Below, in pieces: positions 1 through 64,000 of a stretch of 64,000 nt of DNA (position 1 is the stretch's first letter; every line of letters starts with the position of its first letter). Position numbers and translations under genes: made by a program. A model generated the notes under the pieces. It was not told the DNA's origin. It ran no database searches and worked only from the letters and a program-made list of their open reading frames with translations. Source of the stretch: Mesorhizobium ventifaucium. Its GTDB lineage: Bacteria; Pseudomonadota; Alphaproteobacteria; Rhizobiales; Rhizobiaceae. Where the stretch lies: contig NZ_CAKXZS010000034.1 in NCBI RefSeq assembly GCF_935822925.1, positions 1 to 64,000 on the forward strand, written 5' to 3'.

Positions 1-731
1 AACCTGAGCGTCCGACGCTCTAGGTGTTCGAACTTGAGGTGCTGCCAGCTTCTGAATCAACGCCAGGAAGCTTCCCTCCGCGCGAAGCTGGCAGTCAGAT
101 CGCGAGAGCAGCCCAAACGACAGTCGGCGCCGGGATTTCTCCCAGCGCCTCCCTGTCAGATCAGGACACGGTCGCGGCAGCAACTTCCGTAAAGACGTCG
201 CGCGATGCCGGCCTTGATGTTGACGGTCCTGCCAGCCGCCGCCCGAGGGCAGCGTCCGTTCTGGACCTCGCCAGTCTCCACCCTTGCGAGCTTCGGCCAG
301 CGCCATCGAAGGTTTTGCCGTCCTTCATGGCAGCATCGGTCCGCCGTAGGCGTTCGCACGCTTTCCGCGGCCCCGTAGGTCTCGGTCCTCAAAACAGGCA
401 AGCCTGCCTTCGTTCGGGGCCGTACGGGCCTCAGGAAATCTGCCGTTTCGCTTTGCCTTTCGGCTTGGCAATCGGTAGCCGCCTGAGATGGGTTTAATCT
501 ACGCCGAGTAAGCGTTTGGCGAAACGGCTGCGAGCCTGTGGATAGCGGGATTATCGGGGACCAGGGCCTGCATCGGAGCGTTTTTTGACGGGATGCGGGG
601 CGGCACACGCCCAATCTGCGGCGAGCCGCAGGATCACACATTCTGCCCTTGCCCCACACTGCGCCGCGGGCTTCAATGCCGGCGAAGGATTTTAGGACAG
701 CAGTGTCGTTGCTGTCCCGGGGAGGACATTC
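1..731. other. Intergenic, no supportable gene
   Basis: No reading frame here has recognisable protein character. Long open frames on both strands are low-information, Arg/Pro/Ala-rich translations of GC-rich DNA. An 11-bp perfect inverted repeat (positions 42-52 and 84-94) could fold into a hairpin. A strong Shine-Dalgarno sequence (GGAGG) at the right edge belongs to the next gene. Confidence 0.6.
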
Positions 732-1670
732 TTGAAGGTCGGGGTGGTTCTCAATCCGATTGCCGGCGGCGGCTGGCTCAAGCGGCATTGGCCCGAGGCC
801 AGCGCTTCGCTTAGGCAACATTTCGGCGATTTCGAGATGCGCGAGACGCAGGCGACCGGCGATGCCGAACGCCTGGCGCTGGTCCTTGCCGCCAGCGGCT
901 TCGACCTGGTGATCGCGGCGGGCGGCGACGGCACCGCCAGCGAAGTCGCCGACGGGCTGCTGCAGGCGTTTGCGGAAACCGGCCGGACGGCCGAGCTCGG
1001 CCTGCTGCCTTGCGGCGCCGGCATCGATTTCGCCCGCGGGCTCGGCCTGTCTGGCGAGGTCGACCTGACGCTGAAGCGCATCGCCGGTGCCACGGCCCGC
1101 AAGGTCGATGCCGGCCGCATCTCCTATGTCGACGATCATGGCGCGCTGGCCAGCCGCCATTTCATCAACATCGCCAGCCTCGGTCTGTCGGGCGCCACCG
1201 ACCGCGCGGTCAACGCCGACAAGCGCAAGGGCAATGTGTCGGCCAAGGCGCTGTTCTACTGGCGCACCGTGTGGGAATTCATGCGCTACCGGTTCCAGGA
1301 CGTCGTGATCACCGTCGACGACGGCGTCCCGATCGAGGCGCGCGTGGCGCTGGTGGCGGTGGCCAACGGAAGATTCTTCGGCGCCGGCATGATGATCGCG
1401 CCCGATGCCGAACTGGACGACGGGCAGTTCGACATCGTCATCCTGCGCGCGGCTGGCAAGCTGAAGCTGATCTGGGATATCCGTCTGCTCTATGGCGGCC
1501 GGCATCGCAACCACCCGGCGATCACCATTTTGCGCGGCAGGAAAGTCGTTGTCGAACCGCTGGGCGATGTGCAAAAGAACGGCGCCCCGGTCGACATAGA
1601 CGGCGAGTCGCCGGGGCGTATACCGGCAACCTTCGAGATCCTGCCCGGCGCGCTGACGCTGAGGTATTGA
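732..1670 (+). CDS. Diacylglycerol kinase family lipid kinase
   Basis: Predicted lipid kinase of the DAGK catalytic (YegS/DgkB-like) family, which phosphorylates diacylglycerol or a related lipid at the cytoplasmic membrane face. The 312-residue product has the N-terminal nucleotide-binding motif NPIAGGG (residues 8-14), the hallmark GGDGT (64-68), and PCGAGIDFAR near 93-102 in place of the usual P-x-G-T-x-N-D-x-A. Length is normal for the family. The chosen TTG start is preceded by GGAGG at good spacing, and the N-terminus begins directly with the family's first beta strand. It stands alone, with a convergent gene downstream. Which lipid is the substrate cannot be told from sequence. Confidence 0.9.
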   Translation: MKVGVVLNPIAGGGWLKRHWPEASASLRQHFGDFEMRETQATGDAERLALVLAASGFDLVIAAGGDGTASEVADGLLQAFAETGRTAELGLLPCGAGIDFARGLGLSGEVDLTLKRIAGATARKVDAGRISYVDDHGALASRHFINIASLGLSGATDRAVNADKRKGNVSAKALFYWRTVWEFMRYRFQDVVITVDDGVPIEARVALVAVANGRFFGAGMMIAPDAELDDGQFDIVILRAAGKLKLIWDIRLLYGGRHRNHPAITILRGRKVVVEPLGDVQKNGAPVDIDGESPGRIPATFEILPGALTLRY

Positions 1671-1821
1671 ATCAAGGTGTTGAGACTTTGGTTCCGGTCG
1701 CTTCGATCGTGATTCCGGCGATCAAGCCAATATGCTGGAATCGCGTGACAATTACCTGATGGCTGAGATCGAGCTTGGCTGTGAACCCGGTGACCGATGA
1801 ACGCGTGGCTCTCGCGCGCGC

Positions 1822-3033
1822 TCACGGCACCAACGGCGTCTGCATCATCTGCAGATGCAGGTCCGTGCCGGTCCAGGGATATGCCTCGCAGACGGCTTCG
1901 TCGAGCTCGACGCCGAGGCCTGGCTCTTTCGATGGAATGACGTTGCCGTCCTGCCATTCGATCTTCTTCTTCAGCAGCTTCTCGTGAAAGCCGTCCCATT
2001 GCTTCAGCGATTCCAGGATGAGGAAGTTGGGCAAGGTCACGGCAAGCTGGATGTTGGCCGCACCGACGATCGGCCCGCAATAGCAGTGCGGGGCGATCTG
2101 GATGTGATAGGCCTCGGCCATGGCGGCGATCTTCTTGGTTTCGAGAATGCCGCCGGACCGGCCAAGGTCGGGCTGCAGAATGGTCGCGGCGCGGTTCTCG
2201 ATGACGCGGGCGAATTCGAATTTGGTCGTCAGCCGTTCGCCGGTGGCGATCGGGATCGACGTGCCGCGCGCCACTTGGCCCATCACTTCGGGCATATCGG
2301 GCGGAACCGGCTCCTCGAACCACAGCGGGTCGTAACGTTCGATGGCGCGTGCCATGCGCAGCGCGCCCGATGCGGTGAACTGGCCATGCGTGCCGAACAG
2401 GATGTCGGCCCTTGTGCCGACCGCCTCGCGGATCGCCTTGATCATGCGGGCGGAGAGATCGATGTCGACGAGACGCGGCTGGTGACCGTCAAAGGCGGTG
2501 TAGGGGCCGGCCGGATCGAGCTTGACGGCATTAAAACCCTGCTCGACATATTCGAGCGCGCATTCGGCCGCCAGGTCGGGGTCGTTGTAGACGTTCTTGC
2601 CGCGGGCGTCTTCCGAATGGACGCTGCCGCTGTGCGGATAGAGGTAAGTATAGGAACGCAGCGTTTCGTTAACCTGCCCGCCGAGCAGCTTGTAGACCGG
2701 CTTGCCGGCCTCCTTGCCGATGATGTCCCAGCAGGCGATTTCGAGCGCCGAAAAACAGCCCATGCCGGACACGTCGGGGCGCTGGGTGAAGCCCGACGAA
2801 TAGGCGCGGCGGAAGAAGTTCTCGATGTCGTGCGGATCGCGGCCGATGAGATAGCGTTCGGCCATGTCCTCGATCATTTTCGCGGTGACGTGGGCGGAGA
2901 AGGTGGCGTTGTAGGCCTCGCCATAGCCGACGACGCAGCCGTCGGTGGTGAGCTTGACGAAGATGAAATACTTGCCGCCGATACCGGGCGGCGGATTGCC
3001 GACCACCCAGGTTTTTACGTCGGTGATTTTCAT
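1822..3033 (-). CDS. Mandelate racemase/muconate lactonizing enzyme family protein (probable sugar-acid dehydratase)
   Basis: Enolase-superfamily enzyme of 403 residues, probably dehydrating an aldonate-type sugar acid. The capping domain (residues 1-125) begins MKITDVKTWVV. The barrel carries the WFEEP and ATGER metal-ligand motifs and an APHCYCGP motif late in the barrel. Where many dehydratases have Asp-x-His-Gly as first ligand, this protein reads GTHGQ, so the first metal ligand is atypical. The ATG at 3033 is chosen over an in-frame upstream start because GGAGGA lies just upstream and because the upstream gene's TGA overlaps it (ATGA), indicating translational coupling with the GMC oxidoreductase. 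Together they suggest a short catabolic operon for a polyol or sugar acid; the substrate is unknown. Confidence 0.85.
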   Translation of the reverse strand: MKITDVKTWVVGNPPPGIGGKYFIFVKLTTDGCVVGYGEAYNATFSAHVTAKMIEDMAERYLIGRDPHDIENFFRRAYSSGFTQRPDVSGMGCFSALEIACWDIIGKEAGKPVYKLLGGQVNETLRSYTYLYPHSGSVHSEDARGKNVYNDPDLAAECALEYVEQGFNAVKLDPAGPYTAFDGHQPRLVDIDLSARMIKAIREAVGTRADILFGTHGQFTASGALRMARAIERYDPLWFEEPVPPDMPEVMGQVARGTSIPIATGERLTTKFEFARVIENRAATILQPDLGRSGGILETKKIAAMAEAYHIQIAPHCYCGPIVGAANIQLAVTLPNFLILESLKQWDGFHEKLLKKKIEWQDGNVIPSKEPGLGVELDEAVCEAYPWTGTDLHLQMMQTPLVP

Positions 3034-4646
3034 TTTTGATCCTCCAGAACCAGTTCGGCGCCCTTCCATCCGGTCATGATCGAGGCGGCGTTGGTGTTGC
3101 CGGTGATGTTATCGGGAAAGATCGAGGCGTCGATGACCCGCAAGCCTTCGAGGCCGTGAAGCCGCAGGCGCGGGTCGACGACGGCGGCGGTGGCGTCCGG
3201 TCCCATGCGGCAGGTCGAGACCGGGTGGTAGACGGTGCCCGAGCGTTTCCTGAAATCCTGAATGAGATCCGCGTCGGAGGTGATTGACGGGCCCGGCAAC
3301 ACCTCTTCCTCGATGATATCGACCATCGCCGGCATGGCGGCGATCTTCCGGATGAACTTCACCGCCGCCAGCATTTCGGCGACGTCCGGTTCGGTCGAAA
3401 AGGCGTTGGCGACGATCTTCGGGTAATCGCGCGGATTGGCGGAGCGGATCATGATCTCGCCACGGCTCGATGGACGGCAGTTGGACAGGCCGATGGAAAA
3501 GCCCGGCCACGGATCTGGGGTCAGGATCGGGCGCTCGCCGCTCTTCGGAATGACGGTCGAGAACGCCTGGAAATAGAGCTGCATGTTGGGCCGCGAAAGC
3601 GCGGGGTCGGTGCGGAAAAAGCCGCCGGCATTGTTCATCGAGAGCGACAGCGGGCCGGAGCGCATCAGCATGTATTGCATGCCGACCATGAGCTTGCCCC
3701 ACCACGGACGCAGGATCTGGTTTAGCGTCGGCAGCCTGCCCCTGAAGGTGTAGTTGATGCCGACATGGTCCTGCAGGTTTGCCCCGACATTTTTGTTGGC
3801 ATGGACGACGGCAATGCCGAGAGCGCCGAGCAGGGCCGACGGGCCGACCCCGGAAAGCTGCAGCAATTGCGGCGAGTTGATCGAGCCGCCCGACAGGATG
3901 ATCTCGCGGCCGGCGCGGGCGGTTTTCGTCTCACCATTTTGGAGATACTCGATGCCGACGGCGCGCTTGCCCTCGAACAGGATCCTGGTCGCCAGCGCAT
4001 TGATCTCGACGCGGAGGTTTTTGCGCTTCATCGCCGGGCGCAGGAAGGCGCGGGCGGCCGACATGCGGCGGCCGTTTTTGGTGGTGATCTGATAGATGCC
4101 GGCGCCTTCCTGGGAGGCGCCGTTGAAATCCGGGTTGAACGGCAGGCCGGCCTGATTGGCGGCCGCCAGATAGCGCTTGGTCAGCGGATGGACCGAGGTC
4201 GAGCAGTCGGTGATGTGCAGCGGACCGCCAACCGCGCGCCATCGATCGGCGCCGGCCTGATTGTCCTCGATCGCCTTGAAGACGGGCAGCAGGTCGTCGA
4301 AGCCCCAGCCGGGATTGCCCGCGTCACGCCAAGCGTCGAAATCCTCGCGCGCGCCGCGGATCCAGACCATGGCGTTGATCGAGCTAGAGCCGCCGAGCAG
4401 CTTGCCGCGCGGCCAGTGGTCGACATTGCCGGCGAGGCCGGGGTCCGGCTCGGTCTTGTAGTTCCAGTTGACCGCCGGGTCGAAGAAGGTCTTGCCGTAG
4501 CCGAGCGGCATCTGCACGTAAAAACGCCGGTCGGTGCCGCCGGCCTCGAGCACCAGCACCGAAAAGCGGCCCGAGGCCGAAAGTCTTTCGGCCACAACCG
4601 AGCCGGCCGAGCCGGAGCCAACGATGATGAAATCATAGGTCTGCAT
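3030..4646 (-). CDS. GMC family oxidoreductase (choline dehydrogenase-like)
   Basis: FAD-dependent alcohol dehydrogenase/oxidase of 538 residues from the preferred ATG; an upstream TTG would add 11 residues. The N-terminus has the dinucleotide fold FIIVGSGSAG (residues 6-15) followed by the VLEAGG FAD-ribose-binding strand. The GMC signature region reads GGSSSINAMVWIRG. Near the C-terminus HPVSTCRMG holds the catalytic His region and NTNAAS the last conserved Asn. Length matches choline dehydrogenase-like members. It is first in a two-gene unit whose second gene, the enolase-superfamily protein, overlaps by four bases. The inferred role is oxidation of a non-phenolic alcohol or polyol feeding the downstream dehydratase. 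No signal peptide is seen, so it is cytoplasmic or membrane-associated. Confidence 0.88.
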   Translation of the reverse strand: MQTYDFIIVGSGSAGSVVAERLSASGRFSVLVLEAGGTDRRFYVQMPLGYGKTFFDPAVNWNYKTEPDPGLAGNVDHWPRGKLLGGSSSINAMVWIRGAREDFDAWRDAGNPGWGFDDLLPVFKAIEDNQAGADRWRAVGGPLHITDCSTSVHPLTKRYLAAANQAGLPFNPDFNGASQEGAGIYQITTKNGRRMSAARAFLRPAMKRKNLRVEINALATRILFEGKRAVGIEYLQNGETKTARAGREIILSGGSINSPQLLQLSGVGPSALLGALGIAVVHANKNVGANLQDHVGINYTFRGRLPTLNQILRPWWGKLMVGMQYMLMRSGPLSLSMNNAGGFFRTDPALSRPNMQLYFQAFSTVIPKSGERPILTPDPWPGFSIGLSNCRPSSRGEIMIRSANPRDYPKIVANAFSTEPDVAEMLAAVKFIRKIAAMPAMVDIIEEEVLPGPSITSDADLIQDFRKRSGTVYHPVSTCRMGPDATAAVVDPRLRLHGLEGLRVIDASIFPDNITGNTNAASIMTGWKGAELVLEDQK

Positions 4647-4808
4647 GATGGTTGCGGCCGGCTCCGAATTCTCACTCAACCTAGACGCCGCGAGCCGCCG
4701 CGATCACCGGAGCTTCCGGCATCGCCTGTGAAAAAAGCGACCGGCGCTTGGTTTGCATTTGGCGTCCTGCCCGAAGCGGCCTTTGCCTCGTGGCCAAGCG
4801 GTCCAGCA

Positions 4809-5377
4809 TTACACGCCATCATCAACATTTTGCTTGAAATCATAACGCATCATCGGGCGGGATGGCACCCTGCGAGCGACGACCCTGAACCCGGCGCGAG
4901 CGAAGGTGGAGGCGTATCCGCTGCCGGAAGCGCTCGGCGATACGTCTGCATCAAAAGGATAGGCTTCAAGCGCATGGGCGTTTGCGCGCCTTGCAGCGTC
5001 CAGCGCCGCTGCGATCAGGTGAGATGTGATGCCTTGCCGGCGGTATGCTTTTCGCACGTAGAGGCAGGACAGGGACCAGACCGGCGCGTCACCCGCTTGA
5101 GTTGCCACAGCCGATCGAGCCAGGGCACCGCATTTCGCGGCGTCACCTGGCACCACCCGACAGCAGTGTCGCCGTCGAAAGCGAGTACGCCTGGAGGCGG
5201 ACCATGCTCGACGGCTTGCCGGAACGCAGCCTTGTTTTCCTCGCCTGGTCGCTTTCGATAAGAACTGCCGATCCGCCCGTACATGCACCAACAACGACTG
5301 CAGACGGCGCTCTCACCGAACAGCTCCTCGAGTGCGGGCCAAAAATCTGATGTCAGGGGGCGAGAGGTAAGATTCAT
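4809..5377 (-). pseudogene. GNAT family N-acetyltransferase, broken by a frameshift
   Basis: Two overlapping frames together encode one GNAT acetyltransferase. The first frame (from ATG 5377) gives MNLTSRPLTSDFWPALEELF through PWLDRLWQLKRV. The continuation APVWSLSCLYVRKAYRRQG, containing the acetyl-CoA-binding loop (R-R-Q-G-I), lies in another frame. A missing base near 5088-5094, where GTG-GAC appears to have lost one G, joins them exactly. The C-terminal part runs to a TAA at 4809 with a normal GNAT end. This could be a recently inactivated gene or a sequencing error. The original enzyme would acetylate an unknown amine. There is no associated operon. Confidence 0.75.
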
Positions 5378-5495
5378 GTCAGCTGCCTTCCTCAACTCAC
5401 TATGCGCAGTTTAGCACTTTGGCAGTGCGCGTTGACGCATCGGTGCCATCCCGATACGGGATCGGGAGAAGATCGATATCGAGGGGATTTGGCGC

Positions 5496-5891
5496 ATGGT
5501 GCATTACGCGGATGGGCGGCCGATTGGCGATCTGACGCTGAGGACCTTGGCCATGCCTTCGGACGCCAATGCGGCGGGCGACATTTTTGGCGGCTGGGTG
5601 ATGGCGCAAATGGACCTGGCCTGCGGCATCCGCGCCGCCGAGCGCGCCAAAGGCCGCGTGGTGACGGCGGCGGTGAAGGAAATGTCGTTCGCCAAAGCGA
5701 TGAAGATCGGCGACACGCTGTGCATCTATACGCATGTCGAGCGCGTCGGCCGCACCTCGATGACGCTCAAGGTCGAGGCATGGGCGCAGCGCTACCTCTC
5801 CGATCTGATGGAGAAGGTCACCCACGCCGACTTCGTCATGGTGGCGCTGGACGGCGAAGGCAAGCCGAAGGCTGTTCCGGCGGAAAGCTGA
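5496..5891 (+). CDS. Acyl-CoA thioesterase, YciA-like hotdog protein
   Basis: Hotdog-fold acyl-CoA thioesterase of 131 residues, which hydrolyses acyl-CoA to free acid and CoA in the cytoplasm. The motif following TLAMPSDANAAGDIFGGWV (residues 18-36) is the hallmark of YciA/BACH-type enzymes: the conserved N-A-x-G-D-I-F-G-G helix start with the catalytic Asp. Length is typical. The ATG at 5496 has GAGGGG nine bases upstream. It stands alone between a broken acetyltransferase on the other strand and a gene-poor stretch. The chain-length preference is not visible in the sequence. Confidence 0.9.
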   Translation: MVHYADGRPIGDLTLRTLAMPSDANAAGDIFGGWVMAQMDLACGIRAAERAKGRVVTAAVKEMSFAKAMKIGDTLCIYTHVERVGRTSMTLKVEAWAQRYLSDLMEKVTHADFVMVALDGEGKPKAVPAES

Positions 5892-6393
5892 CCGGCTGGA
5901 TGCAATCAAACGGCAACGCCGCTGCCACGCTCTCGCAAGGAGACGGGATCAGCGATGCTGTGCGATGCTTTTCATATTCGCGTTCGCACATTTTCGTGAC
6001 CATGTTTGGCAGGCATGGGGAAAAGACAATGCGTCAACGATTGCTGAACGGCGCATTGGCAGGCGTGCTTGCAGCCTTGTTCTGCCTGATGGCCGCGACC
6101 GCCTGAGCGAGGTCAAACGAGACGAGGCTGCAGCCAGTTGCGGCTCCGAAAACCGCACCCTCAAGCGGCAAGTGCGCCAGGTGCGAAATCTGCCTGCGAC
6201 GACGTAGACGCCGGCGCGAGAACCGTGAGCAATTGCGGCAAAGGGGGCGGCCTGCGCCATCGACAGCAAGGTGGTAAATCGGATCCCGAAATCGAAGTGG
6301 AGTCGGAACCCTCTGCGGGCCGGAACGCAGATGCAGCCGTAGAATTCGTCTACGTTACGCGCCGTGCGCAAACACCCTTGCGGCGCAAGAGTT
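5892..6393. other. Gene-poor stretch with a possible 25-codon ORF
   Basis: About 500 bases without a convincing gene. A short frame at 6029-6106 begins MRQRLLNGALAGVLAALF and stops after 25 codons. It looks like a signal peptide or small membrane peptide with nothing following, so it may be the remains of an exported protein. No terminator or repeat was recognised. Confidence 0.4.
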
Positions 6394-6801
6394 TCAGGCA
6401 TGAATCTCGTCGAACCTCGCGCGCGCGGCCTTGACCCGCTCGGTGTTCTTGCGCGCCCATTCGCCGAGCGCGCCGACCGGCACAAGCAGCTCGTAGCCAA
6501 GGTCGGTCAGCTCATAGTCGACGCGCGGCGGAATGGTCGGAAACACGGTGCGGGTGACGAAGCCGTCGCGCTCCAGCCCGCGCAATGTGGTGGTCAGCAT
6601 CTTTTGCGAAATGCCGCCGACGGCACTGCGCAATTCGTTGAAGCGCAACGGCCCGTCACCGAGCTTGCCGACGACGAGCACGGTCCATTTGTCGCCGACG
6701 CGCTGCAGGATTTCCGAGATGGCGCGGCAGTCCTCGGTGCGGTGCGGGTGCCTTGGTATCAAAAAGGTGCCTCCTTGCGCCTCGTCGGCGCAGTCACTCA
6801 T
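6394..6801 (-). CDS. HxlR family winged-helix transcriptional regulator
   Basis: A 135-residue DNA-binding regulator of the HxlR type. The winged helix runs from ISEILQRVGDKWTVLVVGKL through RFNELRSAVGGISQKMLTTT to LRGLERDGFVTRTVFPTIPP, then VDYELTDLG, all in the standard family order. ATG 6801 is used because the family N-terminus is short; the longer upstream open frame crosses a divergent gene and is not coding. It is divergent from an NAD(P)H-dependent FMN reductase 54 bases away. The intergenic gap holds a perfect palindrome that is a likely operator for both genes. HxlR members often respond to electrophiles or quinones, which fits a reductase as target, but the inducer here is inferred only. 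Confidence 0.92.
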   Translation of the reverse strand: MSDCADEAQGGTFLIPRHPHRTEDCRAISEILQRVGDKWTVLVVGKLGDGPLRFNELRSAVGGISQKMLTTTLRGLERDGFVTRTVFPTIPPRVDYELTDLGYELLVPVGALGEWARKNTERVKAARARFDEIHA

Positions 6802-6809
6802 ATAGCTCA

Positions 6810-6826
6810 GGTATCTAAACGATACC
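6810..6826. promoter_or_regulatory. Palindromic operator between hxlR-type gene and FMN reductase
   Basis: GGTATC-N5-GATACC is a perfect 6-bp inverted repeat in the 54-bp divergent gap. Its place just upstream of both start codons suggests it is the binding site for the HxlR-type protein, giving autoregulation and control of the reductase. Confidence 0.6.
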
Positions 6827-6855
6827 AGAAATTCGCCTGAAGGAGAGCCTCCCAA

Positions 6856-7461
6856 ATGTCCAAACCCAAAATCGCCATTGTCGTCGGTTCGACCCGCGCC
6901 GCACGCTTCGCCGACGTTCCGACCCAGTGGATCGCCAAGATCGCCAGGTCGCATGCCGACATCGACGTGGAAGTGGTCGACCTGCGCGACTTCCCGCTGC
7001 CGTTCTTCGACGAGGTCGCTTCGTCCGCCTGGGCGCCGTCGCAGAATGAAGTGGCAAAGCGCTGGCAGAAGAAGGTCGCCGAGTTCGACGGCTTCATCTT
7101 CACCGCCGCCGAATACAATCATGGCCCGACCGCCGTGCTGAAGAACGCGATCGACTACGCCGCCAATGAATGGAACAAGAAGCCGGCCGGCTTCGTCGGC
7201 TATGGCAGCGTCGGCGGCGCGCGTGCCGTCGAGCAGCTCAGATTGCATGCCGTCGAGCTGCAGATGGCGCCGGTCAAGTCGGCAGTCCATATTGCCTGGG
7301 CCGATTTCCTCGCCGTCAGGCAAGGTGAAAAGAAGCTCGAGGAGCTCGAGCACCTGAACCAGGCGGCGGCCGCACTGGTCAACGACGTTGCATGGTGGGC
7401 CAAAGTGCTGAAGGCGGCGCGTCAGGCCGACGCGGTGGCCGAAGAAGTCAAGGCGGCCTGA
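6856..7461 (+). CDS. NAD(P)H-dependent FMN reductase family protein
   Basis: Flavodoxin-fold reductase of 201 residues; members reduce FMN, quinones, azo compounds or chromate with NAD(P)H. The sequence starts MSKPKIAIVVGSTRAARFAD, with the phosphate-binding GSTR loop (residues 11-14). It continues to AAEYNHGPTAVLKNAIDY, the E-Y-N flavin-contact motif near residue 83, and FVGYGSVGGARAVEQLR in the C-terminal half. Length is typical. The start is supported by an AAGGAG sequence upstream. It is divergent from the HxlR regulator, which probably controls it. The physiological substrate is not determinable; quinone or electrophile detoxification is the best guess. Confidence 0.9.
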   Translation: MSKPKIAIVVGSTRAARFADVPTQWIAKIARSHADIDVEVVDLRDFPLPFFDEVASSAWAPSQNEVAKRWQKKVAEFDGFIFTAAEYNHGPTAVLKNAIDYAANEWNKKPAGFVGYGSVGGARAVEQLRLHAVELQMAPVKSAVHIAWADFLAVRQGEKKLEELEHLNQAAAALVNDVAWWAKVLKAARQADAVAEEVKAA

Positions 7462-7712
7462 ACCGCAGGCCAGAACAATCCTCCCAAGGATTCCGGGGCG
7501 GCGCTTGCGTCCCCAAGTATTTCCCCTCCAATTATGGTTGTAGGAATTTGGCTGAGCGACAAACAGCGTGGTCGCATCTGAGCGGGATCGTGTGATGCCG
7601 GAGAACTCAGGCAAACTAGATCCGCCCATTCGCAGAAGCGGCCGAAAATGCTTTTATGCCAATCTGCAACAGGTTACATTTCGCCCCATTAACGTGGAAG
7701 TCAGGATTAAAA

Positions 7713-9470
7713 ATGGCGCCTGCCCGACACCGTCGGCAACTTGCCGCGATCCTGAGCATCGACATGAGGCAGTACAGCTGGTTCATGTCGCTGGACGAGT
7801 CATCAACCCACGAAATCACCAAATCCGGTCTCCGACGCTTCGAGAAATTGCTCAAGCAGCACGCCGGTCAAATAATTGGCCATGCGGGCGACGGCATGAT
7901 TACGAAGCTGAACAGCGCAATCGACGCTGTTGAGCTCGCAGTTGGTTTCCAAGAGCATATGCAAGCCGACCCCTTGCCAATATCTGAGGTCGGGCTCGCT
8001 CGATTCAGAATTGGTATCCACGTGGCGGACGTAATCAGTGACGGCGGACGGATCCATGGCACCGGAGTCAATATCGCAAAAAGGCTGGAAAGCCTCGCAG
8101 ATCCGGGCGGCATTCTTGTTTCCCGTTCAGTTTACGATCAAGTCAAGGACAAGAACAAATACGAACTTGAATATCTCGGGCCCCTCCATCTCAAGAATAT
8201 TTCCCAATCTACCACCGCCTACCGCCTGTTCTCGAAAAAGAACGGTACAATGCTCCGGCCCACCGTTCGTGAAGCCGCAAACCCTCTACCTGTTCCTACT
8301 CGGAAGTCCATAGCCGTGCTTCCATTCAAGGATGTCAGCCCTAACCAAGATCAGGTTTATTTTTGCAGCAGCTTGAGTGACGAGGTAACATCAAATCTCG
8401 CTCGGTTCCATGACCTATTCGTGATATCGTACAGGTCGTCATCCATCTTCAAGGGTCTCGACGTTCCGGCTGAATCCATTGGGCGGGACCTTGGCGTCGA
8501 GTACATTTTGCAGGGAAGCGTAAACAAATCCGGGAACCGTCTTCGTGTTGTCAATCAACTGATCGAGACCAAGCTCGGCAGCCATGTTTGGTCTGAGCGA
8601 TTTGACAGCGATATCACGAACATTTTCGACATTCAGGACCACGTTACGCAGATGCTGTGCGTCCGCCTGGCCGTCCAAGTCGAAGGCAATGAGCTCGCTC
8701 GGAACAGAACCAAGGAAACGCAGGACCTCGAAGCTTACGGACTGATCCTTAATGCCCAAGAAAGTCTGTTTGCGTATACCAAGCAGGGCAATCAAGCGGC
8801 CAGGTCCCTCTGCGAAAGGGCCATAAGCCGGGACCCGGAGTATGCCCGTGCCTACGCAGCGCTGTCCCGAACCCACATATATGACTGGCGCTATCTATGG
8901 TCAGATAGCCCAAGCGACTCATTCGACAAGGCTCTCGAAGCAGCCAAAACTGCCGTTCGGCTGGACGAAGGCGATGCGCGCGGCTATGCCGAACTCGGCT
9001 TCGTACACCTCTGGTCGAAGGAAATAGAGGTAGCTGTTGATCTTTACAGGCGGGCTCTGCTGTTGAATCCGAACAGCGCTGATATCATGGCCGAGTTGGC
9101 GGATGCTTTGGGTTACGCCGGCCGCCTGGAGGAAGCGGAGAGCCTGATAAAGTCGGCGATGAGGCTGAATCCTTACTACCCTGACTGGTACTTGTGGTAT
9201 CTCGCCGACATTTACTATGGCATGAGGCGGTTCCGGGATGTCATCTCGTCAATTGCCAAAATGCGGGACCGCCGCGAGGGTTACCGTCTCCTGGCGGCAG
9301 CTCATGCCATGCTTGGCGAGGAGGAACAGGCGAGACTTTTTGCGGGCCAGGTTTTGCTGAGGCAGCCCAATTTTTCGGTAACCCGCTGGGTGGAAATACA
9401 ACCTGAAGCAGACACTGTCAGCAGTCAGCTTTTGGCCGAGGGACTGTTGAAAGCGGGTCTTCCCGCTTAA
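7713..9470 (+). CDS. Class III adenylate/guanylate cyclase domain–TolB-like–TPR protein
   Basis: Three-part protein of 585 residues. A class III nucleotide cyclase domain (about 1-180) has the first metal Asp in AAILSID (D17), the second in HAGDGM (D60), and transition-state Asn120 and Arg124 in GTGVNIAKRLE. The usual Asp of G-D-x-V-N is Thr117, as found in some adenylyl cyclases. A TolB/FlgO-like domain follows (RKSIAVLPFKDVSP, about 203-330, then VEYILQGSV), then several TPR-like helices to the end. ATG 7713 matches the short N-terminus of the family; ATG 7656 would add 19 residues. Cyclic nucleotide synthesis is inferred from the intact residues. It precedes the 87-aa, YcaO and TfuA genes on the same strand and may regulate or belong to that block. 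Confidence 0.85.
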   Translation: MAPARHRRQLAAILSIDMRQYSWFMSLDESSTHEITKSGLRRFEKLLKQHAGQIIGHAGDGMITKLNSAIDAVELAVGFQEHMQADPLPISEVGLARFRIGIHVADVISDGGRIHGTGVNIAKRLESLADPGGILVSRSVYDQVKDKNKYELEYLGPLHLKNISQSTTAYRLFSKKNGTMLRPTVREAANPLPVPTRKSIAVLPFKDVSPNQDQVYFCSSLSDEVTSNLARFHDLFVISYRSSSIFKGLDVPAESIGRDLGVEYILQGSVNKSGNRLRVVNQLIETKLGSHVWSERFDSDITNIFDIQDHVTQMLCVRLAVQVEGNELARNRTKETQDLEAYGLILNAQESLFAYTKQGNQAARSLCERAISRDPEYARAYAALSRTHIYDWRYLWSDSPSDSFDKALEAAKTAVRLDEGDARGYAELGFVHLWSKEIEVAVDLYRRALLLNPNSADIMAELADALGYAGRLEEAESLIKSAMRLNPYYPDWYLWYLADIYYGMRRFRDVISSIAKMRDRREGYRLLAAAHAMLGEEEQARLFAGQVLLRQPNFSVTRWVEIQPEADTVSSQLLAEGLLKAGLPA

Positions 9471-9576
9471 AGAAAATCGCGTCGAACCGTGCTTCTTCGC
9501 AAGGTGGCAATGACAAACTATTCGTGCTAGGCTTTTAGTCGTATTTGCAACTTTTGTAACCTTGGACGGGACGGTC

Positions 9577-9840
9577 ATGGCGACGAGCTACCAGAAGCCC
9601 GGAATAATCTTGATCTTTGATCAAGAGGTTTGGTATCAACCTGTAAAGCAGTACAGCGACCTCAAAGCTGAGATAGACAATATCAAGAGCGCGCTCGTCG
9701 ACCCTGCAAATCAGCAAAGAGTGCTCAAGACAGCTGTTCAATTGCAGACACTGGATGAACTTGAGCTTCTTAAGGTTGAAAAAGACGACATCCGGGATTT
9801 GTTGCTGGGCGGAGTGACGATTCGTCCTACGGGAAAGTAA
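9577..9840 (+). CDS. Unknown 87-aa protein preceding YcaO
   Basis: No family was recognised. The product begins MATSYQKPGIILIFDQEVWY, has a charged middle (DLKAEIDNIKSALVDP) and ends with an acidic helix, ELELLKVEKDDIRDLL, then LGGVTIRPTGK. There is no cysteine, signal peptide or membrane segment. ATG 9577 is chosen; an in-frame TTG at 9562 is possible. It lies 106 bases after the cyclase gene and only nine bases before the YcaO start, so it is almost certainly cotranscribed with YcaO–TfuA. It could be a leader- or recognition-type partner protein, a precursor with a very short Thr-containing tail after Gly-Gly, or the protein substrate. None of these is proven. Confidence 0.6.
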   Translation: MATSYQKPGIILIFDQEVWYQPVKQYSDLKAEIDNIKSALVDPANQQRVLKTAVQLQTLDELELLKVEKDDIRDLLLGGVTIRPTGK

Positions 9841-9849
9841 CGGCTCCCC

Positions 9850-11145
9850 TTGCTTCTCACGCGGTCTTGCTTGCGCAACGGTTTGGAAGAAGTAAGCATT
9901 GCTTCATCGGCCCTGATAGCCGGACTGTCAGCCGAGTCGCATAAGGTTTTTCGGGACGGCGGCCGACGGGCCGTTACTCCCGAACAGACGATCGCTCGGA
10001 TTTCGCCTTTCCTTGGCCAAATTGGCGTCACGCGTGTCGCTAATATCACGGGGTTGGACCGTATCGGAATCCCTGTGGTGGCCGTTTGCCGGCCAAACTC
10101 CCGCTCACTGGCGGTTTACCAAGGGAAAGGTGCCACGCTCGCTGCTGCCAGAGCGTCGGGGCTGATGGAGTCCCTTGAGCGCTACCACGCCGAGTTTGCC
10201 CGGGTACCAGAGTTGGTCGCGTCCTATGAATCCATTCGCAAATCGGCAAGTGCCGTGGATGTGAAGAAGCTGCCCAAAAGAGAAGGTTCGACCTTTCATG
10301 CGGACCTCCGACGAGGCTGGATTCAGGGTATAAATTTGTTGGACCGAATGCCTGTTTGGGTTCCGCACGAGATTGTACACTACGCAACAGCAGGCGAGTT
10401 TGGCGAAGATCGATACTTTCAGACCAGCAGCACAGGGCTTGCGGCGGGAAACAGCTATTCAGAAGCCGTCTTGCACGGCATGTGCGAGGCGATAGAGCGC
10501 GACTGCTCGACACTTTGGCGGTTGCGCAATCCTGCTGTGCAGCAACTGTCACGCATTGACTTGGCCTCAGTCAGCGATCCGCGCTGCTTGACTCTGATCG
10601 AAAAGCTCAAAGCAGCCGGATTGGGGGTCGCTGCGTGGGAAACCACCACCGAAATCGGAGTAGCTAGTTTCGTTTGCCGTATCGCGGAGCCCGAAAGCTC
10701 GGGTCCGTCGCCTTATGAATTCACCGATGCTGCCGGCTGCCATCCCTCTAAAGAGGTTGCGCTGGCACGAGCCATACTGGAAGCGGCCCAAGGACGGGCA
10801 ACGGCAATCTCGGGAGCGCGCGACGATTTATTTGACGATTATTATGAACCCGTGGGCCGGGCTTTGGCCGAAAAGCTTCACAACGACTTGCTTTCAGGTC
10901 AATGTTTCAGGTCTTTTCAACACACTCCATCATTTGACGGCGACATAATCGAATCCGACGTCTCCTACGTCCTCGGGAAGCTTGCAGCGGCCGGCATTCA
11001 GGACGTTGTTGCAGTTTGCCTGACGAGGAGCGACTTCCGGATACCGGTCGTCCGCATCATCATCCCCGAACTGGAAGACGGTGAGCTCAACGACTGCTAT
11101 TCACCACGCGGCCGCGCGATTCGCGCCTATAGGGGGAGGTCGTGA
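9850..11145 (+). CDS. YcaO family ATP-dependent cyclodehydratase/thioamidation protein
   Basis: YcaO protein of 431 residues. The family uses ATP to activate peptide backbone amides, making azolines or, with TfuA, thioamides. The ATP/Mg-binding elements are visible: ASGLMESLERYHAE (residues 102-115, Ser103, Glu107, Glu110), NSYSEAVLHGMCEAIERD (201-218), and ALARAILEAAQGRATAISG further on. The C-terminus ends RAIRAYRGRS rather than the Pro-rich tail of azoline-forming members, which agrees with a TfuA-partnered type. The TTG start at 9850 is the best available. Its stop overlaps the GTG of tfuA (GTGA), so the two are coupled. The substrate is unknown; the 87-aa upstream protein is the nearest candidate. 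Confidence 0.9.
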   Translation: MLLTRSCLRNGLEEVSIASSALIAGLSAESHKVFRDGGRRAVTPEQTIARISPFLGQIGVTRVANITGLDRIGIPVVAVCRPNSRSLAVYQGKGATLAAARASGLMESLERYHAEFARVPELVASYESIRKSASAVDVKKLPKREGSTFHADLRRGWIQGINLLDRMPVWVPHEIVHYATAGEFGEDRYFQTSSTGLAAGNSYSEAVLHGMCEAIERDCSTLWRLRNPAVQQLSRIDLASVSDPRCLTLIEKLKAAGLGVAAWETTTEIGVASFVCRIAEPESSGPSPYEFTDAAGCHPSKEVALARAILEAAQGRATAISGARDDLFDDYYEPVGRALAEKLHNDLLSGQCFRSFQHTPSFDGDIIESDVSYVLGKLAAAGIQDVVAVCLTRSDFRIPVVRIIIPELEDGELNDCYSPRGRAIRAYRGRS

Positions 11146-11882
11146 AGCCGGTCGTCTTTGTGGGGCCCACCGTGGACGTCCGGACCGCCCTCGCCCTATT
11201 GAAAGCAGAATACAGGTCCCCCGCCCGGCAGGGGGACATCCTGCGCAGTGTTCTGGACGGTGTCCCGGCCATCGGCCTGATAGACGGCTATTTTGAGCGT
11301 GTTCCCTCAGTCTGGCACAAGGAGATTCTTGTCGCCCTCGCCAGGGGCACTCATGTTTACGGTTCTTCAAGCATGGGGGCGCTCCGGGCTTCGGAGCTTC
11401 ACAGTTTTGGCATGAGAGGCGTTGGTAAGGTCTTCCAAAGCTACCAAGAAGGGAGAATCGAGGACGACGACGAAGTCGCTATTCAGCACGCACCGCCAGA
11501 ACTCGGCTACGCCCCATTGTCAGAAGCCATGGTCAACATCAGGGCGACTCTGACGGCAGCATTGGAGGCAAAGGTTATAGGAGCGGCCTTGGCCGCCAGC
11601 CTCACTCGAATTGCGAAGCAAACCCATTACAAGAACAGGTCATATGAGAACCTTATCCGGCATGGAAGGGAGAACGGTCTCAGTATTGACTGTCTGTCGC
11701 GGTTTGAGTCGTGGCTCGGAAATGGGAAGGTGGATCAAAAGAGATTGGATGCCTTGGAATTGCTGAAAGAAATGGCGAAAGACCAAAAACGCGACTTCCG
11801 CGTCCGCTCACTGCCGCCAGTTGTGGTTGAAAGAAGTCTCTCGTGCCAAACGCTGCTCGAGTCGCTTGGAAAGAGGAATTAG
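11142..11882 (+). CDS. TfuA-like protein
   Basis: A 246-residue TfuA-family protein. The family is named from the trifolitoxin locus of Rhizobium and works with YcaO proteins; in methanogens the pair thioamidates a glycine of methyl-CoM reductase. Seen here are VVFVGPTVDVR at the N-terminus, VPAIGLIDGYFERVPSVWHK, and the strongly conserved YGSSSMGALRASELHSFGM. The GTG start overlaps the YcaO stop by four bases. The 3' end is directly followed by a decayed IS5-type transposase, but the reading frame appears complete. TfuA is thought to deliver or recruit sulfide for thioamidation; that role is known for the family and inferred here. Confidence 0.9.
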   Translation: MKPVVFVGPTVDVRTALALLKAEYRSPARQGDILRSVLDGVPAIGLIDGYFERVPSVWHKEILVALARGTHVYGSSSMGALRASELHSFGMRGVGKVFQSYQEGRIEDDDEVAIQHAPPELGYAPLSEAMVNIRATLTAALEAKVIGAALAASLTRIAKQTHYKNRSYENLIRHGRENGLSIDCLSRFESWLGNGKVDQKRLDALELLKEMAKDQKRDFRVRSLPPVVVERSLSCQTLLESLGKRN

Positions 11883-11889
11883 TCGGCCG

Positions 11890-12325
11890 TGGACAAAGCC
11901 GGCGGCGGCCAAGATGGCGTTGACGGCGTCCCTGCTTGCCGGCGAGATAGCTGCGGCCCATCCGGTGCTCGGCCTTGATGTGGCTCGATCGCTGAGCGGC
12001 GGCGCATCTGGCGCTTGATGGCTGGGGTGATACGGCGTTTCTAGCCGCTGGTGAAAACCCTGAACTTGTGGCTCTCCGGTGCGTTGTGGCCGCGAATAGC
12101 CGGCGTCGGCGAGAACGCGGCTGATCTCGTTGCCGATGGTCTTTTCCATGTCAGGAATGATCGCTGCGAGCGTGTGGCCGTCATAGGGATTGCCGGGCAG
12201 TGCTTTCGCGTGCAGGGCGAACTGGCCGCCTTTTGAGCGCTGCAGCGAGTAGCCAGCGAGACCTTCACCCCAAACTCGTAGGGCGCATGCTCAATCCTTG
12301 CCGTTCACTGGATCAGGGCCGGTCG
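11890..12325 (-). pseudogene. IS5-type transposase, C-terminal relic with several frameshifts
   Basis: Pieces of a DDE transposase are spread over all three minus-strand frames: EHAPYEFGVKVSLAT, then GGQFALHAKALPGNPYDGHT, then IPDMEKTIGNEISRVLADAG, then RGHNAPESHKFRVFTSG, KRQMRRRSAIEP and DAVNAILAAAGF. In order they match the C-terminal half of IS5-family transposases. At least three indels and an in-frame stop show the element is dead, and no clear terminal repeats were found. It lies immediately beyond the tfuA stop. Confidence 0.75.
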
Positions 12326-12495
12326 ATCGTCACATCGGTGACGTCGATGGTGATTGGCAGCAATGGGCATGGCCAGGCGTCCGAAACAATCTACCACCGT
12401 CGTCGCAATTTCTTCGGCACGGCAGCAGCTTCGTGACGGCATCGCTTCAAAAACAGGGCGCCACTGCTGGCGCAAGGAACAAGAGGACAAACGAC

Positions 12496-12594
12496 ATGGG
12501 TATTTCCGCGAACGGGACAGCTCTCGTGACAAGCGCGTCCTCAGGCATCGGCGCGATTTACGCCGATCGGCTGGCGCGCCGAGGTGATGATCTG
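12496..12594 (+). pseudogene. Short-chain dehydrogenase, N-terminal fragment
   Basis: The first 33 codons read MGISANGTALVTSASSGIGA then DRLARRGDDL, the Rossmann dinucleotide-binding start of an SDR enzyme (the S-x-x-S-G-I-G loop corresponding to T-G-x-x-x-G-I-G). After this the frame loses family resemblance and stops at 12723. It is a 5' gene fragment left among transposase debris. Confidence 0.55.
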
Positions 12595-12847
12595 TTCAGC
12601 AAGAACTGTCGAGCGCGCTCTGTCGCAAGCTGGCAGATTGCTCTCACCACAGGAGAGCATTCAAGGGGTGACGGGTCAGCTAGCAGTCGGGCCCGTTCCA
12701 GAAGTTCCTGCGCGAGTGCCTAGGACACATTATCTACACGTAATATATAACCTAGCCGATTTCGAAGAAATGGGACATAGTTGAGGAGCATATGATCTCT
12801 TGTTCATGAATCCGGGCGAGTCGCCCGCCAGCGATTGGAGATATGTC
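12595..12847. other. Gene-free stretch after SDR fragment
   Basis: Nothing recognisable. The last 100 bases are AT-rich (around 12726-12760) and probably hold the promoter for the small genes that follow. Confidence 0.4.
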
Positions 12848-13219
12848 ATGGCAGCCAATTGGGATCCTATTCAGACTCTTAACTCCGGCCGGGTCGAGTG
12901 GCCGAAGGGTGATATCGATATCACAGACCTCCCCGCAGGCAATTTTGTCCCCAGGTGGGTCGACGCCTGGGTTGTGCAGGGGGGAGGCATGGGCGCAGGA
13001 CAGATCTTGGAGGGCCCAAGTCAAAGCACTAGCCACAGCTCATATTGGTCACCTTGGGTGCCGCCGTATAATCGCTGGACTGCAGACACGGCGGGGTGGG
13101 TAATGGGAACCTTCCAGGCCGGGCAGCCGGCATTGGGAATCTCGGTCCTGGCGTGGCGCGATAGCAACACAGGGACTAATCTGTACGAATGGTGGTTTGA
13201 CTTTATCGTTCTTCAGTAG
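12848..13219 (+). CDS. Unknown 123-aa Trp-rich protein
   Basis: No family was recognised. The product starts MAANWDPIQTLNSGRVEWPK and is rich in Trp, Gly and Ser. Residues around 41-58 read VPRWVDAWVVQGGGMGAG, and a later segment reads YSWPWVPPYNRW-like (SYWSPWVPPYNRW). There is no signal peptide or membrane span. ATG 12848 is preceded by GGAG at seven bases, better than upstream starts. The segment VDAWVVQGGG resembles LDIWVLQPGG in the 46-aa ORF upstream of the peroxidase, which suggests a shared small family. A 58-aa gene follows 41 bases later, probably in the same operon. The fold may be a beta-sandwich, which is only a guess. Confidence 0.65.
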   Translation: MAANWDPIQTLNSGRVEWPKGDIDITDLPAGNFVPRWVDAWVVQGGGMGAGQILEGPSQSTSHSSYWSPWVPPYNRWTADTAGWVMGTFQAGQPALGISVLAWRDSNTGTNLYEWWFDFIVLQ

Positions 13220-13260
13220 CGCTCGGTGACTGCCGGGCGGGGCACAAATGGAGGAATGAA

Positions 13261-13437
13261 ATGGCCATCATCACCGACGAATTTATCAAGAATTTCCAGA
13301 ATCAGATCTATGCCCTTAAGAGCTTGGAGAAGAAGATCCAGGATGCGATCGTAAGAGGCAACTACGAGCTCGAGCAACTGAACAAAAACAAAGGGGAACC
13401 TGTGGAGAAGGTCTTTCGTGTCCCGCCAAAGAAATAA
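13261..13437 (+). CDS. Unknown 58-aa charged small protein
   Basis: This short gene encodes MAIITDEFIKNFQNQIYALK, then a Lys/Glu-rich helix (SLEKKIQDAIVRGNYELEQL) and a basic tail VFRVPPKK. A strong ribosome-binding site (GGAGGAATGAA) sits directly before the ATG, the best evidence that it is translated. It is probably one long alpha helix or coiled coil with a basic end. It follows the 123-aa protein by 41 bases. No known family or function can be assigned. Confidence 0.6.
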   Translation: MAIITDEFIKNFQNQIYALKSLEKKIQDAIVRGNYELEQLNKNKGEPVEKVFRVPPKK

Positions 13438-13486
13438 GTCCGGCGGCTCAGGGCAGTGGTGGCCAGGATCGCTCGGTAGAAGCGAC

Positions 13487-13797
13487 CTAAAGGCAGCAGC
13501 TTTCAGCTCCCTCGGGACAGCCGCAGCTGGTTTCGCGGGTGGTCGCGTGCGTCGTCATGGACGATAGAACTTCGCGCACCGCCGTTTTTGGACGGTAGCG
13601 GGGCTTGAGTTCACAACCTTGGCAGTCTCGTTTGCTGGCCCGATATTTCCGGTTTCCACTGGCATTGTCGGAACGCGGGTAGTTGCGACGATACTGCATG
13701 TGCTGCTGCTCGCCAGCGGGACAGGTAAACTGGTTCTGGACCGGATCGAAGATGAAGTCAGCACGGCTGAAGGTCCCGTCATCGGCGTTCGCAACGC
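13487..13797 (-). pseudogene. IS1182-type transposase, C-terminal relic
   Basis: One minus-strand frame reads NADDGTFSRADFIFDPVQNQ, FTCPAGEQQHMQYRRNYPR, then KYRASKRDCQGCELKPRYRP and VREVLSSMTTHATTRE before a stop. The segments D-P-x-x-x-x-x-x-C-P-A-G and K-Y-R-A-S-x-x-D-C-x-x-C-x-L-K-P-R are characteristic of the zinc-knuckle-like region of IS1182-family transposases. The catalytic domain is missing. The fragment begins within a few bases of the peroxidase stop codon. Confidence 0.75.
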
Positions 13798-13802
13798 GAT
13801 TT

Positions 13803-15647
13803 CTATGGTTGCGTTACCCCGGCGAACGCCATCAGATCGGCCACCGTGAAGTTCCCAGGCGTGGACGAAGGAAGGATAGGTGTGAACCCACCGGCGACGT
13901 TCAGATAGGATGACGCATCTCGCTTCAAAATCCTGACAAACGTCTCCGCCACGATCCTGCCGCCGACCGGGCCCAACTGATTTCCGCCGGCGAGGACCGC
14001 AGCCTCGCGAAGGACGTAATACCACAGTGGCGTCTTGTTCAGCAGTAAACCGCCGCTGGAATTCAGCACAGCCATTTCGGCCGCCGAAACCCCAGATGTC
14101 AACTGCGCCGCGGTCATCGGCGCGATGCCGAATGAGTTGGCCATGCCCTGTCCACTCGGCAGACCGAGAGCTAGAGCGCGCCGGAGGTTTCGCGTTGCCA
14201 GAATCGCCATTATTCCAGAGAATCCGGGCAACGATTCCAATCCGTTAGCCATGAAGCTATCGATTTTCCGGGCCTTGTTGTGAACCGGTACTGGCACTCC
14301 GGTGTCAAAGAACGCGTTGAAGTCAACGACCCAGGTGGAAAAGACCGGCAGCCGTGGATCGCGATTGAACTCAAACACCTTTCCAAGTGTGGCTTCCGGG
14401 AAGTTGAAATTCACCCAGTACGTATCACGGATCATACTGTGGCCGAACCGGTACGCTGCCACGGCGAACTCGACGGGCATTCGGAACGAGCTACCGATGG
14501 GAGCAGATACGCTCGCCATCGCGTTGTTCACGGCAGCCACTCCGCAGATTTTTTCCAGAAAGTCATGCACCACGGCCCATTGGTAGTGATGGGTCACGAT
14601 TCGTTTGGCCTCTGCGAAGATGTCGCCCGCAAACGCTACTGCCACCAGCAGATCAACGACGGCGTTATGGAAACGCAGCATAGCGTGCTGGAACTGTACG
14701 ATGATCAGATTTTCGTCGTTGCGCGGATCGCCGATCGCAGCAGTATTCGTACCCTGCATGCGGGGCACATCCCAACTCGTCTGCTGGACCATGCCCGATT
14801 TGTCACCGTTGTTGCTGGGGCCGCCCGGGCCAATAGGAGTGTTCGAGCCCCTATGCAGCTTGATTGCGGTAGCTGGACCACATGTAGGAAAAACGTAGAG
14901 AAATGGATCTAAGCCAGGCCCACGGCCGTAAACGGACTCCAGATCGAGCGCCGGGCTTCGCATGTTACTGATTGTATTTGCATCGGTAGCGGCGTCGAGA
15001 GTCGACGAGACGTCGAACGTGATGTCATGGTCCACAAACTGACCAAAATAAGTGAAGCCTGCTGGTATCGAAGACACGCCCGCATCAGCGGGATCGTGAG
15101 ACGCAGGATTAGGATCACGGCCGGGGTCTCCCATCATGTTACCGAGTTGGCCCAGAAGTGCTTGCGTCGCGACATTGAATGGCAACTTCGTTGCCGCACG
15201 GGTGGCCGCGGACGACATGTATCCGAAGCGATCTGCACAGGCAGAACTCAGCCAGGGAAACGGGAACCAGTAGAGCGGAATTTTAACGCCGTGAAAACGT
15301 CGAATCCCTGGCTTTAGTGCGAGGATAGACTCTTTGACGTCTTCCGGTAACTTCTCCACGGGAAGGTCCGCCGGCTTGATGCGATTCGCGCTGGCCAACA
15401 GTTGCTCCAGCGAAACGGTGGGTCTCAGATTCGTCTCGGTCACGCGCTTTCGCAACTCCGACAGCACGATCGGCTTTGGGTTAACGAATCCTGTAGGAAT
15501 CGATGTCTTCTTGAGAAATTCGCGGACTGGCTCGGCAATTTCGGAAGTTGCGGCTGGGTTCGCTGTCTCAGCTTTTCGCTTTGTAGGCTTCGTCGCACCG
15601 AGTCGCTTGGGTGTCTGTTTCGCTGGGGCTTTCTTTTTCGTGACCAT
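13803..15647 (-). CDS. Animal-type heme peroxidase family protein
   Basis: A 614-residue member of the peroxidase–cyclooxygenase (animal heme peroxidase) superfamily. The distal motif TYFGQFVDHDITFD holds the distal His207 and the Asp208 that in relatives is esterified to heme. The proximal His is in AYRFGHSMIRDTYW. The N-terminal 35 residues are Lys/Pro/Ala-rich with no obvious signal peptide, although some bacterial relatives are exported by other routes. ATG 15647 has AGAGG nearby. A 46-aa ORF lies 73 bases upstream on the same strand. Oxidation of halides or phenolics with H2O2 is the family activity; the substrate here is unknown. An IS1182 relic lies directly downstream. Confidence 0.88.
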   Translation of the reverse strand: MVTKKKAPAKQTPKRLGATKPTKRKAETANPAATSEIAEPVREFLKKTSIPTGFVNPKPIVLSELRKRVTETNLRPTVSLEQLLASANRIKPADLPVEKLPEDVKESILALKPGIRRFHGVKIPLYWFPFPWLSSACADRFGYMSSAATRAATKLPFNVATQALLGQLGNMMGDPGRDPNPASHDPADAGVSSIPAGFTYFGQFVDHDITFDVSSTLDAATDANTISNMRSPALDLESVYGRGPGLDPFLYVFPTCGPATAIKLHRGSNTPIGPGGPSNNGDKSGMVQQTSWDVPRMQGTNTAAIGDPRNDENLIIVQFQHAMLRFHNAVVDLLVAVAFAGDIFAEAKRIVTHHYQWAVVHDFLEKICGVAAVNNAMASVSAPIGSSFRMPVEFAVAAYRFGHSMIRDTYWVNFNFPEATLGKVFEFNRDPRLPVFSTWVVDFNAFFDTGVPVPVHNKARKIDSFMANGLESLPGFSGIMAILATRNLRRALALGLPSGQGMANSFGIAPMTAAQLTSGVSAAEMAVLNSSGGLLLNKTPLWYYVLREAAVLAGGNQLGPVGGRIVAETFVRILKRDASSYLNVAGGFTPILPSSTPGNFTVADLMAFAGVTQP

Positions 15648-15720
15648 GCTTGACCTCTGAAAATGATTTCAGGACGTAGCACCCTCACCCGATGGGAAAG
15701 GAGCCTTCAACAAGTTGGGA

Positions 15721-15861
15721 TTAAGCAGAAAGGCCCATGCAGGTGCCACCCGGCTGGAGGACCCAAATGTCGAGCCTCAGCACTGTCTCGCCCGGTCCAG
15801 CTCTAGGGGCCAGCGGTGAGACATATTTATGCTCGTCGATCGTATCGAAGTTCGGTGGCAT
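15721..15861 (-). CDS. Unknown 46-aa protein upstream of peroxidase
   Basis: The frame reads MPPNFDTIDEHKYVSPLAPR, then AGPGETVLRLDIWVLQPGG and TCMGLSA. The start has an excellent Shine-Dalgarno sequence (GGAGGTGATGTG). It precedes the peroxidase gene by 73 bases on the same strand, so they are likely cotranscribed. LDIWVLQPGG resembles VDAWVVQGGG in the 123-aa protein about 2.7 kb away. It may be a small accessory or maturation protein for the peroxidase, or a truncated copy of a longer gene. Function is unknown. Confidence 0.55.
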   Translation of the reverse strand: MPPNFDTIDEHKYVSPLAPRAGPGETVLRLDIWVLQPGGTCMGLSA

Positions 15862-15931
15862 CACATCACCTCCGATCCAGAGCGGTTCACAAGGAGGTGC
15901 GGGCGGTGCCCCTTGCCGCCTCCCTACGGTG

Positions 15932-18900
15932 TCACATTTTGACGAGTTTGCCTAGGCGGAGCTGGGTCGCGGCCGCGGCGACCACGTTTCCCTTCAGCTC
16001 GTAGAGATGCAGCGCTCCGGACACAGCGGCGACCGCCTCGTCGCCGAGGCGGGCGGCCTCGAGCACGTGCGACAGGTCGACCAGCGCATCCGCCCGGTCG
16101 TTGACGAAGTCGGTCGCTTCGGCGATCGTCACTGCTTCGCGCGCGAGCGCCTCCGCCGCCCGGAGCTCTGCCCGCCGCGCATGCACGCGTGCGCGCACGC
16201 GGCGCCAACGGACCTGCGTCACCAGGTCTCCGCTTGCAGCCAGCTGGGCGCTGAGTTTAGCAAAGTCCTCGGCCTCTTCGTCGCGTCCCTGTTCGAGGAT
16301 CACCACGGCGAGGGACGCGGCCATCGTCGAACGGAACGCGCGCTCGCCCATCTCCTCAAGCGCGTGATACGCCGCGCGCGCGCTCCTCTCGGCCGCAGCA
16401 GGGTTCCCGGCGAGCAGCTCGATGACGGCCTCGTGCTCTGAGGACGCCACGTAGAGCGTAAGGCCGAGGTCGGCGTAGGTGGCGTTGCTCGTCGCGATCA
16501 GCTCGCGGGCAATCGCGAAGCGGCCGACAATCGCGTTGAGGCACGCGAGCTGGCGGAGGATCGCTGCCTCGGACTCGGGGCTTTCGCCCACCTGCACGCG
16601 CATCGCCTCGCAACGGCGGATGCCTTCGGCTGCCGGGGTGGGCCCGAACCACAAGGAGGAAGCGATCCACGTGAGGATTTCGTAGTACTCATGCCAATCC
16701 CCCGCACGTCGCGCGTGATCAGCAGCTTGCTCCCAAGCTGCAATGGCGGCCTCGCCGCGAGCTGCGGTGAAGGATAGCCAGGCCTCGAGCCGCCGTGCGC
16801 GGCAGAGGCCGAGGTCGTCCCCGAGGCGCTCGAAGACCGGGATCACCGCAGCTGCCGCGCGTGCCGCCTCCTCCAGCCCGCCCTCTTCGCCGTGGAAGAT
16901 CCGGAGGAACTGCCGCTGAACGAGCACATGCGCTGCCAAGCGCTGGTCGTCAGCGGCAGCGGCCAAGCGCTCCGCGTCGTCCAGCGCGCGCCCGGCGTCG
17001 TCCAGCCGGCCGCTTTCGATCAGCGCGCCGCTCAACTCGGCGAGCAGCGCGATCCGCCGTGTGTCATCGGTGGGAAGCAGCCGGGAAACCCTCTCAAGCA
17101 GGCTGATCGCCGCCGGCAGGTCGCTGCGGACAAGCGCCCGCCGCCCGGCTGCCTCGAGCCGTTCGCACGCCCGGGCGGCAAGCGAGGCCGCGCGCACGTC
17201 GCGCGGACCGAGCGCGACACGGTACTGAAAGGCCTGCTCGAGGTGATAGCCGACAATCTCCTCAAACTCGCGTAGCCGGTCCGCGGCCGCTAGCTCGAGC
17301 CAGGCGGCGAAGCGCTCGTGCAGGTCGGCGCGCGCATTCTTCGGCAGGGAGCGATACGCGGCGTCGCGGATCAGGACGTGACGGAAGCGATAGGCCTTCT
17401 CGCCGGCGAACAACGGCGCCTCCGGGCGGATCAGGTCCCGGCGGACGAGCGCGAGCAAACCGTCCTCGAATGTGTCGAGCACCGGGCAGGCGAGCTCGCT
17501 GACGGCGCTCCGATGGAATACTGAGCCCTCGACCGCTGCGGCCGTCAGGATGGCGCGCTCGACGGACGGGAGGCCCTCGAGACGGGCAGCGAGAAGCGCG
17601 TTGATAGTCGAGGGGACGGGCAGCTCAACGAGGTCCGACGCGGCGACCCAGCTGTCGGGCGCCTGCCTGAGCAACGCGTCGTCGACGAGCATCGCCACGA
17701 GTTCCTCAGCGAAGAGCGCATTGCCTTCGGCCGCGCTCGCGATCCTCGACTCGGCAGCGGGCGGCAGCGGCGCGTGGCCAAGCAGGTTGGAGATCAGCTC
17801 GCGGCATTCCGCGTCGCTGAGCCGCTCGAGGACGATCGACGTCGCGTTGCGTTTGCCGGCCCCCCAGCCAGGACGCGAGTCGAAGAGCTCCGGCCGCGCG
17901 ATGCAGATGAGCAGGATCGGGAAATCGCGTGAGAAGTCGGCGACGTGCTCGACTAAGTCGAGGAATGTCGACTCGGCCCAATGGACGTCGTCCACCACAA
18001 CGACGAGCGGCCCCGCTCGCGCGAGCGCCTCAAACAGCCTCCGGACGGCCCAGGCGGTCTCCTCGGTCGTCCCTTGTCCCGCGCCGCCAAGCCCGAGCGC
18101 CCCGGTCACACGCTCGGCAATCAGCCGCGCCTTCTCGTCGCCTGCGAGCCGCGCCTCGACCACCGCTGCGAGTTGCTTGCCGGAGTCCGGTCCCTCCGCG
18201 CGGGTAAGCTCCCGGACGATCTCGGCCAGCGGCCAATAGGTGATGCCCTCGCCATAGGGCAGACAGCGGCCGTGCAGGACTGTGACATCCTCGGCAAGGC
18301 CGCTCGTGAACTCCCGTACGAGCCGCGACTTTCCCACACCCGCGTCGGCGAGAATGGTGACCAGGTGGCAGGTCCTATCGCCGACCGCATTGCGGAAGAC
18401 GGTCTCAAGCAAGGCTCGTTGGCGTTCGCGCCCGACGAAAGGCGAGTCGAAGCGGCGCGCAACGCCGGGGGCGTGGGCGAGGACTTCTAACACGGCGAGG
18501 GCGCGGATGGTCGCGCCGCGCTTGAGTGCGCGCGGCCCGCTCGGCTCGACGACGACCGCATCGCGCACGAGCTTGTGCGTCGGCTCCCCTATCAGGATCT
18601 CATTCGCCGTCGCTGCCTCCTCAAGGCGCTTCGCGACAATGACGGCCTCTCCGGCGACTGACAAGTATCCCTGCGTTTGGTCGCCGGCGATGACCTCGCC
18701 GGTGTTGATGCCGGTTCGGTTCATAAGGCGGACGCCCCAACCGGCTTCGAGCTCGTGGTTAAGGATGGCAAGTTTTTCGCGCATCTCCACCGCTGCCCGC
18801 ACCGCGCGCAGCGCGTCGTCTTCGTGGACGAACGGCATGCCGAACACAGCCATGATCGCGTCCCCGATATAGTTGTTCACGATTCCGCCGTGCCGTTGAA

Positions 18901-19132
18901 CGACGGCGCTCAACTCGCCGAAGTACCGGGAGAGCAGGTTCCGGAGCGCTTCGGGATCGAGGGAGAGGCTAAGCCGCGAGGAATCGACGATGTCGGCGAA
19001 GAGGATGGTGACCGTCTTGCGGGCGTCCGGCCCGGGCTCCCGCGCGGCCGGCGCTGCCGGCTTAGCTGGAACCGAGGAAGCCACCTTAGGCCTCCGCTTC
19101 GGGTTCGGCCGGAGATGGTTATCCGATGACAT
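15932..19132 (-). CDS. Cyclase-domain/AAA-ATPase/TPR signalling protein
   Basis: Large 1066-residue protein: a class III cyclase-like domain (about 38-215), a STAND-type ATPase with Walker A ADAGVGKS (262-269) and Walker B VVVVDDVHWAES, then a long alpha-helical TPR-like region. Both metal Asp positions are present, in FADIVDSS (D47) and IGDAIM (D91). However the segment normally G-D-T-V-N-x-A-A-R reads GEAVIVAKR (161-169), so the substrate Asp is Glu and the transition-state Asn is Ile; catalysis is doubtful. ATG 19132 gives a natural N-terminus. The very high GC and Arg/Ala-rich content resemble actinobacterial homologues, which hints at transfer. Role: probably a nucleotide-sensing regulator with no recognised partner. 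Confidence 0.85.
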   Translation of the reverse strand: MSSDNHLRPNPKRRPKVASSVPAKPAAPAAREPGPDARKTVTILFADIVDSSRLSLSLDPEALRNLLSRYFGELSAVVQRHGGIVNNYIGDAIMAVFGMPFVHEDDALRAVRAAVEMREKLAILNHELEAGWGVRLMNRTGINTGEVIAGDQTQGYLSVAGEAVIVAKRLEEAATANEILIGEPTHKLVRDAVVVEPSGPRALKRGATIRALAVLEVLAHAPGVARRFDSPFVGRERQRALLETVFRNAVGDRTCHLVTILADAGVGKSRLVREFTSGLAEDVTVLHGRCLPYGEGITYWPLAEIVRELTRAEGPDSGKQLAAVVEARLAGDEKARLIAERVTGALGLGGAGQGTTEETAWAVRRLFEALARAGPLVVVVDDVHWAESTFLDLVEHVADFSRDFPILLICIARPELFDSRPGWGAGKRNATSIVLERLSDAECRELISNLLGHAPLPPAAESRIASAAEGNALFAEELVAMLVDDALLRQAPDSWVAASDLVELPVPSTINALLAARLEGLPSVERAILTAAAVEGSVFHRSAVSELACPVLDTFEDGLLALVRRDLIRPEAPLFAGEKAYRFRHVLIRDAAYRSLPKNARADLHERFAAWLELAAADRLREFEEIVGYHLEQAFQYRVALGPRDVRAASLAARACERLEAAGRRALVRSDLPAAISLLERVSRLLPTDDTRRIALLAELSGALIESGRLDDAGRALDDAERLAAAADDQRLAAHVLVQRQFLRIFHGEEGGLEEAARAAAAVIPVFERLGDDLGLCRARRLEAWLSFTAARGEAAIAAWEQAADHARRAGDWHEYYEILTWIASSLWFGPTPAAEGIRRCEAMRVQVGESPESEAAILRQLACLNAIVGRFAIARELIATSNATYADLGLTLYVASSEHEAVIELLAGNPAAAERSARAAYHALEEMGERAFRSTMAASLAVVILEQGRDEEAEDFAKLSAQLAASGDLVTQVRWRRVRARVHARRAELRAAEALAREAVTIAEATDFVNDRADALVDLSHVLEAARLGDEAVAAVSGALHLYELKGNVVAAAATQLRLGKLVKM

Positions 19133-19450
19133 GGCACGGCTCCGTGTCTTAGCCTCCCCACGCCGCTGACCAGTTGCGGATTGTCATGGGTGCTGCTTTC
19201 ACGATACAGCCGCTTCTCAACAAGAACAAAGCGGTTTCCTCGCCGGTCAAAACTCCCGCACTTCTTCCAAAGATACCTTTTGGGCTATCTGCGGGGCTTT
19301 AGTTGGCTTCTCCCTCATAGGTGGAAGAACCGGCTGCAAACTTGCCGAGCGGTCCGTCCGCAGAAAGCGATACCCGCACTATTAGGAATAACCACCGGGC
19401 AGGGCGAGCCTGTCAGAGGGGCAGCTATGAAAAGTGATAGGGTCTCTCCG
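19133..19450. other. Gene-free stretch
   Basis: No coding potential, repeat or RNA was recognised. Composition is less GC-rich than the flanking genes. It separates the upstream end of the cyclase/ATPase gene from the downstream end of the LuxR gene. Confidence 0.4.
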
Positions 19451-20212
19451 TCAGTTGTCGAGCAGGCGGAAATGCGCGGCGCGAACGACGGCCTGCGTGC
19501 GGTTCCTGGCGCCCAGCTTCCTGGCGGCGGCGGTGAGGTGCATGACGACCGTAGGAATCGAGCGCCCGATGACGCGCGAGATCTCATTGGCAGAGAGGCC
19601 ATGTGCCGAATGGCGGAGACACTCGCGCTCGCGCTCAGTCAAGGACGGCAGGAGCGGACTGAGAGCCGATCGGTCGTAGAGGGCGTAGGCCGTGTCGTGG
19701 AAGACATGCGCCAGCAAGCTAAAGCGCGCGATGGTTCCCGCATCCCGATCTACCATCTCGTCCGCGCCGAGGCGGATGCCGGTAACCGTGGCATAGCCGC
19801 CGCGCGGCATGTGGATAGGGATCGTGACGCCGCTAGTGAGGTCGCGCTCGCGCAGATAGCGCGCGACGGGTTCCGTAGTCTCGTCGAGGAGCGCGCCTAT
19901 CTCGGTGTCGATCTCCTTGTTGTAGCTCCAGGCGAAGGGGGTGGAGCTGCGCGCCGCCACGATCTGCACTGGATCGATGCGGAAGTAACCTCGATCGCAC
20001 CAATAGTCGCGCATGTCGTCATCGATGTTACGCAGCTTGAGCATCGACGGGATCATGATAGCGCCGTCGAGATCGTACGGGATGGGCGTGTAGTCGTAGA
20101 CCAGCGCGTCGTAGCCTAGGCCGGACAGGGCGGCGAACGCCTCGTCGATGCATTCGTCCAAGGTGCCATGGCGAGTGAAACGCCGCCTGATCGTTGTAAT
20201 TTCGTCCAGCAT
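19451..20212 (-). CDS. LuxR-family solo regulator, plant-responsive (PipR/OryR) type
   Basis: A 253-residue LuxR-type protein with an autoinducer-binding domain (about 15-165) and a C-terminal helix-turn-helix (LTERERECLRHSAHGLSANE, then ISRVIGRS). Aligned on the invariant Asp-Pro (D80-P81) and Trp95 (70, 71 and 85 in TraR), the ligand-pocket residues are Met67 and Trp71 where AHL receptors have Trp57 and Tyr61. These two changes mark the plant-associated LuxR solos. No luxI-type gene is in the window. It is divergent from an iminopeptidase-like gene and peptide ABC transporter, the arrangement known for PipR. It probably activates that operon in response to a plant-derived compound. Confidence 0.92.
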   Translation of the reverse strand: MLDEITTIRRRFTRHGTLDECIDEAFAALSGLGYDALVYDYTPIPYDLDGAIMIPSMLKLRNIDDDMRDYWCDRGYFRIDPVQIVAARSSTPFAWSYNKEIDTEIGALLDETTEPVARYLRERDLTSGVTIPIHMPRGGYATVTGIRLGADEMVDRDAGTIARFSLLAHVFHDTAYALYDRSALSPLLPSLTERERECLRHSAHGLSANEISRVIGRSIPTVVMHLTAAARKLGARNRTQAVVRAAHFRLLDN

Positions 20213-20324
20213 GAGCTCTTCCGCCTACATCCCGGACCACCCTATCACTTCTTATAGCTGACGCACTCCCAACGTTTCGCTTAATATATGAGCATGCCTA
20301 AAATCTGTGCATTCGGAGCGTATC

Positions 20325-21215
20325 ATGTGGCGTGAGATGGCGGCCGACGATCGCATCGAGGTAAATGTCGACGGCTTTAAGGTCGTCGCCTACAGCTTCG
20401 GCTCCAGCACCGAGACGGTGTTCTGCCTCAACGGCGGGCCTGGCCTGGCCTGCGACTACCTTCGCGAATCGCACTCCTGCCTGGTAGACCAGGGATACAG
20501 GGTCGTGGCGTTCGACCAGCTTGGCACCGGCGCCTCCGACCGGCCGACGGACACCTCGCTCTGGACTATCGCGCGCTACGTCGAGGAGACCGAGACGGTT
20601 CGCAAGACGCTGGGACTCGGCAATGTACACATGCTGGGTCATTCCTGGGGCGGCTGGCTGGCGATCGAATATGCGCTTGCCTACCAGGAGAACCTGCAGA
20701 CGTTGATCCTCGAGGATACCGTCGCCGACATGCCGCATCTTGTTCTGGAACTGGAACGTCTGCGCGCCTCGCTGGGACCCGAGACCGTATCGATGATGCA
20801 GAAGCACGAGGCGCAGGGAACCTACGATCATCCGGAATACATGGCGGCGGTGACGATCCTCAACTACCGCCATGTCTGCCGCCTGCCCGAATGGCCGGCG
20901 CCGGTGCGCCGCTCGCTCGACGACTGGAACATGGGACCCTACGCGACCATGCAAGGTCCGAACGAGTTTCTCTACATCGGCAATCTCAAGGACTGGAACC
21001 GGGTGCCCGACCTGCCCAGGATCAAGGTGCCGGTGCTGATCACGCATGGCGAGCACGACGAACTGACACCAGCCTGTGGTCTGCGCATGAAGCTTGACCT
21101 GCCGCAGTCGGAGTTGCACATCATCCCGAATGCGAGTCACATGCCCTTCTACGAGAACCCAGCTGCATACTATCCGATCCTTTTAGGGTTCCTCTCGCGC
21201 AACAAGGCAGGCTGA
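20325..21215 (+). CDS. Proline iminopeptidase-like alpha/beta hydrolase (PipA-type)
   Basis: Serine peptidase-like alpha/beta hydrolase of family S33, 296 residues. The oxyanion motif is LNGGPGLACD (residues 35-44), the nucleophile Ser107 is in LGHSWGGW, the acid Asp is in THGEHDELTP and the catalytic His in NASHMPFYEN. Proline iminopeptidases remove N-terminal Pro; PipA-type members process small amide compounds. ATG 20325 has GGAG six bases upstream, so it is preferred to GTG 20307. No signal peptide is present, so it acts in the cytoplasm on imported substrate. It is the first gene of a run with the peptide ABC transporter and is divergent from the LuxR solo that probably activates it. Confidence 0.9.
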   Translation: MWREMAADDRIEVNVDGFKVVAYSFGSSTETVFCLNGGPGLACDYLRESHSCLVDQGYRVVAFDQLGTGASDRPTDTSLWTIARYVEETETVRKTLGLGNVHMLGHSWGGWLAIEYALAYQENLQTLILEDTVADMPHLVLELERLRASLGPETVSMMQKHEAQGTYDHPEYMAAVTILNYRHVCRLPEWPAPVRRSLDDWNMGPYATMQGPNEFLYIGNLKDWNRVPDLPRIKVPVLITHGEHDELTPACGLRMKLDLPQSELHIIPNASHMPFYENPAAYYPILLGFLSRNKAG

Positions 21216-21266
21216 TGCAGGCGGAATGCAGGGGAAAGGGAGCGGACGGGGAAACACCTCAGGGCC

Positions 21267-22205
21267 ATGCACCGCTATAAGTTCGTTCTATACCGTCCGC
21301 TTCAGTTCCTGCCGGTGCTGTTCGGCATCAGCGTGATCACGTTCATCCTTGTCCGGCTGATCCCCGGCGACCCCGCTCGCGTTCTGCTCGGTACCCGCGC
21401 CACCCCCGAAGCGATCGCCCGCGTCCGCGCGCAGTACGGCCTCGATGAGCCCATGCTCGCCCAGTATTTCTACTTCCTGCGCAACCTCGCGGACGGCGAG
21501 ATGGGGCGCTCGATCCTCTACAAGATCGATGTGCTGAAGCTGATCGCCACGCGCATCGAGCCCACTCTGACGCTGGTGCTTTGCAGCGTTGTGCTGTCGG
21601 TATTGATCGCCGTGCCGGTGGCGGCGATCGCGGCGCGCAATCAGGGCAGGCTGGCCGACCAAGTTATCCGCATCGTTTCCACCTTCGGCATCGGCTTCCC
21701 GCCCTTCTGGCTCGGCCTGATGCTGATCATCCTGTTCAGCGTCGAACTCGCCATTCTCCCGGTGTCCGGTTACGGCAACACGCTTTCTGAAAAGCTTGCA
21801 CATCTCGTGCTGCCGAGCCTCACTGTCTCGCTGTCGCTGTCGACCGTTCTGGCGCGCAGCTTGCGTGCGGCGATGGTCGAAGGCTTGAAGTCCGACGTGG
21901 CGACTGCCGCGCGCGCGCGCGGCATGCCGGAGAGCATCGTGTTCTGGCGCCACGTGCTGCCAAATTCGTTGGTGCCGACCGTCAACCTTCTCGCCGTAAA
22001 CATAGGTTGGCTGCTAGGCGGCACCGTCGTGGTGGAGACCGTTTTCGCGCTGCCCGGCATGGGCCAGCTGCTGGTGCGCGCCATCTTCTCGCGCGACTAC
22101 ATGGTCGTGCAGGGCGTGGCCATGGTCTTCGCCTGCGCCACCGTGCTGATCAACTTCCTGGCTGACATCGTCACGGTGGCTCTCGATCCGAGGGTGAAGC
22201 TGTGA
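21267..22205 (+). CDS. Peptide-type ABC transporter permease (DppB-like)
   Basis: Inner-membrane permease of 312 residues, first of the two channel subunits of a dipeptide/oligopeptide importer. The N-terminus (PVLFGISVITFILVRLIPGD) is the typical first membrane helix and R-L-I-P-G-D-P motif of DppB/OppB. Six hydrophobic segments are visible. The EAA loop AARARGMPESIVFWRHVLPN marks the contact site with the ATPase. It overlaps the second permease by four bases (GTGA) and lies 51 bases after the iminopeptidase gene. Likely expressed with the whole sensing/import unit. Confidence 0.93.
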   Translation: MHRYKFVLYRPLQFLPVLFGISVITFILVRLIPGDPARVLLGTRATPEAIARVRAQYGLDEPMLAQYFYFLRNLADGEMGRSILYKIDVLKLIATRIEPTLTLVLCSVVLSVLIAVPVAAIAARNQGRLADQVIRIVSTFGIGFPPFWLGLMLIILFSVELAILPVSGYGNTLSEKLAHLVLPSLTVSLSLSTVLARSLRAAMVEGLKSDVATAARARGMPESIVFWRHVLPNSLVPTVNLLAVNIGWLLGGTVVVETVFALPGMGQLLVRAIFSRDYMVVQGVAMVFACATVLINFLADIVTVALDPRVKL

Positions 22206-23050
22206 GCGAGCCCTTGGCCGCGCCCGCGCTCGGCAGGAAGGGCCGCTTTCGCCGCCGCGGTACGCTGGCGGCCGGCGTCTTCCTGCTTGGGGCGTTCGTC
22301 GTCCTCGCGCTCGGCGCGCCGCTGATCGCGCCCTACGATCCGATCGCCCAGGACGCGACAGCACGGCTCCAGGGGCCGTCCTGGCTGCACCCGTTCGGGA
22401 CCGACAATTTCGGCCGCGACATCCTCTCGCGCGTCATCTGGGGCACGCGCATCGACCTCAAGATCGCCGTCATCGGCGTTATCTTTCCCTTTCTCATCGG
22501 CACCACGGTGGGCACGGTAGCCGGGTTCTTCGGCGGGATAGTCGACGCCATCTTCATGCGGCTGGTCGACGTCATCTTGGCCTTCCCGTTCTTGGTATTG
22601 ATGCTGTCGATCATTGCGATCCTCGGGCCTGGCCTGGCCAGTTTTTACATCGCCATGGCCCTCGTCGGCTGGGTTTCCTACGCGCGGCTCATCCGCGCCC
22701 AGATGCTCGTGCTCAAGAACCACGACTACGCGGTTGCGGCGGTCAGCCTCGGCTTCAGCCGCATGCGCATCATGTTCCGTCACCTCCTGCCCAATGCCGC
22801 TGCCGGCTCGGTCGTCTTCGCGATGTCCGACGCGGTCCTCGTCCTGCTGAGTGGCGCGGCCATTAGCTATCTCGGGCTGGGCGTGCAGCCGCCAGTCGCG
22901 GAGTGGGGCGTGATGGTGGCGGAAGGCCAAGCCTTCGTCACCACCGCCTGGTGGATTACACTGTTCCCGGGGCTTGCGATCGTGACGCTCGCCTTCGCCT
23001 TCAGCATGATCGGCGACGGGCTGGCCGATTTGTTCGGGGTTCACGAGTGA
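22202..23050 (+). CDS. Peptide-type ABC transporter permease (DppC-like)
   Basis: Second channel subunit, 282 residues, with an N-terminal cytoplasmic tail, a membrane helix near 20-40, the DppC hallmark HPFGTDNFGRDILSRVIWGT and five more hydrophobic segments. The EAA loop reads VSLGFSRMRIMFRHLLPNAA. The GTG start overlaps the DppB-like stop, and its own stop overlaps the ATPase GTG start (both GTGA), so the three genes are translationally coupled. The product forms a heterodimeric channel with the preceding permease in the inner membrane. Confidence 0.93.
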   Translation: MSEPLAAPALGRKGRFRRRGTLAAGVFLLGAFVVLALGAPLIAPYDPIAQDATARLQGPSWLHPFGTDNFGRDILSRVIWGTRIDLKIAVIGVIFPFLIGTTVGTVAGFFGGIVDAIFMRLVDVILAFPFLVLMLSIIAILGPGLASFYIAMALVGWVSYARLIRAQMLVLKNHDYAVAAVSLGFSRMRIMFRHLLPNAAAGSVVFAMSDAVLVLLSGAAISYLGLGVQPPVAEWGVMVAEGQAFVTTAWWITLFPGLAIVTLAFAFSMIGDGLADLFGVHE

Positions 23051-24723
23051 TCGCGGCGCTGCTCAAGGTCACCGACCTGACGGTCGTCCATGACGGTGAC
23101 GGCGGGGAGCGTACCCTGCTTGATGCCGTGTCGCTTGATCTCGCCCCGGGAGAAGTGCTCGGGCTGGTCGGCGAGAGCGGGTCGGGCAAGAGCCTGCTCT
23201 GCCGCTCACTCGTTAGGCTGCTGCCATCGAGCCGGCTCAGGATCAGCGGCGGCTCGATCACACTTTCCGGGCGTGAGCTGACGACCGCGCCGGAAGCCGA
23301 GATGCTCGCGGTGCGCGGCGGTGAAATCGGCATGATCTTTCAGAATCCGAGCAGCCATCTCGACCCGGTCATGAGGATCGGCGACCAGATCACCGAGGGC
23401 ATCCGCTTTCACCAGCGGCTGGACGCCAAGGCGGCGCGCGCCGCGGCGGTGGATATCCTCGCCCAGGTCGGGTTTCCGGATCCGGCTCGGCAATACGACA
23501 GCTACCCGCACGAATTCTCCGGCGGCATGCGCCAGCGCGCCATGATCGGCGCGGCGCTGTCGAGCAATCCCAGGATCCTGATCGCCGACGAGCCGACGAC
23601 GGCACTCGACGTGACGATACAGGCGCAGATCCTGCGGCTTCTGATGGACATCCGTGCCAGGCGTGGACTCTCGGTGATCCTGGTCACCCACGATCTCGGC
23701 ATCGTCGCCCAAGTCTGCGACCGCATCGCGGTGATGTGGCAAGGTCGACTGGTGGAGATTGGAGAGAAGCGCGGTCTGCTTGCGGCGCCGGCGCATGCCT
23801 ACACCCGTTCGCTGATCGCCAGTCATCCTTCGCTGCCGGAGGAGGACATGCCGGCAAAGGCTGAGAAGCTCCGGACACCCGGAGCGGTGCCGGTGGTCGA
23901 CATCGAGAAGCTGCACGTGCGCTTCGCCACGGGCGGCCTGTTCCGGCGAGGCGCGGTTGATGCCGTCAATGGGGTCACACTCCGTGTCATGCCGGGCGAA
24001 ACGGTCGGCATTGTGGGCGAATCCGGAAGCGGCAAGAGCACTCTGGCGCGCGCCGTCCTTGGACTTACGCCGGTCTCGTCAGGCACGATACGGTTCGATG
24101 GTACGGACATCGCATCGGGTCGCGCAGTCCTCGGCATGCTGCGACGTCAAACCGCCATGGTTTTCCAGGACCCCTACAACGCCCTCAATCCTCATCTTAC
24201 CGTTGGCAAGATGCTGGCGGAGGTCCTGCGGGTACAGGGCAAGATCGAGACCGCGCAAATTCCGGCACGCTGCGGCGAACTGCTCGACCTGGTCGGCTTG
24301 GGGCGCGCGTTCCTCGACCGCAAGCCGCGCTCGATGAGCGGCGGCCAATGCCAGCGGGCCGGCATAGCTCGCGCGCTCGCCGTCGACCCGAAACTTATCA
24401 TTGCGGACGAGTGCGTGGCCGCCCTCGACGTCACCATCCAGGCGCAGATCGTGGAGTTGTTCCGCGAACTGGTGGAACGTATGTCGCTCACGCTGATATT
24501 TATCGCCCACGATCTCGCAATCGTTCGCAATCTCTGCCAGCGTGTTGTGGTGATGCACCGCGGCGTGATCGTCGAGGAAGGTCGGTCGGAGGAAGTGTTC
24601 TCCCGGCCGAAGCATGCCTACACCGCCGCGCTGATTGCCGCCGTTCCGCATATCGATCCGGACAAGCCGCTGCTTGCTCCCTCGAAGATGGCGACCCCGC
24701 AGGCCTACGGGGTCGCAAACTGA
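23047..24723 (+). CDS. Fused dual ATP-binding subunit of peptide ABC transporter (DppD-DppF type)
   Basis: A single 558-residue polypeptide carrying both ATPase domains that are separate DppD and DppF proteins in many bacteria. Domain 1 has Walker A GESGSGKS, signature FSGGMRQR and Walker B ILIADEPTTALD. Domain 2 (from about residue 285) has GESGSGKS, MSGGQCQR and LIIADECVAALD. In the last motif the usual Pro-Thr is Cys-Val, but the catalytic Glu is kept. The GTG start at 23047 overlaps the upstream permease stop; earlier in-frame codons lie inside that gene. It energises import of the ligand bound by the downstream solute-binding protein. Confidence 0.92.
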   Translation: MIAALLKVTDLTVVHDGDGGERTLLDAVSLDLAPGEVLGLVGESGSGKSLLCRSLVRLLPSSRLRISGGSITLSGRELTTAPEAEMLAVRGGEIGMIFQNPSSHLDPVMRIGDQITEGIRFHQRLDAKAARAAAVDILAQVGFPDPARQYDSYPHEFSGGMRQRAMIGAALSSNPRILIADEPTTALDVTIQAQILRLLMDIRARRGLSVILVTHDLGIVAQVCDRIAVMWQGRLVEIGEKRGLLAAPAHAYTRSLIASHPSLPEEDMPAKAEKLRTPGAVPVVDIEKLHVRFATGGLFRRGAVDAVNGVTLRVMPGETVGIVGESGSGKSTLARAVLGLTPVSSGTIRFDGTDIASGRAVLGMLRRQTAMVFQDPYNALNPHLTVGKMLAEVLRVQGKIETAQIPARCGELLDLVGLGRAFLDRKPRSMSGGQCQRAGIARALAVDPKLIIADECVAALDVTIQAQIVELFRELVERMSLTLIFIAHDLAIVRNLCQRVVVMHRGVIVEEGRSEEVFSRPKHAYTAALIAAVPHIDPDKPLLAPSKMATPQAYGVAN

Positions 24724-24753
24724 AACCAAAGGCAAACCAGAAGGGGAATACCG

Positions 24754-26271
24754 ATGTTAAGAAGCAAATGGATGCGCATCGGCTTGGTCACCGTTATGAC
24801 CAGCCTGTCCCTGGGGGCGACGCTCGCAGAAGCCGCCGGCGTACTCACGATTGGCCGGCGCGAAGACTCGACCACCTTCGATCCGATCAAGACCGCCCAG
24901 AACATCGACCTGTGGGTGTTCGCCAACGTCTATGACGTGCTGATCCGCGTCGACAAGACGGGCACCAAGCTGGAGCCCGGTCTCGCCGAGAGTTGGGAGG
25001 TCAGTCCGGACGGCCTCACCTATACGCTCAAGCTGCGCGACGCGAAGTTCTCGGACGGCTCCGACCTGACGGCCGACGACGTGGTGTTCAGCCTCACCCG
25101 CATCAGGGATGACGAGGGCTCGCTGTGGGCGGATCCTTTCAAGGTGATGGATACGGTCGAGGCAACCGATCCAAAGACCGTCACGATCAAACTCAAGCAG
25201 GCGACCGCGCCGTTCCTGGCGACGCTGGCCTTCCCGATCGCCTCGGTTCTTTCCAAGAAGGGCTTCGAGACGCTCGGTCCGGAGAAATATGCCGAAACAC
25301 CCATCGGCTCTGGCGCCTTCACCATCACGGAATGGAGGCGCGGCGACCGTGTCATCCTGGCGAAAAACCCGCATTTCTGGGAGGCCGATCGTGTCAGCCT
25401 CGACGGCGTCGAGTGGATCTCCGTGCCGGACGATAACACCCGCATGCTGAACGTGCAGGCCGGCCAGCTCGATACCGCGATCTTTGTGCCGTTCTCACGC
25501 GTGGCCGAACTGCAGAAGGATTCCAACCTCACCGTCCATCTCGACCCGTCGACCCGCGAGGATCACCTGCTGATTAACCACGAGCATGGCGCGCTGACGA
25601 AGAAGGAGGTGCGGCAGGCCCTCGACATCGCCATCGACGAGCAGGCTGTGGTCGACACGGTGACGTTCGGCTACGGCGAGGTCGCAAATTCCTACGTCCC
25701 GAAGGGCGCGCTCTATTACTACGCCGACAATCTGAAGCGGCCCTACGATCCGGAAAAGGCCAAGCAGATGCTGGCCGACGCCGGGGCCTCGGACCTGACG
25801 CTCAACTACGTCGTGCGGGCCGGCGACGAGATCGTCGAGCAGACGGCCGTGCTGCTGCAGCAGCAACTCGCCAAAGCCGGAGTCACCGTCAACATCCAGA
25901 AGGTCGACCCGAGCCAGGAATGGGACATGCTGGTGGCCGGCGACTATGACATCTGTGTCAACTACTGGACCAACGACATCCTCGACCCAGACCAGAAGAC
26001 CACCTTCGTTCTCGGCCACGACGCGAACATGAATTACATGACCCGCTACAACAACGAGAAGGTCAAGGAGCTGGTCGCGGCGGCGCGCATCGAGATGGAT
26101 CCGGCCAAGCGCGAGCAAATGTACACCGATCTGCAGAAGATGGCCAAAGAGGACGTCAACTGGATCGATCTGTACTACAGCCCGTTCATCAACGTCTCGC
26201 GTAATAACATCGAGAACTTCTACCAGAATCCGCTCGGCCGGTTCTTTCTGGAAGACGTGGTCAAGAACTAG
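24754..26271 (+). CDS. Peptide-type ABC transporter substrate-binding protein (family 5)
   Basis: Periplasmic solute-binding protein of 505 residues. A Sec signal peptide is visible at 1-28 (MLRSKWMRIGLVTVMTSLSL then GATLAEAA). The mature protein has family-5 features: AESWEVSPDGLTYTLKLRDA, then KFSDGSDLTADDVVFSLTR and YAETPIGSGAFTITEW. An AAGGGG ribosome-binding site precedes ATG 24754. It is the last gene of the iminopeptidase–transporter unit and would set the ligand specificity of the system. In related PipR loci the transporter imports the plant compound; the ligand of this protein cannot be read from sequence. Confidence 0.93.
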   Translation: MLRSKWMRIGLVTVMTSLSLGATLAEAAGVLTIGRREDSTTFDPIKTAQNIDLWVFANVYDVLIRVDKTGTKLEPGLAESWEVSPDGLTYTLKLRDAKFSDGSDLTADDVVFSLTRIRDDEGSLWADPFKVMDTVEATDPKTVTIKLKQATAPFLATLAFPIASVLSKKGFETLGPEKYAETPIGSGAFTITEWRRGDRVILAKNPHFWEADRVSLDGVEWISVPDDNTRMLNVQAGQLDTAIFVPFSRVAELQKDSNLTVHLDPSTREDHLLINHEHGALTKKEVRQALDIAIDEQAVVDTVTFGYGEVANSYVPKGALYYYADNLKRPYDPEKAKQMLADAGASDLTLNYVVRAGDEIVEQTAVLLQQQLAKAGVTVNIQKVDPSQEWDMLVAGDYDICVNYWTNDILDPDQKTTFVLGHDANMNYMTRYNNEKVKELVAAARIEMDPAKREQMYTDLQKMAKEDVNWIDLYYSPFINVSRNNIENFYQNPLGRFFLEDVVKN

Positions 26272-26617
26272 ACTTGTGAACGAAGCCACGGGACGCCGGT
26301 CTCGGCGTTCCGCCCAGCCCTGACAGCACGCTTGGCGTGCCGCCCGTCTCACCGCGCGTCGTTTGTTGGGACAGGTGAGCGATCTGCTGCTGTCGCTACT
26401 TCCGCTTTTTGACAGTTCCGCGCTGATTGCGGACGGTCCGCACTCGCCCCCAACTTGCGTCATCGCCTGCTTCAGCCTGACCGATTGAAACTGGTCATCG
26501 GCCCAATGCAGGATTCGTCCGCACTGAGGCAGAACACTGGTTCGTTGGCGCAATAGCAACGAACCGAGCACTCCGAATCCCTGGCCCAACGGCCGGCGCG
26601 GCTGCTCGTCGCTTTGG
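26272..26617. other. Intergenic, weak hairpin only
   Basis: No gene. Just after the binding-protein stop, GGACGCCG and CGGCGTTCC (26291-26311) can pair into a GC-rich hairpin without a U-run, a possible weak terminator. The rest shows no recognisable feature. Confidence 0.4.
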
Positions 26618-27520
26618 TCAAGGTTCTTTCTTCCGCAGGTCCTTGACGACATCGAGAAAAGCCCGCAGTGCGGGCGGTACGGCTCGATGTCCGGGGTAGT
26701 AAACCGCAACTTCTTCCGGAGCGGGCATCCATGCGGTCAGGACCTTGCGCAGCCGGCCGTCGGATATGGCCGCTTCGGCGGCCCAATCGGCCACGTAGGC
26801 GATGCCCAGACCCTCTATTGCGGCTTCGACCATCAGCTCCTCGTCGTCGAGGACGATGGAGCCGTTTGCGTCGATCACGAGTTCCTGGCCGGCGCGTTCG
26901 AACTCCCATCGGTAAAGCTTGCCGCTGGGCATACGGTGGCCGATGCAGCGGTGGCGTTGCAATTCCTCGGGGGTTCCCGGGTCGCCAAAGCGATCGAGAT
27001 AGGCGGGCGAGGCGACACAGATGAACGTCAACCTGCGTGCAAGCGGCACGGCGACCATGTCCTTGGGGACCGATCCGAGGAGGCGCACGCCGGCATCGAA
27101 CCCGCTGGACACGATGTCGATGAGCCGCCCCTCGACGACGATGTCTACGGTCACGTCCGGATGGCGCTCCGCCATGCGCGGAAGAACCCCGCGAACGAGA
27201 AGCCCGGCCACCAATCGCGGTGCGTTGATGCGGACGGTGCCCGCGACATTGCCCCGGAACCCCGCGACGCTGTCGAGCGCCTCGTCCAGCGAGGCGAGCG
27301 CCGGCTGAAGGCGATCGAGCAACTGGAAACCGGCTTCCGTCGGTGAGACGCTGCGTGTGGTGCGGTTCAGAAGGCGCACCCCCATGCGTTCCTCGAGCGC
27401 ACGCATGGCGTGGCTCAATGTGGAAGGTGCCGTGCCGATCTCGTCCGCTGCGCGGCGGAAGCTGCGGTGTGTGGCAACAGCCACGAAGGCGGTAAGATCG
27501 TTGAGCGACGGGCGGGGCAT
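26618..27520 (-). CDS. LysR family transcriptional regulator
   Basis: A 300-residue LysR-type regulator. The N-terminal helix-turn-helix reads DLTAFVAVATHRSFRRAADE then TAPSTLSHAMRALEERMGVR and LLNRTTRSVSPTEAG. The effector domain follows from about residue 90 (GTVRINAPRLVAG). This is the short-chain/oxidoreductase-associated branch common in Rhizobiales. ATG 27520 gives the standard N-terminus. It is divergent from an SDR gene 97 bases away, so it very probably controls the SDR and perhaps the RidA gene behind it. The inducer is unknown. Confidence 0.92.
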   Translation of the reverse strand: MPRPSLNDLTAFVAVATHRSFRRAADEIGTAPSTLSHAMRALEERMGVRLLNRTTRSVSPTEAGFQLLDRLQPALASLDEALDSVAGFRGNVAGTVRINAPRLVAGLLVRGVLPRMAERHPDVTVDIVVEGRLIDIVSSGFDAGVRLLGSVPKDMVAVPLARRLTFICVASPAYLDRFGDPGTPEELQRHRCIGHRMPSGKLYRWEFERAGQELVIDANGSIVLDDEELMVEAAIEGLGIAYVADWAAEAAISDGRLRKVLTAWMPAPEEVAVYYPGHRAVPPALRAFLDVVKDLRKKEP

Positions 27521-27617
27521 TGATGGGGATTTTGCATCAACTCATGCCGATTTCAACGGCTAATGCACGCAATGGGATTGCCCTATCTCCTGCCTGGATC
27601 AATTGGAGATATGAGAA

Positions 27618-28463
27618 ATGGCAAAGACCTGGCTCGTAACGGGTGTGTCGTCCGGTCTAGGCCGGCTGCTGGCGGAGAAGGCCCTGATCAGGGGAGACCG
27701 CGTCGCCGGTGCCAGCCGCAGCGAGGGCGCACTTCCCGACCTGCGTGCACGCTACCCCGAACGGCTCCGCATCGTTGCAATGGACCTCAAGGACCAGAGC
27801 TCGGTCCGTGCCGCGGTCGACCGCGCCTTCGCCGCATCCGCTCGGATCGACATCGTCGTCAGCAATGCCGGCTATGGCCTGTTCGGCGCGGCGGAAGAGG
27901 CTGGCGATGTGCAGGTTCGGGACATCATCGACACCAATCTCGTCGGCCCGATCGCACTCATCCGGGCGGCGTTGCCGCATCTGCGCAGCCAGGGTGGCGG
28001 GCGTATTCTACAGGTATCGAGCGAGGGAGGCCAGATCGCCTATCCGGCTTTCAGCCTCTATCACGCGACCAAGTGGGGTATCGAGGGGTTCGTCGAGTCC
28101 GTGGCGCAGGAGGCGGCTCCCTTCGGCATCGAGTTCACCTTGGTGGAACCCGGGCCCGCGCGGACCGGGTTCGGCGGCAATCTCGCGCGGACCGAGCCGC
28201 TCGCGGCCTACGAGGGCACCCCCGCCGATCAGGTCCGCGAAGCGCTTGGCTCCTGGGTGATCAAGGGCGACCCCGAGCGCATGACGGACGCAATGATCAG
28301 GCTTGCCGACCAGGATGGTCCGCTTCCGAAGCGGCTGGTGCTCGGCGCCGAAGCTTATGCCGGCATCCGCAGGGCACTCGGCGGGCGCATCGAGGAACTC
28401 GACCGGCAGAAGGACGTCGCCGTCGCGGCGGATTTCACCGACGAGGAGTTGGCGCGGCTGTGA
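27618..28463 (+). CDS. SDR family oxidoreductase
   Basis: Classical short-chain dehydrogenase of 281 residues. The NAD(P)-binding loop TGVSSGLG (residues 8-15) and Arg39 nearby favour NADP. The structural motif SNAGYG, the active-site Ser in LQVSSEGGQ and the catalytic pair in YHATKWG (Tyr and Lys) are all present. The C-terminal extension (from about 215) is typical of the 280-aa subgroup annotated as oxidoreductases of unknown substrate. It is divergent from the LysR regulator and followed by a RidA-family gene 130 bases downstream. Confidence 0.93.
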   Translation: MAKTWLVTGVSSGLGRLLAEKALIRGDRVAGASRSEGALPDLRARYPERLRIVAMDLKDQSSVRAAVDRAFAASARIDIVVSNAGYGLFGAAEEAGDVQVRDIIDTNLVGPIALIRAALPHLRSQGGGRILQVSSEGGQIAYPAFSLYHATKWGIEGFVESVAQEAAPFGIEFTLVEPGPARTGFGGNLARTEPLAAYEGTPADQVREALGSWVIKGDPERMTDAMIRLADQDGPLPKRLVLGAEAYAGIRRALGGRIEELDRQKDVAVAADFTDEELARL

Positions 28464-28593
28464 CCCACCCTGTCCGGCCGATCCACAGCTGCATGGTACC
28501 GTCGTGCAGCTCCGCCAGTTGATCCCGATAGATTCCCCCGGCTCCGGCCCGCTGCCGGCCCGCTCCCGTTATCAAGACAGAAAGGAACACGAA

Positions 28594-29016
28594 ATGCCTG
28601 CACGTGACGCCATCTATCCGGCCAAACGCCACGCGTTATACGATATCCATCGATATTCCGCGGCCATTCGCTCCGGCGATCTTCTCTTCGTGTCGGGTCA
28701 GGTCGGGAGCCGTGAGGACGGCTCGCCCGAGCCCGAATTCGAGGATCAGGTTCGGCGGGCCTTCGCCAATCTGCGCGCGGTCCTGGCCGCCGCCGGGTGC
28801 AGCTTCGACGACGTTGTCGACGTCACCACCTTCCACACCAACCCGGACGAACAGATCGAAACGGTGCTGGCCGTCCGGGCGGAAGAGATCGGCGGACCTC
28901 CCTATCCGAACTGGACGGCGGTAGGCGTCAACTGGCTTGCCGGCTTCGATTTCGAGATCAAGGTCATCGCCCGCATCCCTTCGACGACCAGCGGCCAGCC
29001 GGCGGGCAAGCGCTGA
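28594..29016 (+). CDS. RidA family protein
   Basis: A 140-residue Rid-family protein; members hydrolyse reactive enamine/imine intermediates, and some act in specialised catabolic routes. Visible motifs are DLLFVSGQVGSREDG near residue 29, the central helix FANLRAVLAAAGCSFDDVVD and YPNWTAVGVNWLAGFDFEIK at the C-terminal strand. The usual Arg105 of archetypal RidA (in R-x-x-V-x-V) is not seen in that position, which suggests a Rid subgroup other than the canonical deaminase. ATG 28594 follows AAAGGA. It is probably in the regulon of the LysR protein at 26.6 kb together with the SDR. Confidence 0.88.
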   Translation: MPARDAIYPAKRHALYDIHRYSAAIRSGDLLFVSGQVGSREDGSPEPEFEDQVRRAFANLRAVLAAAGCSFDDVVDVTTFHTNPDEQIETVLAVRAEEIGGPPYPNWTAVGVNWLAGFDFEIKVIARIPSTTSGQPAGKR

Positions 29017-29092
29017 TCGCTCGCCCTGCAATTTCTGTACTGAACGCGGAGTCGGCTCGAGGCGTTGTGCTCCAGAGAGCCGCTTTGCGGCC

Positions 29093-30025
29093 TCAGTTTC
29101 CAACGTCAGTCGCCGATGACATATCGGCCGCCGCCGCGACAATGGCACGTCTCAACCATATATGCCTGGGCGCGTCCTGCTGGCGCGCGTGCCAGACAAG
29201 GCTCATCGTGAAGCTGCCAAGATCGAGCGGCGGCGGCAACGATACGAAGCGCTTCATGTTGGCGGCCGCTCGCGCCAGGCTCGAAGGCAGGGTCATGATC
29301 AGGTCGGAGCGAGCGGCGATCTCGACCGCCGCGAAGAAGTTCGGCACGCGCAGTTTCACCCGTCGCGTTCGCCCGATGCGGGCAAGCGCCTCGTCGACAG
29401 GCGCAGGCCCGGCGCTTGTGACGCTCACCACGATATGCTCAAGCTCCAGGAAACGCTCGAGCGTCAGCTTTCGGGCGAGCGCTGGGTGCTCCGCGCGTAT
29501 CAGCGTCACGAGCTTCTCGTCATAGAGGCCGCGCCGACGGATGCCGGCTGGGGCTTCGTCGACCAGCGCCACCATCGCATCCGCGATACCCTGCTCCAGC
29601 GCTTCGACGGCGTCCGAGCCCGGCGCGACGATATCGAGATCGAGGGACGGCGCCTCGCGACCAAGGCGGGCGAGCAGATGCGGCGCGAGCACGGCGGCCT
29701 GGAGATCGGGCATCAGCAGCCGGATCCGGCCGGTGGCCGTGGCGGGATCGAACGCGTTCGCCTCCACCATGTCTCTCACACCCGCCAATATGCCGCGCAG
29801 CACGGGGCGCACCTCTTCCGCACGGGCGCTGAGGATGTAGCCGCCCGGTCCATCGACCAGCAGCGCGTCCGAAAACAGCGCGCGCAATCGGCCGAGCGCT
29901 CGGCTCGCGGCGGGCTGGCTCATGCCGAGCCGGCTTGCGGCACGGGTGACGTTCTTCTCGTCCAGCAGCGCTTCGAGCGCCACCAGCAGGTTCAGGTCGA
30001 TCCGGCGTAAATCCACTTCGCGCAT
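29093..30025 (-). CDS. LysR family transcriptional regulator (NodD-like subfamily)
   Basis: A 310-residue LysR protein. The N-terminus (MREVDLRRIDLNLLVALEAL, then TRAASRLGMSQPAASRALGR) is the subfamily with the DLNLL start also seen in NodD and related regulators. The start at 30025 is preferred to a codon 26 residues upstream, since the shorter form has the family N-terminus. The promoter region holds an inverted repeat that includes this start codon, so autorepression is likely. It is divergent from an NmrA-like gene 116 bases away, its probable target. It is not a nodD by sequence; only the subfamily is shared. Confidence 0.9.
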   Translation of the reverse strand: MREVDLRRIDLNLLVALEALLDEKNVTRAASRLGMSQPAASRALGRLRALFSDALLVDGPGGYILSARAEEVRPVLRGILAGVRDMVEANAFDPATATGRIRLLMPDLQAAVLAPHLLARLGREAPSLDLDIVAPGSDAVEALEQGIADAMVALVDEAPAGIRRRGLYDEKLVTLIRAEHPALARKLTLERFLELEHIVVSVTSAGPAPVDEALARIGRTRRVKLRVPNFFAAVEIAARSDLIMTLPSSLARAAANMKRFVSLPPPLDLGSFTMSLVWHARQQDAPRHIWLRRAIVAAAADMSSATDVGN

Positions 30026-30044
30026 GGTGACTATATACACCATG
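30023..30044. promoter_or_regulatory. Inverted repeat overlapping LysR start codon
   Basis: CATGGTG-N8-CACCATG is a perfect 7-bp inverted repeat, and its left half contains the LysR start codon. The position in the divergent gap fits an operator for the LysR protein, which would repress its own gene and act on the NmrA-like gene. Confidence 0.55.
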
Positions 30045-30083
30045 CATGCGACGCATGGAATGCCTGCGCCTATTGTTCCCCCG

Positions 30084-30131
30084 TCAAGCGAGATGAAGGT
30101 CAAGCGAGATGAAGGTCAGGCGAGCTGAAGG
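30084..30131 (+). repeat. Three tandem 16-bp repeats before the NmrA-like gene
   Basis: Three head-to-tail 16-bp units (30084-30099, 30100-30115, 30116-30131). The first two are identical (TCAAGCGAGATGAAGG) and the third differs at two positions. The last unit runs into the ribosome-binding site of the NmrA-like gene. The units probably arose by slippage and multiply an AAGG motif upstream of the start. Confidence 0.8.
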
Positions 30132-30141
30132 AGAAGAAGTG

Positions 30142-31020
30142 ATGTATGTCGTGCTTGGAGCAAACGGACGCGCCGGCGGCGAGGTAGCGCGCGCCCTGAT
30201 CGCAGGCGGCGAAGCCGTGCGCGTCGTCCTGCGTCACCCAGAGCAGGGTAAAAAATGGACAGCCCTTGGCGCGGAGGTGGCTGTCGCAAACATGGAAGAT
30301 GCCGACGCGATGGCCGCTGCGCTTATGGGGGCATCGGGAGCATTCCTGCTCAACCCGCCGCCGGTGAGCGGTGATCCCTATCAGCGCACGCAAGAAATCG
30401 GCGCCGCGCTTGCCGATGCGGCACGGCGTGCAGGTCTGCCAAAGGCCGTCGTCCTGTCGTCCATCGGAGCGCAGCATGCCTCCGGCACCGGCGTCATCGC
30501 CACCCTCAACCGGTTCGAGGCGCTGCTCGACGGCGTGGCACCCGCCACCGCTTTCCTGCGGTCGGGGTATTTTGTCGAAACCTGGAGCGAGGTGGCGCAA
30601 CCGGTCCTGTCGCAACGCATATTGCCGACCTTTATCGAGCCCTCGCAGAAAATCCCGTTGGTGAGCACGATCGATGTCGGGCGCGCGGCAGCGACCGTGC
30701 TGTGCGAGGAATGGACAGGCAAGCGGGTCGTGGAACTGGGCGGACCGGAAGACTGGAGCGCCGGCGATGTGGCATCGGCCTTCGCGGAAGTTCTCGGCCG
30801 GCCGGTAACGCCTGTGCTTGTTCCGCCGGAGAAGCGTGCCGCGCTGCTTGCCGAGGAAGGCGTGCCTGGCGAGGTGGCAGACGCGCTGCTCGGTATGTAC
30901 GAGGGAATCGCCAACGGCCTGTTCATGCGCCAGGACAGCAGCGAGCACCGGCGCGGCGCGATCTCCCTGGCGACGGCGATAGCGCGCGTTGTCGCAACGG
31001 TTGAACCAGCCGGCCGCTGA
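30142..31020 (+). CDS. NmrA-like/atypical SDR NAD(P)-binding protein
   Basis: A 292-residue atypical short-chain dehydrogenase of the NmrA/SDR-a5 type. The nucleotide-binding loop is VLGANGRAGGEVARAL (about residues 4-19), followed by VAVANMEDADAMAAAL and VVLSSIGAQHASGTG. No Tyr-x-x-x-Lys active site is apparent, so it may be a redox sensor or a quinone reductase-like enzyme. ATG 30142 follows AAGGAG at eight bases. It is divergent from the NodD-like LysR regulator and followed by two alpha/beta hydrolases that may be in the same regulon. Confidence 0.88.
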   Translation: MYVVLGANGRAGGEVARALIAGGEAVRVVLRHPEQGKKWTALGAEVAVANMEDADAMAAALMGASGAFLLNPPPVSGDPYQRTQEIGAALADAARRAGLPKAVVLSSIGAQHASGTGVIATLNRFEALLDGVAPATAFLRSGYFVETWSEVAQPVLSQRILPTFIEPSQKIPLVSTIDVGRAAATVLCEEWTGKRVVELGGPEDWSAGDVASAFAEVLGRPVTPVLVPPEKRAALLAEEGVPGEVADALLGMYEGIANGLFMRQDSSEHRRGAISLATAIARVVATVEPAGR

Positions 31021-31206
31021 TCCCTCGGCCAAGTAGCGACGGCCGAATCCGAAACAGGGGTGGATCACGGGTTTCCAGCCACTTGCAGGGAACGTTTTCG
31101 GCCGCAATACCCCCGCGTCTCGCCGGCCAACGCTGTCGGCGACATGCGGAACTCGCGCCACTGGTTTGGATTAACTCCATTCCGGACGGCAAAAAGGGAA
31201 TCTGAC

Positions 31207-32106
31207 ATGAGACTACCTGCCTCACGCCATTTGCGTCTCTCCGGTGGAACCGAGCTTGCCTACGTCACTGCGGGCGATCCATCCAACCCCGCTTTGCTCC
31301 TCCTGCATGGGTTTCCCAGCTCCGCACGTGCATTCCGAGATGTGATTCCAGGTCTGGCGGGCGCAGCCTATGTGATCGCGCCCGACCTCCCGGGCCATGG
31401 CCAGTCCGACGTCCCGCCGACACCCGCCTTCGCCGCGATCAGCGATGCGATTTCCGAATTGCTGTCCCACCTCGCGATCGGGCACCGCTTCATCCACATT
31501 CATGACTGGGGCGCCGCCGTGGGTCTGCAGATTGCCACGCAAGCGCCCGAGCTGGTTTCGGGTCTCATCATTCAGAACGCAAACGCGCATCGAACCGGCT
31601 TCGGCCCCGTTTGGGACGCCGTGTTGAAATTCTGGTCAGAACCGACAAAAGAGAACGAAGCGGCCGCGACCCCCGACCTGACCTTTGAATTCACGCGCGA
31701 GCAATATACCGGCGGCCTGCCAGAGGATGTCGCCGCCACGATCAGGGGCGAACCCTGGGTCGAGGACTGGAGGGTGATGAATCTTCCCGGCCGCATGGAG
31801 ACCCACCACGCGCTAATCGGCGACTACAAAAGCCATGCCGAGCGTTTCGATACGATCGCCGCGTATCTGAAGAAATGGCAACCGCCGGCGCTCATGCTGT
31901 GGGGCCGTCACGACCCCTATTTCGATATCGCCGAAACGCTGTCCTGGATGCAGGATCTGCCACGTATGGAGGCTCATATTTTCGACGGCGGGCATTTCCT
32001 GCTTGAGACGCACGCCGAACCAGCACTCTCCCTCATGATCGACTTCATCAAGCGAACACAGGAGATGCACCCTGATCAACGCCCCGCCCATCCCGGACCA
32101 GTGTGA
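31207..32106 (+). CDS. Alpha/beta hydrolase, epoxide hydrolase/dehalogenase type (copy 1)
   Basis: A 299-residue alpha/beta hydrolase with an Asp nucleophile. HIHDWGAAVG holds the nucleophile, GRHDPYFD the acid Asp and DGGHFLLETH the catalytic His. LLLLHGFPSSARAF is the oxyanion loop. An Asp nucleophile is typical of epoxide hydrolases and haloalkane dehalogenases, so those are the candidate activities. ATG 31207 is used because the long upstream open frame has no family similarity. It is followed 11 bases later by a close paralogue in the same orientation, evidence of tandem duplication. Confidence 0.88.
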   Translation: MRLPASRHLRLSGGTELAYVTAGDPSNPALLLLHGFPSSARAFRDVIPGLAGAAYVIAPDLPGHGQSDVPPTPAFAAISDAISELLSHLAIGHRFIHIHDWGAAVGLQIATQAPELVSGLIIQNANAHRTGFGPVWDAVLKFWSEPTKENEAAATPDLTFEFTREQYTGGLPEDVAATIRGEPWVEDWRVMNLPGRMETHHALIGDYKSHAERFDTIAAYLKKWQPPALMLWGRHDPYFDIAETLSWMQDLPRMEAHIFDGGHFLLETHAEPALSLMIDFIKRTQEMHPDQRPAHPGPV

Positions 32107-32117
32107 GGAGTGCAGGC

Positions 32118-32981
32118 ATGACATCCCCCACGCAACAGCGGCTGCGCCTGTCCGGCGGGACCGAGCTTTCCTTCATCACCGCGGGAGATGCGTCCAATCC
32201 CGCGCTGCTGCTCCTGCACGGCTTCCCGAGCTCGTCGCGCACCTTCCAGGGCATCATTCCCGGCCTTGCGCGCGTCGCCTTCGTCATCGCACCCGACTTG
32301 CCTGGCTACGGCCAATCGGCGCCGTTGCCCGCGCCCTCGTTCGAAGCGTTCAGCGGCGCAATCCAAGAGCTCCTAAGTCATCTCGGGATCGATCGGCGCT
32401 TCATCTACCTGCACGATTGGGGCGCGCCTGTAGGTCTCCAGGTCGCTATGCAATCCCCCGACCTCGTCTCCGGCCTTATCATTCAGAGCGCCAACGCACA
32501 CCGCACAGGGTTCGGACCGCAATGGCAAGCGACATTCGAGTTCTGGTCAAATCCCACAAAAGAGAACGAAAGGCAGGCTACCGCGTTTTTGACTTTGGAA
32601 GGCACCCGCGAGCAATACATGGGCGGCTTGCCGGAGGATGTCGCCGCCCGGATCAAAGGCGAACCGTGGATCGAGGACTGGAGGGTGATGAAGCAGCCTG
32701 GCGGCATGGAAACACAACGCGCGCTCCTCGCCGACTACGCCAACCATGCCGCTCGCTTCAGTATCATTGCCGACTATATCGAAACGTGGCAACCGCCGGC
32801 GCTCATGCTGTGGGGCCGCCACGACCCGTTCTTCGATATCGCCGAAACACTGTCGTGGATGCGAGACCTTCCGCGTATGGAAGCGCACATCTTCGACGGC
32901 GGCCACTTTCTCCTTGAAACCCACGCCGAGGCGGCAGCCGCGTTGATGATTGACTTTATTGAGCGAACGCGGCGACCTTGA
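32118..32981 (+). CDS. Alpha/beta hydrolase, epoxide hydrolase/dehalogenase type (copy 2)
   Basis: Paralogue of the preceding gene, 287 residues, about 70% identical by eye along the whole length. It keeps the same catalytic set: Asp in YLHDWGAPVG, GRHDPFFD and DGGHFLLETH. GAGGAG precedes ATG 32118, and a GTG at 32103 overlaps the upstream stop. The C-terminal tail is shorter than in copy 1. The differences cluster in the cap region (around residues 130-190), so the two copies may have diverged in substrate. Probably cotranscribed with copy 1. Confidence 0.88.
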   Translation: MTSPTQQRLRLSGGTELSFITAGDASNPALLLLHGFPSSSRTFQGIIPGLARVAFVIAPDLPGYGQSAPLPAPSFEAFSGAIQELLSHLGIDRRFIYLHDWGAPVGLQVAMQSPDLVSGLIIQSANAHRTGFGPQWQATFEFWSNPTKENERQATAFLTLEGTREQYMGGLPEDVAARIKGEPWIEDWRVMKQPGGMETQRALLADYANHAARFSIIADYIETWQPPALMLWGRHDPFFDIAETLSWMRDLPRMEAHIFDGGHFLLETHAEAAAALMIDFIERTRRP

Positions 32982-33385
32982 GCACCGCTCGCGCCAATAT
33001 GAAGCGCGCTGTGCTACGCTCGCGGCCCGCCATGACCTTATCCGGCGGCAGCATTCCTGGGCTTCCTAAACAGCCCGGCTATGCTCGCAGATGCCCCGTG
33101 CCGTCGCCAGCGCCCAACTTCGAGGAGACCGATGCTGGCGAGCGCGTAGAGGAGCCGCGACAGACGGTTGGGCTCGACTTTGAGCGCGGCCCCACGGCTG
33201 TCAGCAGTCACCGCTGCCATCGAGCCCGGTGAAGATACCAAGGTCCAGCCCGGCGCGGAGCGCTAAGGGCGGAGGGCACCGCTGCGAGAGGCTCGTGCAC
33301 GTCGCGCCGGCGTCGTGGATGCACGAAGGAGCGTGTTATCGCAATGTCATTATGATAAACTCGTTCCCCGCCGAAGGAGGCGTCG
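32982..33385. other. Intergenic with a methyltransferase relic
   Basis: About 400 bases with no intact gene. A methyltransferase relic on the minus strand occupies the middle (listed separately). The right edge holds the AAGGAGG ribosome-binding site of the following gene. Confidence 0.5.
33038..33241 (-). pseudogene. O-methyltransferase dimerization-domain relic
   Basis: A minus-strand frame contains GAALKVEPNRLSRLLYALAS then IGLLE, which matches the winged-helix dimerization domain of class I plant-type O-methyltransferases (alpha-helix plus L-x-R-L-L-x-x-L-x-x-x-G). The sequence on both sides is unrelated and no catalytic domain follows, so this is a decayed fragment. Confidence 0.5.
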
Positions 33386-36300
33386 ATGGCCCTGAGAGGC
33401 CAAATGAACGTTGCAGTTTGGCTCAAGAGCTTGGGCCTGGAGCAATATGTTCCGGTTTTCGACGACAACGCAATCGATGCCGAAATCCTGCCCCGCCTCA
33501 CCGCCGAAGACCTGAAAGAAATTGGGGTTGGCGCGCTTGGCCACCGCAAGCGAATACTTGAGGCGATTGCCGCGATGGAAGGCCAGCCGGAGGTAGTGTC
33601 GGCCAAGCCGGCTTCTGCCTCACCAATTCTGATGTCGGCTTCGGTTGAGCGGTTCGGCGAACTTGGTCGCCCCCGGGAGGCGGAACGGCGGCAACTGACG
33701 GTCATGTTTGTGGATCTCGTCGGTTCTACGGCGCTCGCTACGCGGCTTGACCCCGAGGAGATGCGCGACCTCCTGAGGCAGTTCCAGAATACCACGGCGG
33801 GCGAAGTCCTTCGCTTCGAGGGGCACGTCGCGAAGCTCATGGGCGACGGTGCGTTGGCCTATTTCGGTTGGCCGCAGGCGCACGAAGACGAAGCCGAACG
33901 CGCCGTCCGTGCGGCGCTTGCGGTAGTGAGCGCTGTCAACCGTCTGTCCGTCAAGGGCGGTCAGCAACTCTCAGTTCGGGTCGGGATCGCGACCGGGGTG
34001 GTGGTCGTAGGTGACCTCATTGGCATCGGGTCAGCGCAGGAGAACGCGGTCGTGGGAGAGACTCCCAATCTTGCCGCGCGGCTCCAGGCCATCGCCGAGC
34101 CGGGAACGGTAGTCATCTCTGAGCTTACCTATCGACTTATTGGAAACCTGTTCGAGGTGACCAGCATTCGGCCGCAGAAGCTAGCAGGGTTCGACACGCC
34201 CGTCAGCGCATTCAAAGTGATTGGAGAGGGCCGCGCAGAGAGTCGGTTCGAAGCACTTCATGCAGACGAATCTGCGCCGCTTACCGGGCGCGAACACGAT
34301 ATCACCTTGCTGCTCGACCGGTGGCGGCTCGCGGCGGCCGGTGAAGGACAAGTAGTCGAGCTGTTCGGCGAGGCTGGCATTGGCAAGTCCCGTATTCTGC
34401 AAGAGCTGCGGGAGCACTTGAAAGACGAGGCACACACGCGACTGCGGTACTACTGCTCCCCCTATCACGTAGAAACCGCCCTTTATCCTGTCACGGATCA
34501 GTTACTCCGGGCCGGGGACATAAGGCGGACCGATCCGCCCGACCGTCAGCTTGACTGTCTCGAGCAACTTCTCGCCGGTTCGACCAAGTACCCAAACGAG
34601 GCAATACCGCTGATCGCCGCATTGCTATCCATCCCGACTGAGGGGCGCTATCCCAAGGTCGATCTTGTGGCGCAAAAACAGAAGACGCGCACGTTCGAGT
34701 TGCTGATCGAGCAACTAGAGGCTCTTGCCCACAGCCAACCAGTGCTGATGCTGCTTGAGGACGCGCATTTTCTAGATCCGACCTCGGCCGAGCTATTCGA
34801 CCAAATCGCAGGCCGGATTCAGCAACTACCTGTACTGCTGATTGCAACTTCGCGACCGGAAGGCGCAGTCCGGTGGAGTGGTCTCCCGCACGCGACATTT
34901 TTGACGCTCAATCGGCTCAGCCGCGCCCAGGCGGCCTCTATCATAGCGGCGATGACAGGGGGCAAGCAGTTGCCGGCCGCAGTGCTGGACCAGGTTCTGT
35001 CCAAGACCGAGGGCGTTCCGCTGTTTGTCGAAGAACTGACCAAGGTCGTCCTTGAATCAGGCCTGCTTCAAATGCGCGATGGAGAGCTGGTTCTGGCTGG
35101 CCCGCTACCTCCGCTGGCGGTTCCAGCGACGCTCCACGACTCGCTGATGGCCCGCCTCGACCGTTTGGATTCTATCAGGGACGTGGCGCAGGTCGGAGCA
35201 GTGATCGGGCGCGAGTTCACGCACGAGCTACTTGCCGCAGCCACGGGCCTTCCTGAATTGGAACTTGAGCGCGCAACGAACCAGTTAGTCGCGTCGGGCC
35301 TTGTTTTCCGCCGTGGCAGCGACAGTCAAGTGAGCTATGCCTTCAAACATGCACTTGTGCAGGATGCGGCGTACAGTAGTCTGCTGCACAGCCGCCGTCA
35401 GCAGCTGCATGCTCGGATCGCCTTAATTCTCGAGGAGCGCTTCCCCGAAATCGTAGCCACGGAACCCGAACTGCTTGCTCACCACTTTGGTCAGGCGGGG
35501 CTTTTGGAAAAGGCGGTCGAGTACAATGAACTGGCCGGTCGCCGAGCGCTTTCACGCTCGGTCCTGACGGAGGCGCTCGCCCGATTCGACAACGCCCTGA
35601 GCGGGCTTTTGGCGCTACCCCCGTCCGAAGAGCGTTCGCGCCGGGAACTTTCAATTCAGCTGGCGCTCGGCAGCACGCATGTTGCGGCGCATGGCTTTGC
35701 CGCGCCTCCCACAGCAGACGCCTATGGTCGCGCGCGCGAACTCTGTGAAGAGCTGGGCGAGACGCGTCAGCTCTTTCCGGTGCTTTACGGCCTATCCCTT
35801 TACCACATCTATGCTGCCGAATTTACTGAGGCACGTAGCGTCGCGGATCGCCTGCTTGAATTGGCGGAAGCGGACAACGATAGCGGGCTCTCCTTTTTTG
35901 CTCATCGGGCAGCCGGCGTCAGTGCGTTTCCTGCCGGCGAGTTCACCCGCGCCCGGATCCATCTGGAGGAGGCGCTTGCCCTTTACGACCCCCGAGCGCA
36001 CAGATCGCCGGCGTTTGTTTACGCCTTCGATCCACGGGTCGTGTGCCTAGTTTATCTCGCTCGCACATTGCTGCCGCTCGGGTTTCCCGATCAGGCTCTA
36101 CAGGCAAACGACGAAGCGGTTGCTGAAGCGCATGCTGTGGATCATCGCAACAGCCTCGCGCTGCCGCTATTCTTCGGCGGGGTTATCCGCCAGATCATTG
36201 GCGATCACGAGGGCGTCCAGGAACAGTGTTCAGAATTGACCCGCATCGCCAGCGAAGCCGGATTCCGCTTGTGGCTCGCCGGCGCCACAATCTTGAGCGC

Positions 36301-36808
36301 CTGGGCGATCGCCGAGGCGGGCGATTTCGATCGTGGCCGCCTGGAACTCCAACGAGGTCTTACTGAGTGGCGCGCGACTGGCGCAGAATTCATGGTTCCT
36401 TATTTCATCGCCCTTCAGGCGCAAATCGAGGTCAGAGCTGGCGATCACGATGCTGCATTCCTTCTGCTCGAAGCAGCGCAAGCAGGGATTGAGCGCACTA
36501 AAGAGCGTTGGTTTGCGGCCGAGATACTGCGTCTGCAGGGGGAGGTACTGCTGCAACTTGGGGAGGACAAAACCGGAGATTCGAGGGATCGCCTCTTGGA
36601 CGCACTGGCGACGGCCCGGGCTCAGGGAGCGCGTTTCTGGGAACTGCGTGCTGCACTGAGCCTCGTGCGAGCCGACTGTCCCGCGCCTGGCGCGCGCGAG
36701 CGGCTCGCACTGATTTATTCCGGGTTTACTGAGGGCCTGACGTTGCCTGACCTGCAAGCAGCACAGACGCTCGCAACAACGAATGAAGGCCTTCGGGCCG
36801 CGAATTGA
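33386..36808 (+). CDS. SAM domain–class III cyclase–ATPase–TPR signalling protein
   Basis: A 1140-residue protein in four parts: an N-terminal SAM domain (about 7-66, VAVWLKSLGLEQYVPVFDDN), a class III cyclase domain (about 102-285), a STAND-type ATPase with Walker A GEAGIGKS and Walker B LMLLEDAHFLDP, and a long TPR-like helical region. Cyclase residues are intact: D110 in VMFVDLVGST, D154 in MGDGAL, and Asn228/Arg232 in GETPNLAARLQ. AAGGAGG lies five bases before the ATG. It likely makes cyclic nucleotide or senses ATP, with protein partners bound by SAM and TPR parts. A small NTF2-like gene follows 29 bases later. Confidence 0.88.
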   Translation: MALRGQMNVAVWLKSLGLEQYVPVFDDNAIDAEILPRLTAEDLKEIGVGALGHRKRILEAIAAMEGQPEVVSAKPASASPILMSASVERFGELGRPREAERRQLTVMFVDLVGSTALATRLDPEEMRDLLRQFQNTTAGEVLRFEGHVAKLMGDGALAYFGWPQAHEDEAERAVRAALAVVSAVNRLSVKGGQQLSVRVGIATGVVVVGDLIGIGSAQENAVVGETPNLAARLQAIAEPGTVVISELTYRLIGNLFEVTSIRPQKLAGFDTPVSAFKVIGEGRAESRFEALHADESAPLTGREHDITLLLDRWRLAAAGEGQVVELFGEAGIGKSRILQELREHLKDEAHTRLRYYCSPYHVETALYPVTDQLLRAGDIRRTDPPDRQLDCLEQLLAGSTKYPNEAIPLIAALLSIPTEGRYPKVDLVAQKQKTRTFELLIEQLEALAHSQPVLMLLEDAHFLDPTSAELFDQIAGRIQQLPVLLIATSRPEGAVRWSGLPHATFLTLNRLSRAQAASIIAAMTGGKQLPAAVLDQVLSKTEGVPLFVEELTKVVLESGLLQMRDGELVLAGPLPPLAVPATLHDSLMARLDRLDSIRDVAQVGAVIGREFTHELLAAATGLPELELERATNQLVASGLVFRRGSDSQVSYAFKHALVQDAAYSSLLHSRRQQLHARIALILEERFPEIVATEPELLAHHFGQAGLLEKAVEYNELAGRRALSRSVLTEALARFDNALSGLLALPPSEERSRRELSIQLALGSTHVAAHGFAAPPTADAYGRARELCEELGETRQLFPVLYGLSLYHIYAAEFTEARSVADRLLELAEADNDSGLSFFAHRAAGVSAFPAGEFTRARIHLEEALALYDPRAHRSPAFVYAFDPRVVCLVYLARTLLPLGFPDQALQANDEAVAEAHAVDHRNSLALPLFFGGVIRQIIGDHEGVQEQCSELTRIASEAGFRLWLAGATILSAWAIAEAGDFDRGRLELQRGLTEWRATGAEFMVPYFIALQAQIEVRAGDHDAAFLLLEAAQAGIERTKERWFAAEILRLQGEVLLQLGEDKTGDSRDRLLDALATARAQGARFWELRAALSLVRADCPAPGARERLALIYSGFTEGLTLPDLQAAQTLATTNEGLRAAN

Positions 36809-36837
36809 TTGGGAAGGCGATAAACAAGGTGGACGCC

Positions 36838-37224
36838 ATGACACAATCAACTGAGAATATCAGCGACGAAATTCAGCGAGCAAATGATGGCTGGAATTCG
36901 GCCTTCAACAGCGGCAATGCTGACGCAGTAGCTGCGCTATACACACAAGACGCGGTCGTGTTGCCATCCACTCACGCAGTCGTCAGGGGAACGAGCGCAA
37001 TCAAAGACTTCTGGAATGGATTGATCTCGGCTGGAGTGAAGGATCATCGGATCGAGATGATCGATGCGCAGGCTGTCGGCGACATTGCCTATGCAACAGG
37101 GAAATGGTCGGCCAACGCTTTGGGCGAAGGCGGTAAAACGCAGCGTTATGAGGGAACTATCGTCACGATCTTCAGACGCCAAGGCGATGGATCTTGGAGG
37201 GCCTGCCTCCACACTTGGAACTGA
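36838..37224 (+). CDS. SgcJ/EcaC-type NTF2-like protein (DUF4440)
   Basis: A 128-residue small alpha+beta barrel protein of the NTF2/SnoaL superfamily. The conserved beginning IQRANDGWNSAFNSGNADAV and AALYTQDAVVLPS is the helix–strand start of DUF4440 proteins. GGKTQRYEGTIVTIFRRQGD and SWRACLHTWN form the C-terminal strands. ATG 36838 is preferred, with AAGGTGG at eight bases. Its close position behind the SAM-cyclase gene suggests cotranscription. Members bind or isomerise small hydrophobic molecules; the role here is unknown. Confidence 0.85.
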   Translation: MTQSTENISDEIQRANDGWNSAFNSGNADAVAALYTQDAVVLPSTHAVVRGTSAIKDFWNGLISAGVKDHRIEMIDAQAVGDIAYATGKWSANALGEGGKTQRYEGTIVTIFRRQGDGSWRACLHTWN

Positions 37225-37353
37225 GGCTGTGCCGTCGCTCATCAGGCATCCGGACCTTCGCGGTTCAGCGGCCGCAGCGGGTTTTTGGTCCCGTTTCGGT
37301 GACGTCCGCTTCCAAGATGCCATTCCGTCTCGGGACGGCCGCTCAGGGTCAAA

Positions 37354-37398
37354 GGACGAAGCCGCTCGCGCGCCATTGCCGCGCGAGCGGGTTCGTCC
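37354..37398. repeat. 19-bp stem hairpin in convergent gap
   Basis: The arms 37354-37372 and 37380-37398 pair over 19 bp with one mismatch around a 7-base loop (CCATTGC). They sit between convergent genes. There is no U-run, so it is either a bidirectional transcription stop or a palindromic intergenic repeat. Confidence 0.7.
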
Positions 37399-37446
37399 CA
37401 GGGTCAAAGTGGACCTCGACAACGGAGCGGCACATTGTGTTGACTG

Positions 37447-38757
37447 CTACCGCGCGATTTCGCGATGGCCGCCGGGCAGGCGCGTGGCGATGAGCTTGTC
37501 GATGCGGCGGCCGTCGAGGTCGACGACTTCGAAGCGCCAGCCCTGCGCATCGACGCATTCGCCGGTCGTCGGCAGATGGTGCAGATGCGCCAGCACGTAA
37601 CCGGCGACGGTCTCGTAGTCGCGGTTCTCGGGCAGATCGATGCCGAGAACGTCCGCCATCTCGTCGGCCTGCATGTAGCCGGCGAGCAGCCATGAGCCGT
37701 CCTCGCGCTTGACGGCGTTTTCCTCGTCGCCGGCGTCGAGGTCCGCCCGGAAGACGCCGGTGATGGCTTCCAGTATGTCAGCCGGGGTGACGATGCCTTC
37801 GAAATGGCCGTATTCGTCATGGACCAGTGCCATCGGCACGTTGGATTCCTTGAGCGTCGAAAGGACATCCAGCGCGTCGGCCTGGTCATGGACGATGGGA
37901 GCGGTGCGCACGTGCCGGCGCGGGTCGAGCGCGCGACCGCCGAGCATCGCCGCCAGCACGTCGCGGGTCTGGACGACGCCGATCATGGCATCGACGCTGC
38001 CATCGCCGGCTGGCAGGCGCGAATGCTGGGTCTCCATCAAGAGCTTGCGGATCGCCGCGTCGTCGGACTGCAGGTTGATCCAGTCGACCTCGGTGCGCGG
38101 CGTCATCACCGCGCGGACGGCGCGGTCGCCGAGCCGCATGACGCCGGCGATCATGCGCCGCTCGTCGGATTCGATGGTGCCGTGATGCTCGGCCTCGGCG
38201 ACCAGCATCTTGATCTCCTCGTCGGTGACCTTCTCCTCGCTTTCACCGCGTTGGCCAAGCAGCCACAGCATGGCGCGGCCGGAAATGTCGAGTAGGAAGA
38301 CCAACGGCGCCGAGACGGTGGCGACGATGGTCATCGCCGGAGCAACCCTGGCGGCGACGCGTTCGGGATCGCGCAGCGCGATCTGCTTGGGCACCAGTTC
38401 GCCGATGATCAGCGAGAAGTAGGTGATGAGGGCGACGACGATGCCGACGCCGATCGGGTCGGCAAGGCTTTCGCGGATGCCGGTCGATGCCAGGAACACG
38501 GACAGCCGCTCGCCAAGCGTGGCGCCGGAAAAGGCGCCGGACAAAACACCGACCAGGGTGATGCCGATCTGCACCGACGACAGGAATTTGCCTGGATTGG
38601 AGCCGAGCGCCAAGGCGCGTCCGGCGCCGGTGACGTTGCGGTCGATCATCGCCTTGAGGCGGGCAGGCCGTGACGAGACGATGGCAAGCTCGGACATTGC
38701 CAAAAGGCCGTTCACGCAGATGAGGACGACCACGATAGCGATTTCAGCGTAAAGCAT
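37447..38757 (-). CDS. Hemolysin C/CorC family membrane protein (DUF21–CBS)
   Basis: A 436-residue inner-membrane protein of the CNNM/CorC family, linked to divalent-cation transport. The N-terminal DUF21 region (about 1-200) has several membrane helices (IAIVVVLICVNGLLAMSELA is the first). Two CBS domains follow (VMTPRTEVDWINLQSDDAAI and the VHDEYGHFEGIVTPADILEA segment), then the CorC/HlyC C-terminal domain (AGYMQADEMADVLG). Length is typical. It stands alone, convergent with the NTF2-like gene. 'Hemolysin' is a historical name only. Confidence 0.93.
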   Translation of the reverse strand: MLYAEIAIVVVLICVNGLLAMSELAIVSSRPARLKAMIDRNVTGAGRALALGSNPGKFLSSVQIGITLVGVLSGAFSGATLGERLSVFLASTGIRESLADPIGVGIVVALITYFSLIIGELVPKQIALRDPERVAARVAPAMTIVATVSAPLVFLLDISGRAMLWLLGQRGESEEKVTDEEIKMLVAEAEHHGTIESDERRMIAGVMRLGDRAVRAVMTPRTEVDWINLQSDDAAIRKLLMETQHSRLPAGDGSVDAMIGVVQTRDVLAAMLGGRALDPRRHVRTAPIVHDQADALDVLSTLKESNVPMALVHDEYGHFEGIVTPADILEAITGVFRADLDAGDEENAVKREDGSWLLAGYMQADEMADVLGIDLPENRDYETVAGYVLAHLHHLPTTGECVDAQGWRFEVVDLDGRRIDKLIATRLPGGHREIAR

Positions 38758-38833
38758 GCGGGGTCAATAGCATTGCGGCGCGGTCTTCGAAAATAGACGG
38801 CCGTCATTTTTTATGTCGGCGGGCGCAACCATC

Positions 38834-39748
38834 TCATGCGGCATCCCATGGCGGCGACGAAAAATGCTCGATCAGGGCGTCAACGACGACGCGGACTTTT
38901 GGCGTCAGGCTGCGCGTCACCGGCCAGACGGCGTGCACGACGATGTCTTCGACGAGACAGTCCGACAGGACCGTCTCGAGTTCGCCGCTCTTGAGGCTGT
39001 CGGCCGCCAGCCAGGTCGGCAGAAAGACGATGCCGCAGCCGGCAAGGGCTGCATCCAGCATCGGTTCGCCATGACCGAGGACAAGCCGCGGCCTTGGCAC
39101 GAATTTTCCAACATGGCCGTCGGCATGCCTTACGGTCCAGGGCCGGACAATGCCGTCGCGGCCATAGCCGATGACGCTGTGGTTGGCGAGCTCCTCGATC
39201 GATCGTGGCCTGCCGTGTTTTTCGAGATAGCAGGGGGCCGCGCAGATCGCCGAACGCTGGGCGTAGATGCGGCGCGCAGCGAGCGACAGACTGTCATCGA
39301 GGTCGCCCATGCGGACCGACAGATCGATGCCTTCCTCGATAAGGTCGACGCGCCGGTCGTTGAAGGAGATTTCGATCGTCAGGTCCGGAAACTGTTTGGA
39401 AATATCGAAGAGCACGGGTGCGACGCATCTGCGGCCGAAGGCCAGTGGCACGTCAACGCGAAGGCGGCCGGAAGGCACCAGCCGATGGGCTGCAAGCAAA
39501 GACTGGGCGGCTTCGATTTCGGACAGCGCCCGGACGCAGGCTTCGTAGTAGCCCAAGCCTTCGCTGGTCGGGCTCAGGCTGCGGGTTGTGCGATTGAGCA
39601 GGCGGACACCCAATCGCTGCTCCAGTTGCGCGACCGCCTTGCCGACCGCCGACTTGGTCACATGCAGCCGCTGGCCGGCGCCGGTGAAGCTGCCGGCCTC
39701 GACCGTCTGTACGAATGCGAGGACGCCTTGCAGGCTGGCCGATTCCAT
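38834..39748 (-). CDS. LysR family transcriptional regulator
   Basis: A 304-residue LysR-type regulator. The helix-turn-helix reads GVLAFVQTVEAGSFTGAGQR, then HVTKSAVGKAVAQLEQRLGV and RLLNRTTRSLSPTSEG. The effector domain begins near residue 91. ATG 39748, preceded by a GGGAAG sequence, gives the standard start; the in-frame extension upstream crosses the promoter region. It is divergent from a broken zinc-type alcohol dehydrogenase/quinone reductase gene, which was probably its target before that gene decayed. Confidence 0.92.
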   Translation of the reverse strand: MESASLQGVLAFVQTVEAGSFTGAGQRLHVTKSAVGKAVAQLEQRLGVRLLNRTTRSLSPTSEGLGYYEACVRALSEIEAAQSLLAAHRLVPSGRLRVDVPLAFGRRCVAPVLFDISKQFPDLTIEISFNDRRVDLIEEGIDLSVRMGDLDDSLSLAARRIYAQRSAICAAPCYLEKHGRPRSIEELANHSVIGYGRDGIVRPWTVRHADGHVGKFVPRPRLVLGHGEPMLDAALAGCGIVFLPTWLAADSLKSGELETVLSDCLVEDIVVHAVWPVTRSLTPKVRVVVDALIEHFSSPPWDAA

Positions 39749-39908
39749 GAGCTTCCCTCTAATTGTAGAATCCAAGTCCTCAATTTGTTTCCTAATATGC
39801 CGCATGGAAGCGCTTTTATCTATAGTCAAATCGCCTAGATGTCTCGCGTGGCCACCAACAACGGAGCGCGGACCGAGATGAGACCTGAGATCAACAAAAT
39901 CCTGGCAG

Positions 39909-40893
39909 ATGACCGGTTTCGGCCTGTCAAGGCTGGAGCCGGCTGAAGGAAAAATTCCCCACGCGACCTTCTGGTGCGGATCAAAGCCGTTGCGCTGAAC
40001 TACAAGGACAGGATGATCGTCGACGGCGTGCTGATCCCGGACCTTGCATTTCCTTTCGTGCCGACATCCGACGCCGTCGGCGAAGTGGTGGCCATCGGAG
40101 GCGAGGTCAGCCGCTTCCGCGTCGGGCAGCGCGTCCTTGGCCAAGTGATCGCCGATTGGCCGGACGGCGACGCACCGCCTGTCCTGCACAGGCATACGCT
40201 GGGGTCGTCGCTGCCCGGCACGCTGTCCGATTATGTGCTTTTCCGCGAAGATGCCACCGTGGCGGCGCCGCCTTCTCTCAGCGACGCCGAGGCCTCGACG
40301 CTGCCGATCGCGGCGTTGACGGCGTGGTTTGCCCTGGTCGAGGCGACAAAACCGGTCCCGGGCGAGACCGTGCTCATCCAGGGCACTGGCGGCGTGTCGC
40401 TGTTTGCGCTGCAGTTCGCCGCCGCCTTCGGGCTGCGCGCCATCGTCACGTCAAGCAGCGACGAGAAGCTTGAGCGGGCAAGAAAACTCGGCGCTGGCAG
40501 GTGATCAACTATCGCACGCAGCCGGCATGGGACGAGGTTGCGCGCGCCCTGACCGATGGCGCAGGCGTCAAGCATGTGCTGGAGATGGTCGGCGGCGATA
40601 ATGCGCGGCGCTCGCTCAATGCATTGGGCGCCGACGGCCGGCTGTCGGTCATCGGCCTTCTGGGCGGCATGGAGCTCAGCTTTCCGATCATCCCGTTCCT
40701 GCAAAACCGGATTGTCGTGCAGGGCATATCGATCGGTCACCGCCGCGCCTTCGAGCGGATGAACGAGGCGATCGAGACGCTTGCGATCAAGCCGGTTATC
40801 GACAAGGTTTATGGTTTCGACGAGGTGCCGCAGGCTTTCGAACTTCTGGAGAGTGGACCGTTCGGCAAGATCGTGATCGCCGGGTCCCGATAG
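39909..40893 (+). pseudogene. Zinc-type alcohol dehydrogenase/quinone oxidoreductase, two frameshifts
   Basis: Three frames in order rebuild one MDR-family reductase. MTGFGLSRLEPAEGKIP is the N-terminal strand, RDLLVRIKAVALNYKDRM continues after an indel near 39958, and the Rossmann part (TVLIQGTGGVSLFALQFAAA) runs to LGAGR, where a stop intervenes. The rest (VINYRTQPAWDEVARALTDG to the C-terminus) lies in another frame from about 40497. Restoring one missing base at 40494-40498 joins them. The first frame has no good start of its own. The gene appears dead unless the indels are sequencing errors. Confidence 0.8.
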
Positions 40894-40937
40894 CAGGCGG
40901 AAGGCTCGAGGCGGAAGGCCGGCCCTTCGTCTTGCGC

Positions 40938-41639
40938 CTACGGCAGCTGCCGCAGCACGCCCACCACCGCCTTGCCGTCGGTGAAATAGGGATCGCCGCC
41001 GCCATTGCGCCCGGTCTTTGTCGCGCCGATGCCTGATATCTCGCTGGTCGAGATCAGCATGCCTGCGGCAGACAGGGCGCGGATCAGGAAGTCGCGCTCG
41101 GCGTCGATGTCGGGACCGATATGGTGGGTGACCTGGCCGGTGTCGTGGCTGAGGCCGACGCCGCGATCGAAGCTTGCCGCACCCAGCCAGAGCGGCCGGC
41201 CATCGTCTCCGGTCGCATCGGTCTGCCAGAAGCGGACGTGATGACGCCGGTCGGCACTGTCGCCGACCGCCTTCTCGAAGGCCAGATCCTGCGCACGGCC
41301 TTCGAACAGCAGCCGGCTGACCGGCGCGTCGGGATAGGGCCGATCGAACAGCACGCTTTCGCCGATCTCGACTGCGGTCTTCAGTGTGAGGGCGTCGGCC
41401 GTGTCCCATCCGGCGACGGCGAAGGCATGGACCAGCTCTTTTTTGGTGCCGACGAGGCCGACATTGATCGGATCGCCCGCGATGCCTTGCGGCGTGTGAG
41501 TCACCATCTCGAAGCGCTGCGTACGGAAATTGCGCAGGGTCCAGAATTCCGGCGCGGCGAGATAGGCAAGCACGAGATAGCCGGCACAGAACGCCACCAG
41601 CCAGATCGTTGCGCGTCGTCGAAGGCTTCGTCGGCTCAT
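40938..41639 (-). CDS. LssY C-terminal domain protein, membrane-anchored
   Basis: A 233-residue protein with one N-terminal membrane helix (ATIWLVAFCAGYLVLAYLAA, about 10-29) and a LssY_C domain: PINVGLVGTKKELVHAFAVA, GWDTADALTLKTAVEI, and HHVRFWQ then LWLGAASFDRGVG. ATG 41639 begins MSRRSLRRRATIW just before the membrane helix. LssY_C domains occur in type I secretion loci and as stand-alone proteins; their biochemical role is unknown. It lies downstream of the broken dehydrogenase on the opposite strand, with no clear operon partner. Confidence 0.85.
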   Translation of the reverse strand: MSRRSLRRRATIWLVAFCAGYLVLAYLAAPEFWTLRNFRTQRFEMVTHTPQGIAGDPINVGLVGTKKELVHAFAVAGWDTADALTLKTAVEIGESVLFDRPYPDAPVSRLLFEGRAQDLAFEKAVGDSADRRHHVRFWQTDATGDDGRPLWLGAASFDRGVGLSHDTGQVTHHIGPDIDAERDFLIRALSAAGMLISTSEISGIGATKTGRNGGGDPYFTDGKAVVGVLRQLP

Positions 41640-41803
41640 GCGAAAGCTAAACGTCCAGTCTACTTGGCCAGAGCTTACCACGGCTTCGTCATTCTCGGGC
41701 GGAGCAGGAGCGAATCCTGTGATGTCGGAGCGTTGCTGCAGTGCAGAACCTTTGATGCCGGCGGGACAGAGGGGGCGCGAAGGATCGCTACGGAGCGTTT
41801 CTA

Positions 41804-42604
41804 TCAGCGGCAGGCGCGGTAGCCGTTCCTGCGGTTCTTGATGTCGAAATGAAAATGGTTGCGGTGGTCATAGTTGTAGCCGGGGCCGAGCACGGTGGTG
41901 AAATACTGGCAGCCGTCGGCGCGCACGGTGTTGAGGAAGCCGCGGGTGCGGAAGGCGAACAGGCCGGGCTTGCGCACGTCGATCTCCTTGCCATTGCCGA
42001 GCTCGATGCTCATGACGTCGAGCGCGTTGCCCTTGCCGTGCTCCGACAGCGTGCCTTCGCCGGCGATCCTGCGGCAGGAATAGCTCGAGCCCTGGCGAAT
42101 GGTCCTTACGCCGGAGAAATAACGCCAGCGGGCGGACGGGACCAGTTCATTCCTGGCCCAGCCGGCGAAAGTGGCGGCCATGTCGCAGGTCAGCGTCGCG
42201 GCCGGCTTCATCCCGATGCTGCCGATGGCCGAGATCTTGACCGGATAGTCGATGCCGCACTGGCCTTCGCGGATCGGCGCAAGGTCGGTGTAGACGACGC
42301 CCAGGCGCTTCAAATCCTGGCGGCACTCGACCTCGCTGGCCGGCATCTGTTCGGTCGGCGCCATCGGCTCGTCCATGCGCGGATAGGCGGCGGTCATGTA
42401 AGGGTTGGACGGGACGAGGCGCTGCATTCCAGCGTACTTTGGGACAGCTGATGTCTGGCTGCCGACATCGACGGCCGGTTCCAGCGAAAGCACGCTGCCG
42501 GTGGTGCAGGCCGAGATCGCTGCGATGCCAAGCCCGCCGGCAATCATGCGCGCGCGTCTCACTTGCCGCACGGCGACAGACGCGGCGCGAAATATCCCGG
42601 CCAT
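41804..42604 (-). CDS. Extensin-like family lipoprotein
   Basis: A 266-residue extensin-like (C-terminal) family protein. The N-terminus is basic then hydrophobic with a lipobox-like AISAC (Cys33), so it is probably an exported lipoprotein. The family domain spans about 90-266: ECRQDLKRLGVVY, then LTCDMAATFAGWARNEL, SEHGKGNALDVMSIELGNG and the C-terminal GPGYNYDHRNHFHFDI. The conserved His and Asp in the last two motifs resemble a peptidoglycan peptidase-type metal site. A second copy lies about 200 bases upstream on the same strand. It likely acts on the cell envelope. Confidence 0.9.
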   Translation of the reverse strand: MAGIFRAASVAVRQVRRARMIAGGLGIAAISACTTGSVLSLEPAVDVGSQTSAVPKYAGMQRLVPSNPYMTAAYPRMDEPMAPTEQMPASEVECRQDLKRLGVVYTDLAPIREGQCGIDYPVKISAIGSIGMKPAATLTCDMAATFAGWARNELVPSARWRYFSGVRTIRQGSSYSCRRIAGEGTLSEHGKGNALDVMSIELGNGKEIDVRKPGLFAFRTRGFLNTVRADGCQYFTTVLGPGYNYDHRNHFHFDIKNRRNGYRACR

Positions 42605-42651
42605 TGGCAGGTTCCCAGTCCCCGAGCCGATCAGGCTCTATGTCATCGTTT

Positions 42652-42701
42652 GATCATGAGCTTTCTCCGAAAACCGGATCCCACTTTTCGGGGTCATGAT
42701 C
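42652..42701. repeat. Rhizobial palindromic intergenic repeat
   Basis: GATCATGA (42652-42659) pairs with TCATGATC (42694-42701), and inside it CCGAAAA (42667-42673) pairs with TTTTCGG (42685-42691). Short palindromes of this type are dispersed through Rhizobiales genomes. It lies between the two extensin-like genes. Confidence 0.8.
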
Positions 42702-42799
42702 AGATGAAACGGAGCTTACCCGCCAACAGTAAAGGAAAAATCAGCGGCTGCGTTTACGGCTGCGGCCAAATTGCGGCGCGCGTCGGTTCCGGAACCATA

Positions 42800-43783
42800 T
42801 CACTGACAGAAGGTGCCGCCGTTGCGGCGCGGTGCAAGATCGAGATGGAGATGCAGCGAATGATCGGCATCGCTGCCCGGGCCAAGCACGGTCTTGAACG
42901 GTCCGCAGGCTGCCTTGCGTATTGCGTTCAGGAATTTCGCGTCCTTTTCCGGCGGCGCCGGGCCGATGTCGATCCTCCTGCCGTCGGAAAGCGTGAAGCT
43001 GGCGATGTCGAGCGCGTTGCCGAAGGCGTGCTCCGACAATTTCCCGCCGCCATTGCGGTGTCGGCAGACGAAGGCCGATGCCTGGCCGACCGATTTGAGT
43101 TCGGCGCCGAGCTCGGCCTTGGCCGCCGGCTGGACGATATCGGTAGCGAAGCGCGCGGCGGCCTCGGCCATCTGGCAGTTCAACTCGGTTTCGGGGTTGA
43201 TATCCAATGACTTGCCCAGCGTCTTCAGCGCGATCGGATAGGGGATAGAACAGCCGACCGCCGCATCGTGCTCGGCTTTGCGTTCCTCGAAATCGACGCC
43301 CATCGACTTCAGCCGCCTGCGGCAGGCCAGTTCTTCGTCCGGCATTTTCTCCTGCGGCACAGCGGCCGAGCGCGGGTCGGGAGGGATTTCTTTCTTCGGC
43401 GCTTGCGCCGGCTTCTCCGGTGGTTTTGGCGCGGCGGCCGGTGGTTCTGCCTCGGCGGGCTTTTCGGTCGGCGTCGGAGCGACTGCCGGCGGCTCCGGCC
43501 GGGCTTCCTGATGCTGGTCCGACTTCTGCTGGTTCAGCGTGTCGGTCGCGGGTTGATCTGGCTCTGGCGCATCCGCAGGGCGCGGCTCAGGGATCGGCAC
43601 GTCGGCAGGTGCGGCTTCTTGCGCTGATTGCGGCTGATTGAGCTCCGGGACGGGCACGTTATCGGGCAGTTCCGGAGCTTGGGCCAGGGCCGCTCCTGCG
43701 GACAGCATCGCCGCCGCCAAAGGTAGCGCCAATCCGATCAATCCGGCCAATCTGATCGATGTAGAAGGGGTCAGCGCCGCCAT
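42800..43783 (-). CDS. Extensin-like family protein with Pro-rich linker
   Basis: A 327-residue exported protein. There is a Sec signal peptide (1-34, ending ALAQA), then a Pro/Ala/Glu-rich unstructured linker (about 35-140, with PEPRPADAPEPDQPA) and the extensin-like C-terminal domain: LACRRRLKSMGVDFEERK, LNCQMAEAAARFATDI, SEHAFGNALDIASFTLSDG and PGSDADHSLHLHLDLAPRR. The His/Asp pattern of the final motifs is conserved with the copy downstream. The long linker could span the peptidoglycan. Paralogy of the two neighbouring genes suggests an old duplication. Confidence 0.9.
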   Translation of the reverse strand: MAALTPSTSIRLAGLIGLALPLAAAMLSAGAALAQAPELPDNVPVPELNQPQSAQEAAPADVPIPEPRPADAPEPDQPATDTLNQQKSDQHQEARPEPPAVAPTPTEKPAEAEPPAAAPKPPEKPAQAPKKEIPPDPRSAAVPQEKMPDEELACRRRLKSMGVDFEERKAEHDAAVGCSIPYPIALKTLGKSLDINPETELNCQMAEAAARFATDIVQPAAKAELGAELKSVGQASAFVCRHRNGGGKLSEHAFGNALDIASFTLSDGRRIDIGPAPPEKDAKFLNAIRKAACGPFKTVLGPGSDADHSLHLHLDLAPRRNGGTFCQ

Positions 43784-43858
43784 TCGCCCTTAACGGCGGG
43801 CGAATGCGGAAGTTGCCTCAACGCGGGTTTTGGCCGATCACAAACGGTAACCGCGGTG

Positions 43859-44284
43859 TTACGCCCCGATTGCTTCCAGCCCTTCCTCCAGCCAGTCTGC
43901 CAGCAGCGGCATGCCGAGCAGATATTTCGCCGTGCGCTTGTTGGCGCGCTCGCGTGCGGCCGTCAGCGCGTCCGCCCATTCCGAAGCGTCATAGTCGCCG
44001 CGGCCAACCCAGGCCAGTGCTACGAGTTCGGCCGCCTCGTCGACATTGAGGTCGTTGATCAGTTCGCGCAGTTCTTCTTCGGTGAGGTCTTCGGAACGTT
44101 CCTCGACGAGACCGTCATGATGATGGTTGTCATGCGCCTCGCTATCGAGTTCTACCTCGTGCTCGGCGCCATCGGCATAGTCATCGTTGACGGCGGCGCT
44201 CAACGCCTTCGCCTTGAGGATGAACAGGCGCACCGTGTCAGGACCGATCGAAAGCTCCCATTCTTTTTCAAGGCGCTGCTGCAC
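43859..44284 (-). CDS. DUF3775 family protein
   Basis: A 141-residue protein of the DUF3775 type, found mainly in Rhizobiales. The start region EKEWELSIGPDTVRLFILKA is followed by a very acidic linker (EHEVELDSEAHDNHHHDG) and the C-terminal domain (LTEEELRELINDLNVDEAAE, then LVALAWVGRGDYDASEW and AKYLLGMPLLADWLEEGLE). A GTG start at 44284 has GGAG seven bases upstream; an ATG at 44299 is too close to its purine stretch. Function is unknown. Confidence 0.75.
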   Translation of the reverse strand: MQQRLEKEWELSIGPDTVRLFILKAKALSAAVNDDYADGAEHEVELDSEAHDNHHHDGLVEERSEDLTEEELRELINDLNVDEAAELVALAWVGRGDYDASEWADALTAARERANKRTAKYLLGMPLLADWLEEGLEAIGA

Positions 44285-44481
44285 TGGCCGTCTCCGCATA
44301 CTCCGTTGGCGTTCGTCGGATGATAGCGAATTTGCAGCGCTCGTCACGTTTTGTTCGGCGCTTCTGTTTTCCGACTGGCGCTAATCGTTCAAAAAGCGTT
44401 CAGTAGCCATGACTTTTTTCCGGGATGAAACGGCTTTTGCCCGGCGTTAGTCCTGCATTGTCATGCTTCAAGGAGGATTCG

Positions 44482-45021
44482 ATGCGCAGACGATTGCTGA
44501 TCCAGGTTCTGGCGGTTGCCGCCCTGCCGCTGTTTGCTGTTCCGGTGTTTTCGGCCGGTGAAGGCGGTGGCGGCGGCAGTGGCGGCCAGACGACACAGTG
44601 CAAGAAAGGCATGGTCTGGGACAAGAAGCTGAAGAAGTGCGTTGCACCCAAGCAAGGCATGCTGGACGACGACAACATTTATGAAGCCGGCCGCGCGCTG
44701 GCGATGGCCGGACGTTATGACGAGGCGATCGCCGTGCTCAGCCTAGCTGCAGACAAGAAAGACCCTCGCATCCTCAACTACCTCGGCTACTCGCACCGCC
44801 ATTCCGGACGCGTCGCCGTCGGTCTCGGCTATTATGAGGAAGCGCTGCGCATCGATCCTGATTACACGCTGGTACGTGAATATCTCGGCGAGGCGCATCT
44901 GCAGATCGGCGATCTCGCCGGCGCCCGGGAACAGCTCCGCGAGATCGAGAAACGCACCGGCAAGGGATCTCGTGAATACGGCATGCTGGCAGAGCAGATA
45001 GACCGTTTCATGAAGAGCTGA
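44482..45021 (+). CDS. Exported TPR protein
   Basis: A 179-residue protein with a Sec signal peptide (MRRRLLIQVLAVAALPLFAV, cleavage near PVFSA), a Gly/Ser-rich spacer, a small Cys pair (QCKKGMVWDKKLKKC) and two or three TPR motifs (residues 75-175, e.g. LNYLGYSHRHSGRVAVGLGY). AAGGAGG precedes ATG 44482. An intrinsic terminator follows the stop. It probably acts as a periplasmic protein-protein adaptor; the partner is unknown. Confidence 0.85.
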   Translation: MRRRLLIQVLAVAALPLFAVPVFSAGEGGGGGSGGQTTQCKKGMVWDKKLKKCVAPKQGMLDDDNIYEAGRALAMAGRYDEAIAVLSLAADKKDPRILNYLGYSHRHSGRVAVGLGYYEEALRIDPDYTLVREYLGEAHLQIGDLAGAREQLREIEKRTGKGSREYGMLAEQIDRFMKS

Positions 45022-45038
45022 TTCGAAGCCCGGACCAC

Positions 45039-45069
45039 ACCGGCTGTGAGCAATCGCAGCCGGTTTTTA
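45039..45069 (+). terminator. Intrinsic terminator after TPR gene
   Basis: An 8-bp stem (ACCGGCTG with CAGCCGGT), a 10-base loop and a run of five T's, beginning 17 bases after the TPR gene's stop codon. Confidence 0.8.
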
Positions 45070-45154
45070 TTGGTGCGCCCGGCCGGCCGGGCTGCCGTGA
45101 CGGCATTTCCACAAATAGCGGGCGAATTTTTCAAAACCGATTTTTTGGCGTGAA

Positions 45155-45184
45155 AAACCCGCGAAGATTGCTATATTGAGGGAA
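45155..45184 (+). promoter_or_regulatory. Probable greA promoter
   Basis: TATATT at 45172-45177 is a good -10 box, with GTGAAA-like bases about 16 bases upstream as a weak -35. Transcription would begin near 45184, leaving a leader of about 110 bases before greA. Confidence 0.45.
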
Positions 45185-45195
45185 ATAGCGGTGAC

Positions 45196-45236
45196 ACGGT
45201 TCCGTTAGCCCGAGGCTGCCGGACCGTTTTCTTTTT
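45196..45236 (+). terminator. Terminator-like hairpin in the greA leader
   Basis: ACGGTTCCG (45196-45204) pairs with CGGACCGT (45220-45227), and inside it AGCC pairs with GGCT. TTTTCTTTTT follows. The element sits between the promoter and the greA ribosome-binding site, so most transcripts would end here and produce a short RNA. E. coli greA has a comparable leader terminator that makes the GraL RNA; homology is not implied. Confidence 0.7.
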
Positions 45237-45296
45237 GTACCCATCGACAAGGCCGCTCCCGGAATGCGGGGGCGGCGGCAGGAAAGGTCAGGCATC

Positions 45297-45770
45297 ATGA
45301 ACAAGGTCCCGATGACAGGCGAGGGGTTCGCGTCATTGAAGGAAGAACTGCGCTGGCGCCAGCAGGAAGAGCGGCCGCGCATCATCGAAGCAATCTCCGA
45401 AGCGCGCTCGCACGGCGATCTGTCTGAAAACGCGGAATACCACGCGGCGAAAGAGGCGCAGAGTCTCAATGAGGGCCGCGTCAACGAGCTCGAGGACTTC
45501 ATCGCCCGTGCCGAAGTGATCGACATCACCAAGCTCAGCGGCGAAAAGGTCAAGTTCGGCGCGACCGTGGTGCTGGTCGACGAGGACACGGAAGAGAAGA
45601 AGACCTACCAGATCGTCGGCGACCAGGAAGCGGACGTGAAGTCCGGCCGCATCTCGATCTCCTCGCCGATCGCACGGGCGCTGATCGGCAAGGAAGTCGG
45701 CGATGCCATCGAGGTCAACGCGCCAGGCGGCGCGCGGGGCTACGAGATCGTCCAGGTGCAGTTCATCTAG
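45297..45770 (+). CDS. greA: Transcription elongation factor GreA
   Basis: GreA of 157 residues, which binds the secondary channel of RNA polymerase and rescues backtracked complexes by stimulating transcript cleavage. The N-terminal coiled coil is complete, with the tip acidic motif [20 protein letters not shown] containing the conserved Asp-Leu-Ser-Glu-Asn. The C-terminal FKBP-like domain includes [20 protein letters not shown] then [17 protein letters not shown] 45297 gives the normal length. A terminator-like hairpin in its leader suggests attenuation or sRNA release. Confidence 0.97.
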
Positions 45771-45797
45771 GGCCTTTTGATAATTCTACTCGGGCGG

Positions 45798-45883
45798 TCG
45801 ACTAGCGCGGTTTTCTGCGCTTCCGGTGCTCACGTACCCAATGTACGCTCCGCTCCGGTTCTCGAAAACCACGCTATTCGACT
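45798..45883. repeat. Dispersed inverted repeat, copy 1
   Basis: Imperfect 19-bp inverted repeat (45798-45816 and 45865-45883, two mismatches). Its core, CGGTGCTCACGTACCCAATG then TACGCTCCGCTCCGGTTCTC, recurs in altered form at about 55340-55405. It lies between the convergent greA and waaC genes. Confidence 0.65.
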
Positions 45884-45908
45884 CACCGGAGCGAATTCTG
45901 AAAAGATC

Positions 45909-46883
45909 CTATGTCGCGGCCTGCCATTTGAGCGCCAGCTGCCTCTCTGCCTCCGCTACCACCTCTATCGGCGCGACACGGCTGCCGGGCGCGGCCAGCA
46001 GCGTTGACGAGAACGGCCCGCGCGGGCCGGTCAGGCCGGGTTCTGTCGCCACAAACACGGCGACGGTCGGAAGGCCGAAGGCACTGGCGAGGTGGGTAAG
46101 GCCAGTATCGGCGCCGATGACCAGCACCGACCGGCCGATGATCGCTGCGATCTCGGCAAGCGGTGATTTCGGCACCAGCACGGTCTGTGGAACGGCTTGG
46201 GCGATTGCCTCGGCAACCGCCTTTTCCCTGTCGTTCGACCAGGTGGTGACCGGCGTCATTCCTCTTTCCACGAGAAGTCTGGCAGTCTCGATCCAGTTGC
46301 CGACCGGCCATTTCTTGTCCTCGCGGCTGGTGCCGTGCAGAAGGAAGGCGGTTTTTCCGCCGACAAAAGTCGAAGCGACGGCGGGCGGCACGATGCCGGA
46401 CTCGAGCCCGGAAAAATCCGGTTCATAGCCGAGCGCCAGCCCGAACAGCCGCCTTGTGCGTTCGATGGCGTGCAGGTCGCGCGGCACAGCATAGCGGCGG
46501 TCGTAGAACAAGGTCGCCGAAAGCTCGCGAGCGCTCGACCAGTCGAAGCCGGCGATCGGCGCCGCGGCCTGTTTCGCCACCACGGCCGACTTCAGCAATC
46601 CTTGCGCGTCGATGACGAGATCGTAGCGGCAATCCCGCAAGGCGCGGCGCAACCCCGCTGCCTCGCGCCATGTGCCGCGGCCAAGCGGGCTTGTGCGCCA
46701 GCGCCGGATTGCCACGGAGTGGACGGTTGCGATCGCCGGATGCAGCGCCACGATGCCGGCAAAAGCCTCTTCCACACACCAGTCGAACGACACGTCCGGC
46801 CGGTTGCGGCGCGCATCCTCGACGGCCGGAAAGCTGTGGATGACGTCACCCATCGAGGATGTCTTGACGATGAGCACCCTCAT
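45909..46883 (-). CDS. waaC: Lipopolysaccharide heptosyltransferase I
   Basis: Glycosyltransferase family 9 enzyme of 324 residues that adds the first heptose to Kdo of LPS inner core at the cytoplasmic face. The N-terminus ([20 protein letters not shown]) is the standard WaaC start, LLHGTSREDKKWPVGNW is the donor-binding loop, and GADTGLTHLASAFGLPTVAV holds the conserved Asp and His of the ADP-heptose site. The start overlaps the waaF stop by four bases. It is the last gene of the leftward hldD-waaF-waaC operon. Confidence 0.93.
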   Translation of the reverse strand: MRVLIVKTSSMGDVIHSFPAVEDARRNRPDVSFDWCVEEAFAGIVALHPAIATVHSVAIRRWRTSPLGRGTWREAAGLRRALRDCRYDLVIDAQGLLKSAVVAKQAAAPIAGFDWSSARELSATLFYDRRYAVPRDLHAIERTRRLFGLALGYEPDFSGLESGIVPPAVASTFVGGKTAFLLHGTSREDKKWPVGNWIETARLLVERGMTPVTTWSNDREKAVAEAIAQAVPQTVLVPKSPLAEIAAIIGRSVLVIGADTGLTHLASAFGLPTVAVFVATEPGLTGPRGPFSSTLLAAPGSRVAPIEVVAEAERQLALKWQAAT

Positions 46884-47887
46884 GCGGCGGCCGGCATTTC
46901 CAGCAGCCGTTCCGCCGCTGCCGCGACCTGTGCCACCTCGAGTGTGTTCAGGCAGTTGAGATGGCCGAGCGGGCAGATTTTCCGGTGGCAGGGCGAACAG
47001 GACAGGCCGAGCCAGACCAGTTCGCGCTGCTCGGCGAGCGGCGGCGTATTGTGCGGCGAGGTCGAGCCGTAGACGGCTACGATCGGCGTGCCGACAGCGG
47101 CGGCAACATGCATCAGCCCACTGTCGTTCGACACCGCAAGCCTGGCCGCGGCGATCAGGTCGATGGCGTCCTCGAGCCGCGTCTGGCCGGCGAGATCGAC
47201 AACATCAGGTGCAAGCGTGGCGATTTCCGCCGTTACGTCGGCGTCGTTCTTCGATCCGAACAGCGCGACCGCAAAACCTTTCGCCATCATGTCGCGGGCA
47301 AGACCGGCATAGCGTTCGCTCGGCCAGCGTTTGGCGGGCCCGAACTCGGCACCGGGCATCAGCGCGACGAACTTTTCCGCCTCCAGCCCGAAACGGCCCA
47401 GTAATGCCGTCTGGTTCTTTGTGTCGACAGCGAGCTCGGGAGCACGGAACGTGCCGCCTTGCGCGAGCCCGAAATAGGCCTGCGCCGTGCGCCGTTTGGC
47501 ATTGTCGGGCAAGGCAACGATTTCGGTCAGCAGCCCGTAGCGCATTTCCTTGAGATAGCCGACACGGCGCGGAATGCGGGCAAAGAACGGGACCAGCGCC
47601 GACTTCCAGCTTCCAGGGATGACATAGGCAATGTCGTAGTGGCCGCGCAGAAGGCGGCCAAAGCGCCTTCGCATGCGGAATTCCAGCGCGCCGGATTTCA
47701 GCGGCAGATCGATCTGCTGGCGTATTTCGCGCATCCGCTTGACCAGTGGCGCCGCCCATGCCGGCGCCAGCACGTCGATCGCGGCGTCCGGGTGAAGCTC
47801 TCTCAGCGCCGTGAACAGGCACTGCGCCATCACCATGTCGCCTACCCAGCGTGGGCCGATCACGAGGATCGTTGGGCTTTCAGCCAT
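46880..47887 (-). CDS. waaF: Lipopolysaccharide heptosyltransferase II
   Basis: GT9 enzyme of 335 residues that adds the second heptose of the LPS inner core. Visible motifs are [20 protein letters not shown] at the N-terminus, [15 protein letters not shown] (the GPAKRWP donor loop) and [20 protein letters not shown]. Both this gene and waaC use Asp/His pairs in the last motif. It overlaps hldD by 28 bases and waaC by four, so all three are cotranscribed. Confidence 0.93.
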
Positions 47888-48810
47888 TCGACATAGTCTC
47901 TGACGCCGGTTTCCACTGTGCGAAACTGACCATTGTAACCGGCGGCGCGCAACCGGGACATATCAGCTTGCGTAAAACTCTGGTAGCTGCCCTTGAGATG
48001 ATCTGGGAAGTCGATGAACTCGATCTCGCCTTTGCCGAGCGCGCCGATCACCGTTTCGGCAATGGCGCGGAACGGCTGGGCTCGGCCGGTGCCGCAGTTG
48101 AAGATGCCGCTTGAGCCCCGTTTCCACAACCACAGATTGATATCGGCAACGTCGCCGACATGGATGAAGTCGCGGCTCTGCTCGCCAGGCCCAAAACCGT
48201 CATAGGCGCCGAACAGCTTTGGGTTGTGGCCTTGCACGACCTGGTTGAACAGATGGTAGGCGACCGAGGCCATGGCGCCCTTGTGCGCCTCGCGCGGTCC
48301 ATAGACGTTGAAGTAGCGCAGGCCGGCCACCGGCGAATGATCGGTATCGAAGACGGTGCGGCGGACATAGTCGTCGAACAGCTTCTTTGAATAGGCATAG
48401 ACATTGAGCGGGCGCTCGCAGTCCGGCTCCTCGCGAAACTCGGCGCCGCCGCCATAGACGGAAGCCGAGGAGGCATAGAGGAAAGGCAGCCGCAGCGCGA
48501 GGCAGGCATGCAGCAGCCGCTTCGAATAGGCGTAGTTCACCTCCATCATGAATTTGCCGTTCCATTCGGTGGTGGTCGAGCAGGCACCCTGGTGGAAGAC
48601 GGCCTCGATGCGGCCGAGGTCCCCGGCCTCAATCCGCGGCAGGAAATCGTCCTTGTCGAGATAATCGGCGATCTGGAGGTCGGCGAGATTGGCGATCTTG
48701 TGGCCGTCGGTCAGGTCGTCGACGACGAGAATGTCGCTAATCCCTTCGGCATTGAGCCCGGCGACTATGTTTGAGCCGATCATGCCGGCGCCGCCCGTGA
48801 CGATGATCAT
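47860..48810 (-). CDS. hldD: ADP-L-glycero-D-manno-heptose 6-epimerase
   Basis: NADP-dependent SDR-type epimerase of 316 residues that converts ADP-D-glycero-D-manno-heptose to the L-glycero form. It has the Rossmann start [16 protein letters not shown] (GGAGMIG loop), [20 protein letters not shown] and the catalytic YAYSK (Tyr/Lys). [20 protein letters not shown] is the family signature near the middle. It is first in the operon with waaF and waaC. Confidence 0.95.
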
Positions 48811-48976
48811 GAAAGCCTCTGGTATCTTGTGCCGATTCCGGCCCTTATAGGGGAGGCTTGCAGGACTGTCGATAAAGCAGGTCGCAATCCGGCGGTTGGC
48901 TGCATGCCTCAGTGCCGCCGCACAGCTTTCGCTTCAGTTCCGCGATTCACCGGCGAAGCACGACAGGAGCAAGGCA

Positions 48977-49609
48977 ATGCCGTCCACCGAACTGCTTATC
49001 GCCTTTTTCGCCACCACGGCGATCTTTGCCTACATCCCCGGTCCGGCGATGCTTTACGCTGCTGCGCAAACCATGGCGCGCGGCCGCTGGTCCGGCCTGA
49101 CGGCGGCATTGGGTATCCATCTTGGCGGCTATGTGCACGTCGCCGCCGCCGCTGCCGGGTTGTCCGTGCTTTTCCACGCCGTGCCGACGCTCTACGTGGC
49201 GGTCAAGCTGGCCGGCGCGCTCTATCTGATCTGGCTGGGTGTGTCGCTGTTTCGCGCCAGGGCTCAAGACGATGCTGTTATCTCAGGTGTCGAGCCGAAA
49301 TCCGCCCGCCGCGCCTTTTTCGAGAGTATCACCGTCGAGGTGCTCAATCCCAAGACTGCAATATTCTTCATGGCGTTCCTGCCGCAATTCATCGACGCAT
49401 CGGCGACGTTTCCCGTCTGGCTGCAATTCCTCGTCCTCGGGACGATCGTCAATCTGATGTTCTCCTCGGCGGATGTCATGTGCGTGGTGCTGGCGGGTGC
49501 GCTGATCACCAGGCTGCGACCCTCGAGCCACGCGCAACGCCTGATGCGGCGTGCGGGCGGCGCGGTGCTGGTCGGATTGGGTGTTCATGTGGCTTTGCAG
49601 AAAAGCTGA
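48977..49609 (+). CDS. LysE family translocator
   Basis: A 210-residue inner-membrane amino-acid exporter of the LysE/RhtB family. Five or six hydrophobic segments are visible. The N-terminal FAYIPGPAMLYAAAQTMARG matches the conserved P-G-P start of family members, and VEVLNPKTAIFFMAFLPQFI is the conserved central motif. An AGGAGC sequence precedes ATG 48977. It lies between the two heptose operons but has no obvious link with LPS; the substrate is unknown (Lys, Thr, homoserine or similar). Confidence 0.92.
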   Translation: MPSTELLIAFFATTAIFAYIPGPAMLYAAAQTMARGRWSGLTAALGIHLGGYVHVAAAAAGLSVLFHAVPTLYVAVKLAGALYLIWLGVSLFRARAQDDAVISGVEPKSARRAFFESITVEVLNPKTAIFFMAFLPQFIDASATFPVWLQFLVLGTIVNLMFSSADVMCVVLAGALITRLRPSSHAQRLMRRAGGAVLVGLGVHVALQKS

Positions 49610-49760
49610 TCCGCCAACCGGCGTTGGCTGTGGTCCGTTCGGTGCCTGCCGTTGCGCTGAGCCGAATTGCGGTATATCGGCTTCGCCATGAACGATCAGC
49701 CCTGCCAGTCCAGCGTTTTCACAGCATCGGGACCGGCTCTCATTGCACGTCGAAGATGAC

Positions 49761-51251
49761 ATGAGCGAGCAGTACCTGCCTTCTCCCGAACCGCTTCACC
49801 GCGCCATCTCGCGGTTCGGCAACGTCACCGTGCTGGTGGTCGGCGACTTCATCCTCGACCGTTTCGTCAACGGCGTCATAGAGCGGATTTCGCCTGAAGC
49901 GCCCATTCCGGTGCTGCGCGGGCGTGGCGAAACGTCGGCGATGGGCGGCGCCGGCAATGTCGTCGCCAACATCGTCTCGCTCGGCGCTGCCGCGATTCCG
50001 GTTTCGGTGATCGGCGCCGATCAGGCCGGCGACAATCTCATGCGCATGCTCGCCGAGCTTGGCGTCGACACTGGCGGTCTCGCGCAGGACGCCAACCGGA
50101 TGACGTCGTCGAAAAGCCGCTTCAGCGCGCTCAACCAGCAGGTGCTGCGCTTCGACGAAGAGGAAATCAAGCCGCTGGGCGACGCGGAGCGGGCGACGCT
50201 GATCCGGCTTTTCCGCGCCGGGCTGGCGCAAGCCGACATCGTCATTCTGTCCGACTACGGCAAGGGAATGTTGCTCGACGGCGTTGCCGGCGAGCTGATC
50301 TCGATCTGCCGCGAGGCGGACAAGCCGGTGCTGGTCGATCCCAAGGGCCGCGACTATGCTTGCTATTCCGGGGCGACGGCGATCACGCCCAATCGCAAGG
50401 AACTTGGCGAGGCGGTCGGACGCGCGGTGTTTGCCGATGACGAGATCGTGGCCGCGGCGCGTGAGCTGATCTCGGCACATGGCTTCGATTTCGTCGTCGC
50501 GACGCGCAGCGAAAAAGGCATGAGCGTCGTCGACGCGGACGATGCCCGGCATATTTCCACGCAGGCGCGGGAGGTGTTCGACGTTTCCGGGGCCGGCGAC
50601 ACTGTCATCGTTACGTTTGCGTTGGCTCTGGCTGCGGGCGCCGACCGCGTCATTGCCGCGGCCATCGCCAACGCGGCGGGTGGCGTGGTGGTGGGCAAGC
50701 GCGGCACCGCGCGGCTGACGGTCGAAGAGCTTACCGGCGCGCTGTTTCGCTCGCACGGACCGATTGCCCACAAGGATGCAATCCTCGATGCCGCTGCCGC
50801 CGCACGGCTGGTGGCGACGTGGAAGGACGAAGGCCTGAGCGTCGGTTTCACCAATGGCTGCTTCGATATCCTTCACGCCGGCCATGTCAGCCTTTTGCAT
50901 GCGGCGCGCAGCCAGTGCGACCGGCTGGTTCTCGGCCTCAACAGCGATGCCTCTGTGCGCCGGCTGAAAGGGCCTGGACGCCCGGTCAACGACGAGCATG
51001 ATCGCGCCTGCGTGCTGGCGGCGCTTGCCTCGGTCGATGCCGTCGTCGTCTTCGAGGAAGACACGCCGCTCGCGCTGATCGAGGCGCTGAACCCCGACAT
51101 ACTGGTGAAGGGCGCCGACTATACGATCGATCAGGTGGTCGGCGCCGAAATCGTGCAAAAGGCGGGCGGCCGCGTCGTGCTGGTCGATCTCGTCGCCGGC
51201 AAGAGCACCACCGGCACCATCGGCAAGTTGCGCGCCGGCAGCACAAACTGA
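49761..51251 (+). CDS. hldE: Bifunctional heptose-7-phosphate kinase/heptose-1-phosphate adenylyltransferase
   Basis: A 496-residue fusion enzyme. The N-terminal ribokinase-family domain phosphorylates heptose 7-phosphate at C1 (GGAGN at about 62-66, GAGDT at about 277). The C-terminal nucleotidyltransferase domain adds AMP from ATP (GCFDILHAGHVSLLHAAR near 366 with the HxGH-type signature). Length matches E. coli HldE. An in-frame TTG at 49743 is possible but ATG 49761 gives a natural start. It begins the rightward operon with gmhA and gmhB, which together make the ADP-heptose used by WaaC/WaaF. Confidence 0.95.
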   Translation: MSEQYLPSPEPLHRAISRFGNVTVLVVGDFILDRFVNGVIERISPEAPIPVLRGRGETSAMGGAGNVVANIVSLGAAAIPVSVIGADQAGDNLMRMLAELGVDTGGLAQDANRMTSSKSRFSALNQQVLRFDEEEIKPLGDAERATLIRLFRAGLAQADIVILSDYGKGMLLDGVAGELISICREADKPVLVDPKGRDYACYSGATAITPNRKELGEAVGRAVFADDEIVAAARELISAHGFDFVVATRSEKGMSVVDADDARHISTQAREVFDVSGAGDTVIVTFALALAAGADRVIAAAIANAAGGVVVGKRGTARLTVEELTGALFRSHGPIAHKDAILDAAAAARLVATWKDEGLSVGFTNGCFDILHAGHVSLLHAARSQCDRLVLGLNSDASVRRLKGPGRPVNDEHDRACVLAALASVDAVVVFEEDTPLALIEALNPDILVKGADYTIDQVVGAEIVQKAGGRVVLVDLVAGKSTTGTIGKLRAGSTN

Positions 51252-51258
51252 GGTTTTC

Positions 51259-51831
51259 ATGTCGGAACTGAACGAATATCTGGTCCGCTCGGCGGCCGCG
51301 ATCACCGCGATGGTCGAGCGCGACCTCACCAGCGAGATGGAGCGGGCGGTTACCGCCGTCGTCGCCGCGCTTTCGCAGGGCAAGGCGCTGCTGATCTGCG
51401 GCAATGGCGGCTCGGCCAGCGACGCCATTCACATCGCCGGCGAACTGGTCGGCCGCTTCCTGAAGGAGCGCAAGGCCTACAACGTCATCGCGCTGCCAGC
51501 CAATGCGGCGGTACTGACCGCCTGGGGCAATGACTACGGCTTCGACACGGTGTTTTCACGCCAGGTCGAGGCGCATGGCGCCGCGGGTGCTGTGCTGCTC
51601 GCCATCTCGACCAGCGGCAACTCGACCAGCATCCTCGCCGCCGCCGAACAGGCGCGCATGATGGATATGACGGTAATCAGCCTGACCGGTGACAGCGGCG
51701 GCAAGCTCAAGCCGCTCTCCGACATCCTGCTCAACGTGCCTTCGACCTCGACGCCGATCATCCAGCAGGGGCATCTGTGCCTCTATCATCATCTGTGCGA
51801 AATGGTCGAAGCGCGCCTCTGTGATGGCTGA
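51259..51831 (+). CDS. gmhA: Sedoheptulose-7-phosphate isomerase (phosphoheptose isomerase)
   Basis: A 190-residue SIS-domain isomerase that makes D-glycero-D-manno-heptose 7-phosphate from sedoheptulose 7-phosphate, the first step of ADP-heptose synthesis. The phosphosugar-binding motif LLICGNGGSASDAIHIAGEL and the second Ser-rich loop AISTSGNSTSILAA are clear. Zn-ligand His residues are in the last helices (QQGHLCLYHHLCEMVE). It starts seven bases after hldE and overlaps gmhB by eight. Confidence 0.95.
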   Translation: MSELNEYLVRSAAAITAMVERDLTSEMERAVTAVVAALSQGKALLICGNGGSASDAIHIAGELVGRFLKERKAYNVIALPANAAVLTAWGNDYGFDTVFSRQVEAHGAAGAVLLAISTSGNSTSILAAAEQARMMDMTVISLTGDSGGKLKPLSDILLNVPSTSTPIIQQGHLCLYHHLCEMVEARLCDG

Positions 51832-52489
51832 CCTCGGCCCGGTCGTGAGGTCTGATCATTACCCGCTTGAAGCGCCGGGCCTGTGGGTCGAGCGGATTGG
51901 CAGCTCGGTTTTTGCAGCTGGCACGCCGGCGCTGTTTCTCGACCGCGACGGCACCATCAATGTCGATAGCGGCTATCCCAGCGATCCTGCTGACATCGTG
52001 CTGCGGCCGCAGATGCTGCCGGTGATCCGAACGGCCAACATCGTAGGCGTTCCTGCGATCGTGGTCTCCAACCAGTCAGGCATAGCCCGCGGCTATTTCG
52101 GCTGGCCGGAGTTCGCCGCAGTCAATGCTCGGCTGCTGACACTTCTCAAAGCACAGAATTGCCGGATAGATCTGGTGCTCGCCTGCGCCTACCATTCGAG
52201 CGGGACGGGTGAACTGGCAGCAGGTGATCATCCGATGCGCAAGCCCAATCCGGGCATGCTTCTGCGCGCGTGCGATCTGCTGGGCGTGGATATCAGCCGA
52301 TCAATCATCGTCGGCGACAAGGCCGATGACATGGAAGCCGGGCGGCGAGCCGGGCTATGCGAGGGTTGGCTGGTGAACGGCAGATCCAATCGGACTTCCG
52401 GCGAAGGTATGTTCAGGACGCGCAGCCTGACGACCGATAACGACCACAGCAAACTCTGCGAGGCCATCGCCGGACTCGGCCGGGATTAA
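51824..52489 (+). CDS. gmhB: Heptose-1,7-bisphosphate 7-phosphatase
   Basis: HAD-family phosphatase of 221 residues, removing the 7-phosphate between the kinase and adenylyltransferase steps of HldE. The catalytic DxDGT is in LFLDRDGTINVD, VSNQSGIARGY holds the second motif, and DKADDMEAGRRAG carries the Mg-binding acidic pair. The zinc loop of E. coli GmhB (C-x-H with C-x-C) is partly lost: one Cys and His remain (CAYHSSG), but GDHPMRKP stands where CDCRKP is expected. An N-terminal extension of about 30 residues is present. The stop overlaps the convergent Lrp gene by four bases. Confidence 0.9.
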   Translation: MADLGPVVRSDHYPLEAPGLWVERIGSSVFAAGTPALFLDRDGTINVDSGYPSDPADIVLRPQMLPVIRTANIVGVPAIVVSNQSGIARGYFGWPEFAAVNARLLTLLKAQNCRIDLVLACAYHSSGTGELAAGDHPMRKPNPGMLLRACDLLGVDISRSIIVGDKADDMEAGRRAGLCEGWLVNGRSNRTSGEGMFRTRSLTTDNDHSKLCEAIAGLGRD

Positions 52490-52971
52490 GGTCTCACTTC
52501 GCTGAAAGCCACCAGGCCCTCGTCCTTGACGCGACGGATGGTCAGTGCCGTCCGCACCGTGTCGACATTCGGCGCCGAGGCCAGTTCCTCGATGACGAAG
52601 GTCTGAAAGGCGCCGAGGTCGCTTGCCACGCAATGCAGCAAAAAGTCGGATTCGCCCGACACCATCCAGGCGTCGCGAACGATCGGCCAGCCGCGGGTGC
52701 GTTCGGCGAAAGTTTTCAGCTCCGCGTCGGCCTGGTGATGCAGGCCGATGAGGCAAAAGGCGACGACATCCAGGCCGAGCGCCGGCGCATTGAGCAAGGC
52801 GCGATAGCCGCGGATGATGCCGGTTTCTTCCAGCCGCCTGATGCGACGCAGGCATGGCGGCGCCGAAATGCCAACGCGGCCGGACAGCTCGACATTGGTC
52901 ATTCGCCCGTCGTGCTGAAGCTCGCGCAGGATCTTCCAGTCGATGGCATCGAGATCGGCTTTGAGCGGCAT
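52486..52971 (-). CDS. Lrp/AsnC family transcriptional regulator
   Basis: A 161-residue feast/famine regulator. The N-terminal helix-turn-helix is DLDAIDWKILRELQHDGRMT then NVELSGRVGISAPPCLRRIR, followed by the RAM ligand-binding domain (about 70-155, containing VSGESDFLLHCVASDLGAF). ATG 52971 has GAAGG upstream and gives a standard start. It is convergent with gmhB and divergent from trxB across a 253-bp gap. An amino acid is the probable effector, by family. Confidence 0.93.
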   Translation of the reverse strand: MPLKADLDAIDWKILRELQHDGRMTNVELSGRVGISAPPCLRRIRRLEETGIIRGYRALLNAPALGLDVVAFCLIGLHHQADAELKTFAERTRGWPIVRDAWMVSGESDFLLHCVASDLGAFQTFVIEELASAPNVDTVRTALTIRRVKDEGLVAFSEVRP

Positions 52972-53224
52972 GGATACCTTCGGCGCTTCACGCAAGAATC
53001 TTTCGTGATTTTGTAATTAAACCACTTCGCTGTCCATTCCATCGCCGGTGATTTTCGGGCAATCGCGCGCCAGGATGTTCATGGATCGTCTATTTGTGCG
53101 GAAGCTTTCCGGGGACGAAGGCCAGGTCGTCTTGCTGGCGTCGTCCGCAACACCTAGATTAGGCCGGAAATCGATCCCTGTGCCGGACGCTTCATTCGCG
53201 TCCGGTTGTTGTGAAAGCCCTGAT

Positions 53225-54199
53225 ATGACGTCCAAGCACGCACCCGTTCTCATTATCGGCTCCGGCCCCGCCGGCTATACGGCGGCAATCTACGCCGCCC
53301 GCGCCATGCTGAAACCGATGCTGGTCGCCGGGCTGCAGCAGGGCGGCCAGCTGGTGATCACCACCGACGTCGAAAACTATCCGGGCTTCGCCGATCCGAT
53401 CCAGGGTCCGTGGCTGATGGAACAAATGCTGAAGCAGGCCGAGCATGTCGGCACCGACGTCATCAATGACATCATCACCGAAGTCGACCTCAATGTGCGG
53501 CCGTTTCGCGCCAAGGGCGATTCCGGCACCACCTATACGGCCGACGCGCTGATCATCGCCACCGGTGCGCAGGCGAAATGGCTGGGCATCCCGAGCGAGC
53601 AGACCTTTATGGGCTTCGGCGTATCGGCCTGCGCCACCTGCGACGGCTTCTTCTATCGCGGCAAGGATGTCGCGGTGATCGGCGGCGGCAATTCGGCGGT
53701 GGAGGAGGCGCTCTACCTTTCCAATCTGGCAAAGAGCGTGACGGTCATCCACCGGCGCAGCGACTTCCGCGCCGAGCGCATCCTCAGCGAGCGGCTGTTC
53801 AAGAAGGACAATGTCCGCGTCATCTGGGACACTGTCGTCGACGAGATCACCGGCCAGTCCGGCAAGACGCCGCTGCCGCCGTCGGTGGAAGGGCTGAAGC
53901 TGCGCAACGTGGTGACCGGCCAGGAGATGCATCTGACGGTCGACGGCGTGTTCGTGGCGATCGGCCATGCGCCGGCGGTCGAGCTGTTCGCCGGCAAGCT
54001 GAAGCAGAAGCCGAACGGCTATCTGTGGACGGCGCCGGATTCGACCTGCACCGACGTGCCGGGCGTGTTCGCCGCCGGCGACGTGACCGACGACATCTAC
54101 CGCCAGGCGGTGACGGCGGCGGGGCTCGGCTGCATGGCCGCGCTCGAGGCGGAAAAGTACCTCGCCGGGATCGAAGTTCACCGCGAAGCGGCGGAGTAA
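53225..54199 (+). CDS. trxB: Thioredoxin reductase
   Basis: NADPH-dependent thioredoxin reductase of 324 residues. FAD site: VLIIGSGPAGYTAAIYAARA. The redox-active disulfide is CATC (about residues 138-141, in GVSACATCDGFFY). The NADPH site is VAVIGGGNSAVEEALYLSN, and the final FAD motif is GVFAAGDVTDDIYRQAVTAA. ATG 53225 gives the standard length; an upstream frame extending to 53048 lacks family similarity. The lsrB gene follows 73 bases downstream, an arrangement known from Sinorhizobium. Confidence 0.96.
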   Translation: MTSKHAPVLIIGSGPAGYTAAIYAARAMLKPMLVAGLQQGGQLVITTDVENYPGFADPIQGPWLMEQMLKQAEHVGTDVINDIITEVDLNVRPFRAKGDSGTTYTADALIIATGAQAKWLGIPSEQTFMGFGVSACATCDGFFYRGKDVAVIGGGNSAVEEALYLSNLAKSVTVIHRRSDFRAERILSERLFKKDNVRVIWDTVVDEITGQSGKTPLPPSVEGLKLRNVVTGQEMHLTVDGVFVAIGHAPAVELFAGKLKQKPNGYLWTAPDSTCTDVPGVFAAGDVTDDIYRQAVTAAGLGCMAALEAEKYLAGIEVHREAAE

Positions 54200-54272
54200 G
54201 GAAGCGGCCGAGAAAAGCCGCGCAAAAGCCTGATTTTTCATTCAGACGCCAGAAAACAGAGCGAGGGGCATC

Positions 54273-55169
54273 ATGGCGTTGGACTGGGACAAGCTACGCG
54301 TGTTTCACGCTGCGGCGGAAGCTGGGTCGTTCACCCATGCCGCCGAGACGCTGCATCTGTCGCAATCGGCGATCTCGCGGCAGGTCAGCGCGCTCGAACA
54401 TGATGTCGGCGTGCCGCTGTTCAATCGCCATGCCCGCGGCCTGGTGCTGACCGAGCAGGGTGAGATGCTGTTCCGCACGGCGCATGACGTGCTGATGAAG
54501 CTGGAGACGATCAAGTCGCGGCTGACCGAGGCCAAGGACCGGCCCTCCGGCGTGCTCAGGGTGACGACCACGGTGGGGCTCGGTGCCGGCTGGCTGACCG
54601 AGCGCGTGCAGGAATTCATTGAGCTCTATCCCGAGATCAGCCTGCAACTGATCCTGGCGAACGAGGAACTCGACCTCACCATGCGCCGGGCTGACTGCGC
54701 GATCCGGCTGCGCCAGCCGCAGCAGCCTGATCTCATCCAGCGCCGGCTGTTCACTGTGCATTTCCATCTCTACGCCGCCCCTTCTTACGTCAACAAATAT
54801 GGCAAGCCGGCGTCGGTCGCCGAGCTGAAGAGCCATCGCATCGTCACCTTCGGCGTGCCGGTGCCGGCGCATCTGTCGGAATTGAACTGGCTGGAAACGG
54901 TCGGCGATTTCGAAGGCGGGCAAAGGGTGCCGACGCTGCAGATCAACGACATATTGTCGATCAAGCGCGCGGTACAAGGTGGCGCCGGCATCGCCATGCT
55001 GCCCGACTATGTGGTCAGCAAGGACTCAGGGCTGGTGCAGTTGCTGCCGGAGACCGAAGTGCCGTCCTTCGACACTTATTTCGCCTATCCCGATGCGATG
55101 AAGAACCAGGCGAAGCTGCACGTCTTCCGCGATTTCATCATCGCCAAGGCCCGAAGCTGGTCGTTCTAA
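54273..55169 (+). CDS. lsrB: LysR-type redox/envelope regulator LsrB
   Basis: A 298-residue LysR regulator with helix-turn-helix LRVFHAAAEAGSFTHAAETL, then LSQSAISRQVSALEHDVGVP and LFNRHARGLVLTEQG. The position directly after trxB and the sequence type identify it as LsrB, which in Sinorhizobium meliloti is needed for normal LPS, oxidative-stress response and nodulation. Only one Cys is present (142, in RRADCAIRL), so any thiol-based sensing must use that residue. A hairpin follows the stop codon. Confidence 0.85.
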   Translation: MALDWDKLRVFHAAAEAGSFTHAAETLHLSQSAISRQVSALEHDVGVPLFNRHARGLVLTEQGEMLFRTAHDVLMKLETIKSRLTEAKDRPSGVLRVTTTVGLGAGWLTERVQEFIELYPEISLQLILANEELDLTMRRADCAIRLRQPQQPDLIQRRLFTVHFHLYAAPSYVNKYGKPASVAELKSHRIVTFGVPVPAHLSELNWLETVGDFEGGQRVPTLQINDILSIKRAVQGGAGIAMLPDYVVSKDSGLVQLLPETEVPSFDTYFAYPDAMKNQAKLHVFRDFIIAKARSWSF

Positions 55170-55206
55170 AGCGCGTCGCATTTGAACGGATATATGCGAC
55201 GCGCTT
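55169..55206 (+). terminator. 13-bp hairpin after lsrB
   Basis: AAGCGCGTCGCAT (55169-55181) pairs perfectly with ATGCGACGCGCTT (55194-55206) around a 12-base loop. Loosely T-rich DNA follows. It probably ends the trxB-lsrB transcript and also looks like a common rhizobial palindrome. Confidence 0.55.
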
Positions 55207-55339
55207 AAGTTTCTTGTTTTTATGCATGTCGTTGTCCCAAAACCGCTGCGCACCCTCGGGTCAGGCCCGAGGGCATGCTTTTGGGCGACACGCATTAGGT
55301 ATATCGATATTCAGGTGATGCCGGCCTAGGAACGGCTGA

Positions 55340-55405
55340 TACCAGCGCTCCCGGTACTCACGGACCCGATGTCCGCTCCGTTCCGGTTCTCGGAACCCAC
55401 CATTC
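55340..55405. repeat. Dispersed repeat, copy 2
   Basis: Related to the repeat at 45798-45883. The shared core reads CGGTACTCACGGACCCGATG then TCCGCTCCGTTCCGGTTCTC, and the flanks (GGTTCTCGGAACC) form a short palindrome. It truncates the following methyltransferase fragment. Confidence 0.6.
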
Positions 55406-55606
55406 GAGGGCAAAACGGGCGAAGGCATGAAGCAGCAAGGCCGCTGCAACGCCAATCAGGACCCAGCCGACCGGGACCAGGCCGGGCTGGGTCGACCATG
55501 GCAGACGATAGCGATCGGTCAACAGCCAGGGCAGCAATCCCGCGACCACACCGGGCGCTGCGATGAAGAACAGCGCGCTGCCGGCGATCGCCTGACGGGT
55601 CCTCAT
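55403..55606 (-). pseudogene. Isoprenylcysteine methyltransferase-like, N-terminal fragment
   Basis: The frame MRTRQAIAGSALFFIAAPGV then VAGLLPWLLTDRYRLPW and LIGVAAALLLHAFARFALE is the membrane-helix N-terminus of the isoprenylcysteine/phospholipid methyltransferase family. Homology stops at about 55403, where the dispersed repeat begins, and the catalytic part is missing. Confidence 0.55.
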
Positions 55607-55908
55607 CGGGGCTTCCTTCGTCGCGATTTTCGGGCCGATGCATGTCTGCCGCAAAAATAATGGCTGCCGCAAAAATAAACGCGCGCTGCCTGATTCGCCA
55701 TCATTCGTTGTTTTCTGCGTTCTGGGCCAAAAATCAGCGCTGATTCGCTATTTCGCGATGATTCTTGACCGGCTGCGCACCGCATTTCGCGATTCTTCTG
55801 GTCCTACGAGGCCAAGCAACGGGTTAGACCACAGCCTGTGTCATTTTGCATGCGAGTGTTGCAAAATAGATGCTTGTTTCTTGGGCATGATGAGCACATA
55901 TATGGATC
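55607..55908. other. Intergenic, AT-richer
   Basis: No coding potential recognised. It holds a direct repeat (TGCCGCAAAAATAA twice, about 55648-55678) and, at the right end, the probable sRNA promoter (CTTGTT at 55873-55878, CATATA at 55897-55902). Confidence 0.4.
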
Positions 55909-56023
55909 ATCTCCTGGGCGCGTTCTCCTCCCATTAGCGCCCTCGAGTGTTCCCCTCTGGAGGTTAGCCTTAACAGGCACTTCCAATCAAACTCAGCCGG
56001 ATCTTTGTTGATCCGGCTTTTTT
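55909..56023 (+). ncRNA. Candidate small RNA, alpha-r14/NfeR1-like
   Basis: About 115 bases between a promoter-like sequence and a strong intrinsic terminator (AGCCGGATC pairs with GATCCGGCT, then six T's). There is no coding gene for the terminator to serve. The first hairpin is GGGCGC/GCGCCC (55916-55921, 55937-55942), and its loop contains CTCCTCCC, an anti-Shine-Dalgarno motif. A second small stem (CCTC with GAGG) follows. Trans-acting rhizobial sRNAs of the alpha-r14 family (NfeR1 in Sinorhizobium) have this size, a CUCCUCCC loop and a 3' terminator. The exact 5' end is approximate. Confidence 0.65.
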
Positions 56024-56367
56024 GTATCCCGAACCTGCCGGCGCTGACGCAAAGCCGACCGAAATTTTCATGTAACAGTGACATGTAACCTCAGGTAACA
56101 TGTCGCAGGCGCGCAGCATCGACTAAGCAGATCATAGGACGCGGTGTGGTTCGTGCGGGAGATGGGGGCATCACTCGGACGATCCGGGCTCAGGCGGCTA
56201 CCGCGTCCGAACCATTCTTCCGCTGAGGCTGGCAAGCGTTGGCGGCATATGCGGCGGACCTGCCGCTTCGCCTCCCACGAAGACGGTCCGCAAGAGAACG
56301 GCGTCCGGATCATTTCCGGGCGCCGTTTCCTTGTGTTCTGCAGCCTGACTGTCGCCAAGTTCCAGTG
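56024..56367. other. Intergenic, no feature recognised
   Basis: Follows the sRNA terminator and precedes the downstream end of the EF-G-like gene. A direct motif, AACAGTGACATGTAAC then GGTAACATGT (about 56073-56102), repeats TAACATG but no function is apparent. Confidence 0.4.
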
Positions 56368-58419
56368 TTAGGCGGCCTTGCCATTGGCGTTCAACGCCTC
56401 GTCGGCCAGGCGGCCGGTGAGTTCGGCCATATGGTCGAAGCTGGCACGATAGCTGGCCACGCCCGCGGTGGCCGAACGCAGCTCGATGATCAGATCGCCG
56501 ATCTCGGCCTGCGGCATGGTCGCCTCGACGACATCCCATCCCGGCCAGCCGGGCCGCGCATCGTAGCCGAGGATTTGGCCGCGCCGCTGCGGGATCAGGG
56601 CGATGATTTTCGATGTCGCGTCGGACGGCGTGACGATTTCCACCTTCATGATCGGTTCAAGCAGCACCGGCGAGCAGGCGGCCATGCCTTCCTTCATCGC
56701 CAGCTTTGCCGCCATCTGGAAGGCCATGTCCGATGAATCGACAGAATGATAGGAGCCGTCGGACAGGTTGACGGCGACGTCGACCACTGGAAAGCCGAGC
56801 GGGCCCGATTTCAGATAATCGCGCACGCCGGCCTCGACCGACTGGATATAGGTTTTCGGCACAGCGCCGCCGGTGATGGTATCGGTGAACTGGAAACCGG
56901 AGCCGCGCGGCAGCGGCTTGATCTCGATCACCACGTCGCCGAACTGGCCATGGCCGCCCGACTGCTTCTTGTGACGGCCACGCTGCTGCGCCGCTTTGCG
57001 GATCGTCTCGCGGTAAGGCACGGCCGGCGGATGGCCTTCGACCGGAATCTGGTTCTTGCCCTCCAGCCGCTCGCGCACGACACGCAGATGCATTTCGCCA
57101 TGGCCCGACAGCACGGTTTCAGCCGAATCCTGATTGTGGCGCACGCTGAGCGAGGGATCTTCTTCGGCAAGGCGCTGGATGGCCGCCGACATCTTAACCT
57201 CGTCCTTGCGTTCCTTCGGTCGCAACGCAAAAGCAAAGACCGGTTGCGGCGGCGTCAGCGTGACCAAGGGCTTGATGCCGCCCTTGACCGAGCTCAAGGT
57301 CTGGCCGGTCGTGACCTCGTCCATCTTGCCGAGCGCGACCGTGTCGCCAGCCGGGGCCGAGGTGAGCTTGGTCTGGTCCTTGCCGAGCATTCTGTAGATG
57401 CCGGAGACCTTTGCTGTCGCGCCATTCGAAAGGAAGAGCTCGGAGGCGTCGGCAAGCTGGCCGGACAGGATGCGCGAGATCGACAGCTTGCCGCCATGCG
57501 CGGTGTGGATGGTCTTCATCACCTGGACCACGGTCGCATTGCCGTCAGGTGCGCCGAGGCGCTTGCGTGTTGCTTCAACATCAGGCGCGTCGTGGCGGAT
57601 CGTTTTTAGCAGCCGCAGCACACCATTGCCCTTCTCGGCGGTGCCGATCAGCACCGGCGTCACGGCACCATCGCGCAAGTCGGCGGCCAGGTCGTCGAAG
57701 ATGGCGTCCTTGGGCGGCTCGATTTCGTCGAGCAGCTGCTCCATCAGTTGATCATCATGGTCGGCGAGCGTCTCCAGCATCGAAAAGCGCGCTTCGAGCT
57801 CGCGCGCCTTGTCGTCGCTGGGAATCTGGGCGACTTCGCTTTCGGCATATTCGCGATAGATGTAGGCGCGCTCCAGCGCCAGATCGATCGAGCCGATCAC
57901 CACGCCGTCCTTGCGCAGCGGAATCTGGCGCAGCAGCAAAGGCACCGAGCTTGCCGGCTGCAGCATCTTCAGCGTGTCGCGCACGCCTGATATCGCCTTG
58001 TCGACCTTGTTGAGGAACATGATGCGCGGCACTCCGAGATCGTCGAGCTTGCGCATGATCAGCTGCAGGGCAGGGATCTTCTTCTCGTCGGCTTCGGCGA
58101 CGACCACGGCGATGTCGCAGGCTGCAAGCACTGGCTCTGCCTCGAAGGAGAATTCTATGGAGCCGGGACAATCGACGAAAGTGAGTTGCTCGCCCATGAA
58201 GTCGGTGGTGGCAAACGTCGCCTCAACGCTCATGGCGTGGGCGCGTGCCTCGAGTGAATGATCGGATACGGTGTTTCCCGAGGAAACGGGATTCTGGCGG
58301 GGAATGGCGCCCGTGCGGGCCAATATGGCTTCGAGAAGTGTCGTCTTACCGCTTGCAAAGGGACCGACTATGGCAATGCATTTCGGTCCCGTGCGTCGTC
58401 CTCCGGTGCGAGTTCCCAT
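56368..58419 (-). CDS. Elongation factor G-like protein (EF-G2 type)
   Basis: A 683-residue translational GTPase of the EF-G-like group, distinct from the essential FusA. The P-loop reads GPFASGKTT (instead of A-H-V/I-D-x-G-K-T/S), G3 is VDCPGS (instead of D-T-P-G-H) and G4 is NKVD. The loss of the switch-2 His suggests altered GTPase activity. Domains II-V follow, including HGQFGDVVIEIKPLPRGSGF and PIMKVEIVTPSDATSKI. GGAGGTCAGTC lies before ATG 58419. It is the sole gene of its transcript. Function of this EF-G2-like group is uncertain; ribosome recycling or stress-related translation is possible. Confidence 0.88.
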   Translation of the reverse strand: MGTRTGGRRTGPKCIAIVGPFASGKTTLLEAILARTGAIPRQNPVSSGNTVSDHSLEARAHAMSVEATFATTDFMGEQLTFVDCPGSIEFSFEAEPVLAACDIAVVVAEADEKKIPALQLIMRKLDDLGVPRIMFLNKVDKAISGVRDTLKMLQPASSVPLLLRQIPLRKDGVVIGSIDLALERAYIYREYAESEVAQIPSDDKARELEARFSMLETLADHDDQLMEQLLDEIEPPKDAIFDDLAADLRDGAVTPVLIGTAEKGNGVLRLLKTIRHDAPDVEATRKRLGAPDGNATVVQVMKTIHTAHGGKLSISRILSGQLADASELFLSNGATAKVSGIYRMLGKDQTKLTSAPAGDTVALGKMDEVTTGQTLSSVKGGIKPLVTLTPPQPVFAFALRPKERKDEVKMSAAIQRLAEEDPSLSVRHNQDSAETVLSGHGEMHLRVVRERLEGKNQIPVEGHPPAVPYRETIRKAAQQRGRHKKQSGGHGQFGDVVIEIKPLPRGSGFQFTDTITGGAVPKTYIQSVEAGVRDYLKSGPLGFPVVDVAVNLSDGSYHSVDSSDMAFQMAAKLAMKEGMAACSPVLLEPIMKVEIVTPSDATSKIIALIPQRRGQILGYDARPGWPGWDVVEATMPQAEIGDLIIELRSATAGVASYRASFDHMAELTGRLADEALNANGKAA

Positions 58420-58761
58420 GACTGACCTCCACTCAGGCGTTTCCCTGGGAGCGGCGGCCGGCCTGTCGACCGTCGCGGGCGGGGCTTTTTTCAGTTTGCC
58501 ACCTACCCAAAAGCATCGTCCCACGGGTTCGCCGGGAGGGCAAGTGATTTGAAGATCGCCTGATGTCGCGGATGTTGAGCCATGATCGGCGAAGCCGTCG
58601 GATGCGGGCCTGGGCTTCCGGTCAATCCCGTGACAGGGCCCGTCGCCGACGCCGCAAAAGCGGTTGCGCCATGATGGTTATCGGATGAAAGTGCCCCTTC
58701 CTGCGACAAAAAGGAACGGTCGTCGCCGACCGATCCGCCATCAGCTTGAGGATTTGCGACG
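58420..58761. other. Intergenic between divergent genes
   Basis: About 340 bases without a gene. It should contain the promoters of the EF-G-like gene and of the cupin gene. A GC-rich stretch (58450-58490) is the only notable composition. Confidence 0.4.
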
Positions 58762-59157
58762 ATGAAGATCATTACTTGCGGCAGCGTGCCGACCGTCATT
58801 GCGCCGGAAAAGTACTTCACCGGCCGGGTGTGGCAGACGCCGATCATCGAGCAGGAAGCGCCGGCGCGGCTACGCGCCATCATGGTCGGTTTCGAGCCCG
58901 GCGCGCGTACCCACTGGCATACCCATCCGCTGGGCCAGACGCTCTATGTCGTGTCAGGCGCCGGCCTCGCGCAAAGCTGGGGCGAGCCGATACAGGCAAT
59001 CAGGGCCGGCGACGTCATCTCGTTTGCGCCTGACGAAAAGCATTGGCACGGCGCCGGTCCGAAATCGGCGATGGCCCATATCGCCATGCAGGAGGCGCTC
59101 GACGGCGTCCATGCCGACTGGCTGGAGAAGGTGACAGACGAGCAGTATGGCGGCTGA
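58762..59157 (+). CDS. Cupin domain protein
   Basis: A 131-residue single-domain cupin. Metal-binding motif 1 is [21 protein letters not shown] (His residues in HWHTH and the following Gln/Glu position) and motif 2 is [10 protein letters not shown]. This subgroup with [19 protein letters not shown] is often annotated as quercetin-2,3-dioxygenase-like or carboxymuconolactone-associated, but no activity can be assigned. ATG 58762 is followed by the family N-terminus ([20 protein letters not shown]). It stands alone. Confidence 0.88.
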
Positions 59158-59216
59158 CGCTATTGAGCCCACTAAACCCGACTGCGAGACGGGTTTGGAG
59201 TTCGAGATGCGCCTGA

Positions 59217-61514
<2,298 letters not shown>

Positions 61515-61518
<4 letters not shown>

Positions 61519-62369
61519 CCGGGCGGCCCGACAGGCGGCGCAATGTCGGCGATGCAATCTTTGCCGACGAAGTCGGGATCGAATATGGCGTCTATGGCGC
61601 GTTCCGGCTGAGGAGCGCCTACCAGCCGATTTTTGCGCCGCGCGGCAGGTTTTTGAAGGCCGTCGCCGTCGAAGGCCTGATCGAGCCGCACCGCGCCGGC
61701 AGGCCGGTCGCGCCGCGCGTATTCTTCGAGGGCATCCCCGTGCCGGATCGCCTATTCGTCGAGACGATGTGCCGGGTGCTGCATCTGCGGAATTTCCGCA
61801 ACATCGGCGTCGGCGGGCTCGACCTGTTCTTCAACTACAATCCGCTGATCAATGATGACCCCCGGCGGGCGCTGGCAGAAATCAGGCTGATGACCAGGCG
61901 TCTCGCCGAGTTCGACCTGCACCCCGGCATGCTGGTCTGCGAGATCACCGAGCAGGCGGCCGACGACAAGGTGCTCGTTAACCTCGGGCGCGAGATGCGG
62001 CGTGACGGGATCCGCATCGCCATCGACGATTTCGGCACCGGGCATTCGACGGAAGAACGGGTCGCCCTTGTCCAGCCCGACATCGTCAAGATCGACGGCA
62101 CCTGGTTCGCGGAATTCTGCCGCCATGCCGCCGCCGAACGGTTTTTCCGGCCGCTGGTCTCGGCGCTGCATGACCGCGGCGCCAAGGTGCTGGTCGAAGG
62201 CATCGAGCAATCCACGCATCTGCGCGTCGCGCTGGACGGCGGCGTCGACCTGATCCAGGGTTTTTACCTTGCCCGGCCGGCGCTGGCCGGCACGGTCTTC
62301 GACGAGGAGCCGCTGCCCATCGACAGGCTGCTTGGCATGGCCAACAACGTCGTGCCGTTGTTTGGGTGA
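61515..62369 (+). CDS. EAL domain protein (c-di-GMP phosphodiesterase-like), copy 2
   Basis: A 284-residue EAL protein. Catalytic residues look complete: VEGLIEP (E-G-L instead of E-A-L), NYNP with Asn, CEITEQ, IDDFGTGHST (canonical loop-6 D-D-F-G-T-G), IVKIDG, VEGIEQ and IQGFYLARP. It probably hydrolyses c-di-GMP. The GTG start overlaps the previous gene (GTGA), so they are translated together and may form a heterodimer, with copy 2 the active and copy 1 the regulatory or altered subunit. No GGDEF or sensor domain is attached to either. Confidence 0.9.
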
Positions 62370-62472
62370 TCTATCAGCGGCGCTGATGGTTGCGCCAAAA
62401 CAAATCACTGGATGATGCCGTCGCTGCCGGGATAATTGCCGGTAAAGGCGTCTCCTCCGAAGGGGAGTGGCG

Positions 62473-63096
62473 ATGGGAGCACCAATGACCATACTCTATG
62501 GAATGATCGACAGCGGCAATTGCTACAAGCCGCGCCTGTTGATGGCCAAGCTCGGCATCCCTTTCACCAATGTCGAGGTGAGTTCGCATACCGGCGACAC
62601 CCGCAAGCCCGACTATGTCGCCAAGAACCCGAACGCCATGGTGCCGCTGCTCGAGCTCGACGACGGCAGGAGGCTTGCCGAATCCAACGCCATTCTGCTC
62701 TATCTCGCCGAAGGCACGCGGTTGCTGCCGGCCGACAAATACGAGCGTGCCCTGGCCTACCAATGGCTGTTCTTCGAGCAATACAGCCACGAACCCTATA
62801 TCGCGGTGCGCAAGGCGCTGCTGACCTTTCCCGAACGGGCCAGGGACGCGACGCCGGAACGGCTGGCGGTTACGCTCGAGCGCGGTAACAAGGCGCTCGG
62901 CGTGATGAACAAGCATCTGGCGGGCAGTGCGTTCTTTGCCGGTGAGGCCTTGAGCGTCGCCGACATCGCGCTCTACGCCTATACGCATACGGCCGAGATG
63001 GGCGGTTTTCAGCTCGACGCCTACCCGGCGGTTGCGGCCTGGCTGAAACGGGTGGAGGCCGATCCTGGGCATGTGCCGATGGAGTGGCTGCCTTGA
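62473..63096 (+). CDS. Glutathione S-transferase family protein
   Basis: A GST of 207 residues from ATG 62473; the alternative ATG 62485 gives 203 and the more usual N-terminus MTILYGMIDSGNCYKPRLLM. The thioredoxin-fold domain contains NAMVPLLELDDGRRLAESNA, with the glutathione-binding E-S pair (Glu-Ser in LAESNAILLYLAE). The C-terminal helical domain has the conserved Asp in ALSVADIALYAYTHTAEMGG. It is cytoplasmic, conjugating or reducing small electrophiles. Purine-rich sequences precede both possible starts. Confidence 0.9.
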   Translation: MGAPMTILYGMIDSGNCYKPRLLMAKLGIPFTNVEVSSHTGDTRKPDYVAKNPNAMVPLLELDDGRRLAESNAILLYLAEGTRLLPADKYERALAYQWLFFEQYSHEPYIAVRKALLTFPERARDATPERLAVTLERGNKALGVMNKHLAGSAFFAGEALSVADIALYAYTHTAEMGGFQLDAYPAVAAWLKRVEADPGHVPMEWLP

Positions 63097-63194
63097 TATG
63101 TTTGCCTTGGAGGCGCCGCTCGGCGTGGGCATAGATTATCCCGGTCGCCGATTTTCCTAAGCAACGTCAGCGATCGGCGAAAGCTTCGGCGAAA

Positions 63195-63374
63195 GCGTCC
63201 TTCTCCCCGTCACTATACGGGGAGAAGATGGCGGCAGCCAGATGAGGGGCGGCGCCAGCCTCTGTCGCAATAGCGTGCTTGGCTCCGCGACGGGTAGCTA
63301 ATCCTGATGCGTTGCGCTGCCCCTCATCGCCCTGCCGGGCACGTCTCTCCGTATAGTGACGGGGAGAAGGACGC
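63195..63374. repeat. RIME-like palindromic intergenic element
   Basis: A perfect 26-bp inverted repeat (63195-63220 and 63349-63374) carrying the motif CTTCTCCCC, with further internal inverted segments (ATGAGGGGC with GCCCCTCAT). Elements with outer arms of this type (rhizobial intergenic mosaic elements) are abundant and non-coding in Rhizobiales. The 180-bp unit could fold into one long stem. Confidence 0.8.
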
Positions 63375-63417
63375 TGCATCGCCGGTTTCGCCAATTGTCG
63401 GCGTCTAAAATCCGGAC

Positions 63418-63446
63418 AGCAAAAAGGCGGGACAAAATCCCGCCTT
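63418..63446 (-). terminator. Intrinsic terminator of the cold-shock gene
   Basis: AAGGCGGGA (63424-63432) pairs with TCCCGCCTT (63438-63446). On the minus strand this is followed by a T-run (AAAAA on the plus strand), so it ends transcription coming from the cold-shock gene. Confidence 0.75.
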
Positions 63447-63613
63447 CCCATGCTTGGTAGCCTGATCGGGAGCGCTTTGGCCGGGCCGGCAGCAATCTGC
63501 TACATCGGCTTGTCGGGTTCTTTCCGCTCCGGCGCGCTTCTCGCGCGACCGTCAGTACATCCGTGACTTGCCGCGCGCCCCGAGCTATCGCCCGGCGCGC
63601 GCCATTCGCAAAA

Positions 63614-63826
63614 TCAGGCTGCCTTGCTCAGAGATCCAGCGGACGACTTGCCAGTGCGGCGGTCCTGCTCGATCTCGAAGTTGATCTTCTGGCCTTCGAC
63701 CAGGGTCGACAGCCCAGCGCGCTCGACTGCGGAGATGTGGACGAAAACGTCCGCGCCGCCGCTGTCAGGCTGGATGAAGCCGAAACCCTTGGTGGAATTA
63801 AACCACTTGACCGTACCTGTTGCCAT
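63614..63826 (-). CDS. Cold-shock protein (CspA family)
   Basis: A 70-residue nucleic-acid-binding cold-shock domain protein, an RNA chaperone. [20 protein letters not shown] contains RNP1 (KGFGFI) and VFVHISAV is RNP2. The C-terminal tail ([13 protein letters not shown]) is short. AAGGA lies just before the ATG. The gene has a strong promoter about 140 bases upstream and a long 5' untranslated leader, as is usual for temperature-regulated csp genes. Confidence 0.96.
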
Positions 63827-63964
63827 TTCGATATTCCTTATACGTTTGCTTTAGCTTGACTGAACCGAAGTCCAGCCGGTTTGTATCGAGATTTTGGAGA
63901 TAGACGTCAGCAAACGCGAATATCGCGAGGCCCGGATCGATCGGCCGAAATATCAATGGACCTC

Positions 63965-63993
63965 ATATAGTCCGCTTCTCGGCAAAAAACAAG
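63965..63993 (-). promoter_or_regulatory. Promoter of cold-shock gene
   Basis: On the minus strand, CTTGTT (63993-63988) and CTATAT (63970-63965) are separated by 17 bases, matching the alphaproteobacterial sigma-70 consensus (CTTG-N17-CTATAT). Transcription would start near 63958, giving a leader of about 130 bases before the ATG at 63826. Confidence 0.8.
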
Positions 63994-64000
63994 ACTGCAC

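Follow-up and report, generated by a model that had tools for sequence, protein, structure and literature searches.

An lsrB-linked AbcR (alpha-r15) small RNA locus of Mesorhizobium with predicted solute-binding-protein targets

Described AbcR systems and the Mesorhizobium locus

Silencing of ABC-transporter mRNAs is the hallmark of the AbcR small RNAs (sRNAs). In Sinorhizobium meliloti, AbcR1 (SmrC16, alpha-r15) is described as lying downstream of lsrB behind a LysR box at -61 to -49 and as forming three hairpins with two anti-Shine-Dalgarno motifs, aSD1 and aSD2 (PMC8844928, PMC7143759); the 8-nt motifs of AbcR1/2 are given as CUCCUCCC and UUCCCCUC, and the LsrB box of PabcR1 as GCAT-N3-TG-N3-T at -61 to -49 (PMC8844928). 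AbcR1/2 are placed between SMc01226 and lsrB (PMC7143759), and stabilisation of AbcR by Hfq is reported for the same species (PMC3712013). The order in Agrobacterium is given as trxB-vtlR-abcR1-abcR2, with trxB-vtlR called well conserved (PMC7486931), and Brucella abortus AbcR2 and Agrobacterium tumefaciens AbcR1 are described as activated by the LsrB-type regulator VtlR (PMC5461406, PMC7486931). Two Brucella motifs are named, M1 (CUCCCA) and M2 (GUUCCC) (PMC5461406). The alpha-r14 family (NfeR1; RF02344) likewise has anti-Shine-Dalgarno loops with CTCCTCCC, three such motifs per RNA, and is reported to share at least one AbcR target in S. meliloti (PMC8844928). For Mesorhizobium, PMC5596092 says that AbcR1/2 had not been discovered in M. 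huakuii 7653R. No description of a Mesorhizobium AbcR was found in the literature searched, which included the accessible parts of PMC3712013, PMC5596092, PMC7143759 and PMC3927594; subscription journals lay mostly outside its scope, and an earlier description may exist there.

The window analysed in this work, a 64,000-nt stretch of Mesorhizobium ventifaucium DNA (contig NZ_CAKXZS010000034.1, positions 1 to 64,000), contains an AbcR-family sRNA, found with the Rfam model of this known family, downstream of a LysR-type regulator gene (Table 1). As in S. meliloti AbcR1, there are three hairpins, an identical aSD1 and an identical aSD2, and both Brucella motifs also occur in the sRNA. S. meliloti AbcR1 and AbcR2 stand in tandem, whereas the two copies here are apart, one beside lsrB and the other on another contig. 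New in detail are this single copy at lsrB, a diverged hairpin 1, a hairpin 2 longer than in the Rfam model, and an extended palindrome around the promoter box. The locus is very probably best explained as an lsrB-linked AbcR (alpha-r15) sRNA of Mesorhizobium that is activated by LsrB and silences the mRNAs of ABC-transporter solute-binding proteins.

Table 1. Positions of the locus features in the window and of the alpha-r14 loci elsewhere in the genome (with contig).
Feature	Position	Strand	Remarks
trxB	53048-54199	+	TIGR01292; directly before the LysR-type gene
LysR-type regulator, LsrB/VtlR by gene order	54273-55169	+	Pfam HTH_1, LysR_substrate; predicted sRNA activator
Palindrome TTTTGCA-N9-TGCAAAA	55844-55866	.	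predicted LsrB binding site; outer arms identical in 79/79 rows
LsrB/VtlR box GCAT-N3-AG-N3-T	55848-55860	+	predicted; -61 to -49 given start 55909
-35-like CTTGTT	55873-55878	+	79/79 rows
-10-like ACATAT	55896-55901	+	17 bases past the -35 element; ACATAT 66/79, AGATAT 12/79, CGATAT 1/79
AbcR (alpha-r15) sRNA	55909-56023	+	115 nt; RF02345 match, fold z -6.2
Hairpin 1	55911-55947	+	15-nt loop; minimum-energy fold
aSD1, CTCCTCCC	55925-55932	+	in hairpin 1 loop; 79/79 rows; equals S. meliloti AbcR aSD1
aSD2, TTCCCCTC	55950-55957	+	unpaired, ahead of hairpin 2; equals S. meliloti AbcR aSD2
Hairpin 2	55958-55985	+	fold; about 9 nt longer than Rfam model (9-nt insertion, cmscan alignment)
Intrinsic terminator	55995-56023	+	9-bp stem (55995-56018), 6-nt loop, T run; terminator scan
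alpha-r14 loci, same genome	C18:55499-55818 (two, ~80 bp apart), C16:227274-227391, C34:240328-240441, C1:88291-88408		over cut-off

Family and fold of the small RNA

The Rfam alpha-r15/AbcR model (RF02345) aligned to the locus over its full length with 45.4 bits (cut-off 40; E 8.7e-7 for the 12 kb scanned), a margin of only 5 bits. The initial annotation had named the sRNA alpha-r14/NfeR1-like and proposed a covariance-model search against that family; this search did not bear the name out: the cut-off of the alpha-r14 model (RF02344) is 58.8 bits, and the locus reached 16.8. Rfam also returned weak matches here to Esr41, Betaproteobacteria toxic sRNA, RcsR1 and others, which fell well short of their thresholds and were regarded as fortuitous. 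In a genome-wide alpha-r14 scan, in which 150 of 258 candidates were scored, five other loci exceeded the cut-off with 67.7-97 bits and the sRNA locus was absent from the rows. In each of these five, CTCCTCCC occurs three times, and 13 of the 15 occurrences read CCTCCTCCC; instead of three hairpins each with an anti-Shine-Dalgarno loop, the present sRNA has one CTCCTCCC, in hairpin 1 only. A member of alpha-r14 would bear a number of identical anti-Shine-Dalgarno loops and act in nitrogen and osmotic control, and the CTCCTCCC loop motif, which that family also has, together with the target shared by NfeR1 and AbcR (PMC8844928), points towards such membership. Both the gene order and the promoter box are, however, those of AbcR, and membership was rejected on direct scoring and on the alpha-r14 set of the genome itself, which leaves it virtually no chance. 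Rescanning of eight loci against all of Rfam returned alpha-r15 at cut-off in seven, the exception being L047 (M. ciceri), whose sRNA copy is 97.4% identical. Because the Rfam score is barely over the cut-off here and below it in L047, an AbcR locus of this kind is easy to miss.

Minimum-energy folding of 117 nt gave three stem-loops at -46.7 kcal/mol. Dinucleotide-preserving shuffled controls averaged -27.1 kcal/mol (sd 3.2), with none of 200 reaching the native fold. Both published AbcR motifs are present, aSD1 in loop 1 and aSD2 between hairpins 1 and 2, as in alpha-r15 members. The unit of about 115 bases that had been annotated from the sequence, with a promoter-like start, a motif-bearing hairpin loop, a small second stem and a terminator, was recovered in all its parts and at its place. 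The position from which it had been annotated, 55873, is the first base of the -35-like CTTGTT, and the sRNA proper runs from 55909, a start inferred from the Rfam model and the promoter spacing. As to the accompanying remark that there was no open reading frame (ORF) to serve, mechanical ORFs are listed over the region on both strands; the low conservation of the stretch just upstream (mean column identity 0.53 as against 0.97 in the sRNA) speaks against coding. The sRNA looks like a real gene, of a familiar kind.

Gene order, promoter box and conservation

The sRNA stands in the order trxB - lsrB/vtlR - abcR of LsrB-controlled members. The name LsrB/VtlR is taken from this order rather than from an alignment with the S. 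meliloti or Brucella protein; the LysR-type protein is 100% identical to that in three Mesorhizobium records. An Lrp-type gene on the opposite strand lies before trxB, and on the downstream side a convergent EF-G-like gene, likewise on the opposite strand, ends at 56368, 345 bp past the sRNA. This neighbour is what a cis-acting element, such as a leader or an antisense RNA for the EF-G-like gene, would serve, but the sRNA has a terminator of its own ahead of the gene, the two do not overlap, and homologues over the cut-off also occur without lsrB within 1.5 kb, so in other surroundings. A cis-acting role is accordingly given only a very slim chance beside a trans-acting AbcR.

Several further features of the region were recorded. 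A 14-bp hairpin with a T-rich tail (56296-56328, +), terminator-like, lies between the sRNA and the EF-G-like gene. A short ORF without a Pfam match (55358-55672, -) shares 62% identity over 68 residues with the N-terminal part of a 182-aa PEMT/ICMT methyltransferase-like protein at the same place in L090, and looks like a truncated remnant because it stops ahead of the conserved domain. At 58762-59157 (+) the NCBIfam model NF049940 matched above its cut-off, which identifies an (R)-mandelonitrile lyase-type cupin. A match to BASRCI27 (RF02600) at 55097-55305 (-) reached 45.9 bits, below the cut-off of 59.8. Of 61 sequences of the same genome that were searched (1.23 Mb, query included), 12 contain its core, in 14 alignments altogether; given this recurrence, the idea of a second sRNA was dropped in favour of a probable dispersed palindromic repeat.

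An E. coli-type sigma-70 scan of 55400-56500 found no promoter, and the promoter call relies on conservation instead. The box upstream of it agrees in position and frame with the published LsrB/VtlR box and is one base off consensus. Described as exact in Brucella and Agrobacterium, GCAT-N3-TG-N3-T is also exact in 70 of 79 aligned rows; the window is among the nine with A for T at 55855, the centre of the longer palindrome, and in other genera this centre is T or A. The full palindrome pattern had no occurrence in 1,166,801 bases of the genome, and the frame GCAT-N7-[A/T]TGC, which the window fits, had 156 on both strands of the same number of bases. Across 44 box loci, which were not a random sample and consisted of best-scoring copies and some same-genome second copies (L123 and L135 from the genus of the window), the frame was found at -61 to -65 in 24 of 32 with lsrB close upstream and in 6 of 12 others, with one out of register in L224; the published box was exact in 15 of the 32 and in 6 of the 12.

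The scan found 331 relatives, of which the top 80 were retained; 77 of these carry Mesorhizobium in their titles. The sRNA lies downstream of lsrB in 79 of these best 80, with 94.8-99.1% identity, and in the remaining one, L090, the contig ends inside the sRNA promoter. The alignment holds 79 rows, the window and 78 loci, as L090 has none of the sRNA and L023, with only 65 nt of it inside the locus, was omitted. Mean column identity to the window over these rows was 0.53 upstream (55609-55820), 0.93 at 55840-55872, 0.95 at 55873-55908, 0.97 in the sRNA and 0.76 downstream, and TTCCCCTCT of aSD2 was present in 79 of 79. Standard pairs filled 882 of 896 pair cells, all 14 exceptions falling at the pair 55970/55975. 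The conservation of structure in sister genomes, which the initial annotation had named as one of two checks on its reading, was present. Covariation within the genus is weak, nearly uninformative evidence, because only one double-sided change (G-C to A-T, 55917/55941) occurred among 31 distinct sRNA sequences in the 79 rows. Outside the genus, the first-stem sequence differs and the loop motif is kept, as judged by eye.

Wider scans were run with stricter filters, at the cost of missing weak matches. With these, at least one alpha-r15 match over the cut-off, not necessarily lsrB-linked, was found in 99 of 99 genomes examined in the genus, that of the window included. At family level, 91 of 121 genomes had a match at E <= 0.001 and 80 of 121 had one over the cut-off; at order level the figures were 13 of 101 and 4, and an lsrB-like gene was present in 93 of the 101 at E <= 1e-80. 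By coordinates, the sRNA adjoins an lsrB-like gene in 9 of the 13 matching order genomes and lies elsewhere in 4.

Predicted targets and the second AbcR copy

To predict targets, solute-binding-protein genes were located through five Pfam families, with 129 of 150 matches used. Per family, 4/13, 13/54, 1/24, 0/40 and 3/19 matches were dropped, either the lowest-ranking rows or genes that another family had already contributed; any of these genes lying in the fetched stretches are treated as others, a bias against the result. The domain start lay within the fetched stretches for 84 of the 129 matches, and 82 were matched to a called gene, the genome being represented by 60 stretches around many solute-binding-protein genes in which a simple script (gene-score threshold 10) called 990 genes. 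Duplex energies were computed against -35 to +18 of the gene starts, whose selection relied in part on resemblance to a Shine-Dalgarno sequence, in the same way for every gene. The control genes are neighbours of transporter genes, with other transporter genes among them.

Loop 1 paired more strongly with solute-binding-protein genes than with the others (median duplex energy -12.95 vs -9.1, p 1.7e-12). These genes made up 11 of its 25, 15 of its 50 and 26 of its 100 best pairings (expected 2.1, 4.1 and 8.3), and 30 shuffled seeds placed 1-7 of them in the top 50 against 15 for the real seed. The 16S tail as control seed gave 0/25, 3/50 and 11/100, and the loop 1 excess persisted after the dependence on 16S-tail pairing was removed (p 7.6e-10). 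Fully complementary stretches of 8 nt or longer matched loop 1 at 22 of 82 solute-binding-protein genes and 32 of 908 others, the longest being 13 nt at a Peripla_BP_4 gene (C50:6446); for one alpha-r14 loop the counts were 5/82 and 14/908. The target excess for the aSD2 linker is at most weak: its medians were -11.05 and -9.7 (p 3e-5; corrected p 0.02), its top lists held 3/25, 7/50 and 12/100 solute-binding-protein genes (expected 2.1, 4.1 and 8.3; p 0.34, 0.11 and 0.11), and shuffled seeds placed 0-5 among the 50 best. For the linker, fully complementary stretches of 8 nt or longer occurred at 5/82 solute-binding-protein and 7/908 other genes; the full 8-nt complement of aSD2 was at 0 of 990 gene starts, and GGGGAAC at 4/82 solute-binding-protein and 2/908 other starts. 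The pairing with ABC-transporter translation starts expected of AbcR is therefore predicted for aSD1 and weakly so for aSD2. This pairing supports an AbcR way of working, and the earlier reading of a Rhizobiales trans-acting sRNA that silences ABC-transporter mRNAs through an anti-Shine-Dalgarno loop stands as a prediction.

By analogy with S. meliloti, Agrobacterium and Brucella, the neighbouring LsrB/VtlR would bind the TTTTGCA-N9-TGCAAAA palindrome at -61 and activate a sigma-70-type promoter, and expression would yield a 115-nt RNA predicted to end at its own terminator and probably held or stabilised by Hfq, as in S. meliloti. Loop 1 (CUCCUCCCAUU) is predicted to pair with the ribosome-binding sites of mRNAs for periplasmic ABC-transporter solute-binding proteins, and the linker UUCCCCUC may serve a further target set. 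Translation would be blocked and the mRNAs would decay, so that uptake of some nutrients would be turned down.

The second alpha-r15 locus of the genome (L001, contig C22) scored 52.6 bits, and its loop has perfect complements of at least 8 nt at 23 of 82 solute-binding-protein genes and 35 of 908 others, so that the pairing does not separate the two copies. Its higher score, the low 45.4 bits of the lsrB-linked copy, the fall of L047 below the cut-off and a hairpin 1 stem unlike that of other families would fit a lsrB-linked relative that has lost or changed its role, by decay or new function, while the C22 copy does the AbcR work. Such a history is considered improbable, since motifs, loop and promoter are nearly invariant and the stems are kept over the 79 rows, which is not decay, and since loop 1 of either copy pairs equally well with solute-binding-protein genes.

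The promoter of the C22 copy reads GTTGAA-N16-CCCATAT, starting at -36, which closely resembles the RpoH1 consensus quoted for PabcR2, CTTGAA-N16-CCTATAT (PMC8844928). A pattern admitting these forms stood at -36 in L001, L106 and L110, three of the 31 genus loci tested, and had no occurrence on the two strands of 1,166,801 genome bases. Most other genus copies printed have other promoters, and RpoH1-like input is therefore a feature of one second-copy class. A common group among the second alpha-r15 copies of the genus (L102-L105, L107-L109, L111-L117 and L119-L121) shares a different, TTTTTTGGAATT-TTCGTGGAAAAT-like promoter stretch without an LsrB box and without the RpoH1-like pattern.

The arrangement suggests that two separate loci of this genome carry the division of inputs of S. 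meliloti AbcR1 and AbcR2, without the tandem. A broader reading, put forward tentatively and with somewhat less than even confidence, is that the Mesorhizobium AbcR pair has been un-tandemed: the lsrB-linked copy may still respond to LsrB, with an extended palindrome peculiar to the genus and a hairpin 1 that evolved anew, the copy elsewhere in this genome may have gained or kept an RpoH1-like heat-shock-sigma promoter, and the solute-binding-protein gene set may bear a AAUGGGAGGA-like pairing signature that fits the alpha-r15 loops more closely than the alpha-r14 loop, to a degree for which ordinary Shine-Dalgarno strength does not account.

The results indicate that the Mesorhizobium loci examined have retained the LsrB-AbcR pair described in Sinorhizobium, Agrobacterium and Brucella. 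With the predicted target list and binding site, the tuning of nutrient uptake could be tested simply in a genus of legume symbionts and, if the solute-binding-protein genes do bear such a pairing signature, the regulon would be readable from sequence alone.
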